64,000 bases of DNA from NCBI GenBank assembly GCA_030077755.1, contig JAQJZZ010000012.1, forward strand, positions 1 through 64,000. Direction: 5' to 3'. Below, piece by piece: positions 1-64,000 of the stretch. Position 1 is the first letter of the stretch. Every line of letters begins with the position of its first letter. The stretch comes from Filosporella fistucella (lineage: Eukaryota; Ascomycota; Leotiomycetes; Helotiales). A program made the translations under genes and the position numbers. Under the pieces are notes generated by a model. It had not been told where the DNA came from, did no database searches, and saw only the letters and a list, made by a program, of their open reading frames with translations.

Positions 1-29
1 GTGGGTGAAATCAAGAAAGAATAACAAAC

Positions 30-168
30 CAGCAGCATTCAACAACCTAACCGGTCCCCCATCAATAACCTTCCCCTCAGGATTAACCAGAATCAAATCC
101 GAAGCTTTAAGCAAAGGCCACGCTACCCCAAAAGGATTAACCCAGAAACAATCTGTATCAACTGGATC
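30..168 (-). pseudogene. Class II aldolase/adducin-type protein fragment outside the telomere array
   Basis: Read on the minus strand, 168 down to 30 is one open exon-like stretch of about 46 codons with motifs such as DCFWVNPFGVAW, LILVNPEGKVIDGGPV and RLLNAA. These resemble the N-terminal half of fungal class II aldolase/adducin domain proteins, which are zinc-dependent sugar-phosphate aldolases and relatives. A plausible acceptor (CTGATAG...ATATAG) precedes it and a GTTTGT donor follows at 29, so it looks like an internal exon. The upstream part of the gene is replaced by the telomeric array about 40 bp away, and the downstream part runs off the window. It is therefore either a truncated relic or the edge of a gene joined here by an assembly error. 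The family call rests on motif recognition only. Confidence 0.55.
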
Positions 169-211
169 CTATATCCATACTATCAGCATAGGTACTTGTA
201 CATCATCTCAA

Positions 212-307
212 CCCTAACCCTAACCCTAACCCTAACCCTAACCCTAACCCTAACCCTAACCCTAACCCTAACCCTAACCCTAACCCTAACCCTAACCCTA
301 ACCCTAA
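212..307. repeat. Telomeric repeat array, (CCCTAA)16
   Basis: Sixteen perfect, uninterrupted copies of CCCTAA on the plus strand (TTAGGG on the minus). The orientation is that of a left chromosome end, with unique chromosome sequence to the right. The array is not terminal here, because 211 bp of non-telomeric DNA lie to its left. It is only 96 bp long and perfect, which suggests a genuine telomere sequence of recent origin rather than an old degenerate interstitial tract. Confidence 0.97.
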
Positions 308-355
308 GAAGAAACTCCAACAAGCCAAGCCCCAGTAGAGTCTCCGGTTGACCCT

Positions 356-3300
356 CTATGCCTCATCCACCTTGACATAGTATCCCAAATCCACCGGAGT
401 TGCCCCTGCTGCTCGTTCCTCCTCCGGCAATGGTACAACGAAGGGCCCAAATTCCTTGTCGACCAATACGCAAAGTTTTCGATCCTTCACGCAAAGGGTG
501 CATGCCTCGTTCGGAGTGTTGCTGGCTGGTGGATTGAAAGCACGGCTATAACCACGGACTCTGGTATCGGCACATCTCTCAATGGCGGTTCTACCCTTTC
601 TCGTGCACCAAAGAGAACCCTTTTCCTTCTCCCAGAATTCGATCTGCTCCTCCATCTTCTCTACCAAACGAGCGTCGACCTCGGAGATTCGAGTGCCTGT
701 AGCAGCCTCTCCGCCGGTGAGGAAGGTGTATCGTGTTGGATCGACGGTCGAGGTGGGGACTGCTGGTCGATTGCGATTTTCCTCCAAGCTGTTGTACTTC
801 TGAAGAAGTTCCTCGTAAACTCCCTTCTCGATCTTGTCGGCACAAGCAGAATGTTCCGTGGCGAGGCTATCGTATGTAGCTGCACAGTCGTTGTGAGTAT
901 TCTTCAGGTTATCGAATCGTCGTTGAAGGTCCTCGTGAACATCCTTCTCAACCTTGCCTGCGCAAGCATTGTGATCACCTCGCAGATTGTCGAATCGTAG
1001 TTGAAGATCGTTATACTTCTCGGCACAAGTGCTGTGAGTATTCTGCAGATCCTGGAATCGTTCCTCGAGAGTCTTGTAAACACTCCTCTCAACCTTGTCT
1101 GTGTGGGTACTTTGCAGATTGTCGAATCGTTGCTGAAGATTATCGTAAACACTCTTCTCAACCTTCTCTGCACAACCTTGATGTAGTTCAGCGAGGTCAT
1201 CATAGTGTCTTCGAACCTCATTAAACTCAGCACGAGCTGTCACGAGCTGTTCGGTGATGTTGTCGTGCTTCGATGCACAATCCTTATGCTCTTCCTGCAA
1301 TGTAGCCAATTCAGCTGTTCTCTCTTTCAGCAGCTCCTTTTCGATATCTGAGGAATTGACAAAGTTATGATGATAAGTATGCAAATCATCAAGATCCTTC
1401 ACCAACTTATCCTTATCATCTTGAAGCAAATCGATATCTGCACTCAAACCTCGTACTTCTTCAACGTAAGCAGTTTGAAGTGCATCTCTTTCTGCAGCGA
1501 TTCTGCCAGCAACGGTTCTGACATTTCGAATGTGAGATTTCAAATTCTGCCTCTTCTTCTCGGAAGTAACCTTGAGAAGATTGTTAGCATTTGTCAAACT
1601 TACATTATTTTGGACAAGATTGTCGCGTTGAATTGTCAAAGATTGCTTATCCGAAGCAAGATTGTTTCTCTCAGTTAAAAGATCATCTCTCTCATTGGAA
1701 ATGGTGACCTTTTCGATATTGAGAGCATCAATACGACTCTCAAGGTTGCCTTTATCGATATTGAGAGTGCTGATCTGTTGATTCAAGCCACCGATGCGAG
1801 TATTCAGCTCCTGGTTGCCAGTATCGAGGGTATTGATGCGACCCTGAAGTGTTGATCCCTCCTTCTCAAGGTTGCTCTTCTCGATTTTGAGATTGCTGAT
1901 TTGACTGGTCAATTCTTGATTGCGCTTCGTAATGGCGTTTCTCTCGTTGACAATTGAAGTATTCTCCTCCTTGAGAGTGTTGATACTATTATTCAAGTCC
2001 TGGAGACGTGAATCTTTCTCCCCGATGATGTTGTCCTTCTCGATATTGAGATTGGTAATTTGCTGGGCCAATTCATCGTTGCGAGACTTGAGGGTATTGA
2101 GCTTCTCATTCAATCCATCCTTTTCATCATCGAGATTCTCAATTCGACTGCTCAGCTCCTGAATTTTCGTGTTAAGAGAGTCGATTTGAATCTGCAGACC
2201 ATCATTTTCGGTGTCGAGGTTATTGATCTGAACCTGCAGACCATCATTTTCGGTATCGAGGGTATTGATCTGAATCTCCAAACCATCTCTCTCCAAATTG
2301 AGAGCAGTAATCTGATCCTCCAAGATTTGACTATCTCCAGAAAGACGATTGACCTGACGATTCAATACATCTCTCTCGGAAATGACAGTGCGCAATTGAA
2401 TGTTCTTCTCCAACAAATTACCCTTCAATCTGCGATTATCCAATTGCAACTTCTCAGTCAAGGATTCCTTCTTCCAAAGAGTAGATCGAGTCTGCTCCAA
2501 GGTATCATTCAATTGATCCTGTGATTTGAGAGAATTATCCAAATCCTGCTGGGAAGCTACCAATGCAACTTGAGAACTTGTAACCTGGGTTTGATTATTT
2601 GTTGCTGCATTTTGGGCACCTGCAAGTTGGATGATTAATTGTTGACAACGATCCTCGAGGGTTGAAAGGGAGAGATTATATCGTGTTTGCTCTCGTCGAA
2701 GATTGGTGATCTCTGTGGATGTGGTTTGAATTTGATTATTCAATCCAGCAATCTGTGCATCCTTCTGAACGATTGTTGTAGAAAGGGTCTGGATCTGTGT
2801 ATCCTTCTGGGTGATTGCTGTAGAGAGCGACTGAATCTGAGTACTCAAATCGCTAATAGATCCATCCCTCTGGGTGATTATTGTAGAGAGTGACTGAATC
2901 TGTGTATCCTTCTGGCCGATTGTTGAAGAATGCGTCTGAATCTGTGCATTCAAATCGCGAATAGATCCATCCCTCTGGGTGATTTCTGTAGAATGTGTCT
3001 CAATCTGTGCGTTCAAATCGCGAATGGATCCATCCCTCTCGCCGATCGTCGTAGACATCTTCTGAATCTCATTCTTCAAGCCAACAATCTGTACATCCCT
3101 CTGACCAATTGTCGCATTCAGATTCTCAACATCACTCGTGTAACGTCTAATCGTATTCCTCAAGGACTCTTCGTGGCTACGTGACTTCTGAAGGTCCGAA
3201 TATGTTGACAAATAGCCATCCTGAGCGCGTGTGAATAGCAAATCGCTATATTTCGATTCCCTCTGGAGCTTCGTGATCTCTGAATCCCTGGTGATAATTT

Positions 3301-4534
3301 CAGTACGCAATGTACCAATGTCAGTATCGCGTGTGCGCAAAGTTGACTGGAGAGTTTCAATCTCGTTGTCTTTCCTTTCAATCTGAGTGCAGTACGTTCC
3401 TACTTCAGTCTTGCGCAACTCGATTGTATCTTTCAAAGACTTGATGATTGTATCCTTCTGATTCAAGTCCTTCTCATGCTGATCAATCCTGTTCTGCTTC
3501 CATTTGTCATAACTCTTGGATTCCTCTCGCAAAGCCAAAAGTTCATGTGCCCTTTCGCGGTTGGAATCACTCGAAGCGTTGACTTGTTTTTCGAATGCAT
3601 CCCTTTGACTGGTTGTAGTATCCAAGAGCGTCTTGAAATCGTCGGCACGATTCATTTCTATCTCCAATTTGTTGCGAAGCTCAATAATTTCCACATCCTT
3701 CTTCTCAGCCTCAACCTTCAATGGATCGTACAGTTCTCTCAAGTCTTTCTCTGCCTTCTCTGCTTGAGTAGCGGTATTCTTGAGAGTCGATTGAATATTC
3801 TTGATTTCGTTGTATCGATTCGAAAGGGTTGCAAGCTCCTCCTTCAACTCATCAACCTGCTTCTCAAACCCCTTCTGCTTTTCCTCCCAAAGAGACTTTT
3901 GCTGTTGAAATATTTCAATCTCCCTCTTCAACTGATCGATTTCGGCTTGATTGGTGACAACCGGGGGAACTAGACCTGTCTTCAGTTCAGCTTGAATCTT
4001 ATCAAATAGTGATTGGGCTGATGAGCCACTCAGGAGGTTGGAAACTTGATTCAAGAGTCGTTGATTATCTTGAAGTATTCTTGCCATTTCTCCATCAACT
4101 CTGGCAGTGATTTTCCCTAGATCCATTCGAACGTCTGGAATGATACTAGCGACACTCTCAGCAATGCGGTCGCGCTTTGCCTTTCCTCCGTCTGTCATAT
4201 CAAAGATATGCTTATCAAGGACCCTCATATGTGTCTTTGCAGCCTTGAGCAAAGTATTCATCTCCAGAAACTGTGCTTGACGTTTGTCCAGATGGGCTTT
4301 AACGGCCCGAGGGCGCAAATCTCTTTGAGAATCGAATGACTGGCCAGCAGGAAGATCGACATCCTTGAATCTCTGGATGACTTGTTTGAATTCATGTGTT
4401 GCCAAAGTCATCGCGGCAACATACTGGTCCTCTGCTAGCATTGGTTCGCAATCGCGATCAAACGCATCGAAACCTGGGCGGGTTTTTTTCTTCTTCTGCC
4501 CATGGTTATGAGCAGCTTGGAAGACTGGATTCAT
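356..4534 (-). CDS. Subtelomeric 1392-aa heptad-repeat coiled-coil protein with Cys-rich C-terminus
   Basis: A single uninterrupted ORF, the longest of the window, starting at the first ATG after the hairpin cluster at 4585-4722. After a basic start (KKKK near residue 15), almost the whole chain is predicted coiled coil rich in E, K, Q, N and L. Internal repeats are multiples of seven: 14/21-residue units around 490-610 (ITQRDGSIRDLNAQI type), 14-residue units around 740-790 (LDTENDGLQVQI type) and roughly 28-residue units around 1120-1250 (VEKSVYDNLQQRFDNL type, with recurring Cys). The last 90 residues are different: a globular tail with CTLCVKDRKLC and further Cys, then VVPLP, reminiscent of small Cys motifs at the C-termini of fungal orphan proteins. 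There is no ATPase domain, so it is not an SMC protein. The stop codon is 48 bp from the telomeric array. Function unknown; a structural or scaffolding role is inferred from the coiled coil only. Confidence 0.85.
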   Translation of the reverse strand: MNPVFQAAHNHGQKKKKTRPGFDAFDRDCEPMLAEDQYVAAMTLATHEFKQVIQRFKDVDLPAGQSFDSQRDLRPRAVKAHLDKRQAQFLEMNTLLKAAKTHMRVLDKHIFDMTDGGKAKRDRIAESVASIIPDVRMDLGKITARVDGEMARILQDNQRLLNQVSNLLSGSSAQSLFDKIQAELKTGLVPPVVTNQAEIDQLKREIEIFQQQKSLWEEKQKGFEKQVDELKEELATLSNRYNEIKNIQSTLKNTATQAEKAEKDLRELYDPLKVEAEKKDVEIIELRNKLEIEMNRADDFKTLLDTTTSQRDAFEKQVNASSDSNRERAHELLALREESKSYDKWKQNRIDQHEKDLNQKDTIIKSLKDTIELRKTEVGTYCTQIERKDNEIETLQSTLRTRDTDIGTLRTEIITRDSEITKLQRESKYSDLLFTRAQDGYLSTYSDLQKSRSHEESLRNTIRRYTSDVENLNATIGQRDVQIVGLKNEIQKMSTTIGERDGSIRDLNAQIETHSTEITQRDGSIRDLNAQIQTHSSTIGQKDTQIQSLSTIITQRDGSISDLSTQIQSLSTAITQKDTQIQTLSTTIVQKDAQIAGLNNQIQTTSTEITNLRREQTRYNLSLSTLEDRCQQLIIQLAGAQNAATNNQTQVTSSQVALVASQQDLDNSLKSQDQLNDTLEQTRSTLWKKESLTEKLQLDNRRLKGNLLEKNIQLRTVISERDVLNRQVNRLSGDSQILEDQITALNLERDGLEIQINTLDTENDGLQVQINNLDTENDGLQIQIDSLNTKIQELSSRIENLDDEKDGLNEKLNTLKSRNDELAQQITNLNIEKDNIIGEKDSRLQDLNNSINTLKEENTSIVNERNAITKRNQELTSQISNLKIEKSNLEKEGSTLQGRINTLDTGNQELNTRIGGLNQQISTLNIDKGNLESRIDALNIEKVTISNERDDLLTERNNLASDKQSLTIQRDNLVQNNVSLTNANNLLKVTSEKKRQNLKSHIRNVRTVAGRIAAERDALQTAYVEEVRGLSADIDLLQDDKDKLVKDLDDLHTYHHNFVNSSDIEKELLKERTAELATLQEEHKDCASKHDNITEQLVTARAEFNEVRRHYDDLAELHQGCAEKVEKSVYDNLQQRFDNLQSTHTDKVERSVYKTLEERFQDLQNTHSTCAEKYNDLQLRFDNLRGDHNACAGKVEKDVHEDLQRRFDNLKNTHNDCAATYDSLATEHSACADKIEKGVYEELLQKYNSLEENRNRPAVPTSTVDPTRYTFLTGGEAATGTRISEVDARLVEKMEEQIEFWEKEKGSLWCTRKGRTAIERCADTRVRGYSRAFNPPASNTPNEACTLCVKDRKLCVLVDKEFGPFVVPLPEEERAAGATPVDLGYYVKVDEA

Positions 4535-4584
4535 CTTGAATTGATGTTAGTAAAATAACCAACAAAAGGATTTGGTTTTGAATT

Positions 4585-4722
4585 CCTCAGTCAATGAAGC
4601 CTGAGGTGTTTTTCTGTCAATGAAGGCAGAAGAAGGGGGAAGGGGGAAGGGGGAAGGGGGGTTGGTTTTGAACTCCTCGGTCAATGAAGCCTGAGGTATC
4701 TTCTGTCAATGAAGCCAGAAGA
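4585..4722 (-). promoter_or_regulatory. Four invariant-loop hairpins upstream of the coiled-coil gene
   Basis: Two pairs of dyads lie 50-190 bp upstream of the 4534 start. Plus-strand view: stem CCTCAG/CTGAGG at 4585-4606, stem TTCTG/CAGAA at 4612-4631, stem CCTCGG/CTGAGG at 4675-4696 and stem TCTTCTG/CAGAAGA at 4699-4722. Each encloses the 10-nt loop TCAATGAAGC (the second copy ends in G). The pair is duplicated with a spacing of about 90 bp, separated by a purine-rich tract. The same loop occurs upstream of the next two subtelomeric genes. It could act as RNA structure in the 5' leader or as a dyad protein-binding site. Confidence 0.75.
4631..4671. repeat. Purine-rich simple repeat (GGGGGAA)n
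   Basis: A short run of repeated AGGGGGA/GGGGGAA units lies between the two hairpin pairs upstream of the coiled-coil gene. The strand asymmetry is complete: purines on plus, pyrimidines on minus. Confidence 0.85.
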
Positions 4723-7700
4723 AAAATTGGGAGTTGACAAGACGATATGTTGTCGTAAAGAGCTTGAGGATGTGCTTGAAGAGTTGAGAGTATGTTGCAG
4801 TTGTGTGCGGTGCTCCTTTTTGATGTGTTGAGGGGAGTGAGGTGGGAATTGAGGATATACTTTGAGTGCGCGGCACGCTCTAACGCGAACGCACTAACTT
4901 CATTGGGATGGCTAGGTCGAAGGCATTTCGCAATTAATGACACTGAATTTGAGAAGCAATCCTGTTACAAATGAGGGAAGTACATCCCACATTTTATTTG
5001 CTTCTAATGCGATTGACAGATCTGCCCACTCCTTATGTCAAACCTCGATTGCCCAACTGCTTACGGCAAAGATTCCAGCCTTCAACCTTACCACCCCCTC
5101 CTCATCGTCCCAAGGAGTTGGAGCAGGTTCGAACTTTCGACATCGATACACGGCGCAGTTGGCAGAATATCATACAATCTACAACTTCTATGAGCTTTAA
5201 TTGGGATTCTGCGGTCAATTGCACTACCCTGGCGTCGACATCAAGACAACAAGGGAATATTTGAGCCTTGATTTCAATCCTTGATTGATTGAAAGGCGTC
5301 ATGGGCTACCGACAAAAAGTTGGAGGCATCCTCAGACTTCTTCAACCCTAGACTTCCAATGGCGAAGACAAGCTCGTACCGCGAGAATCCCTTCTAAGGC
5401 ATGCAAGGTCGATGATATTACACTCTATGAGATATCATTCTGCCTCGCATAAGTTCAATCGTCCACTTCCTCGAGTACCAGCACATTTGGAGAACTCATT
5501 CTGATGATTCGTTGGATCAAATCGAAAGACTCGTGCCAGTGTTAACTCAAGTACCTGATCCTCCCTCCCATCTAAGAACATCACTGAAATTTCAGCTGCA
5601 GACTCAGCTCTATTCTTTAACCCGTTCTCAAGAAGAACCTGTCCCTCGAGCGAGGCACTACTTTGAATCATCAGGATGGATCCACGTAGGAAACATACGT
5701 CCAAGCTTTCGGTGGGCATAAAGATAGGCAAGAAGAAGTGTACATGTATTACGGGAAATGAAACAGGAGCTGATGGAGGATGCATTTTCGATAAATTAAT
5801 AACATCTTGGAATGGTTTTGCATAATCAAGTTGGAAGCCCGAGGAGGCAATGGAGGATTCTGAGACTATACAGAGTCCAATCATCAAGCATCTGGGCTTG
5901 GGATAATTGATGGATTAATATTCCCACATGTTCTTCTTCCAAATGATCAAACTATTGGCTTCTTCCCATCGCTGTAGAACACTTTTACTGCACCGCGAAC
6001 GAGTTGCCGGTGAATACAAGAGACTTCTCGAGCAGTCATCTCCATCTTCCCATCTTGTGGAAAGCTTGGTCAATGTTTGTCACCCGAACCACATACACTG
6101 AATCAGATTCTTCCTATGTCAACCGCATCCCTACTTTCATAATACCCTGTAGTACGTTCTCGGATGTCCAGGAAATCACCTGTTGGAGCCCTCAAGTTCT
6201 ACTGAATGCGAGTTGCAAAGGATTTAGTCCTGAATGGAGAAGGTATAGTCCAGGATCCGTTCCATGTACGTCAGTACTTTCAGTGCCGCTGTGATTCACC
6301 ATTTTAGTACATTGAGAGGTCTCAATACCACCACCTGCATGTACTTGGCTCTTCCTGATGGCCCTAAAGCCAGAATACCCGGCTGTGTTATCTTTGTTGA
6401 TAGACCAGTTTGCTCTACCCATTACCAGGCCTCGATCCGCCAAATGGAACATAAATGCCATCTTCCAGTTTTGCTGATCTCACGAGGCTGACCATGTATC
6501 CCAATTTGAATGCCAGTCTCTTGTGGCAAGACTGCAGACCGTGGTGACGCTCCGCTGGCCCTCCGGGGGCCACTGCCGTGGGGGCCGTCTGTCGTCGCAA
6601 CTGGCGGTTTCGAAAGGGTGATTAGGGATTCATTTGTTTTAGAGATATCAGATCAGAGCGGGAAGTATAGAAAAGAGGATGGGGTTGATGTGTACTCACA
6701 GAAGGCCAAAATCCTCGCCGAGAATCCATCTTGTCATTACCAGCTGTTTTTACAACTCTCATTCGAACAATTCCGCAATACTATAACCAGGCCGACTCGA
6801 CATCGCGCGTTACACACACGTTTCTGTCGAATTGGCAGATCAGAATAGTATTTGCGTCGACCTACATCGCCCCTGTCGACCGTTGATGATATCTATCACT
6901 CCAAGCTGCCAGGCGCGAGGCACAATTCAATTCAGCCCATGAAACGAAAGGTGACATTTGAATCGCAATTTCACCGCATGCACAATATCTCCGTCGCATA
7001 TCGCTGAAAGCAGAGGTTTACGCTGTATTTCCGCGCACAATTGTTCAGATCTCGTATCCAGATTCCCAGAAATCTGCCAGTGACTACCGCTGCTAGTATT
7101 TTCAGATAAAGAGAATATTTAGATCTGTAACTTCCATATCCCCGCTTCGACTGAACATCCTTCCCTCCACTTGCATGTCCAACAACTGTGCGTCCAATGA
7201 TCGAGGATGGACTCTGCGTAGCAGGATCCCGTGTATATTCTGCAGCCAAATCTCCAAACAATGCCTGTATCTTCCGAGTCCCTCCTGCAGCACCGCGTTC
7301 TTGTTGTCGTTGTGTAGCTTGGCCAGTAAAACAGTAGTGTATCCAACCGCTCATTGACACCGGGTAACCATACGTCAGAGTCAATCTGAATCGAGATCAC
7401 CTTGCACGACTTGGGCTTTCTAGCTCGAGTTGTATTTCGGAAATTGCAGAGCGAGCATATATTGGGGGTGGCTTTTGGTGAAGAAAATGGTCAATCGAGA
7501 TAAGGGAATTGTATTCAGGGTAGGAGGCTTCAATGTTGATAGTTCCATTTCAATGTCGAGGGAAATGAGCTGCATGTCCTGTTAGCCCATTGATCGAAAG
7601 ATGGTACTGCGAGCTTGATAGTATTGATTTGCGGAGCTGTATCACGATCAACCACAATGTTCGGTCCTCATGTCCCCTCCCTCAAATTCTCTCGTATTCC

Positions 7701-9318
7701 GGATAATTCTGCGTGTTATGCTGGCTCAGATATGTCTGCGGCTAGAGAATTTGCTGCTCATTATGAAGTCACTGGCGCAAGCTGAAATTGCCAGCTCATT
7801 GCACGTCCTGTGTTGATGATTCTGCTCGAAGGAAGAGGTTCGTTCGGATGATGTTTGATTGTTCTGCACCAACAATTGCACACATTTGGCTATAAACTTT
7901 CAGGACCGTGTTGTGCTTGCCACGTCAATCAGAGCAGAGAAACCACCTGTGTTTTCTTTGGCAGATAGTGCCAGCTTATTCTCCTCGTTTGCAGGCTTCT
8001 GCCGGTCAAAAATATCACGAATGCAGCCTTCAACTATTCCTGGTGTTACAAGGCTGGTCATTTCTTGATCCGACTCGAGTACCAGTCTGACACGACAGAA
8101 CTGGAATACATGGATGATCTGGCTCCCTTGGCAGCCCAGGTAAGCCTCTGCTGCAAAAGTTTTAAAAGGGTTTGAGGTCGGAGTGCAATTCGAAGATCTC
8201 GTCGCAGCAGGCGGATTCAAGAGAATCGATCAGAGTATCTTATTTGTCTGTTATATCAGATCAGCCGAAAACAGCATGGAGAATATTGAGATTGATGGAC
8301 ATCTACCAGGAATATACTAGGCAAAGAGATGGGGATTGAGTTTGCTGCATACCCTGTTGATGTTAGAGCCAGGAATATCCTTCGTCTTCACGATGTTTCA
8401 TGGAATCTTCAATTCCGACCCTTTCATAAGCCAGCAAGTCAGACTAGATATCGTCGGCTGCAGTGTAGTTCCTTCAAGTCTCTGGATATCATACAGGGCT
8501 TCCTATTTCGACCAACATCGCCACTTCCAACACAACGGCTCCCTCGAATCTACCCATACTCCATTGAGGGACTGCTGGCGAGTTGAGCATCTACTCTCGC
8601 GGGCTGGAAGATTGCCAGCTCGTTGGAAGTCCTCTGAATGTCGTGCTGAACTGGGAGAAATTGTGGAGTGATGCTGTTTGATTGTGGGTCAATCCCAGAC
8701 GTTAGGCCACAGACGTTAGGCCACTGTGCTTGGTCAGAAAGCTGCTCGAGTTGAAAGTAAAGTTGCATCATCCTTCGAATCCGGTCAACAGGTCTTGATG
8801 ATCTGGCAAATCTTATCGTACACTAGCAATCAACCATCGATACTGGCTAGTACCATGGCAACATCTCGCAGTTCGTTCTGGTCGAGGGACGAGAATGTAC
8901 CCTTCAAAATGTAGGTGGCCGTCTCCTTCAAACATCACCTCGGTGTGGTTCATCGCAGATTTCCAGGCTGGAAAAGCCTAGCATGGCGAAACAAAGCGAA
9001 TCCGATGTTGGGGAAATTGACGTCAATGCCTGGACCAGGAAAGCTTAAATCAACTTCACTTGCCAGCCACACAAGTACCACACTCGGCAGAATCACATTT
9101 CATTGATCGACCATATTTAGACGGAAGAAGCTTTCATTGTGATGTTTGAAGAGCTGTCTGATCTGACCAGCCAACTAAACCCAGGTCCCATTTCCTGATC
9201 TCCATCCTCCATTTCATCACTTCCAACTTGATCCAATCCATTGTCCTAACTATCTCTCCAGTTCCAGTTCCAAATTAATCCCCGAAGCCAATCCCAGACC
9301 ATCCTACCGAGACCTAGT
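4723..9318. other. Subtelomeric spacer without a supported gene
   Basis: About 4.6 kb with only short overlapping ORFs (the longest is 150 codons at 5435-5887, minus) that show no recognisable motif, repeat or splice structure. A direct 14-bp repeat (CAGACGTTAGGCCA twice) lies near 8698-8725. Two loosely similar stretches around 7780 and 8605 share ATTGCCAGCTC and a downstream TGTTTGATTGT, which suggests an old segmental duplication that has decayed. No tRNA, rRNA or transposon ends were seen. Confidence 0.6.
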
Positions 9319-12054
9319 CTACGACTCCATCTCTTCATCGTCTGTCTCCTCCTCCAGCTCTCTCGCAGCCTGCAAAAATGCCTCCAAAAGACCCAATTGC
9401 TTTTCGGACTCTTCTAGATTGACGGTAATTTGCTCAGGCAAACTATTAAGCTTATCCTCCAACTCGTCAAGAGTATCCACTGCAGCTCCGACGTTGTCGC
9501 GTCTCTCGATCGAAAGGTTGGTGGTGTCGATATAAAACTTCGTCCGGTCTTTAACATTCTGCACCTCTTCAAACAATCGCTGAATGAAAGCTTGGTCATC
9601 CCTCAACTTCTGCTGAATAGCTCGATAATGCGAGGCGGGTATTCTTTGGTCAGACCCAGCATTGTTTGTACCTGCATGCCAATGACTGAATCCACCACCT
9701 TGATTGATATAAGCCAAACCAATCCTCGATGCAAGTATTTCATCCCATTTTGCATGGTGTGAATGTGCAAGGTGGTGTATAATATGCTGTGCAATCTTAT
9801 AACCATTCAATTCGGGAACAACTTCACAAATTGCTTCTGCCAGATTCATAAGGAAATTGGAACTTCGATGTTCGGCGTGGTCCTTAAGACGTTTCTTTGG
9901 ATGACTTGCATATCCAACCTCTGATATTGGACGAGTAAGGGGAACATTTTTCGGACATCCAGCTAAACGTTCCTCGACACGTTCAGCCCAGACTCTGCAA
10001 ATATTCAAGTTCTTTGTCGAATCGATATATTTTCTCTTTCCCTCCTTACAAGCCAAGATACTTGCAGGTTTACCCCTGACTGAATCGACTTTGGCGGCAA
10101 ATTCGGCGGAATCAGTATCGAGACAATCGTATCCTCGAATATAAAGTCCCCAATGTTCTAAAAGAATTTCCATTTCATCTGGTGTCAAAGCTTTTCCGGT
10201 CGTCTTGTGGGTGAGATAGTTGACATAAGTAGATGGGTATTCCCTCTCTGGAATATTGCTGAGTGATCTCAATCGTTTGGCCAACTCCGGATTGTTCTTT
10301 GACTCCTCATCAAGGGTTCCAGAGACAAAGAACTTCAAGACCACTGGATCCCAACTAACAATCATCACCCACAATCTTCGAATCATTTCTTCGTATTTGC
10401 CGTTTTTCCTCTTCACAACCCACTTGTCGCAAGGCATTCCTTCAAGATCCATAGCCGTATGGACGAGAGAATAAATTCCCTCTTCGTATGCTTCAATCAA
10501 GTTATCGGAACACTCTTGATATGCAGATACACCAGGATTCTTGACTTGAGTCGCTGCGAAGTCGTCGTCAGCTTCGTCTAGGATTGCCTGTAATTCTGCC
10601 TGCGTTTCTGCTGCGAGTGCACGATCTTCAGCATCTGATTCTGTCTCTTCTTCATCGATGGCAGGATCCTGGTCTTGATTTTTCTGTTCAGCGTCAGCTT
10701 TTTCCTCATTACTGGGAGATTTGGGCTTCTCTGAGGCTTGGCTTTGAGTGTCCATGACATCTTCATCCGAAACGCGAATCACATCCCCCAAAGGTCTTGG
10801 TGTAGTGGGATCTGCTTGATCCCCTGGATTCTGTGTATCAAGGCCATCGTCGGTGAAGTAGGTATCCGGAATACTTTGATCCTGTTGCTCTCCGTCAGGT
10901 GGATTCACAGGTTGTTCTCCATCAGATGGGATCCCAGGTTGCTCTCCATCAGATGGAATCGAAATGGATAAATTGCTAAACCCCTGACTAATATCGGCAT
11001 CATCTGGGACGACTGGAGGAGATGCCATATTTACATCGCTTCCCACTCCCAAATTATGGTCAGCAGATGTAAATGATAGATTTGAATTGATATCAAACCC
11101 ATCTTCTCCCACCCTTGGAGGTGTATGATCTGGATCCTCGTCAGTTGAAAACGATTTTCCTGGTCGAAAAGCAAGGGACAAAGCTGGAGAATCTCCCATT
11201 ATAGAACCTCCAGTCATTCCTTGAATATCTCCCATTATAGAACCCCCATTTCCTCTTTGTGTCTTTGTCGGAGTTCCTAGTTCAGAAGATTGTTGTACTT
11301 GTCGTCCTCTTCGAATAAATGGTTGATCAGAACCATCAGTATCTTCAGAAGAATCTACTGGAGGTGGTCGAGAGAGTTGATAACCTGTAGAAGTTCCAGA
11401 AGCGTTAGCAGTTGTACTGGCATTTGATTGATTCAACTTAGCAACAGCCTTTCGAGGAGGAGGAGAGGTATCAGAAGATGGAAGATCGAAAATATCCCCA
11501 GATCTTGCAATCTTTTGACCAGATTTTGTCCTCAATTTCTTTCCTGAAGATTGTTTGGACTTTTGTGGAGTATCATCGAATGATCTCTTGTCAGATCCTC
11601 GAATAGTGGTCGAAGAAGATCCAGTATTGGTAGTTCCTGCTCCTGTCGTCAAGTTAGGAGTTTTTTGAGAGGAGTCAGCGTCGTCTTCTCCTTCTCCAGA
11701 CTCATCTGTATCATCTTCTTCAGGATCTTTTGGATCGTCAGAATCTTTTTTAACTTTCCATACAATGGGAGATTTGGCATTGGCCTTCTCCCACTTGGCC
11801 GCGAATTTCTTCTCCCATGCTGTCACTTGTTCGGGATATGAATTCTTGAGTTCTTGTTCAATAACTGCGTATTCGTAATCCTTCTCGTCGTTCTCGTATT
11901 CATGCACGATGATGCCGTATACGGTGCTACCTTTCATGTTATATTTGTTTTCGATAGACCTGATTTGGTATACTTTCTCGCCACTGGCATCCTTTTTCAC
12001 AGTACGATCACCCGTACATTTGAAGGTCAATCGGAAGGTGTATTTGCCTGCCAT
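9319..12054 (-). CDS. Subtelomeric 911-aa acidic protein of unknown family
   Basis: A second long intronless ORF read towards the telomere. Residues 1-100 look folded (beta-rich start with KYTFRLTFKCTG, then EYAVIEQELKNSYPEQ). Residues 105-500 are low-complexity, Ser/Asp/Glu/Pro-rich and probably disordered, with basic patches near 165-185 (SGKKLRTKSGQK) that could serve nuclear import. This part holds micro-repeats: GGSIMGD twice (270-287) and a 9-residue unit IPSDGEQPG three times (366-392). Residues 510-890 look like a conserved globular domain rich in aromatics, Cys and His (CDKWVVKRKNGKYEEMIRR, EHWGLYIRGYDCLDTD, QGGGFSHWHAGTNNAG), followed by an acidic helical tail. I recognise no catalytic motif and assign no function. 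The context (hairpin pair upstream, long single exon, same direction) ties it to its two neighbours. Confidence 0.8.
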   Translation of the reverse strand: MAGKYTFRLTFKCTGDRTVKKDASGEKVYQIRSIENKYNMKGSTVYGIIVHEYENDEKDYEYAVIEQELKNSYPEQVTAWEKKFAAKWEKANAKSPIVWKVKKDSDDPKDPEEDDTDESGEGEDDADSSQKTPNLTTGAGTTNTGSSSTTIRGSDKRSFDDTPQKSKQSSGKKLRTKSGQKIARSGDIFDLPSSDTSPPPRKAVAKLNQSNASTTANASGTSTGYQLSRPPPVDSSEDTDGSDQPFIRRGRQVQQSSELGTPTKTQRGNGGSIMGDIQGMTGGSIMGDSPALSLAFRPGKSFSTDEDPDHTPPRVGEDGFDINSNLSFTSADHNLGVGSDVNMASPPVVPDDADISQGFSNLSISIPSDGEQPGIPSDGEQPVNPPDGEQQDQSIPDTYFTDDGLDTQNPGDQADPTTPRPLGDVIRVSDEDVMDTQSQASEKPKSPSNEEKADAEQKNQDQDPAIDEEETESDAEDRALAAETQAELQAILDEADDDFAATQVKNPGVSAYQECSDNLIEAYEEGIYSLVHTAMDLEGMPCDKWVVKRKNGKYEEMIRRLWVMIVSWDPVVLKFFVSGTLDEESKNNPELAKRLRSLSNIPEREYPSTYVNYLTHKTTGKALTPDEMEILLEHWGLYIRGYDCLDTDSAEFAAKVDSVRGKPASILACKEGKRKYIDSTKNLNICRVWAERVEERLAGCPKNVPLTRPISEVGYASHPKKRLKDHAEHRSSNFLMNLAEAICEVVPELNGYKIAQHIIHHLAHSHHAKWDEILASRIGLAYINQGGGFSHWHAGTNNAGSDQRIPASHYRAIQQKLRDDQAFIQRLFEEVQNVKDRTKFYIDTTNLSIERRDNVGAAVDTLDELEDKLNSLPEQITVNLEESEKQLGLLEAFLQAARELEEETDDEEMES

Positions 12055-12168
12055 TTTGATTATTGACCGACGTAGAAGACTTACTTTTGATTCTTCTAGT
12101 TTCCTTCGACGAATAGACGGTGTTCAAAGGTCTACTCTGAAGCAGCCTTTGAGGGTTTTGGATTGGAT

Positions 12169-12282
12169 AGAAAGTCAATGAAGCCTTCCTGTAATATGGA
12201 ACGTTAGTTGAGTCAGTGGTATGCTGAACCTCTGAGACAGGGTTAGTAGATTGAGTGGATGAAGAGTCAATGAAGCCTCCTC
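12169..12282 (-). promoter_or_regulatory. Two invariant-loop hairpins upstream of the 911-aa gene
   Basis: Dyads at 12169-12190 (AGAAAG/CTTCCT) and 12261-12282 (GAAGAG/CTCCTC) enclose the loop TCAATGAAGC. Each stem has one A/C mismatch on the plus strand, which becomes a G-U wobble in the minus-strand transcript (AGGAAG with CUUUCU; GAGGAG with CUCUUC). That would give six paired positions in RNA of the sense strand. The copies are 92 bp apart, close to the 90-bp pair spacing in front of the coiled-coil gene. Confidence 0.7.
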
Positions 12283-12959
12283 TGACGATTTTATGGCGCT
12301 GAGTGCTGTAATCGTGGGTTTCAAGGTGAGCAGGACAATTTTTCGTTCTGTAGCATGTGGAGAAGAGTTGTGTGCGGCAGGAATTCGGATTTTGAGGGCA
12401 TTCGCGTGCGGGACGCGCGACGAGGCTGCGCGATTGAACTCGACCTTCAGAATGCCGCAGGTCCTTTGGCAGATTATGTTCGTGGTAGGAATCAATCAAG
12501 TTGACGAGGATTTGATACAAGCAGCTAACTGGATTCTACAAGGCAAATTCTCCCTACCCTCCTGGAGGACTTGAAGTTAGAGCAGGGACCTCCAACCTCT
12601 CTTGAGCCTCATTCGATCCGTTTTAGCAGGGAAGAATATATCCTGATGTGAATAGGGACGAAACCTTTTCACATTCATCTAGTTGGTGGCTTCACCCAGA
12701 CGAATCCCAGACTTTCCTGGGCTTAAATTGTTCATCCCTCCAGAATTGCAGTATCTATTGGCTAGAATACGAGTGCATTACTGGATCAAGGAGGCAAGTT
12801 GATCTTGCCAGTGCATATGGAGAATAAAGAACTAATATTGGATGTGAAGACTCCAGACTTTAGGAAGCCCTTGCCCTGTCGTTCCTTGCTGCGAAATGAC
12901 CTCGACCTCACCGTTGTCAGATCTCAGCCCTGCGTGCCACCATAAGTGGATTGGAGAAG

Positions 12960-13192
12960 ATGAGGGCAGACTCCAAGATGGTAGATATCAACTTTCTTAC
13001 CGAAGGTAAGGGCTTCCCACCGGATAGTCTTGATCAGTATCTGATTTCTTCATTATAGCTGGTTACAGACTGAAGGAGAGAGTACCCCACAATACGGTTT
13101 ATACCATGGTTGAATTTGCAGACGAGGGAAAAGTAGATTGGCAGTCTATGGAAGAATTCGAGAGTGATGACAACGATAAGAAAGTTGGGTGA
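12960..13192 (+). CDS. Possible 59-aa two-exon small protein or gene remnant
   Basis: Exons 12960-13005 and 13059-13192 join in frame across an intron with a GTAAGG donor and a TTATAG acceptor. They give a 59-residue acidic peptide containing VDINFLTEAGYRLKE, HNTVYTMVEFADEGK and VDWQSMEEFESDD. The codon pattern looks coding, but the product is short and matches no family I know. Coding-like stretches continue on the same strand to about 13714 (13189-13524 with a tandem repeat, then an open segment at 13512-13714 with no ATG), so this may be the first part of a decayed larger gene. Confidence 0.3.
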
Positions 13193-15025
13193 CTTCCGGT
13201 ACAATCTACTGTTTTCACGTTGCCAGAGAAGCTAACAAATCATTCAACAAAGACCCTATCCGTCCATTCGAGGCCATGAACTCGCATCTATTTGAATATC
13301 GCATCGGGAGGAAATTGAACAGGCAATATTGCATTTCCGCCACTTCGGACGATTACAAAGTTATAATCACAGCCAGCCAACCTGGTATGTGCGGGAGATG
13401 GGTGGCCAAGCATCAAGACGCCACCTCAGACGACCACAACGTTACAAGCAAAGCCAGCCAAGTTGGTATGTGCGGGAGATGGGTGGCCAAGCATCAAGAG
13501 AAGCGTCCTAGGGGACTGAACTGAGCAGTTTTCAAACGGATATTGTGGATTGGCGCAATATTGATGATGGAAGTGGCAGTGAGGTTGGCAGAGTTGCCAT
13601 ATTCTTCGTAGCTACAGTGAACAATACATCCTTCTTCACATCCTTCGACGAAGTCGGGAATGCATCAAAGACAAGCGTATATGCAGTAAACAATCCGCAA
13701 TACTTTGGAGTGTGACAAGATCTGTTGTTCTCTTGCATGTGATCAGAAAGCACCTTCCAATCAGTTTGTGCAGATTCGCTGTTTCTTTCGATAACCCGGT
13801 GCTCAGGTGGCTCTTTCACTGCAGTGTCCTAGCTATGATTCAATATATTTCGCGGTGATTTCAGACTGTTTACCCTTCAGCCGTGACTTTCCATTTGTTC
13901 CCAAGCTTCAGCAGTATTGTATTCCTGTAGACCTCCGCGTTGCTCCACCCCAAATATGGTCAACATTTCGATGCTCCCAATAGCTAATGAATGGTTGCAG
14001 ATTTTTGATAAAACTTATGATGCCTCGCCTGAGTTCTTTTCTCCATCTTGCCTTACAATGAATGGATATGATTATTCCCTGCCAAAAACCCCCAATAACT
14101 TGTCTTCCACTGGCCAGCATATCCTTCAGATCTTGTGCGTCAGCCTGGAATTCGACTACTTGTATCCCACCAATTTAATCGCCATTGTATTGGAGAGAAG
14201 CATATTGTAAAGCGTACGTAGATCGCGTGCCATTTGTCGAATATGTAGATGTTGAAGAGAAGGTTCATCCGTCAATCCACAAGCTGCCCATATGTGTTCC
14301 AGCGCTTCCTAAAAATTACTGAATGGTCGACGATTCTCGTTGTATGCTCAAAACTGTGTATGCCTGGAATCCATCTGCCTTTTGCACTCGCCAGATGTCA
14401 GTTGTGATAAGTTGTCCTATTCAGCATCACCCTCCAGAGTATTGTCTTCCAGAGCATTACTCTCCACAGCAGTTTTGGATCGACAAGTATGGCAGAAAGG
14501 AGTCGACGATGTAGGTATAGTGATCGTGGTTGCAGGCCGACATATTTCAAGACCTGTTGATCCATTTAGCTTCATGAACGCGTGGAAGGGCGGCAGAATG
14601 CGCACGCCTCAATGCAAACCTGATCCAATGATAGATAGAATAATGTACTCACATTTAAGAAGCTTTAAGCCACTCAAAATCAATATACGTTTGGATTGGT
14701 AGGGGAAGAAAAGTTGGTATTGCGCAAAGTAGATGACATTGCATTCCCACTTGTTGGACAGGACTGTAACTTTACACTGAGCTCTAGAGCCTTATCAGAA
14801 TCCCGGTTTGTTCCAAAGTTTCTGTACGTATAGATGGGGTATTTAGAAACGTATAATGGCAATTTCTTTACACGCATAAATCACGATCATTAAATCAATT
14901 GTTGGGATGCCTTCATTGGTTCTAGGCCATCCTCCACGCCTTTCCTCTCCCAAATCATTGCCTCAGATCCCACTCCTGATCTCTTCCTCCGACGTCCTCC
15001 ACACTTCTCTTCGAGTGCCCTATTC
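13193..15025. other. Spacer with decayed coding traces, no supported gene
   Basis: Apart from the tandem repeat at 13340-13501, the stretch holds an open frame at 13512-13714 (plus). It reads like protein (VDWRNIDDGSGSEVGRVAIF, FFTSFDEVGNASKTSVYAV) but lacks an ATG and a clear splice partner. From about 13,720 to 15,025 I see only short random ORFs. Confidence 0.5.
13340..13501 (+). repeat. 81-bp tandem duplication, in frame (27 aa x 2)
   Basis: Two adjacent units, 13340-13420 and 13421-13501, share the second half almost perfectly (TGGTATGTGCGGGAGATGGG onward) and diverge in the first half. The period is a multiple of three and the frame through both units is open, giving GMCGRWVAKHQ twice inside a 111-codon ORF (13189-13524). 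Confidence 0.9.
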
Positions 15026-18000
15026 TCATCTCTTCCAACCAGGTCGCGCTTGAGGTGGGATGTACTTGCTCGATGGATTGATCTTCGGAGGAGATGCTGT
15101 CATCGGCTGGTCGACAGAAGCTGGATTGACAGGAACGGGAGGAGCTAATGGCAAGGCAGGAACAATTTTCATCGATCTGCTGAGTCCTTCTGCCAATTCT
15201 TGATCGCGAGCTGTATCTTCTGGGCCTGCGAGGCGACGAGGAGCTGCGATTCGACGATTACCAGAGTTTGGATCGAATATCATAGATCCCTCCACATCAG
15301 AGTCGACCTCTTCATCTTCAGGCTGCTCTTCTTTTACCTCATCATTCATGGCAAAAGGATCACTATCATCATACCAGAATTGATCCTCTGCTGATTTCCC
15401 CTGAGGCTTTGACTCGGTCTGGTCGAGGTTATGGAAGAGAGGCAAAACGACATCACCAGTCTTTTCAAACTCCTCCTTCAACTTCTGTGATTTCTCACGA
15501 AGTTCTTGAAGGTGGGAAAGAATACTCATCTCATATTCCTTTCTAGCAAGGCCATTGCTTGCAGCCTTGTAGATCTTGAGCTTATTATCCCAAGTGTCAT
15601 CGAGATTTCGAGTTGTCGTATTCTCTGGAAGCACTTCTGTCCACCAACCTGCATCAAACTCTTGATAATTCTTGGGCAAGAGTTGATATTGATCGCCCAT
15701 GTCGATGATATCACCAAGATCCAATAGATCGACCAGAAGTAAAGCAAATTGCTTTGCCTTAATCTTCTCATTGATATATGGAAGCTCAGTGAGCCATAGG
15801 TCGATATTTCCAACCATCCATAGAACCTGCTTTGCTCGAGTAAGACCAACATTCATGCGATTCCATGTGGCCAAAAAGCCTAGCAAAGCAGGATGATTGA
15901 CATTTGCTGTTGTGATATCGAGAATGATGATATCATTTTGACCTCCTTGAATGCTATCGATGGTGACAACTTGGGGAAGAAACTCAAAAGACATATGATT
16001 CTTTTTGAACATGAATTGTAGCATCTTCTCCAATCGTTCCTTCTGCTCGTTGTAACCAGTGACGATGGTGATCCTCTTGGGGTGGAATTGTTCTCCTACA
16101 CCTGGTCTGTGATTGAGGAGATTCATGACCAATTCCATGATCGCATTGATATTGGCATGGTTGATGGAAGACTTGGTATCAGGAGCGTGAGCCGATTGAC
16201 CATTATTGACGTTCCAGAAGAGTCTTCGAATGCTGTCGCGAGGTTTGGCACCATAGGCAGGAAGGCGACGATTTTCCTGATATCTATGGTTATTGAAGCA
16301 TGATTGAACCCATCTGAATAGAGGTGTGATGACCTCTGTGGATTTGTCGCAACCTAACCAACCATAACTCAACATTCCTGGAAGTAGAGCGATATCTGGA
16401 TTCATGCGATAATTGATCTTGAGTCGAAACATTGGTACATTTCGTGTTCTCATGCTGCGCTCAAACAAAGACATGCCGAATTGCTCCGAGTATTCGTTGA
16501 ATCCTTTCGACATGCAAAGGGGTTTCAATTGCTCATGATCTCCTGAAAGAATTAGATGCTGAGCACCAAGAGCCAAAGGAGTGCAAGAGTCGTGTTCATT
16601 TGCAAACGCAGACTCATCAACGATGATGGCGTTTGGGTTGAAGTCGAGATCTGCAAGTTGAGTCGAGTTGCTGGAAGTTGACACGATAATCTTGATAGAA
16701 GGATCAGCCATAATATTAACAATGGCTTCCTTACCAATTGACATGAACTTCTTCAAAACCTTGGAGACAAAAGGTTTTCCTTTTCGAAGATCATCAAGCA
16801 TCGAAAGCCAAGTTCTTGCCTGATTAACAACTCCAGTATCCCTTGAAGCTCCAGCTACGATACCTTCGAAGTGCTTCATGATATAGGTCCAGAGTTCGTA
16901 ATCCTTAAACTCTGAGAAGTTATCCTGTTCACTACCAGCACGAGAAGCAGCTTGCATCTCATCCTCGGTACAGGTTAATTGATCCCTGAGAAGAGCTGTT
17001 GTTGGAAGGTAAAGAACTTTCATATCCTTCTTCATTGCAGGATTCTGAGCATAGACCTTTTGCAAATCGGGAATCAAACCTCTCATTGTGGCTCTGCAGG
17101 CTTCATTGGAAGGAGCAGTGATCAATGTTCTCTGTCCCAAGAAACCAAAACTGAGAGCGATTGAAACATCAAGAGCCGTCTTTCCAGTACCTGGAGGTCC
17201 TTGAATAATGTTGATGCTGTCTTTGGACTGGAAGATCGATTTCCATGCCTGCAATTGTGGGCCATTGAGGTTCTTTGTGGCGATATAAGCATCGAATGAA
17301 GTCTTGATATCCTCTCTAATATCTCCACTCTTTTGATCCCAAATGCTGGATTCCAAAGGAGAATCTTCCAATTTATGACCTAGGATGAAGGCTCTAAGAT
17401 ATTGGGCATAAGGATTCTTGGTATCCAGCTCCATCCAAGCAAGTTTACCGATCGCGTCTAGCATACGATAACTTGGGATCTCGTTGAACTTTGTGGTCAT
17501 GGTGAAATTGAGTAATTGACCAGCATAGAACCAATTTGCTTGTTCTCTCGAGACATTCCAACCAATAACGAAACTTCTGTTCGTTTCCTTTGGAATAGCA
17601 TAGGCGAACCATGAACTCTCTGGTGTTATTACAGGGGCGGTTGTTGTTGAACCAGGAGTTTGAGCAGGCTGAGATCCAGAGGGTGCTGCAGTCGCAGCGG
17701 CGGGAGCAGCTGGGGCAGAAGAATCTGTATCCATTGCATCAGATCCTTTGGTAGGTTTGATGACAACTGGACTGCCAATCTTGATTCTGAACTGCTGATT
17801 CTCAAGAACTGTCGGGATTCCAAAGCCTTCCTGATTCTTGATTGTGACTTCTGCTCGAACGTATGAACCTGTGATGTCGAGGATTTTTATCTCATGTTCA
17901 ATTGTGGAATTGAAGTATCGCTCGACACAATCCTTTTCGAATTGAATCTCATGAACGAGAGCGACACTCATAATGACTTCCCATTCTCGCATGCTACCGA

Positions 18001-19114
18001 AAGTTGTCTTGACGAGATGTGAAGCATATTTCCTCACAGCGGTATTGTCGAGAACCGTTGTGGGGATTTGCATCCAAGGTTGATGTGGAACGATCAATGG
18101 CATATTGGTGTCATTGATGTATCTCTTGAAGGCATGACCAACTACCTCATCAGTGATGTCGTGGTAGAAAGGGACCAGTCCATTATCAGAAACTACTCTG
18201 ATTCTATGCATCCAGTATGAATCTAGTTCCTGGCAGGCGACTTGATGCTTTCGAGCAACGGTGATGAAAGGCTTCTTTTTATTGAAGTCGGAAACGAATT
18301 TGTCGACATCTTCACTGCGAGTTTCCTCCTTTCCACCAATCCATACTGGTCGGATTAACCAAGAAGCCTTGAAGCTGATCATATTGAGGCCAGACTTGTC
18401 GTCATCGTCATGATATCCTGCCAATCCCATTTCGACGAGTCTTGTCGCAGCACCAGAGTCGATCTTGTGGATGGGTAACTGAGTTTTGCATAGCTCCATC
18501 AATTCTTGGGCTGTGGAGGTGGCTTCTCTGGGAACAACATTCAATTTCTGGATAAAATGGAATGTTGTTGCGAGCTCGTTGTCGGAGTATTTCTTTGCGA
18601 AATTATTTCCACGCAAAACAATTCGCCAACTATCCTTGGTCAAAACAAGCTCTGGGAATTGACTATCGAGGTGGTAATTGACCACCCATCCTTCAAACAT
18701 TAAAGGACCAGCATCTCCTTCACATGTAGTGAGAAGAATGCAATCCTTTTGACCATTCAGCTTTCGCATGGCGTCACGTCCACCTGGATGATCGATACCA
18801 CGTGGAGCGGACGTTGTGTCGTGAGTCCAAGTGCGGAATTCCCGGCAAGCCTTAGCATATGCAGAAATCTTCTTCTGCTTCTTGTGATTTGTGGCTCGGG
18901 CCAATTTTGCACGTGGAGCACCACGTTTTCTACCTGCCCATGGCTGTGATTCCTGTCGGTTAGCAGCAGCAGCAGCAGCTCTTGCCATTGCTCCTCTTGG
19001 CCCAGGAAGGGTGGCAACAGGTGTGCTGGAACTGGATCCAGCATATTGGGCAGCCTTGGCTGGATCCATCACAAATGGATTTGGCTGAGGTTGCTGGTCT
19101 TGATTGGAAGACAT
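15026..19114 (-). CDS. Subtelomeric UPF1-like SF1 helicase, 1362 aa
   Basis: A third long single-exon ORF read towards the telomere. The helicase core lies in the second half: Walker A QGPPGTGKTALD at about residue 633-645, motif Ia LITAPSNEACRA at about 665, Walker B IIVDESAFANE at about 830, motif III LSGDHEQLKPL at about 853, motif IV-like RLKINYRMNPD at about 900, motif V TIDSIQGGQNDIIILD at about 1055 and motif VI VGLTRAKQVLWM at about 1095. The order and spacing are those of the UPF1/SMUBP2 branch of superfamily 1 (AAA_11/AAA_12), which unwinds RNA or DNA 5'-to-3'. DESA in place of the usual DEAx/DECx is a small deviation. The first 600 residues are unassigned and include a Ser/Ala/Pro-rich linker near 460-500; the tail is acidic, then basic. 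It is not a RecQ-type telomere-linked helicase. Confidence 0.88.
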   Translation of the reverse strand: MSSNQDQQPQPNPFVMDPAKAAQYAGSSSSTPVATLPGPRGAMARAAAAAANRQESQPWAGRKRGAPRAKLARATNHKKQKKISAYAKACREFRTWTHDTTSAPRGIDHPGGRDAMRKLNGQKDCILLTTCEGDAGPLMFEGWVVNYHLDSQFPELVLTKDSWRIVLRGNNFAKKYSDNELATTFHFIQKLNVVPREATSTAQELMELCKTQLPIHKIDSGAATRLVEMGLAGYHDDDDKSGLNMISFKASWLIRPVWIGGKEETRSEDVDKFVSDFNKKKPFITVARKHQVACQELDSYWMHRIRVVSDNGLVPFYHDITDEVVGHAFKRYINDTNMPLIVPHQPWMQIPTTVLDNTAVRKYASHLVKTTFGSMREWEVIMSVALVHEIQFEKDCVERYFNSTIEHEIKILDITGSYVRAEVTIKNQEGFGIPTVLENQQFRIKIGSPVVIKPTKGSDAMDTDSSAPAAPAAATAAPSGSQPAQTPGSTTTAPVITPESSWFAYAIPKETNRSFVIGWNVSREQANWFYAGQLLNFTMTTKFNEIPSYRMLDAIGKLAWMELDTKNPYAQYLRAFILGHKLEDSPLESSIWDQKSGDIREDIKTSFDAYIATKNLNGPQLQAWKSIFQSKDSINIIQGPPGTGKTALDVSIALSFGFLGQRTLITAPSNEACRATMRGLIPDLQKVYAQNPAMKKDMKVLYLPTTALLRDQLTCTEDEMQAASRAGSEQDNFSEFKDYELWTYIMKHFEGIVAGASRDTGVVNQARTWLSMLDDLRKGKPFVSKVLKKFMSIGKEAIVNIMADPSIKIIVSTSSNSTQLADLDFNPNAIIVDESAFANEHDSCTPLALGAQHLILSGDHEQLKPLCMSKGFNEYSEQFGMSLFERSMRTRNVPMFRLKINYRMNPDIALLPGMLSYGWLGCDKSTEVITPLFRWVQSCFNNHRYQENRRLPAYGAKPRDSIRRLFWNVNNGQSAHAPDTKSSINHANINAIMELVMNLLNHRPGVGEQFHPKRITIVTGYNEQKERLEKMLQFMFKKNHMSFEFLPQVVTIDSIQGGQNDIIILDITTANVNHPALLGFLATWNRMNVGLTRAKQVLWMVGNIDLWLTELPYINEKIKAKQFALLLVDLLDLGDIIDMGDQYQLLPKNYQEFDAGWWTEVLPENTTTRNLDDTWDNKLKIYKAASNGLARKEYEMSILSHLQELREKSQKLKEEFEKTGDVVLPLFHNLDQTESKPQGKSAEDQFWYDDSDPFAMNDEVKEEQPEDEEVDSDVEGSMIFDPNSGNRRIAAPRRLAGPEDTARDQELAEGLSRSMKIVPALPLAPPVPVNPASVDQPMTASPPKINPSSKYIPPQARPGWKR

Positions 19115-19167
19115 CTTTCTGCAAATTAGTTAAAATGTACAGAAAAGGAAGGGGAAACTTTTGAATT

Positions 19168-19291
19168 CCGGGGTCAATGAAGTCCAACCGGTAAATGAGA
19201 TTTCTTAAAAAATCAGAGATCTTTCTAGAAAACTCAACAACACCAAACACCACCGAGAGAGAAGAATGCCGGGGTCAATGAAGTCCACCGG
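19168..19291 (-). promoter_or_regulatory. Two invariant-loop hairpins upstream of the helicase gene
   Basis: Dyads at 19168-19191 and 19269-19291 enclose loop TCAATGAAGT. The stem is CCGGGG on the left and CC(AA)CCGG or CC(A)CCGG on the right, so four GC pairs plus two inner pairs form with a one- or two-base bulge. The copies are 101 bp apart. The sequence just before the first copy (TTTTGAATTCC) is the same as before the copy at 4585 and nearly the same before that at 4675, showing that flanking sequence is also shared. Confidence 0.7.
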
Positions 19292-19346
19292 TGGGTTTCC
19301 TAAGAAACCAGAGAGCAGAAAGTTTCTAAGAAACGTTAGTATTTGA

Positions 19347-19615
19347 TTCTGCAGCGTTGATTTTGAAGACAGAAATATGATAAATGTCTGGAGGTGGGAG
19401 GAAGGATTGAATAGGTTTTGGTTCTGCAGCGCCGACTCTGAAGAGAGAAGCATGGCGATTGTAGGGATGATGGGCAGAAGAATGCACTTTCGACAGTACG
19501 TCGCTGCTCCAAAAGGAAAGGGGTGATGACTGTCTGGAGGCTGGGCATCTGGGAGGAAAAGCTTTTGATTGTGTCGCTGCTCCAAAGGCAAAGAGAGTGA
19601 TGCTTGTCTTGAGGG
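19347..19615 (-). repeat. Four degenerate units of about 75 bp upstream of the helicase gene
   Basis: On the minus strand a GGAGCAGCGAC/CGCTGCAGAA-type core recurs at about 19587, 19513, 19437 and 19362 (plus-strand cores at 19347, 19422, 19500 and 19573). Each is preceded by a CTTT/CTTC-rich stretch, and the spacing is 73-78 bp. The two outer pairs resemble each other more than the inner neighbours. The array lies 230-500 bp before the start codon, in the promoter or leader. Confidence 0.6.
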
Positions 19616-20709
19616 TAGTAGAGCGGATTCGATAGCATTGCAACTCCAGTATGGCCTTCATCAAGCTACAGGTACGATGTGGGTGGTACATCATGTCTGT
19701 ATTTCTCCAGCAGCTTTGCCAGCATTGTAGACACTTCCATTGTCTCAAGTAGCATACCAACGTAATCCTTAGCTCCTAGAGCTCCGATCCCCATGTATAG
19801 CATGTGTGTATGTATGTAGATCGATGATCTTTGCGCAACACCGCATGATCGAATCGTGGGAAGGTCGTAGAGAGGAATTTCGAGGTGGGAATTGCTTTTG
19901 GATGATCAGAAATAACAAGGGAGGTTATTACTTACGTGCGCAGAGCTTTTCGTGAGCGAAAAGCGGAAAATCCTTTGCATGTAAACTTTGTGTTCTGCAG
20001 ATTGAAGGTTGCGATGCGGGATGTTGATACCTCAATCGCGAGTTTAAAGGTCACGTGTTGATGTCAACAGGTAAGGCTGAGTTCTTGTAATAGTGCTATC
20101 TACAGCGAATGATTTCTTTATCATTTAATCAATCGGCCATCGAAATCTGGTATCTACGAATCCCCTCCGATCTATTATTCAAGATACAGATGACTTGGGC
20201 ATCCCCCCTTTTCTCTCGGTAAATTAACGAAGCTGACAAATCCTGCAGCAATGGTGTACAAGCCGATCATCAACACGATCTTCCCCACGGCTGACACGAT
20301 AATCACGAACACTCTGATCGTCCCAGCATATGAATCAGGACCTCATAAACCCAAACAGTATCAATCGGAGTGTTAAGATTTACGAGAATTCCCTCCCAGA
20401 TTCACCTTGCTCGCTAAAAGATATTCACGACAGGCGAGATGTTTACAGCAGCAGCTTCGTATAGATACCTCCCATCATCTCAAGGCACTTCGATAAGCTT
20501 GGAAAACAGGTCATGTACAAACGGGAGGCAGTGGGATTACGAATGGCGGGACTTGAACTTTGGACAGGGCGAGTAGAAATGTTGGAATCTCGGTGGCCAG
20601 ATAAAAGAATTGCGAAAGTATAAACTTGTAATATTCGGTGGCCAGATAACAGAATGCGAAAGTCTAAATAATATTACAAAAGGAAGATCTATCTACAAAC
20701 CCAATATTC
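19616..20709. other. Intergenic region between the helicase and the ABC transporter
   Basis: No gene seen. A 45-bp period direct repeat lies at 20591-20680 (CGGTGGCCAGATAA at 20591 and 20636), just past the stop of the ABC transporter gene. A CACGTG E-box occurs at 20052-20057. This stretch marks the change from intronless subtelomeric genes to intron-rich genes. Confidence 0.6.
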
Positions 20710-23700
20710 CTACTCCTTTTTCGCCTTCCCACTCTTCTTTTTCGGCACCCTCACCACCCAATACAAAAACACTGCCATCACTGCATTGAAAATGATAAAC
20801 GCCCATAAAATCCCAAAATTTCTCCACCTATGATTATAATCTGACCCAATGGCCTGCAGGAATTGATTTGTCTTGCTGATGGAGCAATACCTACAAGTCC
20901 CTGTAGCGTCATTGTTCTCAAGATATCCTCCAGCCACATACTGATTGATGTAAGTATCCAAATATTGGATGCAAGTCTGTCCAGCTGGAGCAATAAATTC
21001 TCTGAATTCATTTGCAGCACAAACCACATCTGTATTCGCAACACCAACAGATAACATTGCATCAACCAGGTATGTGAAAGGAGATACTCTGTACATGAAA
21101 ATCCAGAAGCGGGGAAAGACATCGGGTGATGCCAAAACACCACAAAAGACAAGTGTCAATGAGAACATCAAATTGGCGATATTACCACCAGTCTCAGCTG
21201 TATCGATGGCAGCGATAACCATGTTGGTAAATGTCGACGTGAAGAGTAAGAACTCCCATATCAGCAAGAACATCAATCCACCTCGTTCTGTAACTGCATC
21301 GGTAGGTTCAGCATTCTTGTAGAGCCCAATAGGATAATACCAGCAAAGGAAGATCAACACAGCCATCAGAGAATTCCACGGAATCTCCACCAATATATTG
21401 GAGATCATGAAAGCCTTCCATGAATAAGTCTTCGATGGCCTTTCGCGAGCCTCATATAAAGCTCTCTGAGTAACAAAGTGCGGCATGATTTGCTGAACGA
21501 GTTGCCCGAAGATTGTGAACAGCATGAAGATGGAAAACATCTGATTTTGCAACTCCTGTTGACTGGTTCCAGCATTGAAGAACGAAAATCCGATGAACAA
21601 AGCCGAGAATATGCAAAGTGATGCCTTTGAAAAGATGTAAGATGGTGTGCGCCAATATTGCTCGAAAACACGTTTCGCAACTTCCCATTGCTGAACAGCG
21701 AATGGAGCAGCGAACTCTCTGAAGCTTGCCTTGTCATCTGTCGATGTTGGTTGTGTCTCTCTTGGCCTCTCCTCCTTCAATCTATCCAGTTCGCGATGAA
21801 CATCCTTATATTCTTGACTATCCCTCCATGTTTGATGCCAATCAATATCAGTTGTAGTTCCTGGAGCAGCTCCAATAACCTCCAACATCCATTCGGCAGG
21901 ATTTGCTTCAGGTGGACAAGAGTGTGCTCCATTGCGTTCGAAATATTTCGTCAGGATATTGGCATTCTCTCCAACCTCTCCAAAATATACGGTTCGTCCA
22001 CCTTTGGCAAGGAAAAGTAATCGATCGAATCGTTGAAACAACATAGCAGAAGGTTGATGAATCTACAAAGTCAGCATGGTTCATCTAGGTCTTGAAATAC
22101 ATACTGTGCATAAAACGGCTTGTCCATTCTTGGTCAACTTCTCCATCAAATCACAAATAGCCCAAGAAGTTTGACTATCAAGACCAGAAGTTGGTTCATC
22201 CAAGAAAAGTAAAAGCTCAGGTTTGGCAGCCAATTCAACACCAATTGTCAATCTCTTTCGTTGCTCGACATTGAGACCTGAAAATTAGCAAAATTCAACC
22301 CGCAGATTCATCACATACCTTCCCCTGGAACACCAACAACTGCATCAGCATAATCCTCCATATCCAGCAACTTGATAACTTCGTTGACATAATCCAGCTT
22401 CTCTTGACGAGGAACCTTTGCAGGCTGTCGAAGTATTGCACTGAAATTCAAAGCTTCTCGCACAGTCGAAGTCGACAAATGTAAATCTTGTTGCTGAACA
22501 TATCCAGTCTTCCGTTGAAATGAAGCATCACGTTCCCTTCCATCGACCAACATACCACCTGTGATGATACCCATGGTTGTTCGAGTTGCCAAAACATCGA
22601 GAAGAGTTGTCTTTCCAGCTCCAGAAACACCCTGAAAGATTAGTCAAGCAAAGAAACCATCAGAGAACATACCATCAATGCTGTCAATGTACCAGGCTTC
22701 ACCCATCCATCAACGTGATCCAAAATCCGACGAGGTTCACCTTTAATTTTGATATCGTAGCAGACATCTTCCCAATGGAAGATTGCAGTCTGTTCCTTGA
22801 TAATTGCGGAAACGTCGGTCATAGTCTTCTCTGCAACAACGGTGCTAACCCCAGCCTCTTCATCTGATTTGTTCTTCACAGCCTTTGGAATATGTCCTCT
22901 TCTGAACAACAAGACTTCACCTTTGGACTTCTTGGCTGTGATGTATTCGGTGGCCATGATATAGCATGCACAAAGGCCGATGGCAAAGACCCAGAGGATT
23001 CCAAAGTTTCTAAAAAGTCAGATTGCTCACCTTACGAGTCAGGGTACTCACCTCCACTTATGCGATGGAAAGTATTGATACGATGAAGCAATAAAAGCCT
23101 CTCCACTGACAACATTGGACCCTGGAACAGCACCGACGGCGGAACAAACTCTCTGTGATGCTTCAACATTGGCGTATGCTGGACCTTGTGGAACAAATGC
23201 ACTTGGCAGACAAGTGAAATTGCGACCAACAAATTCGTTCACCATCAAACTTTCAAAACCATATGCTACAGGGTCAATATAATTAATCCATCTTGCCCAA
23301 CCTCGCATGTATGGAACAGGTAGTGCAAATCCAGTGTATATGACGATACCCAAGATCAAAACAGCAGCGGGAGCCATTGCTTGTGACAAAGTTCGGGATA
23401 CTGAGGCGATGGTTCGGAATAACATGGACATGACTAGAGTCAACATGAACGAGATCAATAGGAAGAAGAAGAAGTTCCCAGGATGACGATTCAAGTTGAC
23501 CATGAAGTATAATGTAGTGTTGAAAATGATGGCGTTTGCAATTTTGTAAGGCAGATCGGTCAACATTGAGGCAATGGCTTCGCAGGATGGATGGTACAGG
23601 GCATATCGTGAATGCTTCTCAACGATAGGACGTTGCGCATAGAGCGTCAAGATCTGGAAATGTCAGTATAGTGCATCAGGTCAGGAGCAGGGCATACATA

Positions 23701-25525
23701 CTTCGAGAGCAGAGCCAAAAGCATTCAGTAAAATAGCAAAGAACAGGATAGCACTTCTCGAGAAGAAACTATCAGTCGTCTCTGGCAGATTGTAGAAAAC
23801 ACTACTAATGACAAGAGCCATCATGAAGTTTCCGAAAAGCTGAGTGAATGTCAAACTTGGATCACCCTTCAATCTCCAGAAACCCCTTTGCAGACAAAGC
23901 TTGACCTGCCCGGTATACGAAAGAGTGTATGGACTGGAAATTCGTTGATGTTTCGATTGTTGGACGCGTCGAGAATCTTTGAACTCCTCCAGATGTTCAC
24001 CATCCAATTGATATTGTTGATTGTATGCATCAACCTCCTTCACAAGTGCGGCTCTCTCGGGACTCTTCTTCCACAAAGCCGCAAACTCATCAGGGGTTCT
24101 TGGTGTCTTTCCTTCGAATCCAGGTCGAATGACACGCTCCAAAGAGCTCGTCATCGATGTCAGGAAGTCAGCATCAGTCTGACGAGCTGGACATTCAAAA
24201 CCCATGTTGATAAAATATTGTTTCGCCTCAGTGCATCGACCAAAATATATCTGACGACCTTCGTAAAGAACCAAAACCTTATCAAAGATATCATAAGCAC
24301 TCTGAGGAGCTTGGTAGATTGCTACAACAGCAGTAGATCCAACAAGATCTGTAGATTGCCTCAAAGTCTTGCAAAACTCGATAGCATTAGCACTATCAAG
24401 GCCACGAGTGCTGTTATCCCAACATTGAAGTGGAGCACCACTCAAAGCAGCTTCGGCAATTGTGACACGCTTCCTTTCTCCACCACTAACTCCACGGACG
24501 AAATCATTTCCGACGAAGGTATTGATTGTGTGGGTGATACCGAAGGTTGCCATGATTACATCACGAAGTCGCTGTGCGAACTCCTGTCTGCCTATGCCTC
24601 CAGGGATGTGTCGTGGAGCTCTGGCTTGAGCAGCGAATTGAAGAGTTTGTCCAACCGTGAGCATAGGAAAATGCACATCAACTTCAGCAGTATAGATAGC
24701 CTCCCCTCGAAATTCGTTGTGCATTTGTTCTGGTCGAATACCTTGGTAATTAATCTTTGATTTCTCGTCGACATAAAATCCGTTTGTCTCTCCAGCGATG
24801 GTTTTGAGGAAGGTAGAACAACCACTACTCTAATCAGCGGGAATGTGACAACAACTGTAGGTAACTCACCTTCCAGGAGGACCTAGAACAACCAACATCT
24901 CACCAGCATGTACAACGCCATCCAAATCCTGCAAGATATCAATCTTACGGGGCTTGGCCATGCCAAGAAGTTTCTTGACAAGTCCAACTGCTTCTAGTGC
25001 AACATTGCCAACACTCTTTTGATAATCTGTTGCAGATCCAAATCCATAAACATACAAATCTTTGAAAGCAAATCCAGCCGTCCTCTGTTTCCATTTTTCT
25101 GGATCTCTTGCTTGAAGGTTGAGAAGTGACTTGGCGAAAGCACGAGGCATGAAATTGGGAGAAGATGGATCAAGTATTGAATCCTCTGCAGCTTCGAAAG
25201 GGTTCTGGTTGTAGACACTACGTTGAGATTGTGTAGTGTATTTTCTGGCCAATTTCAAAACTTCTTCATCCCTCCTCATCTCCTCCCTCTCTTCTCTTGT
25301 TGGAGCTCGTGCAAGATCATATGGGCCATCTTGTTTCTCATTGACCTCGTTGTCACCGGCCACGGTAGAGTCTTCGGATTCATCATAATCCCGACGAGGA
25401 TGCTCTCCAGGTCTTCCAGCTCCAATTTGGGCAGCTGATCGGTCGTAGCTTTCAAAAGTAAAGTTCCCTATCGAGTCAGCACGGTCTTCTTCACATCGTA
25501 TCGAGTACATACCGACTAAAGACAT
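20710..25525 (-). CDS. PDR-type (ABCG) multidrug efflux transporter, 1503 aa
   Basis: Eight exons join in frame: 25513-25525, 24870-25467, 23702-24824, 23052-23653, 22673-23009, 22319-22631, 22105-22277, 20710-22062. Introns are 41-48 nt. The layout is NBD-TMD-NBD-TMD. NBD1 has the PDR-typical degenerate P-loop [13 protein letters not shown], signature [14 protein letters not shown] and Walker [16 protein letters not shown]2 has canonical [23 protein letters not shown] and [13 protein letters not shown]. The C-terminal TMD has the Cys-containing extracellular loop usual for the family and ends in a basic tail ([10 protein letters not shown]). Such proteins export azoles, plant defence compounds and other hydrophobic chemicals across the plasma membrane; it resembles the AtrB/AtrD and CDR/PDR groups, but I cannot name the orthologue. 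The start was set at the ATG giving MSLVGNFTFES after removal of a 45-nt first intron. Confidence 0.93.
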
Positions 25526-27647
25526 GTTGTCGCGAATTGGAATGATCCAAATCTCCTTGCGAAACACGGCAGTCCAGGAAAATAAGAAGAATTAATCGAA
25601 GTAAATAATGATACAAAAAAATACAAGAGGGGACGCGAAAGGGGTTTTGACCATCAAAAAACGTCTCGTACCGAAAACGAGAAGCTCACTTGGCATTCGT
25701 CAGCGGCTCCGGGCTGGGAAAATGACTTCAATCGGATGGGTCAGGAGTAAGGCTCCGAATGATAGCCTTGCCCGGAAAAGAGGTTATCAGAACCAATAAA
25801 AGTTGTCTATTGGAACGCGAAAACGGTCTAGAAAGGTTGATTTCCTTCCGAGATATTGTTGTGCACGCCATGATAGGGAATTATGCACGGAAGAGTCGAG
25901 AATTGTTCAAATATCAACCTTTGCGGGGCGGATTGTGCAAAACCCGCATCCGTGGGAACGAAAACGAAAACGCTAACACGGAAGACATTGCTTTCCCTGC
26001 CCGAGATAAACTTCTGGACCGATTCTGATCCAGACCCGTCTATCCGAATCACATCGACCAATGACGCCTTGCGTACAAAGTATATTTGGCTGCAAATCAC
26101 GTATTACTCGTCCAAAAATACAACTAATCTTGGTCATCAAAATCCCAGTAGTGGAGAAACGGCAACGGGCAACTCTAAATCTCTATTTCGATGACGGCAA
26201 CATTTGACGAGACACTTCCATCGTCTCGGCGGACATCATAACGGCTATCTTTGAAATGCCAGATCATTAGAGGTTCCATCTCTGGTCTACATCATCCCAA
26301 CCTTTCAATCAATCACCCAGCTAGGCACGACTGATGCGCATAGCAGAAACCATGTGGCATAAGAGCCTTCAGAATCTAGATTAGACACCATCTTTGTCTA
26401 GAAACCGCAGCAGCAACCCTTTTTCGGGGTCCAGTTGATCATATCTTGGACCCTTCGAAGGGCAGAAACATCACAGCCTTGCATGTAGGCATGACGCAAA
26501 GGGTACTCCTAGGATACTATCCGGAGAACGATTCCTGACCTAATTGCTTCACAAAATCGCACGACCATCAAATATTGCGAACTGCCTGATTCGATGATGC
26601 ACCGAACCCAAGATCGAATCGTCATCCCACATTTTTCCTCCAGATTCATCGACCAGACTTCAGCATCAACCTTTCTCCATCAACAACTTCAGTGCATCCA
26701 AGTACGACATCTTGCCAGTTACTGCATAGGCGAAGTAGTATGCAAACGACTTCCGATGGCCCATGAAGTCGGGATGGGATGATTCGAAGCTGCTCGCTCG
26801 AATATGAAAAGGGGGAGGAAGGTCTTCGACAGTACAGACTTTGCTGAAGGTGCGTATCCCGAACTCATTCGGTCAAGGTTCAAAGGGAGGTAATGTCGAA
26901 TATTGTGTAGGCTCGCTGCTTCAACAGAGACGAAGGATTCTGTTTCATTCTCTATGGCGACGTACATGACGAAAAATTGCCGATGTCAGAAACACCTGCT
27001 GGGAAATATGAAGCCAAACTCGTGTCTATCCTACCTACCTACGCACATTCTCACTCCAAACAAAAACCACCTGCCAAAGAACAAACAAAATGATCAAATG
27101 GAAATACCCCGAAAATAACGAGCCATTCCCGTGACTCTCGGCGTGCATCAAGGCCAAGAGGCGGGATGAAATCTGAGCACAAAATGACTGGAGGAAAATT
27201 GACTTTCCGCTCCAACAGCGGAATCGTCCCTCTAAGTACAAGATTGTCTTGGAAAGTCGAGGGGTTCTCCTCTCTTATGTACACATGAACTCAGGGGAAA
27301 TGGTGGGGGATTCAAATGCGGAATATCTATTTTATCCGGAATTTGGTAACAATCTCCACAAGTCTCTCGCCCAGAACCACATTAATTGGTCAATTGGTAC
27401 CTCATCTGGAGAACCCCAGCTTTACTCCACACGATCTACAAACCTCACTAACTGAAAATGGTGTCAACCACGATATCTACATCCTGCACTTCCTATATTC
27501 AATGATGACTCCGTCTTGGCCAATGCAGACCAAGCAAAACAATATCATCTTGACATTTGGGACGTTCCTGACCCAAATCTATCAAGAATTTGCATACCAA
27601 GACGGAGAAATGTTGTGAGCTCTTTGAAAGGAAGCAATTTGTACAGC
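25526..27647. other. Shared upstream region of the divergent ABC transporter and pectate lyase genes
   Basis: About 2.1 kb between two divergently transcribed genes. Only short unsupported ORFs are present, and no RNA gene or transposon was recognised. It must contain both promoters. Confidence 0.6.
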
Positions 27648-27656
27648 TATATAAAT
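27648..27656 (+). promoter_or_regulatory. TATA box of the pectate lyase gene
   Basis: TATATAAAT lies 98 bp before the start codon, a usual distance for an inducible fungal gene. Confidence 0.6.
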
Positions 27657-27745
27657 ACTGCATGTGAAAAACTTCAAGAAATCAGCATCACTGTTCTTGA
27701 TACCATTCAACCTTTGACCAGCTCTCTCGGCTTCCAGACGACATC

Positions 27746-29165
27746 ATGAAGTTCAATTGCAGCCTTGTCACTCTAGGCTGTATTGCCTCAGCCTCAGCAC
27801 AAAACTGCAATGCAGATAATTGTCTCCGTGCTTATCGCAATCCAACTCGCATTGCAGAAGCAAGAGCATTTTGTGGCACATTCACAACCGCTTCTGCAAG
27901 TGTCGTCCCAACCTTTGTAGCCCAAGCTTGCACCGGAGACGTTGCGAGTCGCGCCAGCAGTGCCTGCAGCTGTATTGCTACTGCTACTTCAGCTTCTGCT
28001 ACATCAGTATGTTCATTCTTTGACACCATACCCAATATACCATGAACTCACGATTTGCTAGCCTGCGACCCCTACCGTCTGCGGCACCGATGCGAGCTAC
28101 CCCCCAATTGCACTGCCCACAGGCGCATTCGACCTCGAAGGATACGCCAAAGACAACCCGATTGGCCCAGTTAGTGGAGGAGCTGGTGGTCCAACAACAA
28201 CAATCACAGCTGGTAGTACAGGTGCCAATGCGGCATTAGTAGCAGCAGCCACAGTAGGTTTCTCGACCCCCAATGTGACCCAATATCTAATTATTTCTCA
28301 GGGTACCAGCAGCTTGAATATTGTCATTGAAGGCGAATTCAACCTCCCAGCACGACTCCGAGTTGGCTCCAACAAATCAATCATCGGACGAAATGGTACA
28401 ATTGGAACAAATGGTATTACCATCGCCAACTCAGACAACGTTATTGTTCGAAACACCAGAGTCACTGGAGTCCTCGATAATGACTGCATCACAATTCAGA
28501 ATACTACTCGTGTCTGGATTGACCACAATGATCTCTCTTCAAATCCAAACATCATAAAGAATGGACCAGATCTTTACGTACGTACCCACGTTAGCTGAAA
28601 TGTATTCCACTAACAGTCACAGGACGGTCTCTTGGATGTTATTCGTGCCTCAGATTGGATTACAATCTCTTGGAATTATCTCCACGACCACTACAAAGCA
28701 TCCCTCGTTGGAAACAACGATCAATTCCGAGCTATTGACTTTGGTCATCTTCACTTGACATATCATCACAATTACTGGAAGAATCTCGGCACCCGTGGAA
28801 ATGCAGGTCGATTCGGACATCAGCATTTGTACAATAACTACTACAAGGACTTCCGATACCAAGCTATTCACTCCCGATCAGACAACCAAGTACTTGTAGA
28901 GGGAAATGTCTTCACTGGAGATACCCGTGAAGCATTGAGCACATACGGTCTCGTCATTCCAGAGGATTCACCAAACACTTCTCCTCTTGGAGATTACGAA
29001 ATTGACGGTTATGCCAACCTTGGTGCCGAGAACGACTTTGGGGGATCTGGGGTCAACATCACTCAAGTCGGGAACTTTACCACTGCACCATACAGCTACA
29101 AGCTGACTCCTCTCGCGGATGTTCCTGCTTTGGTTGTCAGGTATTCCGGTTTGAACAAATTGTAA
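27746..29165 (+). CDS. Secreted pectate lyase, polysaccharide lyase family 1, 423 aa
   Basis: Exons 27746-28006, 28062-28253, 28302-28577 and 28623-29165 all join at phase 0. A signal peptide (MKFNCSLVTLGCIASASA) is followed by a Cys-rich segment of about 75 residues (NCNADNC ... AFC ... QAC ... CSC) and a T/G/S linker. The parallel beta-helix lyase domain follows, with SIIGRNGTIGTNGI, VRNTRV, VWIDHNDLSS, DGLLDV, ITISWNYLHDHYKASLVG, HLTYHHNYWKN, RGNAGRFGHQHLYNN. The Asp residues in WIDH and DGLLDV and the Arg in AGRFGH fit the calcium and catalytic positions of PL1. It cleaves de-esterified pectin by beta-elimination outside the cell. The Cys-rich front part is not part of the minimal PL1 fold and may bind wall polymers or stabilise the enzyme. 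Confidence 0.92.
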
Positions 29166-29690
29166 ATCTGTCAGTGGTCGTGAGGGTGTGAAATAGAAAT
29201 ATGGTAGATATATGGGTAAATTGTAATGTTTCAGTGTAGAGATAATACGAAATTCATCCTCGAGTGGAATCCGTCTTTTCGTGGTAGGGTGCACCAGTGG
29301 CAAGGCTGAGAATCGCGGAGCATTGCATTCAGCCTCCCACGCAATTCCAAGATATTGAAGCCATGTGATATCCCTTCAACCTTTTCCACCTTGACCCAGC
29401 CTCATGGCCAAGCAGACCCTTCTGGACCCTACATGCATGGCAAGCAGGTTCGTTCTCGCATTTAAGGTATCGGAATTACTAGATCGGTGTTAATTGAGGA
29501 AGACCGAGAAATCTTGGCTGAAATCATTTCTTGGCACACGGCAATAAGGTTTTGGAGTTTGCGTCAGACGATTACAAAGATCCATACTGCGCCTCGTCTG
29601 ATATCCTCGGCGCCAAAGGATGAATCATTCGGAACATCAACGATGAATAAGCGTGGAATTGTTGACGATGGTAGGAGTTCCACGAGGTGT
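29166..29690. other. Intergenic region, nothing recognised
   Basis: Contains the 3' flank of the pectate lyase gene and the promoter of the next small gene; no repeats or RNA genes seen. Confidence 0.6.
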
Positions 29691-29697
29691 ATATAAA
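29691..29697 (+). promoter_or_regulatory. TATA box of the small-protein gene
   Basis: ATATAAA (TATATAAAG context) sits 132 bp before the ATG at 29823, supporting that this short gene is transcribed. Confidence 0.5.
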
Positions 29698-29822
29698 GTG
29701 CTTGAGACTCGCACCTTTTGATTCTCCATCAAAGGATCATCAAAGCCCCGCAATCGAATCAATTGAATAATTCACAAGTCACCTCATAATTAATTCCAAC
29801 AAATCAAACTTATCAACTCAGA

Positions 29823-30066
29823 ATGTCTCTTTTCAGCAAAAAGGGAACCAAGAATCCCGCAGAGCGTGCGGAACGGTTAAGAGTGAAGGAGCATGAGAAG
29901 ACCCAAAAGATGAGGGAGAAATATTGGAGTCGTCCCAAGTAAGCACCAATCTGATGGAAGTTTAGTTGAGATAGCGCGACTAACAACGCGTAGGAAAGTA
30001 GAAACCAAAGATCCAATTCTTGGATCATATTTTGGAATGTTCCCTAGAACGTCGATGGAGTATTAA
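29823..30066 (+). CDS. Small basic protein, 62 aa, two exons
   Basis: Exons 29823-29938 and 29994-30066 flank a 55-nt intron with a GTAAGC donor, a GACTAAC branch site and an acceptor at GCGTAG. The product starts MSLFSKKGTKNPAERAER, runs through a highly charged helix (EHEKTQKMREKYWSRPKK) and ends with GSYFGMFPRTSMEY. No family is recognised and there is no signal peptide. The good splice signals and upstream TATA box argue for a real gene. Without the intron the frame would end after 39 residues. Confidence 0.6.
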
Positions 30067-30670
30067 TGCGGGAAGGTCAGCAATCGGTCAGGGGAAGTGA
30101 GAAATTCGGCATTGGCCAATTATTCGAGGGAGTTCAGGGCGTGGAACGGGATACAGGATATAGACTCGACATTGTAAGCGTGGAGCGTGTTTGAGCGAAT
30201 TTAGCGTGCTGCGAAATTCTGGATGAAGGTTGTAACAGGAATACAATAACATCAATTGAACCAGTTTCAACGGCATTCTTCTGTTGCCAATCCACACCAT
30301 ACTGCATGTGAATCTTCCGGCAATGCGCCTGACGGTTTTGGATCCCAAAAGCAGCCCCAGATTTGAATTCGGAAAGAAGACGCTGGTCTCGCGGAATATC
30401 TACGAGAGAATTCATTGTCACTAGTCAGGACGTCTATATGGACAGACAACTCTTTGCTCTTCAACTTGAAGTCGGTGTTTCCCGTTTTCGCGGCGGCAGC
30501 AGTTGCCAGGCACAGTCCTGAGTGATACAGATCTGCTCGAGGAAAAGCTGGCGGTGGAGGAATGAACGACACAGCAGTATCACCTACGCCAATGGAGGCA
30601 AAACAAACACAATATCCAGAATACATTACATCTATTAGCACAGGTTTCCCGTGCAACACCAAACTCCACG
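30067..30670. other. Intergenic region between convergent genes
   Basis: About 600 bp between the small-protein gene and the stop of the OPT transporter. Only short unsupported ORFs are present. Confidence 0.6.
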
Positions 30671-33292
30671 CTAATTATCACTCAAAGCAAAACACCTCTC
30701 CACACTTGTTGGTTCATTTCCCCACCAATGTGGCATTAATATCCTCTTGCCAGCACTGAAACAGAGGAATATGATTACCCCACTCAGATTGAATCCCGAA
30801 TCAAAAGCCGCCGCAAGTATATAGTTATATCGCGCCCACACCTCGTAATGATGTCGATACGCCCAATACATAACGACGAATCCACCAATGATACCAGACA
30901 AATATCCTGTGCTGATATATCCCCAAAAGTTTGAGAGTGTGCAGAAAAATATTGTACAATTCCAGAGATTGAATTTTGCTCTTGGAAAGCGACGATGTAG
31001 GAGGTATAGTATCGCTGGGGTGAGGGCTCCAACAAGGAAGCCATACGGAAGAGGTCGGTATAGGTTTTCGGAGAAGAGTCGTTTTGGCCCCTTGCTTGTT
31101 AGAATAGTCTCAATGACGAGATTGAACTTACAATGAGAACATATTGTGTCGCCACTGTCAGCGAAGACGTCAGGCTCTGCCCAGTCCATTGTTTTGTAGG
31201 ATCTTTTGTATTCTGGGTCAAATAATCCCCCTTCTTATCAATCACCCATCGAATAACGGCGTAGTTGATAGGGACTCCAATAAAAGACCCAAACATCTGA
31301 GAAAAGAATACAGTCTTCGGGGGAAGGTGCATGTAGTGACCCAGCTTTTGATCCTGAAGCAAGAACTGAGCTCGGTACCAGGCATCCCCAGCGATTGAGC
31401 CATAAACTGAGGCGCCGACTGGATTTTTATGACCGCCAACTGCGTTGACCATGAGGCCATATAATAATTGATTTGTGGTGCCGATGGGCTGCAAACGTTA
31501 GAACGGAACAAGGACTGGTTGTGAACTTACCAGCTGGAAGTTCGAGATGGCATACAACCACCCAAGAGGCTATACAGTCAGCGAAAGTAACCAGTCAGAA
31601 CAATGAACGTACAATAACAACGACTACCCCGGTAGCCAATGCCATGAAATATGTCCAGATCGGAATATACAGATATCCCATTGCCAAAATGCTGGTGATG
31701 ATTGCAAATGACACCAGAAACAAGGCAATAAACCACCACAATGGAACTTCATCGTAAGATCTCATCAAAACGTTCAGGCGATCGGAATATTGCTCATTGA
31801 CTTTCTTGCCAGACCGACGTCGTTCCATATACTTTGCCCATGTAGCCTTAACATGTGGATATCCAAACAATGCCATCCAGACCATGACTGATGTATAAGA
31901 CGCGTAGTCGAAGAAGATACCCCAAAGAAGTTGAGTTCCGATGAAAAGAGTTCCATGTTCGGCATATGCGGTTTCGTTGAAGGTGACTTCGGGGGTTATC
32001 AGTTCAAGAATGGGATAGTTATCGCCATTTTCTAGTAACGTCAGCTGAATTCAATATCCATCGACAAACATACCCATGAATAATTTATTCGACATCAAGT
32101 GATGATCCCATGCACCCAAACCACCCCATTTCGCCAGTGGCAACAAAATCCAGCAGTTCACCACGAATGCTAGGAAGACAATGACCTGGGTATACCAAGG
32201 AGTCAAGAACAAACTTCCCATACTACTGAGATTTCCAACATTCGCCCAGTCAAGTGATAAGTTCATGAATCCCATTCCACCAAGTCCCCCACCAATAAAA
32301 TTAGCAGTCGCATTGTTTGGTGCCACCCAGCACAAAAAAGCAAGGGATGACAGCATGGGAAAGACATATTCGGGTAGAAATTGCCAAACAGCCACCGCAA
32401 GCAATGTCAGGAAGAAAACTTTCATTTGTCGTCGTGATACTGGAGAAGGATACTCTCGTTGCCGAGTCTGAGTCTCGAACAAAGCTGTTTGACAAAGCCT
32501 ACAATTGTCAGAAATGATACACTTAAGGCGGATTACTCACGCATCAAACCATGGCTGCTGAGGATCGTAAATCAAGAACTGCCGAGCGATAGCTGCGTAC
32601 GAGTAACCGGTCCAGACAATAGCTAGCATGAAAAAGATCCAAATTGCAGGATTGATTCTGTCCTTGAAATACAACTCTGATAACGACAGTGGAGTCCAGG
32701 CCAAATTATAGGTTGCCCCAGAAGCTGCTGCAATGACGACTAGAACATGCTCTTTTACACTGAATGGACCTGGATTCAAACTGAAACTCCTCTTCGTAAA
32801 TGGTATCCTGATATCCCACGCCGGTAGTGTCTTCGCAAGCCAGTCCCCCATATAACTCGCCGCTATTTGCACAAAGAATATCGAGTATGGAGCCGATGTT
32901 GTCCGGAACATATTCAATTGTTGAAGAAAAGCACCCGGAGGTACAAAGATGAACACGAGAAGAAAGTATCGGAATGTAATCGTAGGCAAAGTGGTATCAT
33001 CGTGTAAACTGACAATCCGCCGTACATGCCATGGCAAGTCCTTCAACGCATCTTCATCCTCTGCTTCTCCCTGCTTCTCTCCGTTTGTTTCCCTGTATTC
33101 TCCGTCTTTTGTAAATTCGTCCTTCTCGAAAACGGTCGAGGATTGGTTGGATAATTTTGAACCATCGCGGGAGATCGCCGTAGCATCGGAATCCGAGGCA
33201 TCAGAATTCGACACGATCTCTGCGGACATTGGGTCTGCTTTCAACCCAGCCTTGCTTACTTCTCTCTCACGTAGTCCCTCCAAATAAGACAT
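30671..33292 (-). CDS. Oligopeptide transporter, OPT superfamily, 803 aa
   Basis: Six exons join in frame: 32541-33292, 32074-32498, 31613-32031, 31531-31569 (39 nt), 31132-31488 and 30671-31090. Introns are 41-43 nt. An acidic N-terminus of about 85 residues leads into LPWHVRRIVSLHDD, then FVPPGAFLQQLNMFR, FSLNPGPFSVKEH (the NPG family motif), many membrane segments, KLGHYMHLPPKTVFFSQMFG and the closing MPHWWGN. This is the fungal OPT layout of 12-16 membrane spans. OPT proteins co-transport short peptides, glutathione or metal chelates with protons at the plasma membrane; the substrate here cannot be read from sequence. Confidence 0.93.
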
Positions 33293-34034
33293 CGTAAACG
33301 CCTCAAATCGTCGCGATCACCATTATGTGAATGTCGAGTATTCAAGCATCGTGAAGGTTCGAAACAATTCATTCTCAAGCCGGCGACATTGGTGGCGGTA
33401 TGCAACTGATCAGGTTGGCAGACTCTTGACGGTGGCTTTCCATATCAGTTCATTCGGTTTGTTGTCTCCTCCACAATGAATGCTGCCAAGAGGGAGCTGA
33501 AGTTCGTGCGCGATACCCTGTCATTATGTGATTTATCCTTACCAGTCAGAAGAGCTTGTCAGTGAGCTTCGGAGAGCTGTGCCGCTGCAGCACATGGCAA
33601 AATGAAGGCCATGGGGCAACCTGCCACTGAAAGATTACGACGACAGGGTGAAGAGAGCCTGAAAGCACAAGGGTGGGGGAGGAAAGATCCCGACTTTGGG
33701 TGAAAATTAGCGAATCCACAGTGTTGTCAACCAAACAGATGCGTCAACGAACCTCCTTCAGACTGCTTATCTCCCAGAGGACTCTTGTGTAACGCCTCAT
33801 TCGGAATCAATACTTTGAAAATTTGGTAAAGTCTGGGGGTAATAGGTTGGCAATTTGCAATATAGGCCAGCTTCAACAGTGCCTTTGCCTCCCGATCTCC
33901 GAACTTAGCCATCAACCCATTCAATCCCGAGGATACGGTTCTAACATGAAGCTCGCCAGTCTCGCACGAACGATTCAGGGGTATCAGATGTGCCAGAATG
34001 CCGGTTTGTATTCCTTGCTTGATATCTCGCCATT
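33293..34034. other. Upstream region of the OPT gene
   Basis: Holds the OPT promoter and the 3' flank of the pICln gene; nothing else recognised. Confidence 0.55.
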
Positions 34035-34911
34035 TCAATCCGTTCTGGGCCGTTTGTTATCATCAGATTCATGCACTCCATTTACATCGGCTCCATCAAC
34101 TTCATCCCGAGTTCTTGTCCTGCCCGCTCCTTCACCCAAACTCTCACCTCCATCCCGAATCCAGTTTCCATCCTCGTCAAAATATTCCGATACATTTTCT
34201 GCTGTAATCCATCCACCACTTCCGGGAAATGGTGGCGGGAGGCCGCCATCTGCTGCGCCTTGCGAAACTCCGGGCAACCCGCTGATTCCTTCATATCCCA
34301 CACTCCCTTCGAAAATAATCCTGCTGTCACCATCTGCATCTTCCATATCTTCGTCTTCTTGGGTTTGATCTGGATGGAGGTTCGAACAATTGGAAACTGC
34401 ATCAAAAAGGTCTTGAATCTTGTCACCAACCACCAATGTCAATTCGACGATGTCAGGGTCTTCGTCGTCTGCGCCGTAAGGATCTGAAAGCTCAAGCTGC
34501 ATATAGAGACTTTGTGTTTGTTGTCCAGCATTTGATGGGTCATCGATTCGTTGGATCGCATGAAGGGAGATTGTAGGGTATGGAATTGAGACACCTTTGG
34601 ATAAACTGTGTTGGAAGATGATCAGGCTCCTACAGGATTGTTAGCTTTGTAGAACCTGCGGTGATTGCGCCCAACTCTGAAGTGACCCAAACATCCACGG
34701 TCGAGCTGGCGACTAGGCCTTCTACGGCCTCATTCGAATAGAACGGTAATTTTGAGATATGCTCTGGAGAAGTCTGCGCCAGGACAGATGTAGCAGAGAA
34801 ATGCTTGACTGGTTTGCCATCGTAGAATGTTGTGGGTGTCTGTGACTGGTGCTCTTCGAGAGGGGTGAAGGCGTCTACTGCAGGAGGCTCATTCAGAGTT
34901 GTGAGGGTCAT
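34035..34911 (-). CDS. pICln/Lot5-type regulator (methylosome subunit), 276 aa
   Basis: Exons 34676-34911 and 34035-34629 join across a 46-nt intron with a weak GTTGGG donor but a good GCTAAC branch site and CTGTAG acceptor. The join restores VWVTSESLIIFQHSLSKG followed by VSIPYPTISLHAIQR, the hallmark strand pair of the pICln PH-like fold, then LYMQLELSD and a long acidic region (DEDPDIVELTLVVG, QEDEDMEDADGDS). pICln works in the cytosol with the PRMT5 methylosome, chaperoning Sm proteins for snRNP assembly. The Pro/Gly/acidic C-terminus ending in KRPRTD is typical of fungal versions. Confidence 0.82.
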
Positions 34912-35156
34912 GTTTTCGTAATGTATATGAAGTGGCAGATGACTGGAGTACCAAAAACGAGACCAGGTGTAATGGGACAGATAAGGAGTTGTGGCGTTGA
35001 TGTTGTTGACAAGTGTTGACAAGGCTCGTAGAAAATATCGCAAGGCTGAACAATTTTTGACCTTTCCTTAGCGAATCTAGCAATGTGCTCTCCCGCTTAA
35101 CCCCTGATTCTGCCTGGACCTCACAGCAAGGATAGCGAAGGAAATATGTTTGTCTA

Positions 35157-35343
35157 CCTTCGAGCGCAGCGAGGCCGGGGGTTTGGGGGCTTGCCCCCAT
35201 GAAAGAAGAATAGCTGTATTGTACGCTCGAAAGTAACAGAAAGTAGGAAAGGGTAGGAAGCCAAGGAAATGAGTTTGCCCCTCATAGGGTTGAGCTTTTA
35301 TGGGGGCAAGCCCCCAAACCCCCGGCCTCGCTGCGCTCGAAGG
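35157..35343. repeat. 44-bp perfect inverted repeat with 99-bp spacer
   Basis: Arms 35157-35200 and 35300-35343 are exact reverse complements over 44 bp and are much more GC-rich than the surroundings (G-runs and GGCTTGCCCCC). Total length is 187 bp. No target-site duplication is obvious. A second, diverged similarity exists between the sequence just left of the first arm and the spacer (AAGGAAATATGTTTG versus AAGGAAATGAGTTTG). It could be a MITE-like element or a strong snap-back structure, placed between the promoter of the pICln gene and the stop of the dioxygenase gene. Confidence 0.9.
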
Positions 35344-35601
35344 CAAGGCAGAGGAAGGGTAGTCTGTTCTTCATAGGTTTGATTTTCTTTGCTAGGTGAT
35401 TCACTGAGATCAAATGACGGTGGGTCGAAATTTGGAACCGACTTTGCGAAATCAATTTCATTACGATTCATCGATATAACAATTTAGTCCTTCATCATCA
35501 GCCTTTCCATTTCGTCAATACAACCAGTAATGGCCAGGTACTCGTCTTCGAACCCACTTCGAGCTACCATCCCTCTTTCACCATGCCTCACACTGTCAGT
35601 T

Positions 35602-36873
35602 TTATACCTTCAGCTCCTTCTCGATCTTCACATATGGAGTCTCAACTGGAGCCTCAGCTTGTGGAGTGATGCGAGCCAAGTGGCGACGCTCTCCTGTTGA
35701 CCAGTCCAGGGTTGCAGAATGAACAGTGACACGATTCTACTAATGTCAGCGGCCTTCATCAAAGCAAATCTTCTACTCACATCCCAAACAACTACGGTCT
35801 TTGGAGCCCACTTCACGCGAGCTTGCCAATCAACTCCACGGCCAATGTGGTTGAATAAGAACGCCAAAAGAGCATCGGACTCCTCTTTCTTTAATCCAAC
35901 AATGCTGCGAGTGACTACTCCTGTCAGTTCATACCTCTCCGACTCTCTTTCTGGGTTGCTTACATCCTTGATTAATGAACAGTGCCTTCTCTCCAGTCGC
36001 TGGATGAGTTCGGACGATTGGATGCTCATTCTTCACTGGCTCCCTCCTCACGACACCGTCTCTATCGCGGCTGAATTGCGCCTGCTCGAAGCCAGAATGA
36101 ACCGCCTTCAACCCATGCAATCTCTCCTTCAAGGGCTCAGATAGTCTGTTATACGCCTCGACCTGGTTCGCAAAAAGTGTATCTCCTCCAGCTTCAGGGC
36201 CATCAAAGATGTACAGGAATGTTGTTCCTGGTGGTTGGGCTTCATACGATACATCCGAGTGCCAACTCACACTGCTATTACGACCAGCAAGGAAGGAATC
36301 GAATTCTCCACCAGTGGCACCATGCCTGTGGACAATATGCAACTCAGGGAACCCTTCTGGACTTCCACTTGTAGGATGGATATGGTGACGACCGAAATAG
36401 CCGCCGAAGTCCAGAGCTTCCCGAAGAGGGAGATCAGCAAGATCTTGATCACGGAATGCCACCACTTTGCGTTGAGCGACCAGGAGAGCGAGTTGATCCT
36501 TTCCAGCGGCAGAGAGTTTGCTCAGCTGGACACCAGTGACTTCAGAACCGATACTTGGCGTGAGTTTTTGGATTTTACTGCCCTCTGGGAGGAGATCTTT
36601 GAAAGTGTGGTCTGCTCCTTTACCGTGCTCTGTGTGCTCGAATGGCTCCAGTGCAGGATATTTCTGTCCATGATTCCAGGTTGGAAGGTATTGAGGATAC
36701 TGGGATGGTCAGTGATTGATTCGATTGCTTGGGATACATACTGTCGCGTCTGTTTTGCCTCCTTCAACCTCGATTTGTCTTTTGACCTTTGGTGCTTCTT
36801 GGGCAGAAATGTTAAGCTTTTGTGAAACAACTTCAGGAAGGTCTTCTGCGATTTGTTGAACTGATGGAGCCAT
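35602..36873 (-). CDS. TauD/TfdA-family alpha-ketoglutarate dioxygenase, 378 aa
   Basis: Exons 36742-36873, 35964-36699, 35781-35914 and 35602-35736, introns 42-49 nt. The iron triad is visible: WHSDVSYE (H-x-D) near residue 190 and the distal His in VTVHSATLDW, encoded by the last exon. The 2-oxoglutarate-binding Arg lies in RRHLARITP. The fold's usual elements are present (IGSEVTGVQLSKLS, VVAFRDQDL, FINQGFTRSIVGLKKEES). Fungal members use sulfonates such as taurine, or related acids, releasing sulfite; the exact substrate is unknown. No signal peptide, so cytosolic. The third exon's acceptor is an in-frame GAG/TAG tandem; using the second gives the family-typical GFTR. Confidence 0.9.
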
Positions 36874-37893
36874 TGTGATTTTGATATGCCGATATTTACT
36901 GCTGTTGATGCTACTGCTGGAAATGATAATGCTTTGCAAGTATCATGGTCTGCAAGTGGAAGCTCCCCTTTATATCTCCAAGCTCGTACGTGAGGTCGAC
37001 GGATTCTTTCTCTCTAATGTCTTAGCCTTGTCTTCTCCGATCAATAATATCCCATCTCAATTCCGTCATCTGTCTATATCTTGCCATCTCTGAATAATGG
37101 ACCTCTCACAAGTCATCGGCGTGTGGAGTTAAAGGCGACCGACTATATCCGACTCTATTCCAAGCCCAGTCACCCCACACTTTATTGCAATCTCAGAATA
37201 CTCCTCCAAAGGGTCGAGAGCGCAGATGAGAAGAGCGGGTATCGGCGTTCTGCATCTTTAAGGCCATTATTATTGGACAACTGAAGGTAGTGACATTTTG
37301 GCGCCAGTCAGATGAAGAATATTATCCATTAATATGCTCCTGAATCCCGGTTCATGGGTATCGGTAGTGTCGTTCCGTTCAGTGGGGATGATGTGCTTTG
37401 GGTTGATAATGACACAAATCGAGAGGTTGATATAAGCGAATCACGAGGCTGAAGAAAGGGGAGTGACTTCCAATGTGTCTTGGTTGCACATGGTCAGGTC
37501 GAAAGGTTTTGCTCGGTAATCTGCCTGTCGCGTCCTGCATGAAATCCAGTTCAGTGTTGACTTTCGGAGATTTCGTGATCAAGCAAGCTAAAGTTCAGGG
37601 CGAATTGTTGTTGTATTATCTTCACACTTGATCAGTTTTAAACATTCTAAAATCGATGAATTAATCCTCAGTGACGCTTGTATCCAAATTAAAGCCATTA
37701 TGGGTGATTATTGAGGTCCGAAGTTGCTATAGCGTATCAAATGTGCCAACTTTGAACGGTGATAACCCCTAGTCTAACCTCTGAGCTCAGGCCTGCCTAT
37801 TCTACTCTATTGATGTATACGAAAATCGAACTCCCAATCAAATCCCAATAATGTCTGCAAATATTCCATACCAAGTGCGCGCGTTCAATTCTA
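36874..37893. other. Upstream region of the dioxygenase gene
   Basis: About 1 kb between the dioxygenase start and the stop of the permease gene. No gene or repeat was recognised; a GGCGCC palindrome lies near 37295. Confidence 0.55.
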
Positions 37894-39584
37894 TCATTCA
37901 TCCTTCACGTTTACCAGCCTCGTAATACTCGTCCCATCGCTCAAAACATCAAATTCCTCTTCCACTCTATATCGATACCACCAGGGAAACAGCCGGAACG
38001 TGACATACCAATACAAAATTCCAAACAAAATACTGTCATAATTAGCGTTGCTCTCTTTATCAGTGCAGACTACTCACATGGCAATGCCGACAATAGCATA
38101 AGTTGCGTAAAAGAATCCCACATCGGCTTTACCATCTTTAGGCGGGAAGAACGGTGCAGCGATCAAAGCCAGCGAAAGGAAAATCTTAAAGTACACAGCA
38201 GGAAGCCAAGCTTTGAATGGCCTCGCCAAATCTTTTCTCTTATACCGAAGACGTAGAAGTCCAATTGCAATGGCAAGTGAAGCAAATTGCCCAGGATATC
38301 CTTCCACATCCAGAATGAAATTATACACGTCTCCTCGAGGTGGAATGGCGATGACCAGAACAGATGGGATATAGTGCACGATTAATCCACCGAGAGGAGC
38401 TCCGAATGGTTTTGAGGAAGAGAGCAAATGTGATTTGGGGAGAAATCCTTGTCTTGCGATTTCCTGATTCACTCGAGCCTGCAATCGTCAGATGCATTGA
38501 AATGGAATAGAACGAGGGAATAAAATACCAATGCATATGTCACAACCATAACATTACCCGCAGCAGATATGGCAATTGAAAGAGGTAAGATAACTTTCCC
38601 AAAATGTTCTCCAAAGACTCTCTCAAAAAATAATGCAGCAATCAATTCTCCGCTTTTCTTCACCTCCTCCAAAGGTACGACTGTAAAATATGCAAAGTTA
38701 ACAAGAACATACAACAAACAAGCTGTTAGAAGAACGGCAGGAGCCACAGTCTTTAACGTTCGAATGGGATCTTTGACCTCATTCAAAACATTATTGACGT
38801 TCTGCAGTCCAGCATAGGAGTAGGAAACCTTGAATACAGCGGTAGACAGTGTTCCCCATCCCCAATTCGAGTCATTCCAGAGTCCATCCCAAGAAAGAAC
38901 CTGTGAGGCTGTACCTTCAGGCTGTATATGGAACATCGCAACCCAAATACCAGTCAATGCCATAAATAGTATCAAACCAACTTTAATCCAACCCAGAAAG
39001 TTCTGGATCCTAATTCCAGCCTTAGGGAAACAGCCATGGATGATTGTAATCGCTGTCAACAGCCCCAATGCCAAAGTCTTTTGCGTGAGTTCTGTGACCT
39101 CGATTCCAAAAGCAAAAAGTGTATACTCTCCAAACACAATACAATTGCTTGCCGTGAAGCCCAACAAGACAGCTTGTACAGCTACCATTGTCGAAGTGAA
39201 AAATCTTGGATGTTGGTATGTGAATTCAAGGTATACTTTATCACCTCCAGACCGGGGAAGCATGCAACCATATTCCAGCGCAACGATCATTCCACACCAT
39301 GCCACGAACGCGCCTGCGATCCATAATAACATTGCTAATCCAACACTGCCTGTTGTTTTGACGATAGAGCCAGGAGTTGCAAATATGCCACTTCCTACAA
39401 CACGGGAGATGACCAGTATATAAGCACTGGACCAAGATAAAGAGCGGCCTGTTGTCGCAGTCTCGGGGAGGACATCATCTTCAATTTCGCGGGTGATTTT
39501 AGCATTTTGATTGGCGGACGAGGAAGAGCATGAAGAGGAGAGAAGAGGTTCCGTGGATGATTCGTTGTAATGAAACGAGGACAT
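37894..39584 (-). CDS. LAT-type amino-acid permease, Mup1/Mup3-like, 531 aa
   Basis: Exons 38529-39584, 38078-38478 and 37894-38032. The chain has about 12 membrane segments with the L-type transporter start VVGSGIFATPGSI, then LEYGCMLPRSGGDKVYLE, FTASNCIVFGEY, KAGIRIQNFLGWIKVG and YSYAGLQNVNNVLNEVKDPI, matching fungal methionine permeases of the APC superfamily. The N-terminus is polar with STEPLLSS, a possible acidic dileucine sorting signal. The first intron uses a GTATTT donor, the second GTGAGT. Methionine or another large neutral amino acid is the likely substrate, by family only. Confidence 0.88.
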
Positions 39585-42500
39585 ATTGAGTCATGGCATG
39601 CGGTGGGTGTGTATAGAGTTTGCTCGAGGATTGACTGGAAGAGAGCAGAAAGCCTCCAGAAAGGAGGGAAACTTTCAGAGCAGATGATCGGGATTGTATC
39701 GCTGTTGCAGAGCTTGGAAGGAGGCGATCTATCAAGAAGTTGGGCTCGAGTTCATCTACAACCACGGTTAACTGTCTGGAGCGTGTATCCGGCGCTTCGT
39801 TGGTCGAAAGAATATAGAGGATAGAGGAGTACAGGAGTAAAGGTTTGGTGGAGCAGTCTGGGGTAGGAATTCCAGATCAAAGGATATCCAGAGGCCAAGT
39901 CGCAAACAGTAAGGGATCAGGATCTTTGGAAGGACTTGCGAGTGAAATCGAAGAGTAGGTCAGGACGAGGGATACTAAGGTATACAACTGTTCCGTGGCA
40001 GATGTACCTATTGATACCGTTTGCTATAGACAGAATTAGAGAGATATTCGGAGATTAAATCGAGTCAGAGAGTTACTGGTTCAGGGAGAGTGGTTTGGGC
40101 AAAGTATTTCGAATTGAGGCTGTGATAGCCAGTCAGAGAAACAGCTTTTCCTCAGCAACAAACTCAAGACAACCGTATCGTACAACATTCAACTGCACCA
40201 GATGCAACTCAGTACAAATGCCGTATCAAATTGAATTACTTTGTTGTATCAGATGGAAATATACAGTACCTTACGACCTCGTACCCTCGTCGTCGCGCGT
40301 CATCCAGATCCCATATCGCATATTCAGCATATCGCGTCGCATAATCAAACTGATTTGAAATCCAGCCTCCTCTAGCTGCTCACACCAAAGCACCCACCAC
40401 CACGCCAACTCTCCCTCACATTCGCCATCAGCAATCCACTGAATGTGTTTCTCATCGATGATACCATATCGGTAACGGGAAATCAACCCCTATTTTTGCT
40501 AGCGTTGTAGTCGTGCCATTCGGGAGGGGAATGGCGTGATTGGATGCTGGGTTGGAGAGTCTGAGAATCTAAATATGGGATAGGAGCCTGGAATGGAATC
40601 AATTAGAATGGCCATATGAGAGATGGGTGGGAATATTGCGATGAGGATGTGATATTGCGGTGGTGGTGCATGTTAGAGCATGATCTGGCTGAGGCTGGAG
40701 AAGGGTGAGGATATATTGAGTATTATTTCTCCATCTTGACGAAGACAAATATTCTGTTCGACGCAAAAATCTGTACAACTTCGATATAATCGGTCTTCTA
40801 CGTCCCTAATTTTAACCATGGTTTCTGATCTTCTGAAGCATCATACCTTCCATGTTGTGTCCGAATTCATCGTGCCCCATTCTCATAGCATAACAAACTA
40901 AACTCCCGCGCACCATACTCCTTGAACTCTCTTCTAGTCTGGCTATTATCACAATGCTGTGTTTCGCCCTGTTCTTCCCAAAGCTCGAAAGTATTCACCT
41001 AGATGCCTGAAATAACATGGCAAACCAGCTCCAAACAACCACGCCCGCTTTGCCACACCGTGGCCTGCCTATTAGTAACATGGCATCTGGCACAAAGTAT
41101 CCAGAAGCCGTGCCAGCCAGATTTGCTAATAGAAAGTCCCTCGGTCAGGTGTAGGCTTCCGGGCTGCAAGAATTCGGCTTTCGTTGCAGATTCTCTAGGT
41201 CACAAGTCTCAGATCACCAAGACCAACAGAATAATATCCCATCCATCACGAGTGTGAATGTTCCGGGCGTCTGCAAAAGTATTCGGGGGCACTCTCGTTG
41301 CAGTGTGTAACGACGGATTTCTCTCGAGCCCTGACAATGAAGTCTCTTCGGGTTCCGAAAATTCTGCCGGAGTACAAAGTCCCATTATCTCTGCAGTCAA
41401 AAAAAGTGGAAAAGTGCACAGGAAGCGGGATACGCCCATGCAACCGTTCATCGTGGCGAAACAGATTTTTCCAGTTAGATTTTGTGATTCGACTGTTCGG
41501 TGATGAACTTCCGACAACTCTGTCCACATTGACCCCCAATTCATATGTATCCATCACCTTGAACGCCAGATCATCGATACCAATCGTTGGTCCATAACAC
41601 TTCGAGTCTAGCCATGCAATTTAGTAGACCGAATTCAAGAGCCATGTTTTGCAACCACCATAGATGCGTACTACGTAGTAACAAGCTGGTCCCTAATGTG
41701 TAGACGGGCTCGAAGACCAAGGCGATGGCAGATATCAATCCTGTGTCGTTATGGCCACAATGATGCCATCACCTACACCCGCGCGTGATAAAGGTGAACC
41801 TGATTGCTAGATTCAGCTATCTGCTACATGGATTTGAAATTACCTCCATTCGGCTGTTCAAATCTCTGGTACAAGTACATCACAGAGGTGGCTCCAATCA
41901 GAGTCTCCAGATCTCTTCTACCCATACATCGACAAAGCCTAACTCAAAAACCCCGCCAGAAACCCACACCTGGACTCCGGGTCGAGAGCACTGATCTTCT
42001 TGTGGCTCGCTCAGATATATCAATGACTAAAATATTGGTAGAATGAAGCAGGATAGATATTTTGCCCAAAGATTTACAACCAAGTGTGCAACACCCCACA
42101 AAGACAAGAACAGAGAGTAACAGGAAATAAATAAGGGAGTAAAAGTCGTATCCTCAAGCCGAAAGCAAGCTCAACAAGGTTATACAGCCACATTTTCAAG
42201 CTGGTCGAAAGATCGTGGCGTAGAATTAACAATGTGGGGGGACAAGGCGGAAACACAGACCCCATCCTGCCCATACTAGAACCTATCCACTGAGCACGGA
42301 GCCTCCGAGACATGATCTCCCGATTGATAAAAAATTGACCAGTACAGCTCAAATGGGCAAGTCATCGTCTGATATTGTGGAGGTTTGAAGAATTGAAAGA
42401 CAAAGAGCCCGAGGGAGGACCCAGGCAATGGGGTCAGCTCCAGCCGTCTAGAGCGGGTAGTAATGCTACGGCCAAAGCTTTTGTGGGTTGAATCGATCGC

Positions 42501-42696
42501 CGACTTGGTGTGTTGTCAGGATCCAGATCTTTGAGAGAAGAAAAATCAGATCGAGTCTGTAGACTGAATCAGAAAAGGAGACTATATATATGACAATCCA
42601 CCTCATCGGAACTGTATCTTGTGGTTCCTTATTTGCCAATCCAATCACACCATTGTGTACAAGCTTTACATATCGACTTCACCTTAGCATCGCCTC
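39585..42696. other. 3.1-kb stretch without a supported gene
   Basis: Only short ORFs without recognisable motifs. The best of them, 40271-40486 (minus, 71 codons, Trp-rich) and 41246-41557 (minus, 103 codons), have no splice partners or family features. No RNA genes or mobile-element ends were seen. Confidence 0.55.
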
Positions 42697-43349
42697 ATGG
42701 GTCAAATTCGATATCAGCTCCAGAACGGTGGCTTTGTAGCCTATCATCGAGACATGTACGTTATGCCAGAAGCAGACGTTGTAGATGGATTTGGAGGAAT
42801 GGCGAGAGAGCCTGAGTTACTTGATGAGCAGGGAGGAGATCGACGAGAGTTGGACAGATGGAACAACGTCGTCGAACAGCCAGAAAATCAACCACAGCCA
42901 CATCCAAACATGTGGAGGGATGTCATCTTGGAAGAGCCAGAAGATCGACAAGAAATGGATGAGTGGAAGAGGATTCTCGAAGGACCATCTGATGATCGAG
43001 CGGATCTAGATATGTGGAGGAATAACGTTTTCAGGGAAGAGAATTCAATCGCACCAGATGTTCAAGGTACGTTGTTTGAAATCTCCTAGTATTGTAGAGC
43101 TTCTCTTGCTAGATGTTGATGTCAGCAATGGAAATATGCGCCATTCTGTGGGACTTTTCATCTTGGATTACCTTTCCCATTCTGTATGCAAGTGCATACG
43201 CATGTGGCGGTATCCGCCATCGACCCTCGGTGAGAAGATCCAGATACGAATTCTGCAAAAAGTCCAGGATCAGGAACGGGCAGTTCGTTGGCCGGAGAAG
43301 CAAAGAAAGGTCGGCTGGAGTTCCTACCAGTACCAGTAAAAGGGGGTGA
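42697..43349 (+). CDS. Uncharacterised repeat protein with C-terminal membrane segment, 197 aa
   Basis: Exon 42697-43066 encodes an acidic segment with three or four degenerate units of about 22 residues carrying D-R-x-E/D-L/M-D-x-W (DRRELDRW, DRQEMDEW, DRADLDMW). A GTACGT donor at 43067 ends the exon. The acceptor at 43125 (ATGTCAG) gives the preferred second exon 43126-43349: one hydrophobic segment (ILWDFSSWITFPILYASAY), then a strongly basic Arg/Lys/Ser tail. An alternative acceptor at 43112 gives a different frame ending at 43339 without the membrane segment. The first exon can also terminate unspliced at 43089. No family is recognised; the choice of splice form is uncertain. Confidence 0.55.
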
Positions 43350-45167
43350 AACGAGGATTGAATGATCCAGGACATCGAGGCTGGCTTGGGTTGGGTTGGG
43401 CTGAATGAAGGGCCGAGATGGGTAGCTCCTATTACCCAATTTGCACCGAATGCCCCCACCCCTCCACCTGAAATGCATTTGCATTACCCAAAAGGAATTG
43501 AATTTGTAGGAACTTGCGATTGATTATATCTGCAAGTGCATCGTTCGTCGGCTGTGCTAAACCACCAATGCCTGGCGCGTGGAACATGGGGTGGTTAGAG
43601 TACAATGCCACTGTAGTACATTGGATGTTTGACTTGATCAGGCTGCACTGTTGGAGAGACTTGTACATTGGTTGACTGTGCCTATCTTTGTTGCAAGTGC
43701 GGCCATTAAAATATCTTAGACACAGGGAGTACAATCCGAGGGTGACGAATGCGACATACATACTTTTGCTTGTACAAATACCTCTGTTTTGATTGATTGA
43801 CTTAGCGCATCAAAGCCTGACATTGGAGAGAGGGCGGAGAATGGCAGAGAGCAGATGCCTGGAGATGAGGTGATTCCAGTGGATGTCGGCAAGTGTTTGA
43901 GCCCTAGATGTAGAGGATGTGCACCTGAGCAAGCCTGGAATTCCAGGGAGTGGAGTGCCCTGAGGTGAGATGGGTGGTCAGCAGGTAGGTAGATTAGCAT
44001 CTACTGCCTAGGTACATAGGTGGTGCCTTACCTTGGCTGCCATTCGAGCGTACTGAGGTTCTTTTGCTGGCGGTATGCCCCTAGACAGGTGAAGGTACCT
44101 AAGTAGACAGGTACGGGCATGAAGTACGAGGTACCTGTGCCTGTACCTCTCTCTACCTGTACCTGGTGAGTCCAAGCCGGACAATGGAAATACAGCCACC
44201 TCAGCCATTCAGCCAGTCCAGCATCTGAGCAAGCGCGGCAGGCGGGCAATGGAAATGGAAGCCGACGGTGGTACAAGTGCACAGTACACTTTGAGGGTAC
44301 ACAGTAAACAGTGCGTATCTCAGTGGCTGGTGTACAAGTACAAGTACAGAACACTGCAGGTATTCGTGGCAGTTGCAACCCCCATATCTTGCCCTACCTT
44401 ACACTTATCCTTACCCTTACCTCACCTTACTCCAGCTTTGGGTGCCCAACCATACAGTCCCCGTCCTTAGTGTACACTCCCATACACACATACATACATA
44501 CATACATACATACCTATACCTTCCCCACCGAACCCTACTATTCACCACTCTTTCCAATGCTGGTACTGCCCTGCCCTGCTCTGCTTTCTCTTCCTTTTTG
44601 ACTCGCCAGGTGCAGTCTCTGATGCTCCTCCCCCTTGTAGCTGAAATTGCGTATTCAAGAATCTGCGCCCTTTCATTGGTCAATCCACGTCACATCATCG
44701 TCTCCCGCAATCACGTCACGCTGCACGTGACCCCGCCTCATCCCTGCTGGCTTACCCAAGTCTACCACGGCGAGTGCATTACCTGCATTAGCTGTATCGC
44801 GACACTGGCCATGCCTGAATGCTGGCCGAGTCATAAGAAGCCGAGCGCCTCCTGTGAAACTTTTGCTTAGAATGGATGAATGGTTGAATGAATGATTGAA
44901 TGCCTTGCGTGTTTTTGTTTCTTCCCGTCATCATCCACTTGTTCTGGTTCTTGGATTTAACATATCCTTCCTATCTGCCTGCCTCCTTACTTGATCTTGG
45001 ATTGATCCTGATTTTATTACCGAGCATGAAAGCCGGCTTAAGTCCAGATCCAGATCCAAAACACTGATCATTCTGCAGCGCTGCAAGACGCCGTTGTCTC
45101 TCCAAATCCAATCTACCCGCACTGGAACCCCGCATCGCATTCCCTTCCCAGCACGCCCTTTGTAATC
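43350..45167. other. Upstream region of the bZIP gene, GTAC/TACCT-rich
   Basis: No gene was recognised in this 1.8-kb stretch. Between 43,980 and 44,360 the motif GGTACCT/TACCTAGG and its variants recur many times. A CACGTG E-box (context CACGTGACC) lies at 44724-44729, about 440 bp before the bZIP start. Confidence 0.6.
44484..44512. repeat. (CATA)n microsatellite
   Basis: Seven consecutive tetranucleotide units of the CATA type in the gene-free stretch upstream of the bZIP gene. Confidence 0.9.
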
Positions 45168-45777
45168 ATGGAGGGGCATAGCCATGATTACGCCCGATCC
45201 CAGGGAGACTATGGCGATTATTATCAACAAGATCCCCAACAACAAGCGCAATACTACAGCGCTCCCAGCTCATCTACGGCTCCCATTCCCGGATTTGTCC
45301 CTATATATACCACTGGCTCCCAGCAGCCTCAGTACACAGCTCAACCATCATATGGAAATCAATATCCATATGCACATTCCAGTGCTTCGGCGTCAGCCTC
45401 GCTGTCTGAAAATGGTATGTTCAGCCTTGCCCTGATCAATTTTCGGTACGGCATTCCAGACCGCGGCTAACAACCCCAAAGAAGCAGAGCTCAAACGTCT
45501 TCGAAATACCGCCGCTTCCGCTCGTTTCCGAGCCAAAAAGAAGAAACGTGAACAATCCCTCGAAAGACAATCCCGAGAACGCCGCGAGGAGCTAGCTCGT
45601 CTTGAGGCTCGCATCGCGGAATTAGAGCAAGAGAACCGATTCCTCAAAGGTCTGATCTTGACCCCTGGAAGTACAAGCAAGAGTGACGACGAGAAGAAGG
45701 ATAAAGGAAAAGGAAAAGGAAAGGAGAAGGAGAAGGATAGGGCTCATGGAAAGGGAAAGGATGGCGTGGGAACATAG
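45168..45777 (+). CDS. bZIP transcription factor, CYS3/MetR-like, 180 aa
   Basis: Exons 45168-45414 and 45482-45777 join across a 67-nt intron (GTATGT, GCTAAC, AAAG). Residues 1-80 are Q/Y/S/P-rich and probably an activation segment. The second exon carries the basic region RNTAASARFRAKKKKREQ (the N-x7-R pattern) and a short zipper (ELARLEARIAELEQENRFL), then a Lys-rich tail (GKGKGKEKEKDR). RNTAASARFR is the form found in the CYS3/Met4-type sulfur regulators of fungi, so a role in sulfur gene activation is plausible but not proven; at 180 aa it is shorter than the classic proteins. Nuclear. Confidence 0.85.
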
Positions 45778-46246
45778 GTCCATTGCCAGCCTGATTGGAA
45801 GGGGTGGTTGGTGAGGGTCAGGTGTAGAGGAGACGCGGCGGTATACATTTCGATTGGAAATGGATTTGAAGGACTTTTGTATGGTCGTCAACACTTGTTG
45901 AGTGAAGGAATTGCTGATTATCGGGTCAACACTTGTTGTAATGCACTTGCTAGAACGCCTAGGAGTACTGGATGGGCAGGATATTGCGTATCAGAGGGCT
46001 GGACTTGCATCGTTCATATTCGGAAACATAGGGAATCAGATAGCTTGGACGGGCATGCATTCATCATAAAATGCTACCAAATCATCCAAGAATACGCATC
46101 CCATATCTGTTTCCATTTCTTTTCCGAGCAATCATTCATATCTATCGTCATGACCAATCCTTGAAAATCGCTCCCTCCCATCCTGTTCTTTTATCGCTTG
46201 CGGTCCCTGTTCAATTAGCCAAATTCACACCAAGCGAAGGGAAAAC
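45778..46246. other. Intergenic region between convergent genes
   Basis: Contains the 3' ends of the bZIP and calcineurin genes; nothing else recognised. Confidence 0.6.
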
Positions 46247-48032
46247 CTACGTGCTCAGTCTTCTTGAAATTAGTTGAAGCCCCTTGTCATTATCTGCTGC
46301 ATCTCTGGCTCTCTCCAATGCCTGGGCTCTACCCTCTTCGCTCTGTCTTGTAACCTCTTCATGACTTGGCGGTAATCTCTCGTTCTGCAAATCGACCTTT
46401 CGAGCATCTTCAAAACTGCTAATAGCATTCTTGATACCTTCTGCACCAAGCATCAATGTTCCGGCTGGAAGTCTTCCTCCAGAAGCCGTCTTCAACTCTG
46501 TGACTCTCTCCGACTCCTCGCGCAGGACCTGGAAGACCCGAGAGAGACGGCCGATAGCGAGAATCTTATTCTTGATAGCCCGTCTCTTATATTCAATTGA
46601 CTCTGGATCCAGTGGCGCATTTGCAGGTGGAGAGACTGGCCCTGGAGAAATTGATGGTGTGGCTTCATCTTTGAGTTCATCCTCAGAGCAAAGACCCAGA
46701 ATAGCAATCAGCATATCAGTAATTTTCTCCCCAACAAAAGGAAGAGACCAAGTAAACACATCCATAAAGTTTGGCAGCCAGTATGGATGTGGAGTGCAAT
46801 TGAATTGTCGAATATTCATGACGTTATTTTCGTACTTCAAAACAGCGGCTTTGTTGTTGTAGACATCGAGATAATTCGGAGCGGAAAAGATGGTCATCAC
46901 ACTGGGGAATCCAGTGGTTCGTGTCTTGCGATACATTCTGTATCCTGCATCTTGAGCCTCGTGAGCTCGAATGACGGAAAGAAGATTGTTCTTCTCCAGG
47001 AAGTTGCAAGCAGCAGGATAAGAAAAGAAATAAGAGCAACCTCGAACATGGTTATGGACGAAATACTCTGATGTCTTCTCCTGGCCAAACTCCTCCAATG
47101 GATCTGCCCACAAAATATCGCACATCAGCCCATGAGTGGGTGGTTCGCGGAATCGATCGATCTGCTATTGTCAGTGCTGGCCAACCAGGTTTCTCTTCTA
47201 CCTACCTGCTTCAGGTCATCCAGAGTATGCAATTCCGGACTCAAGCCGCCATGGATACATAGAAACTGCTTATTCATAACAGCTGCCAAAGGTAAAGCAC
47301 AGAAAGAATCCATGCATGCCTCATAGATCTTCTCAGAATACTTGTGTTTACATTCAAGTTTGAATGTGAAGTAATCAGTCAAATGTCTACACTCATGGTT
47401 TCCGCGAAGTAGCCATAAAGTATTTGGGTACCAAATCTTCAAGGACCACAAGTATAGAACGCACTCAATACTGAAATACCCTCTATCGACGTAATCCCCG
47501 AGAAAGAGGTATCTTGTGTCTGCAGGATCTCCACCAACTTCGAAAAGTTTCATCAGATCATAATATTGACCATGAACATCACCACAAACTGTGATTGGCG
47601 CATCCATCTCCAAAAGGTTAGGCTCTTGTTTCAGGACCTTGGTTCCCTCCTCGATGATAAACAGTGCTTGTTCCTCGGTCAGTCGACCTTCACGGTAGAA
47701 ATGTTGCTTCAAGAACGTCAAATTTGGTTTCGAAGGATCTTGAGGGGAGAAGAATTGTTCATTGGTTGGAGGATGCATTGCTGGAGCTTGTACATCTATT
47801 TTGATAATGTTAGACATCTGACGTTGCGGTGAGGGGTGTTTTGCGGGGTAAATAGGGGTAAGATACCTTTGCAGACTCTCTCCATAGTGCTAACCTGACT
47901 TCCATCTTCCATAGTATGAAGTGTGAAGTCAATCTCGGGGACTGGCCTCTTTTGATGTATAGCTCTCAGAGCATTGTCGACCTGAGCTCGCTCACCAGGT
48001 GGTAGAGGGCTTGTTTGCTCCTCGCCTTCCAT
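46247..48032 (-). CDS. cna1: Calcineurin A, catalytic subunit (PP2B), 556 aa
   Basis: Exons 47867-48032, 47206-47795 and 46247-47161 (introns 71 and 44 nt). All phosphoprotein-phosphatase metal-site motifs are present: GDVHGQ, GDYVDRG, GNHE and CIHGG, plus the calcineurin loop [17 protein letters not shown] and [14 protein letters not shown]. After the calcineurin B-binding helix comes the calmodulin-binding segment [20 protein letters not shown] (about residue 446-468) and the autoinhibitory element [17 protein letters not shown] (about 497-513), so regulation by calcium/calmodulin is complete. It dephosphorylates Crz1-type factors and controls stress response and virulence in many fungi. 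A core gene, with no oddities. Confidence 0.97.
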
Positions 48033-48791
48033 GGTCGCGGGGTTTTAGATCGGCTGGAAGAACGGTATAGAGCTGAATCTTGTATTCGAGCTTTAGCCAG
48101 TACAATTAAACTGATCTTGCACGTTTGATCGTGTATATGGTCGGGTGGGTAGGAAGATGTTGCTGCGAGGCACACGCGCAAAGGGTTTACGCTTTGTCAG
48201 CGCTGGAATCAACAGGAATATCTGCAAAATATTCAAGTCACCATGCAAACTGATGTCTTCAATATCGTGTATTCGTTGTAGCGCAAAAATGTTTGCGGGG
48301 CGTAGGGCTGAGAGAGTTGTCTGACTTGAAGTTGCGAGCGGGAGGTTGAAGAAGGCGACAAGCTCAAGTCGCTAATGCGGACTAGCGTGTGGGATTGGAC
48401 GAAGCCTGGTGATGGGGAGTCCGTGAACAACTCATCAGAGGCTCTGAGAGTTTGATATTATTTGTGATCATCCTCCGAATACCAACGCCACGAGAAAAAG
48501 AAATTCAATGTCAATTGGAGAGATCCGAATAGCCTCCATAGTCGCAACTGCAACCACGGGGCGCAGGGTCCACGGTACTGTATCTTATTGAGGCTGAGCA
48601 GCTGGATTGAGGCATTAGTCTGCAGCAAGACATGCGATAAGTCGTATCAAGAAATTCCGATTGGATTTAAGTTCCACCAGACCGGTTCACGGATTGAGGC
48701 TCTTCATTGTGTCTTCCCAAGCTAGAGGATTTGCGCCTGGATCAGGGTTTTGGTTTGTATCCATTGATACTCTTAGCTCACTGCTTGCAAC
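48033..48791. other. Divergent promoter region between calcineurin A and the 173-aa gene
   Basis: About 760 bp; no further gene or repeat recognised. Confidence 0.55.
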
Positions 48792-49356
48792 ATGCATGAC
48801 AATCGTAAGTCACCCCTCGCATACTGAAGCAGAGCTGATTTGTCTAGGAACACATCCACTTTTGGCCCAAGTGCCCTTAACAGTGTCTCCGTTCGTGTCT
48901 CTACCGACAGCGACGACATTACCATATACCTACAAGACTTTACCATCTACCTTACCACCAGCATCGACTGCAGCCTCATCAGGAGAAGAGAAAGCCCAAT
49001 ATGTTGTATCATCCTCGGGTCACGCAGCACATCCAGATGAGATAATTGCGTCATGTAAAGCTTTGCAAGCTTATATACAGAAGGTGACAGACGATGCAGA
49101 CAGGGAGTTGAAAGCTTGGGAGGAAAAGATTGCTGCAAGAGAACTGGCAGAGAAGAGAAGGGTTGCACCTGGATGGTTAGATAGTGATGCCAGGATTCTT
49201 GAACCGGAGAGGAAGGGAGATTCTCAAAGAAATCTGATGGATGTCGATGTATCAAGTGCTGAGGCATCGAGTCTAAAGAACGCACCGGTTGTGGCACCTA
49301 ACGGAGACGGAGACGAATTAGATAGGGCATTTGGGGGACTAGGTTTGAACAAGTGA
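48792..49356 (+). CDS. Conserved-looking small protein, 173 aa, function unknown
   Basis: A 13-nt first exon (48792-48804) joins 48848-49356 through a textbook intron (GTAAGT, CTGAT, TCTAG), giving MHDNRTHPLLAQVPLTVSPF. The body has a Pro/Thr/Ser segment, a helical part (HPDEIIASCKALQAYIQKVT, then WEEKIAARELAEKRRVAPGW) and a C-terminus ending DRAFGGLGLNK. An unspliced ORF opening at 48661 would add an unrelated N-terminus and is less likely given the perfect splice signals. The charged helix and RVAPGWLDSDARIL look conserved, but I cannot name the family. Confidence 0.7.
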
Positions 49357-49713
49357 ATAAGTAGCTACCTATGGTCGAGAACTATATTCTTGAACTGGAC
49401 CATATCTTCATATGTGTCACCAGTTGAATGTCAAAGAGGTAACATTCAGTCCATGCTTTGGATAAGGCAATTTCGGTATAGGATGGAATCAGAACGATAG
49501 TGGACTCTGATATCGTTCATTCAGTATTTATAACCATACACCATGGGTATCACGCTGTACGATGCTTGCCAGAGCTGTTCCATTGGGATAGCCGATTACA
49601 TTGGAGATCTTGAAATGGAATTCAGGCCTAATTCTTATTGCCTCAAATTCGAGGCTCCAATACCCTCCTCTACGTCAATGTAGAAAACCTCAAATAAACA
49701 TTCGAGCATCACG
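49357..49713. other. Short intergenic region, nothing recognised
   Basis: About 360 bp between two genes on the same strand; no repeats or RNA genes seen. Confidence 0.6.
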
Positions 49714-51645
49714 ATGCCTCCACGAATACCAAGGGCAATTGGCCGGTCTAGCTCAATTAGACTGCCAATAAGTTCTCGAGCCCATCAAACTTGTCCTATC
49801 TGCTCGATTTCGAGGCAGTTTCGAGCTCCAAAAAGATCTAAATCGCAAAATGGTGCATCAATCCAGTCCCGACGACAATTCAACACAACCACGGTAATAG
49901 AAAATCCGACAGCCAAAATCGTACCCAAATCATCAAGAGCTGAACTTCGAAACGCCCTCCTGAACCTGCAAAAACATGCAGCAGAGTATATCAACATTTC
50001 AAGATTACAACTCGCGCTGAGAGGGTTAGAGCAAACCGCAGGCCAGGAAACCATCAGAGTAGCTATATTGGCAATCCGGGATGGAGGGTCATCACTTACA
50101 AAGGCGAGGGAGTTGCTAAGATTATTGGTGGCAGATCCATTGAAGCCGGAAGAAGAATGGGAACGGATCTTGATCAATGAGGCAGGCACCAAGCCGGTGC
50201 TACTCAAAATTGGAGAGAATAATGTTGATGAGAGCATATATGGAAGTAGATTGGTCCAAGAGCTTCACGTCTCCTCAGCTACACTTAATGGCCATCAACT
50301 AGAAATACTATTGCTGGAGACGGATCCACCGAGTGGACTTGACGAAGGGGCTTTTACAGAGGCACTCATGGTCCCTACAATGGAGATACCTACATCAAAC
50401 ACCGGGCGATACACACCGGTGACGACACCCGTTCACAAATCTCTGGTTGTATCGGAAGGAGTAGTCGGCGCCGCAAAGCTTTTGGGGTATCCGGTCGACA
50501 TTGACAAAAGTATCATTGGTGCTGCTGTCGACCTGAAGGTCCGCGAGCAAAACCTACCGATCCAAGTTATTGACGTCTCACTTGGTACAAAAGCCTTGGA
50601 ATCCTTTCGTCAGAGCTTAGACAATGCTATCGCATACGAGAAGGATTGGTTTGAAAGTGAAGTGCCTGAGATTCTGAATTGGATCAAGTCAAATACAGCT
50701 CCTACAGATGGTTCGATGAAAGATCCGTTATCGAAACTTATCGAATCCCTGCTTCTACAAACATCTACATCCATTCAAGCCGAACAAAACCGACAGCTTG
50801 CCAAATCCGAGTCTGGGATGACCCCAGTAGAACTCGCATGGTTACAAAAAGGCATTTCTCAATGGGCAGAGAAAGCACATACCGAGCTTCGAGATCAGCT
50901 GGATATCGCTTTCAATGGAGGTCGGTGGCGGAAGTTGGGCTGGTGGAAGCTTTTCTGGCGTGTTGATGATGTTTCTATGATCGCTTCAGACATCTTGAAT
51001 CAAAGATTTCTCACAGACACTGAGAAGCAGATGATCTTTCTATCTGGTCGCATTGCTGAGTCGAAAATCTTCAGAGACATCGTGACGCCTCCCAAAACCC
51101 ACAGAGCAATTGAGAAAAACAAAAGCACACTCTGGCGAGAGGCACCTGAACCGATTAGATTAGGTGATCTCTTCGACACACCGAAAGACATTATACCAGT
51201 AAAGCTTAGGGCGAGACCTTGGCCAATTCAAATCCCGCTGGCTCGGCAATATCTATCGCACGAGACAGTCCCAGCTCTTCAAGCTTTGGCGCAGAAACTT
51301 ATGTTGCAAACGCTAAGCACGTCTTCTTTTGCATCAATTCTCGGTGGGTTGATGTATGTATCGTCAATCTCTACAGGCCTATATGAAGCCGGTGCAGTGG
51401 CAGCTGTTGGTATCGTATGGAGTATGCGGAGGATGCAGGGGAAGTGGGAGACAGCACGAAAGTTCTGGGAGGGAGAAGTGAGAGAAGAGGGTCGGAAGGC
51501 TATTCGAGGTGACGAAAAGGCCATGGTGGATGTTCTGATGAAGGAAATGAATCCTGTACAGAAGGACGATGAACTAGAGAAGGCAAGAGAGGCGGTCGAG
51601 AAAGCAGAGGCAGCCCTTGTCAACTGTAATAGTGTACAAACATAA
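49714..51645 (+). CDS. Mitochondrial membrane protein, Mug99/Mmc1-like, 643 aa
   Basis: A single-exon gene. The first 70 residues are Arg/Ser-rich with almost no acids (RIPRAIGRSSSIRLPISSRA), a typical mitochondrial presequence. The rest is helical, with WGAF-like patterns absent but long amphipathic stretches, and near residues 540-575 a hydrophobic hairpin (SSFASILGGLMYVSSIS, then GAVAAVGIVWSM) followed by an Arg-rich matrix-type segment and a charged coiled tail. The arrangement fits the fungal Mug99/Mmc1 family of inner-membrane proteins, an assignment made from memory of overall layout and therefore tentative. No enzyme motif is visible. Confidence 0.75.
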   Translation: MPPRIPRAIGRSSSIRLPISSRAHQTCPICSISRQFRAPKRSKSQNGASIQSRRQFNTTTVIENPTAKIVPKSSRAELRNALLNLQKHAAEYINISRLQLALRGLEQTAGQETIRVAILAIRDGGSSLTKARELLRLLVADPLKPEEEWERILINEAGTKPVLLKIGENNVDESIYGSRLVQELHVSSATLNGHQLEILLLETDPPSGLDEGAFTEALMVPTMEIPTSNTGRYTPVTTPVHKSLVVSEGVVGAAKLLGYPVDIDKSIIGAAVDLKVREQNLPIQVIDVSLGTKALESFRQSLDNAIAYEKDWFESEVPEILNWIKSNTAPTDGSMKDPLSKLIESLLLQTSTSIQAEQNRQLAKSESGMTPVELAWLQKGISQWAEKAHTELRDQLDIAFNGGRWRKLGWWKLFWRVDDVSMIASDILNQRFLTDTEKQMIFLSGRIAESKIFRDIVTPPKTHRAIEKNKSTLWREAPEPIRLGDLFDTPKDIIPVKLRARPWPIQIPLARQYLSHETVPALQALAQKLMLQTLSTSSFASILGGLMYVSSISTGLYEAGAVAAVGIVWSMRRMQGKWETARKFWEGEVREEGRKAIRGDEKAMVDVLMKEMNPVQKDDELEKAREAVEKAEAALVNCNSVQT

Positions 51646-52049
51646 TGGAATGTAATATATGATCTCCAATAGTATTGGTACTCTCTCGCCTCTTCAAGGG
51701 ACTTCAGCTTGTACAGTGGCTTTTACGTTTGATGAGCGGGCTCACTCAGAGACACATATCCCTTCATGGGGTCTAGAAACTCGACATCACTAATCCTGAT
51801 CACATTACCAGATCTATAGACCCGGATATCAATCAAAGGATTCGATTTCAATGCACGTGCTCCGTAGATTTTGTCGGCTAACGAGGCTGGAATCTTGCTT
51901 GCCGTATTTTTCCCGAACCGCTAGTTATCTGGAACAGAACCTCTCAACTCTCCTTGGAACTTCCAATAACGAACTCAGATCCATTGCAGCATCAATCATT
52001 TTCCTTTGTCAGGATTCTTGGAGTACCGGCGCAGTGAAATTGAGGTGAA
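51646..52049. other. Short intergenic region, nothing recognised
   Basis: Promoter region of the WW-domain gene; no other feature seen. Confidence 0.6.
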
Positions 52050-52910
52050 ATGGCATCCGCGACGAGCAGGGATGCGGCCGATGGGGGATCAGCCTCGCCT
52101 GAAAGACCTTCCACTGCACCAGATCGAGAACAAAAAGAGTGCGACGACTCATACAACAAGAAGGGAGATGCAGAGTCTACTTCCAGTCGTGAACAAGGCG
52201 AAGCGTCGGAGGAGGATGAGGTTGCGATTTCGAAGAAAGATTCGGAATGGGTCGAGAAGCACAATGCGACATCAGAACCATCTGGTGCTGGCGGCACATC
52301 TCAAGCACCACCTCTTCCGGAAGAATCCATCCCTCCTCTTCCCGCCGAAGGACCACCAGCTGCGACTGACGGTGATGATGGATGGGCGCCAATCTGGGAT
52401 GATACAGCACAGGCATTCTACTTCTACAATCGTTTCACCCAAGCAACACAATGGACAAATCCTCGAGTTCCAGAGGCGGCACCTGTCCAACCTGGTCCTC
52501 CCGGTGTCGACATACCATCTATTCCAGATTCATCTCCTCCTACTTCGGGCTACAATCCAGCAATCCACGGTGACTACGATCCAACGGCATGGTACGCCCA
52601 ACCTGCTGCTCCGGAACCTGCCAAGCCTGAAGATGCGGCGGCTCAATATGCGGCAACTGCAGCATTCAATCGTTTTACTGGTCGATTTCAGAACGCCGAA
52701 TTAGTTCCTGAGAACTTTAACGACGAGAACAAGAGCAAAAGACAGATGAACGCATTCTTCGATGTTGACGCCGCAGCAAATAGTCACGACGGACGAAGTC
52801 TGAAAGCTGAGAGGTCTGGCAAGAAGCTGTCAAAGTCGGAATTGAAACAATTCAAGGAGAAAAGAAAGGCCAAGAAGGAAGAGAAACGTAGGGCTTGGTT
52901 GAGGGATTGA
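52050..52910 (+). CDS. WW-domain protein, 286 aa
   Basis: A single exon. An acidic/Ser-rich N-terminus (1-100) is followed by one WW domain at about 110-140 with both signature Trp residues and the closing Pro (DGWAPIWDD ... FYFYNRFTQATQWTNP). A Pro-rich linker (PGPPGVDIPSIPDSSPP) comes next, then a conserved-looking block KRQMNAFFDVDAAANSHDGR and a very basic Lys/Arg tail (KEKRKAKKEEKRRAWLRD). WW domains bind Pro-rich ligands. The tail block resembles nuclear WW proteins associated with pre-mRNA processing, so a splicing-related role is possible but unproven. Confidence 0.88.
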   Translation: MASATSRDAADGGSASPERPSTAPDREQKECDDSYNKKGDAESTSSREQGEASEEDEVAISKKDSEWVEKHNATSEPSGAGGTSQAPPLPEESIPPLPAEGPPAATDGDDGWAPIWDDTAQAFYFYNRFTQATQWTNPRVPEAAPVQPGPPGVDIPSIPDSSPPTSGYNPAIHGDYDPTAWYAQPAAPEPAKPEDAAAQYAATAAFNRFTGRFQNAELVPENFNDENKSKRQMNAFFDVDAAANSHDGRSLKAERSGKKLSKSELKQFKEKRKAKKEEKRRAWLRD

Positions 52911-54758
52911 TACCATGGGTGGTTTGCATACCTGGCGTTCTTTGGCGGCGGTCTGATTTGGGGAGTATTATGGAAAGCATCGGGTGGCATTCTTTGGGAT
53001 ACAAAATGGGACAATGGATATAGCGACATTCATTGGGAGTCTTCTACTTTGAATAGTCGAACGCTGGTTACCGCGTTTAATGCCAAACATTTTGCAATTC
53101 CCATTCCTATGTTGTTCCATGTCCAGATCTACTTTCGCCTACCTCCTCCTAATCCTGATTACCCGATAGTTCGGATGATAGTTACATGCCAATGTCCTCT
53201 GTACAGCGTGCTATCATTGTTCTCACGCATACTCATATCGTTGTCGTTCATGTTTCGGCGCTGCTCTACCCACCATCGGGTTGCATGTATCATCGTCCAT
53301 TGAGCTGTAATTGCCACGATGGCAGTCCATTTGATCGACTCGCTTTGGTCCACATGAATCAACTTGCATTCCTGACGCTCAGCTCCTAAAATCTTCGCTC
53401 TAAGAGTACATGTCTCATCAATTGGACACTAGACCAACTTCTACCTCGCCATTCTCTTCTTCAGCCAGCGCTGCTCTATGACCGTGCCTTGAGAGATCAA
53501 TTCAACGCATCCATCATCAATCTGCATTGCAAATCGGTTTTGGGCAGCTTGAAAGCAATCACTATCTGTAGTTTATCTCTTTTCCCACGATTATACTCTC
53601 AAAACAAACTCTGGGCAGGATCATTCCCCGGTACTTGGCCTTGCAATTTGGAGCAACCCAGCTATTGCATCATTACGCGCCGTAGCCAAACCACATGCAT
53701 TGTGGGGTAACACAGACAATTTTTATACTGCGCATCGCGTTACTACCCCTGGCGCCGGCATGTTTATAACAAGCTTCAACGTCGAAATATGTATCAGTAC
53801 AGGTATTCATATGACAATATGGCAACACCTTAAAGCTCCTTGTCACATGGGTACAAAATAGCCGAAGAGGTGTGGAGGGGTAAAATGGCGTTCAGGTCGG
53901 AGCTAGTTCCGCGTGCACACTTCTCTCAGGTTCACTTGGCTAGATAAGGCCGGCATTTTTACCCTGTCTTGGATGCATATTTGCATGATAGTCTTTACCA
54001 AGACACATATGATTTGACTATGCCAAAGATAAGGTCGTCAGCTCTCACCTTCACTATCTCCAGATTCTCTGAATCTGAACCCGAACCCCAATTGAGGCAG
54101 TTGTCTCGTGTTACCGGTATGCCGAATTTGGAGAGCCTCCACCCCACGCAACCCTTCACAATTTGCCTCAATCTGCAGTAACATTAGCTAACTATTTCAA
54201 GGATATCCCGTGATCCATGTATTTTGCTGCGAGCGAACGTAGAAAAGACGGTCAATGGTCCAATTCCCACTCAAAAATCTGCCTTCACCACACGGAGTCC
54301 AAGTCTCAATGCTCAAGAGTTCATGTGATATTAAAACACTCCTATGTGTAACATACTGCCCTCTGTTCTATGTAAATCAATACAACATGGGCCAACTTGC
54401 AGATAAAGTTGGTGGCATGCAATCGAATGTCCGGTCGAGCGACAGCTTGCATGTAAGTGCTATCGGGGCATGCATAGTCTGCCTGCACATCGAGTATTTC
54501 TTGAATTCTTCCTATCACTAGATACCCCCTTCCCTGTCCTCCAGCAATTTCTGCGATTGTGGAGCCATTGCTCGCTTTGAATATGCACTTCAATTCCTCC
54601 AATATCATCACGGTAATCGTGCTCATTGGTCCAATAGTGCAATGGTCTCCATCTGCGTGCTGAAAATATGAGCAGCACGCACCGTACCGATGCTAGGTAA
54701 AGAGTAATAGTAGTTAGTGTACCGAAATATCTTGAGGTCGAAGAGGTCTGGCGGCAGA
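52911..54758. other. 1.85-kb stretch without a supported gene
   Basis: Only short ORFs with no motif or splice support. No tRNA-like or mobile-element sequence recognised. Confidence 0.55.
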
Positions 54759-54766
54759 TATAAAAT
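54759..54766 (+). promoter_or_regulatory. TATA box of the MFS transporter gene
   Basis: TATAAAAT lies 93 bp before the start codon at 54852. Confidence 0.55.
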
Positions 54767-54851
54767 AGAGGTGCCTCAGTGCCGCCGACACTCATCGATC
54801 ACATCATCCTCCTCCAAAGCTCGCAATTCCCGCTTGGCGCTGAACCCCAAG

Positions 54852-57040
54852 ATGAATCCTACTCGAAACCCAAACACCGCCAATAGGAATATAGACTTTT
54901 CCAATGAGCCTGAGCCAGACGAGCGTACCCCCTTGTTGAACGGAGATGTCGATGTGCCTAGAGCAGTCAAGGGGCGAGCGAGTAGAAAAAAGGGTGATGA
55001 AGAGACTGTTGGTGAAGATTTCGTTGACCAGAGATACAAGCGAGAAGCACCTCGAAATATTGCCGGGGTTATTTCAATCTTACTGATAGGTGTGTTGAAA
55101 CTTCTCCAAGGTCTCTGGAAGGCCAGGGGAATCTCCTATCTCTTCCACCGAGATTTCTGCACTGACTTCTATATTCTCCGTTTCCACAACAGCTGACCCC
55201 ATCAGGTGTATTCATTGCCAATGCAGATGGATCCCTCGTGCTGGCAACCAGCGGTACAATCAGCAGCGAGTTCAATGACCTGGAAAGTGCAGGATGGCTG
55301 ATCACCAGCTACACACTGGCCATGTGCGCCACGCAGTCTTTGGTTTGTTTCCGCTATGTTAGAGAAGTAACAATGACACTAATCTCACGCCATTCAGTAC
55401 GGGAAATTCAGTGACATCTACGGTCGCAAAAGTACAATACTTGTATCTTATGCATTCTTCACAATTGGCTGTGCTGTTTGGTAGCTTTGCCTCTCATCGC
55501 CCAATTCCAAGGACCAATGCTAATTTCCGAAGCGGACTAGGTCAATCACTACAACAAGTCGTCTTAGGAAGGGTTCTAGCGGGAGTTGGAGGTGCTGGTA
55601 TTCACTGTCTGGTTTCGATTGTCATAGCTGGTAAACAGGGTCCTTGAAGATATTTTTCACAAGTTTAACATCAACAGATCTAGTTCCCCTCCGAGAAGTT
55701 GCAACGTGGAGAAGCTATGCCAATATTGCTGCGACCAGTGGAAGGAGTCTTGGAGGACCGATCGGAGGATACTTGACAGATAGGATAGGATGGCGATGGT
55801 AAGGGAATCAGGTTCACAATGGGCGCGACTGACACTTCCAGGTCTTTCCTAGGCCAATGTCCACCAACAATGCTCGCTCTAGCACTCGTCGCATGGAAAT
55901 TGAAATTTCAAACCCCTATGGACTGCAAGGTTCAATCCCACATGTCGAAGATACGCCGAATCGATTTCCTTGGTGCGATATTTCTGTCGGCGTCGATCGT
56001 TTGCGGATTACTTGTGCTGGATCTTGGTGGGAAACGAATGCCTTGGACGGATCCTTTGATACTCACACTTCTTAGTGTTTCTCTCGCAAGTGGACAGATC
56101 TTCCTGCTGGTTGAAGGATTTTTTGCAAAGGAACCGATCTTTCCTCTTCGACTTCTCCTGAATCGAGATGTTATTACCACGTATATAAATCTTGGGTTTC
56201 AGACAGGAGCTCAAGGAGCTGTAGGTCTTGACAATGCTGAGCAAGCATCCCGCTCACTATTCGCAGATGATGATGCTCGTCCCTATATATTTCCAGATCT
56301 CAGCCCATGCCACTCTCACAAATGCTGGTGCTCACTTGATGCCATCAGTGATTGGAAATGCAGTAGGAGGTCTTCTCACAGGCTACGTAATCAAGAAGTA
56401 TGTGACTTTCAGTTTTTTCCCATCCACTAACATTTCTAGAACTGGTAAATATCGAATGATGTCCATTGTCGGCGCTCTAGCCTCCTTCACAGCCTATGCC
56501 TTGATGATGGCTCGATGGCACGGCCACACCTCCTTCTTCGAATCATTATATATAATACCCGGAGGATTTGGAAATGGTATTGCACTTTCTGCTACATTCA
56601 TTGGTCTTACTGCAGGCGTTGATCCAACTCAAATGGCGATCGCAAGTTCAGGACTATTTCTCAGTTCCAATATAGGAATGGTCAGCGGATTGAGCATAGC
56701 ATCTGCTCTCCTCCAAAGTACACTGAGAAAACAGCTACGAATATCGCTTGAGGGAATAGAAGAAAGAGACAAAGTATGTTTGTGGCAAATATTCTGGACA
56801 TGTCTGACAATCTAGATCATCTCCCGAGCTTTGTCGGACATCGAATATGTTCGATCTTTACAAGGGACTCTCGGAGAAATCGTCACCAAGGTGTATGTCA
56901 AATGTCTAGCTTACACACATGGTAAGACCACCCGCCTATTTGGATTGCCAACCCTTTCCTGACTTCCTTTAGGGGTTTCGCTTGTCGGGTCAATTGTCGC
57001 TTTGGGTGCAGCTCTCTGCGTGAAAGAGCACGAATTGTAG
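54852..57040 (+). CDS. MFS transporter, DHA2/Vba-like, 564 aa
   Basis: Ten exons join in frame: 54852-55089, 55206-55342, 55398-55480, 55533-55630, 55678-55798, 55842-56220, 56267-56397, 56440-56773, 56816-56921, 56973-57040. Introns are 42-55 nt apart from a 116-nt first one. The hydrophilic N-terminus carries DERTPLLNG, an acidic dileucine signal common in vacuolar transporters. Membrane motifs include ANADGSLVLATSGTISSEF in TM1, motif A YGKFSDIYGRK, the antiporter-type GRSLGGPIGGYLTDRIGWRW and a C-terminal MFS half. The pattern is the 14-TM DHA2 branch that includes vacuolar basic amino-acid carriers (Vba) and drug exporters. Vacuolar basic amino-acid transport is the best guess. Confidence 0.87.
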
Positions 57041-57419
57041 GATATCAAGTCGCAATGCACGGCACCAATGATTTCCTCTTGATTTCTCGTATATACTCGG
57101 CTTAAGAAAATCTCACAATGCAAATTTTCATCTCGGTGCTTATGCTTGGTAGTGGAAAAGTCTGATGGTGTAAATCACGACATTTCACGGTTCGGCCCGC
57201 CGTGGATCCAATTACATGATAGTTCGCCCACAAACATTTTCACAGGACCGTTGGATTTTCTGGGCCTCTGGGTATCGTCTGAAGCATCGATGTCGTCTTT
57301 TGACTTGGCGATGTTGCAATTGAAAATGACGTGGGTCTTGAGAATAAGTATTGAGATCAACTTGCGTTTTGTGGACACTCAACATTCCTTTTGACTTGCA
57401 TCTTTACGTATTCGGAATT
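57041..57419. other. Short intergenic region, nothing recognised
   Basis: About 380 bp between two transporter genes on the same strand. Confidence 0.6.
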
Positions 57420-59235
57420 ATGGCTAGGGAAGTGGCGGAGAACAATGCACACCGCGGTGAAGCTGACGGCAAGACATCCCCTGTCTTCACCGATTCGAAT
57501 GACAAGACTCCAAGAGTAAACTCTGAGAATGACAGTTCGTGTTTCGATGCAGATGGTACACGGTAACCCCGCTAATAACATGCAGTCGCGCAAGAATATG
57601 CAACAAGCTCCTCCCGGCGTCTACTCGGCCCTGTATCAGCTACATTCCTGATCTTCAATCGCATGGTTGGAACTGGTATATTTGCTACTCCTTCCTCGAT
57701 CTTTTCCCTCTCTGGTTCGGTCGGCTTGTCGCTCATGATATGGGTCATCGGTACCTTGATTGCATTTTCGGGTCTCCTCGTGTTTCTTGAATTCGGAACC
57801 GGTATTCCTAGAAATGGTGGCGAGAAAAACTACCTCGAATATGTCTTCACGCGACCAAAGTTCTTGGTTACAGGAATGTATGCAGCCTATGTCGTGTTGC
57901 TGGGCTGGGCAGGAAGTAATAGTGTTGTCTTCGGAGAATACATCTTGAATGCTGCGAACGTGGAAGTAAATCGCTGGAATCAAAGAGGTGTCGGAATGGC
58001 ATGTATCACGACGGCGTTTTTGATCCATGGCCTAGCTTTGAAATGGGGATTGCGGTTGCAAAATGCCTTGGGCATAATCAAGCTATTGATTCTGCTTTTG
58101 ATCATTTGCTGTGGATTTGTAAGTTGGATCATGCAGAGGAAGAATCACACTGACATAATAGGCTGCTCTTGGAGGTCATCTCAAGATTGACAAGCCGAAT
58201 AACTTCAGCAATGCTTTCGCTGGAACGACTGGTAGCGCGTAGGTTTCTCGACTTGTTCAAAGCTTATGTCTAATATTGGCAGATACGGAATCGTGACCGC
58301 ATTATACAACGTTATTTGGTCATTCATTGGATACAGCAATGCCAATTATGCTATGTCAGAAATTCGCAATCCTGTACGAACATTAAAAGTCGCAGCACCA
58401 GCAGCTCTGGGTTTAGTTGCCGTTTTGTATATGCTCGTCAATATCGCGTACTTCGCTGCGGTTCCAAAGGACGAAATCGTAAGCTCCGGTCGTATCCTGG
58501 CAGCTTCATTCTTCAGAAATATCTTTGGTGAGAAGGCAGAGCGAGTCATGTCCGTCTTTGTCGCGCTTTCAGCCTTTGGGAATGTCCTCAGCGTCATTTT
58601 CTCGCAAGGCAGATTGGTGCAAGAAATTGGACGCGAAGGTATCCTGCCATTTTCAAGACTCTGGGCGAGCAACAAGCCATTCAATGCTCCCTTCATGGGC
58701 TTGTTTGAACACTGGCTGGTGTCTGTTATTATCGTGCTCGCACCACCCCCCGGAGACGCATACAATTTCATCCTCAAGTAAGTTTATCCTTGACTCGCAT
58801 AGCTCTGCTGACGGCCGCAGTGTTATCTCCTACCCTCTGGCTGTGATCAACATCTTTGTTTCCATCGCCCTTATCACGCTCTACTTCCGACCCTTCTCCC
58901 TGAATCGAAATCCACAACAATGGGCACCCCCTTTCAAAGCTACTCTCCCAGTCGTATTTTTCTTCCTCGTATCGAACGTCTTCCTCGTCGTCGCTCCATT
59001 CATTCCGCCTGATGAGGGGCAAAACGTCTATAAATCCCTGCCATATTATTTACATTGTGTTGTGGGTATTGGAATTTTTGTACTTGGGGCCATCTATTGG
59101 GTTCTTTGGGCCAAGGTTGCGCCGAAAGTTGGGAAATATGAGTTGGTCCGAGAAGGGACAGTTATGGAGGATGGCTGGACAAGATTCCAGTTTATACGTC
59201 GGTATCCTGCGAAGATTCGAGCTTTTGCCATATAG
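57420..59235 (+). CDS. LAT-type amino-acid permease, second copy type, 544 aa
   Basis: Exons 57420-57534, 57586-58118, 58162-58238, 58283-58777 and 58821-59235, introns 43-51 nt. A polar N-terminus of about 40 residues is followed by NRMVGTGIFATPSSIF, LEFGTGIPRNGGEKNYLEYV, WAGSNSVVFGEYIL, IGYSNANYAMSEIRNPVRTL and about ten further hydrophobic segments. It belongs to the same L-type/methionine-permease group of the APC superfamily as the gene at 37894-39584, sharing GSGIFATP/GTGIFATP and PRSGG/PRNGG blocks. However, the two are strongly diverged, have different intron positions and lie on opposite strands 18 kb apart, so they are not a recent tandem duplication. The first donor is GTTCGT. Confidence 0.88.
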
Positions 59236-59405
59236 TTTATGAAGGTAGAGTAATAGATACAATACCAACATGTTGCAAGTGAAATCCAAAGAAGTCTGAT
59301 ACGATCGAAAAATTGTATGGCAATAGCAAATCACTGATAACACCAGCCTACGGGTATACACTGTAACAAGTCAAGCTCACCTGAGCGAAAGCAAACCAAA
59401 CACCA

Positions 59406-62118
59406 TCAACCACTTTTTGAGACCTCGAAGCCCGTCAAAATGCGCCCAAACATACTACACATCCTCCATGATCCCATCTGTGTTAACGCCAAACTCGCTC
59501 TTCGTACCTGCTCCACGTATTGTTCTCTTGGTGCATTAACCCGCAATTTTGCAAACGCCCAACAAACCATTCCACCTGTGAAAAGACATACTGCAATTTC
59601 ATATGAGCTATCAGCTGCAATGCCATTACTGACACAGTGATGGCAAAGTTCCAGCATGTTGTAGACGTGATTCATCGTTGAATCCGAAAGTTCAGAATTT
59701 GCCCAATTCTTCAAATTCTCCTCAGCAAAATTGGCATCGTTCTTGTGCACAGAGCGACCCGCCACCAGGTGCATATCGCTGAGACTGACATCTAGAGAGA
59801 TGTATCCCAGATGATGTAGTAACGATGCAGCGACGCTAGTCCCTGGTTGTTTGTAGCATTCAGCGAAACTATCCAGACCATCGACGAGCCACTTTCGACG
59901 CTCCCGAAGACCTTTGCCCATATCATGAGCAGAATTTCCGAATGTACCCATCAGCCCGGTTGGATTGAGCATGCTAGTTGCCTGCCGCCACTCGAAGATA
60001 TGGGTGTGTAAGGCGTACATCAGTACTATCTTGCCGAACTCACCGGTCTTGGCGATCGGAGGTGGTGGCTTGATCCACTTGCGTAGGAGACAGCAATTCA
60101 GGGCATGAAGGTAGTACCTGGAAAGTCAATGAATGTACAGTGTACATAGCAGTCTGGGAATACTTACGTTGCAGGCGGCATATCAGCCTGTCCCAGCATC
60201 AACTTCCACGATCCGGCTGTTGGTGCATCCCAGAACTGTTCATCGCATGGGAAAACACAATTGGTAGTTTCTGCCTTGCTCACATACGGCTGATTGTTAA
60301 ACAAAGCAGGATATTGGCAGTCGAATATCTGGAAAGTCAATATTGGAAGCCAAAAAGGGTGGGACACATACATATATAGAGAGCCCAAGCCTCTTCCGCT
60401 TTTCAGTCTCGATCCATGCCAGCCAGGCTGCTTCAACTTGCGGTCTCCTTGGTCTCTGGTACAGCTCGATGTCAACTTTCACTGACGGCCTACAGTCGAG
60501 AAGTCGGGCTCTTCTACATGCAGTAACCAGAACACCTCGCCCACCTTCAGCAAATTCATATGAGTGTTTACTGCCACTCCAAGTACCTCCCAGGCAGAGT
60601 AGAAAGTATGTCAGAATGTTGTCAACATTGCGAAGCTACATCGTCAGCATGAGACATGAATCATAGGGACGTACGCACCCATTTCTTATCCAATTCTTGC
60701 ACGCGGATGCAGGCAATTCTAAGATGTTCGTGAAATGCTCGAGAGAATCGTCCTCGATCTGTCGAAGAATGACTCGATCCTAGAAACATCATAGCCACCA
60801 GTAAAAGTGGAGATGATCCATATATATCAAAGGTCGGAAGATGAAGGACAGGATAGCGCGGCTGAATATATCGTATGTAGAGCCGGAGGAAATAGTCCAA
60901 TACCTCGGAAGGAGGGAAGATCATGTCACTGATCTCAGGGCGAGAGATTTCATTCCTATACTGCGAACCATTGAGTGCCGAAAGTAGTCGAAGTCTCAGC
61001 ACATCAGTCACTGCGTGCATGGGCTGAATTGTGGTAACTGTTAGACCACTGCCTCGAGCCTCTTGGACCACCGGCTGCCATGATAGGGGTTGCACTTGTA
61101 TTGGGACGATTCTGTTCATTCGTCGATCAAGTGTTGGAGGCTCTACCTTGGTGACTTTATCAGGCCAATCGGTAGTATCATCATCCTCGCCTTCCGCATC
61201 TTCATTATCGTTAATGATCGGTGGAGGTGGCTCGTATTGATAACTCTGATACTGGTAAGGTTTGTCATTGAAGTCGTCAAAAACATTCATCATCTCTTGA
61301 TCAAGGAGATAATTAGGAGACCCATCCGAAGGAAGATAATCGAGAGTCCATGACATGTCAGCATCGTATGCACCCATATACGCCTCTACCTTGTCTCCAG
61401 ATCTCATGAATCCATCCCAGAGAGAAGGATTGATGTTTTCCACTGGAGCAAAAGGAAATGTCTCTTGCGGGGCCAAAGCCGCTTCCATCAGGCTAGTGAG
61501 TCCCTGAGCCTGGGCAGGATTCTGGACCAATGAAGGGTTCTGTGGCAGCTGCATCGATGGAAATCCATCCTGATGAAGTTGGTGTTGCCCATACAGGGAT
61601 TGCTGGATACGATTCTGATGTGCGCCGCCTGGAGACGAGAAATTGCTTGATCCGTCATTGGATGTCGACCTGCGATCATCCTGATGATCATAGTGCTGAG
61701 ATGGTGATGCATTTGAAAAGTCTTGTTGCGTGCCGGATTTTGAGGATTCCCCTTGAGGTCCATGAATTCGACGGTGTCGATTCAAAAGATCGCTTCTTGT
61801 GAAACGTTTCCGACATATCACACACGCAAATTTCCCCACGTCGTCATCTGATAGTGGTTAGGAATGCACTGCCCCTCAAGAACGTAATCTAACGAAGCCG
61901 AGATGGATCAACTTACGATTTGCTTGATGCCGAGTAAGGTTCTCGATACGGCTGAAATTCTTCGGACATCTTGGACACTGAAACCTGGTTCCAGATGGCG
62001 TGGTGCTTGGTTTTGGTTTGGATTCTTTGGGCTGACGTTTGGTGGGGGCTTTTGAATTCCCCTTGGACTGTGCCGCACTCTGACTTGGGTCAACTGGATG
62101 CCCGCTAGATGCCTCCAT
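59406..62118 (-). CDS. C2H2 zinc-finger / fungal_trans transcription factor, 835 aa
   Basis: Exons 61917-62118, 60679-61847, 60372-60635, 60168-60328 and 59406-60117. Two C2H2 fingers lie near the N-terminus: FQCPRCPKNFSRIENLTRH plus QANH, and FACVICRKRFTRSDLLNRH plus RRIH. The 69-nt first intron splits the last His codon of finger 1, so correct splicing is needed to complete it. A Gln/Ser/Asn-rich region and an acidic stretch (NEDAEGEDDDTTDW) follow, then the fungal-specific transcription factor domain (VLDYFLRLYIRYIQPRYPVL, LLVAMMFLGSS, IETEKRKRLGLSIY) to the C-terminus. Regulators with two C2H2 fingers and this domain typically control carbon or secondary metabolism. The target is unknown; no cluster of biosynthetic genes adjoins it. 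Confidence 0.9.
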
Positions 62119-63590
62119 TCTGATCCCGACACCGACACAGTCGGTCCCCTTTGTCGCGATCCGTGGAAGGGTGGTGGACAGTCGATATTGCGATGGTGGA
62201 GTGCAGTTGACGGAAAGCGGTGAGAAGTTGCAACAAGGTGTGGGACCTTGATAGACAGACGCTGTACAGGCTAGAATTTGAAATTGATCAGGTGACTGTA
62301 CAAGTGCCACCCATTGTACAGTTCTGAAAACATGCAACCAGCCCGAAATAACATGCTATGATATGGGGTAATCATCATGTCTTCTAGTCTGGCCTATTCA
62401 GAAGTATATCCTCCAACGTAATGCTTCGCAGATGGTGAAATGCTCGAGACACTCGTTCCTCTATCAATACTCACTACACCAGTTTCAGTTAAGCTTAATC
62501 TCCGTCCCAGAAGCAATTCTCCCGGAAGGTGGACGACATCTGTCACATCCACTTTGCATGCATTAGATATCCGGCCATATAAGTGGAATAACTTGCTTTG
62601 GCATCTTGAGATTGGGCAATCCCACTCTAGCAGCATTATGAGAACAGACAATTATGCTTGTGCACCGCGGTTGGCAGAATTGAGGCCCCTGGCTAGCGCT
62701 CCATCATCCAAACCTGCGCTGCACGAGTGAAAAGCATGGTTTCTTTCGTACTCCTTCACTTGATCGCACATAATATCTTGGTCCCTTCGCTTGTATATTT
62801 GTTTCCTTGTAATTTCGTAGGTGTCAAATTGATTCCACGTCCCAATGATGCCGAGGCTTTCATCGCATATACCCGTTCCAAGTTGACACCGGATAAGAAA
62901 GTCTCACCTTATCAACATTAAGCTTTGTTGCAGCTATAGTAATTCATCGTCTCCTCTACCAGCTACAGGCCTACATGATATCTCCAGTGGCGTCGGTCAA
63001 GTGTATCTTCCTTATAACACTCCAACTCTCTTCGAACCACTGAACGGTGGAAATCTGATGGTGTCACTTGAAATCATCAACTCGAAAGGTCAGGGGCCTT
63101 GAAGTAAACAAAGAACACGAAACTCCCTGAGAGCGACTGGCAAAGCATTACTCAAATTATTTATAACAGGAAAAAGAAGACAATACATCTTGGAACCAAA
63201 CAATATGCCGTGCTCATCCTTCCGGTGATGGCATGATATAAGAGAGTGCCGGAGAGCAGGAACAGCATATTTCACGATCACCCAAGCCTTGATTCAGAAA
63301 TATTTTGAGTGGATAGATCTCTGAAAAAGCTTGTCTCCTTTCCACAGTCTACTAAGCAACTCGTGGAAGAACTTTGCGAGGAACCTGCCCGAGGATCGAC
63401 ACCCGTAGCCTAAAGAGATGGTTCGTCGCCCAAAATTCCCTATTCGGCATTCCGGATCAGCACTACTCAGCCCTGCACACCCTAAAAATACAGCGGATAA
63501 AGGTATCCGCCCCAGAGTATATACGTCAACGAGGGAAGGAGGTGAGCTTATTCTTTCTAGATTGCAAACGCGGATTTCCGTGTTGAGGCG
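62119..63590. other. Upstream region of the transcription factor and esterase genes
   Basis: Divergent promoter region of about 1.5 kb. A 64-codon open frame at 62727-62921 reads somewhat like protein (GVKLIPRPNDAEAFIAYTR) but has no supporting signals. Confidence 0.5.
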
Positions 63591-63600
63591 TATATAAAAT
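63591..63600 (+). promoter_or_regulatory. TATA box of the esterase gene
   Basis: TATATAAAAT lies 73 bp before the start codon at 63664. Confidence 0.6.
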
Positions 63601-63663
63601 AGAGTTCCTGAATGAAACAATTATCACTTCACTTTCGTCGCCTACTTCGTATATCTTGCCAAT

Positions 63664-64000
63664 ATGTTGACATCACTACTTTTTCTGCCGACTCTCGTAT
63701 CAGTTTCATTAGCAGCCTATGAAAATATCAGCATCACCAGCTCTGGTCTTCAACGATACTATCTCAAATCCCTCCCTCCAAATTTCTCTAAGGATACTCC
63801 AACAGCTCTCATCCTTTCCTACCACGGCGGAACGCGACAAGCAGAAGATCAATATAATCTTGATCGGCTATGGACAAAGTACTTCAATGATTTCGCCATT
63901 GTAGTGTATCCAAATGGAATTGATGTTTGTCTTTCTCTCATCTAAGGCAAATTCTCACAATTCTTAGGAAGTCTGGCAAGGTGTCCCGAATGTGACAACA
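63664..64000 (+). CDS. Secreted CE1/feruloyl-esterase-like enzyme, 5' part only
   Basis: Exon 63664-63924 and the start of exon 2 at 63968 (intron with a GTTTGT donor and TTCTTAG acceptor); the gene runs off the right edge. A signal peptide (MLTSLLFLPTLVSVSLA) is followed by YLKSLPPNFSKDTPTALILS, YHGGTRQAEDQYNLDRLW and VVYPNGIDEVWQGVP. The HGG oxyanion motif and YPNG...W spacing are those of the PHB-depolymerase/feruloyl esterase B group (CE1 alpha/beta hydrolases) that de-esterify plant wall polymers. The nucleophile GxSxG would lie outside the window. Confidence 0.75.

Follow-up and report, generated by a model that had tools for sequence, protein, structure and literature searches.

We identified eight small dyads lying in front of three neighbouring, non-homologous genes at one end of contig C11, in which a nearly constant loop is carried by stems that differ from copy to copy and remain complementary. 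The occurrence of such fixed-loop hairpins is confirmed, and their pattern suggests an RNA control signal, not described before, that would be read by its loop. We propose, with a probability of roughly 55%, that three subtelomeric mRNAs transcribed from the minus strand carry the dyads as RNA hairpins in their 5' leaders, and that a protein reads the loop.

The three genes are large, single-frame and located within the first 20 kb of C11, all on the minus strand. Gene 1 (356..4534) encodes a 1392-aa coiled-coil protein in a single open frame, gene 2 (9319..12054) a 911-aa orphan, and gene 3 (15026..19114) a 1362-aa protein with an AAA_11/AAA_12 superfamily-1 helicase core. No second match to gene 1 or gene 2 was found in the genome. 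Gene 2 had no significant match in Pfam or the PDB, and structure prediction of two of its pieces without alignment gave mean pLDDT values of 44 and 38. The probable 5' leaders on the minus strand extend over 4535..4850 for gene 1 (C at least equal to G in every 50-bp step, 369 bp free of ATG), 12055..12356 for gene 2 (302 bp free of ATG, C-rich from 12151 on and not beside the start) and 19115..19453 for gene 3 (339 bp free of ATG, C-rich except at 19201-19250). The absence of ATG on the coding strand had a P value of 0.003 in a dinucleotide shuffle of 190, 230 and 190 bp, and the excess of C over G is interrupted at 12051-12150 and 19201-19250. Since these leaders lack ATG and are largely C-rich and G-poor, the hairpins are probably transcribed within them, in agreement with the position in 5' leaders that the preliminary description of this DNA implied.

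Each leader carries two to four copies, all described here in mRNA sense on the minus strand. In the gene 1 leader, hairpin 1 (4585..4606) is CCTCAG-[GCTTCATTGA]-CTGAGG with 6 bp, hairpin 2 (4612..4631) is TTCTG-[CCTTCATTGA]-CAGAA with 5 bp, hairpin 3 (4675..4696) is CCTCAG-[GCTTCATTGA]-CCGAGG with one A/C mismatch that becomes a G-U pair in the other strand, and hairpin 4 (4699..4722) is TCTTCTG-[GCTTCATTGA]-CAGAAGA with 7 bp. The gene 2 leader contains hairpin 5 (12169..12190; AGGAAG-[GCTTCATTGA]-CTTTCT) and hairpin 6 (12261..12282; GAGGAG-[GCTTCATTGA]-CTCTTC), both of 6 bp including one G-U. The gene 3 leader contains hairpin 7 (19168..19191; CCGGTTGG-[ACTTCATTGA]-CCCCGG, 6 bp and a 2-base bulge) and hairpin 8 (19269..19291; CCGGTGG-[ACTTCATTGA]-CCCCGG, 6 bp and a 1-base bulge). 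The loop common to all eight is N-CUUCAUUGA, predicted in six of them to fold into an N.A mismatch, a C-G pair and a UUCAUU hexaloop, and the G-C closing pair never changes. The preliminary description had announced eight dyads sharing the loop TCAATGAAGY, one copy ending in G, at 50-230 bp before the three starts and with pair spacings of 90-101 bp. All eight were located at the positions claimed, with the nonamer TCAATGAAG unchanged in 8/8 copies and a tenth loop base that is C in five, T in two and G in one. They lie 51-228 bp upstream of the ATG (gene 1, 51-188 bp; gene 2, 115-228 bp; gene 3, 54-177 bp), and corresponding copies are spaced by 90 and 89 bp in gene 1, 92 bp in gene 2 and 101 bp in gene 3. 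Its reading of individual stems was also accurate: full pairing at 12175 and 12267 requires the minus strand, where each of the two stems uses one G-U, and the same strand shows the A/C mismatch of the copy at 4681 (stem from 4675).

The main support for a structured element comes from the stems, whose pairing is kept by compensatory change. Both-sided changes were found at five of the six stem pairs, the remaining one being the invariant closing pair, and the two gene 2 copies (hairpins 5 and 6) differ on both sides at 3/6 pairs. The covariation score was 0.714 versus 0.208 after shuffling, a value reached by none of 500 shuffles, as was also the case for the percentage paired; the bare count of doubly changed pairs was matched by 97/500. 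Five families of arms each paired best with their own partners, at rank 1 of 120 for either strand, and the energies summed to -36.2 kcal/mol for the mRNA-sense strand versus -26.5 kcal/mol for its complement. At least five of six Watson-Crick pairs around a 10-base loop occurred at 0.5% of positions in the window (the whole 64,000-nucleotide stretch analysed) versus 6/8 copies; the two gene 3 copies have 2/6 and 4/6 pairs when ungapped and are paired with a 2- or 1-base bulge. Moreover, an unsupervised scan of the window retrieved six distinct stems around one 9-letter loop word, and at most two stems for any 9-letter word in the controls, which consisted of 60 first-order Markov windows, the window minus the leaders, and 144 other genome loci (216 kb). 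Among shorter loop words, two unrelated 6-letter words had four stems in the window, and no longer word did. Altogether, the fixed loop with covarying stems put forward in the preliminary description stands, including the excess of stem complementarity over controls that it had set as a check.

The exact loop with a G-C closing pair was present at 49 sites of the genome, eight of them being the leader hairpins, and clustering at this chromosome end, the preliminary description's own test, holds among the exact-loop sites examined. The linkage to a telomere is known for this one chromosome end only. As the genome search used exact loop words, it could have overlooked copies whose loop has changed. 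Four lookalikes among the 41 other sites (L059, L054, L075 and L083) reached -4 kcal/mol on one strand, L059 with a 5-bp stem and L075 with six pairs in the other strand, one of them a wobble. All four sit inside long open frames, stop-free for 117-352 codons (the 412-bp loci of L075 and L083 are open throughout), and were therefore taken as chance. With other closing pairs, for which flanks were read at 40/40 C-G sites and at 20/128 A-T and T-A sites chosen near contig ends, 5 of the 61 loops scored had a single-strand energy of -4.0 kcal/mol or better; L122, the best of them, forms eight pairs including wobble, inside a 1166-codon frame (L158). Across 30 TCAATGAAGY sites with any closing pair, the contiguous stem never exceeded four. 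No leader hairpin of the same kind was found among the other exact-loop sites examined. A search for a second copy of the gene 1 leader found none, and no exact-loop word was present in the 0.97 kb before the start of the gene 3 relative on C13, which is the best match to gene 3 elsewhere in the genome (26% identical).

The strand is left ambiguous by the wobble pairs: two copies favour the minus strand, and those at 4617, 4681 and in gene 3 fold equally well or better in the plus strand. The preliminary interpretation is supported in part, for a hairpin whose pairing is kept by compensatory change, in probable 5' leaders and clustered at this end; the transcription, loop-reading protein and co-control of the three genes are putative. 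The ambiguous strand would suit a DNA element, in which TCAATGAAG would be a transcription factor site in three promoters, with arms that are incidental or that shape the DNA. The word is fixed, upstream and repeated in each promoter, and its CAATG resembles an HMG-box core. However, a reader of double-stranded DNA leaves unexplained why the arms vary and yet remain complementary, and of the 41 other genomic sites matching all 11 fixed letters, none had 6/6 pairs and one had 5/6, on one strand. A folding energy of -4.2 kcal/mol was reached in mRNA sense by 7/8 hairpins versus 2/41 other exact-loop G-C sites, and in the other strand by 6/8 versus 3/41. We consider a DNA element possible but unlikely.

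Stem pairing could also have arisen by mutation without selection, if tandem duplication of leader segments and template-switch correction of imperfect palindromes kept the stems paired without any function. Copies within the leaders of gene 1 (58/79 columns identical) and gene 3 (45/75) do resemble tandem duplicates, and those of gene 2 only weakly (33/64); since they look duplicated, we count about five independent stems rather than eight. The hairpins are also of ordinary stability (z-scores -1.53, -0.73, -0.40, -1.06, +0.25 and -1.13), and in whole-leader folds both gene 2 hairpins and hairpin 7 formed at a probability below 0.1. Nevertheless, correction of this kind would allow the loop to drift, whereas in front of these three non-homologous genes it is the stems that drift, around a frozen loop, which makes a purely mutational origin quite improbable.

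Known systems offer partial parallels to a loop-read RNA hairpin. The Smaug/Vts1 recognition element has a CNGG loop, read by a protein, on a stem of free sequence, a division of roles that we propose for the leader hairpins as well; their loop N-CUUCAUUGA, however, lacks CNGG, and the sites found here belong to three adjacent genes, in whose 5' leaders they lie. The iron-responsive element, a 5' leader hairpin with a CAGUGN loop and a bulged C at a fixed place, exerts translational control over several mRNAs; it shares with our hairpins the leader position, fixed loop and paired stem, and differs by its CAGUGN loop and fixed bulged C, both absent here. Rfam returned no match in the window at gathering score and none at E<=1 in 4500-4900. 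Literature searches turned up no such element; spellings of the loop, matched as whole words, occurred in no paper, a form of matching that would overlook them within longer strings. One survey reports 17 conserved structural RNAs of fungi, predominantly single copy per genome, two of them in the 5' leaders of RPL12 and lysyl-tRNA synthetase (PMC8216456). These structures are likewise supported by covariation in fungal mRNAs, in contrast to which ours is a small repeated hairpin common to three non-homologous neighbours.

That the hairpins represent a local variant of the Ssd1/GUL-1 element of 5' leaders, held in a stem-loop, seems very unlikely. As described in the accessible portions of the sources, this fungal element, CNYUCNYU, occurs at several sites per 5' leader (PMC8934651, PMC2573929), likely with suppression of translation by Ssd1, and its older motif AKUCAUUCCUU has UCAUU in common with the hairpin loop; the same portions present it as sequence motifs, not a hairpin (PMC8934651), and in budding yeasts CCAACU stands a few bases upstream. 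Only one of the eight loops (4617) fits CNYUCNYU, which occurs 1, 0 and 1 times per leader versus 0.81, 0.35 and 0.87 expected, and CCAACU is missing from all three leaders (300 bp each). Least probable of all is a signal in single-stranded or cruciform DNA, for instance the nick site of a rolling-circle (HUH) replication enzyme, whose origins also place a fixed loop (here 9-10 bases) on variable stems and would suit the fair pairing on both strands, given that several copies occupy each of three gene leaders, that no Rep or HUH domain (Pfam) was found in the three genes and ten other window frames, that the search for viral relatives of genes 2 and 3 yielded none for gene 2 and six pattern matches, none confirmed, for gene 3, and that the loop is unlike the TAATATTAC type.

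Under the preferred reading of a protein-read RNA hairpin, the hairpin region would be transcribed as part of the minus-strand mRNAs, and an RNA-binding protein with sequence specificity would recognise the folded loop, which the stem would only serve to present. The arrangement of sites in pairs, at a distance of about 90-100 nt, may raise occupancy, and binding could hold back or time translation, or set stability or placement, for the three mRNAs together. To our knowledge, few covariation-supported cis-acting RNA elements have been described in fungal mRNAs, and a loop code that recurs across three unrelated neighbouring genes at a single telomere would constitute a compact post-transcriptional regulon. 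It may offer a handle on subtelomeric gene control beyond chromatin silencing, with the loop as a ready-made bait for finding its protein.

The candidate reader could come from the host or be encoded in the cluster itself, as either the UPF1-like helicase or the orphan. A bolder version, which we regard as rather unlikely, would treat the first 20 kb as a cassette complete in itself, made up of three single-frame, non-homologous genes with a private RNA address; one of its own products would read the loop code, so that the cassette's mRNAs would be controlled separately from those of the remaining cell. To judge by the exact-loop sites examined, no further leader in this genome has so far shown the loop code; if true, such a cassette would resemble what a selfish or conflict-related telomere element might do. 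Among solved structures, the relatives of the gene 3 helicase are UPF1, Sen1 and ZNFX1.

We found eight copies of the loop word TCAATGAAG, all on the plus strand (at 4591, 4617, 4681, 4706, 12175, 12267, 19174 and 19275) and all with complementary flanks, upstream of three subtelomeric minus-strand genes: four before gene 1 and two each before genes 2 and 3. In the mRNA sense, the loop reads N-CTTCATTGA and is closed by an invariant G-C pair, and RNA folding predicts a further C-G pair within the loop in six of the eight copies, leaving a UUCAUU hexaloop and an N.A mismatch. Pairing of the gene-3 copies needs a bulge, of two bases in one and one base in the other. Tandem duplication seems to have multiplied the copies within the gene-1 and gene-3 leaders, with only a weak sign of it in gene 2, and we therefore counted five stem families; paired changes at three of the six pairs separate the two gene-2 copies. 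The four gene-1 hairpins are split into two pairs by a polypurine tract of GGGGGAA-like units (4631-4665), and the gene-3 leader carries a second hairpin family (19200-19335; stems GATTTT/GAAATC, GGTTTC/GAAACC and GTTTC/GAAAC; loops TTAA, TTAG or TTA), also with a paired change between copies.

The preliminary description of a constant loop on differing yet complementary stems was confirmed for all eight copies, and stem complementarity exceeded that of shuffled controls. In a covariation test on eight sequences, six pairs and 500 shuffles, 83.3% of the cells were paired compared to 54.9% after shuffling, and the covariation score was 0.714 compared to 0.208, neither value being reached by any shuffle; sliding the partner by 1 to 3 columns lowered the score to 0.286-0.435. 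The count of doubly changed pairs alone was unexceptional (reached in 97/500 shuffles). When the 3' arms were swapped among the five families, the true assignment ranked best of 120 on both strands. Moreover, when the window was scanned without supervision for 9-letter loop words that occur with several different stems, the hairpin loop word scored 6, compared to at most 2 stems in the window without the leaders, in 60 first-order Markov windows and in 144 other loci of the genome (216 kb, some overlapping, most fetched for holding the loop word); 8-letter words in these sets reached at most 3. The hairpin family is real and maintained by compensatory change. Its folding stability is ordinary (z +0.25 to -1.53), and in predicted whole-leader folds alternative structures displace both hairpins of gene 2 and one of gene 3.

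TCAATGAAGY totals 398 sites in the 45.8-Mb, 19-contig genome, about three times its reversed control (137), and none of 30 copies examined had a contiguous stem above 4 bp. With the G-C closing (GTCAATGAAGNC), 49 sites remain, eight being the leader hairpins. Flanks were read at all 41 others: on the mRNA-sense strand, none forms 6/6 pairs and one forms 5/6, and -4.2 kcal/mol is attained by 7/8 leader hairpins versus 2/41 other sites (opposite strand, 6/8 versus 3/41). The four lookalikes each lie within a stop-free frame of at least 117 codons. Among other closings (C-G, 40/40 sites; A-T or T-A, 20/128), the sole eight-pair stem falls inside a 1,166-codon frame. Given these readings, exact-loop leader hairpins are restricted, among the sites examined, to the left end of the 1.84-Mb contig C11; the suggested clustering at chromosome ends thus holds for them at this one end.

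Fungal 5' leaders are typically free of ATG and richer in C than G. Upstream of the three starts (4534, 12054 and 19114), the minus strand is ATG-free over 369, 302 and 339 bp, and 190 + 230 + 190 bp pooled hold 0 ATG versus 4.7 expected (P 0.003, dinucleotide shuffle); the plus strand holds 10, 8 and 11 per 400 bp, in part from the loops themselves. The minus strand is richer in C than in G across most of about 350, 300 and 500 bp, the excess being absent at 12051-12150 and 19201-19250, with C equal to G at 4551-4600, and within the first 30 kb the three top 500-bp GC skews coincide with these upstream regions. Judging from this composition, the hairpins are thus probably transcribed. Wobble pairs fail to discriminate between the two strands.

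Altogether, the hairpins are probably an RNA element in the three leaders, and we infer that the three genes form a regulon. The loop is frozen and the stems are required solely to pair, as expected if a putative RNA-binding protein reads the loop. Two or four sites per leader close to the start codon would suit translational control, or control of stability or placement. Ssd1 as the loop reader failed a motif test (1/8 loops fit the published motif). No Rfam family matched anywhere in the window at the gathering score, or at E<=1 in 4500-4900, and our literature search found no such element.

The three genes are single large frames reading toward the telomere (356-4534, 9319-12054 and 15026-19114). 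Gene 1 encodes a coiled-coil protein, whose above-cut-off match to Pfam ATG16 we attribute to the coiled coil; gene 2 is an orphan, and neither has a second match in its own genome. Gene 3 is an SF1 helicase close to UPF1, Sen1 and ZNFX1, with helicase relatives in the genome (the top one 26% identical, on contig C13). Beyond them lie frames with common fungal Pfam domains (ABC transporter, OPT, amino acid permease, Mmc1 and Fungal_trans). The telomere array (CCCTAA) spans about 210-307, and the 208 bases distal to it (1-208) are a 100% copy of positions 469432-469639 of contig C14, which implies either a chimeric contig end or a fragment located beyond an interstitial array. A frame that starts near the left end of C14 (within 9408-9867) has a product that appears coiled-coil-like by eye, and it may be a further chromosome-end gene of this type. 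Finally, a GC-rich word of ~46 bases at about 6538-6590 has at least 39 further matches on at least 15 of the 19 contigs (92-100% identical; 40 of 65 candidates scored) and looks like a small dispersed element.
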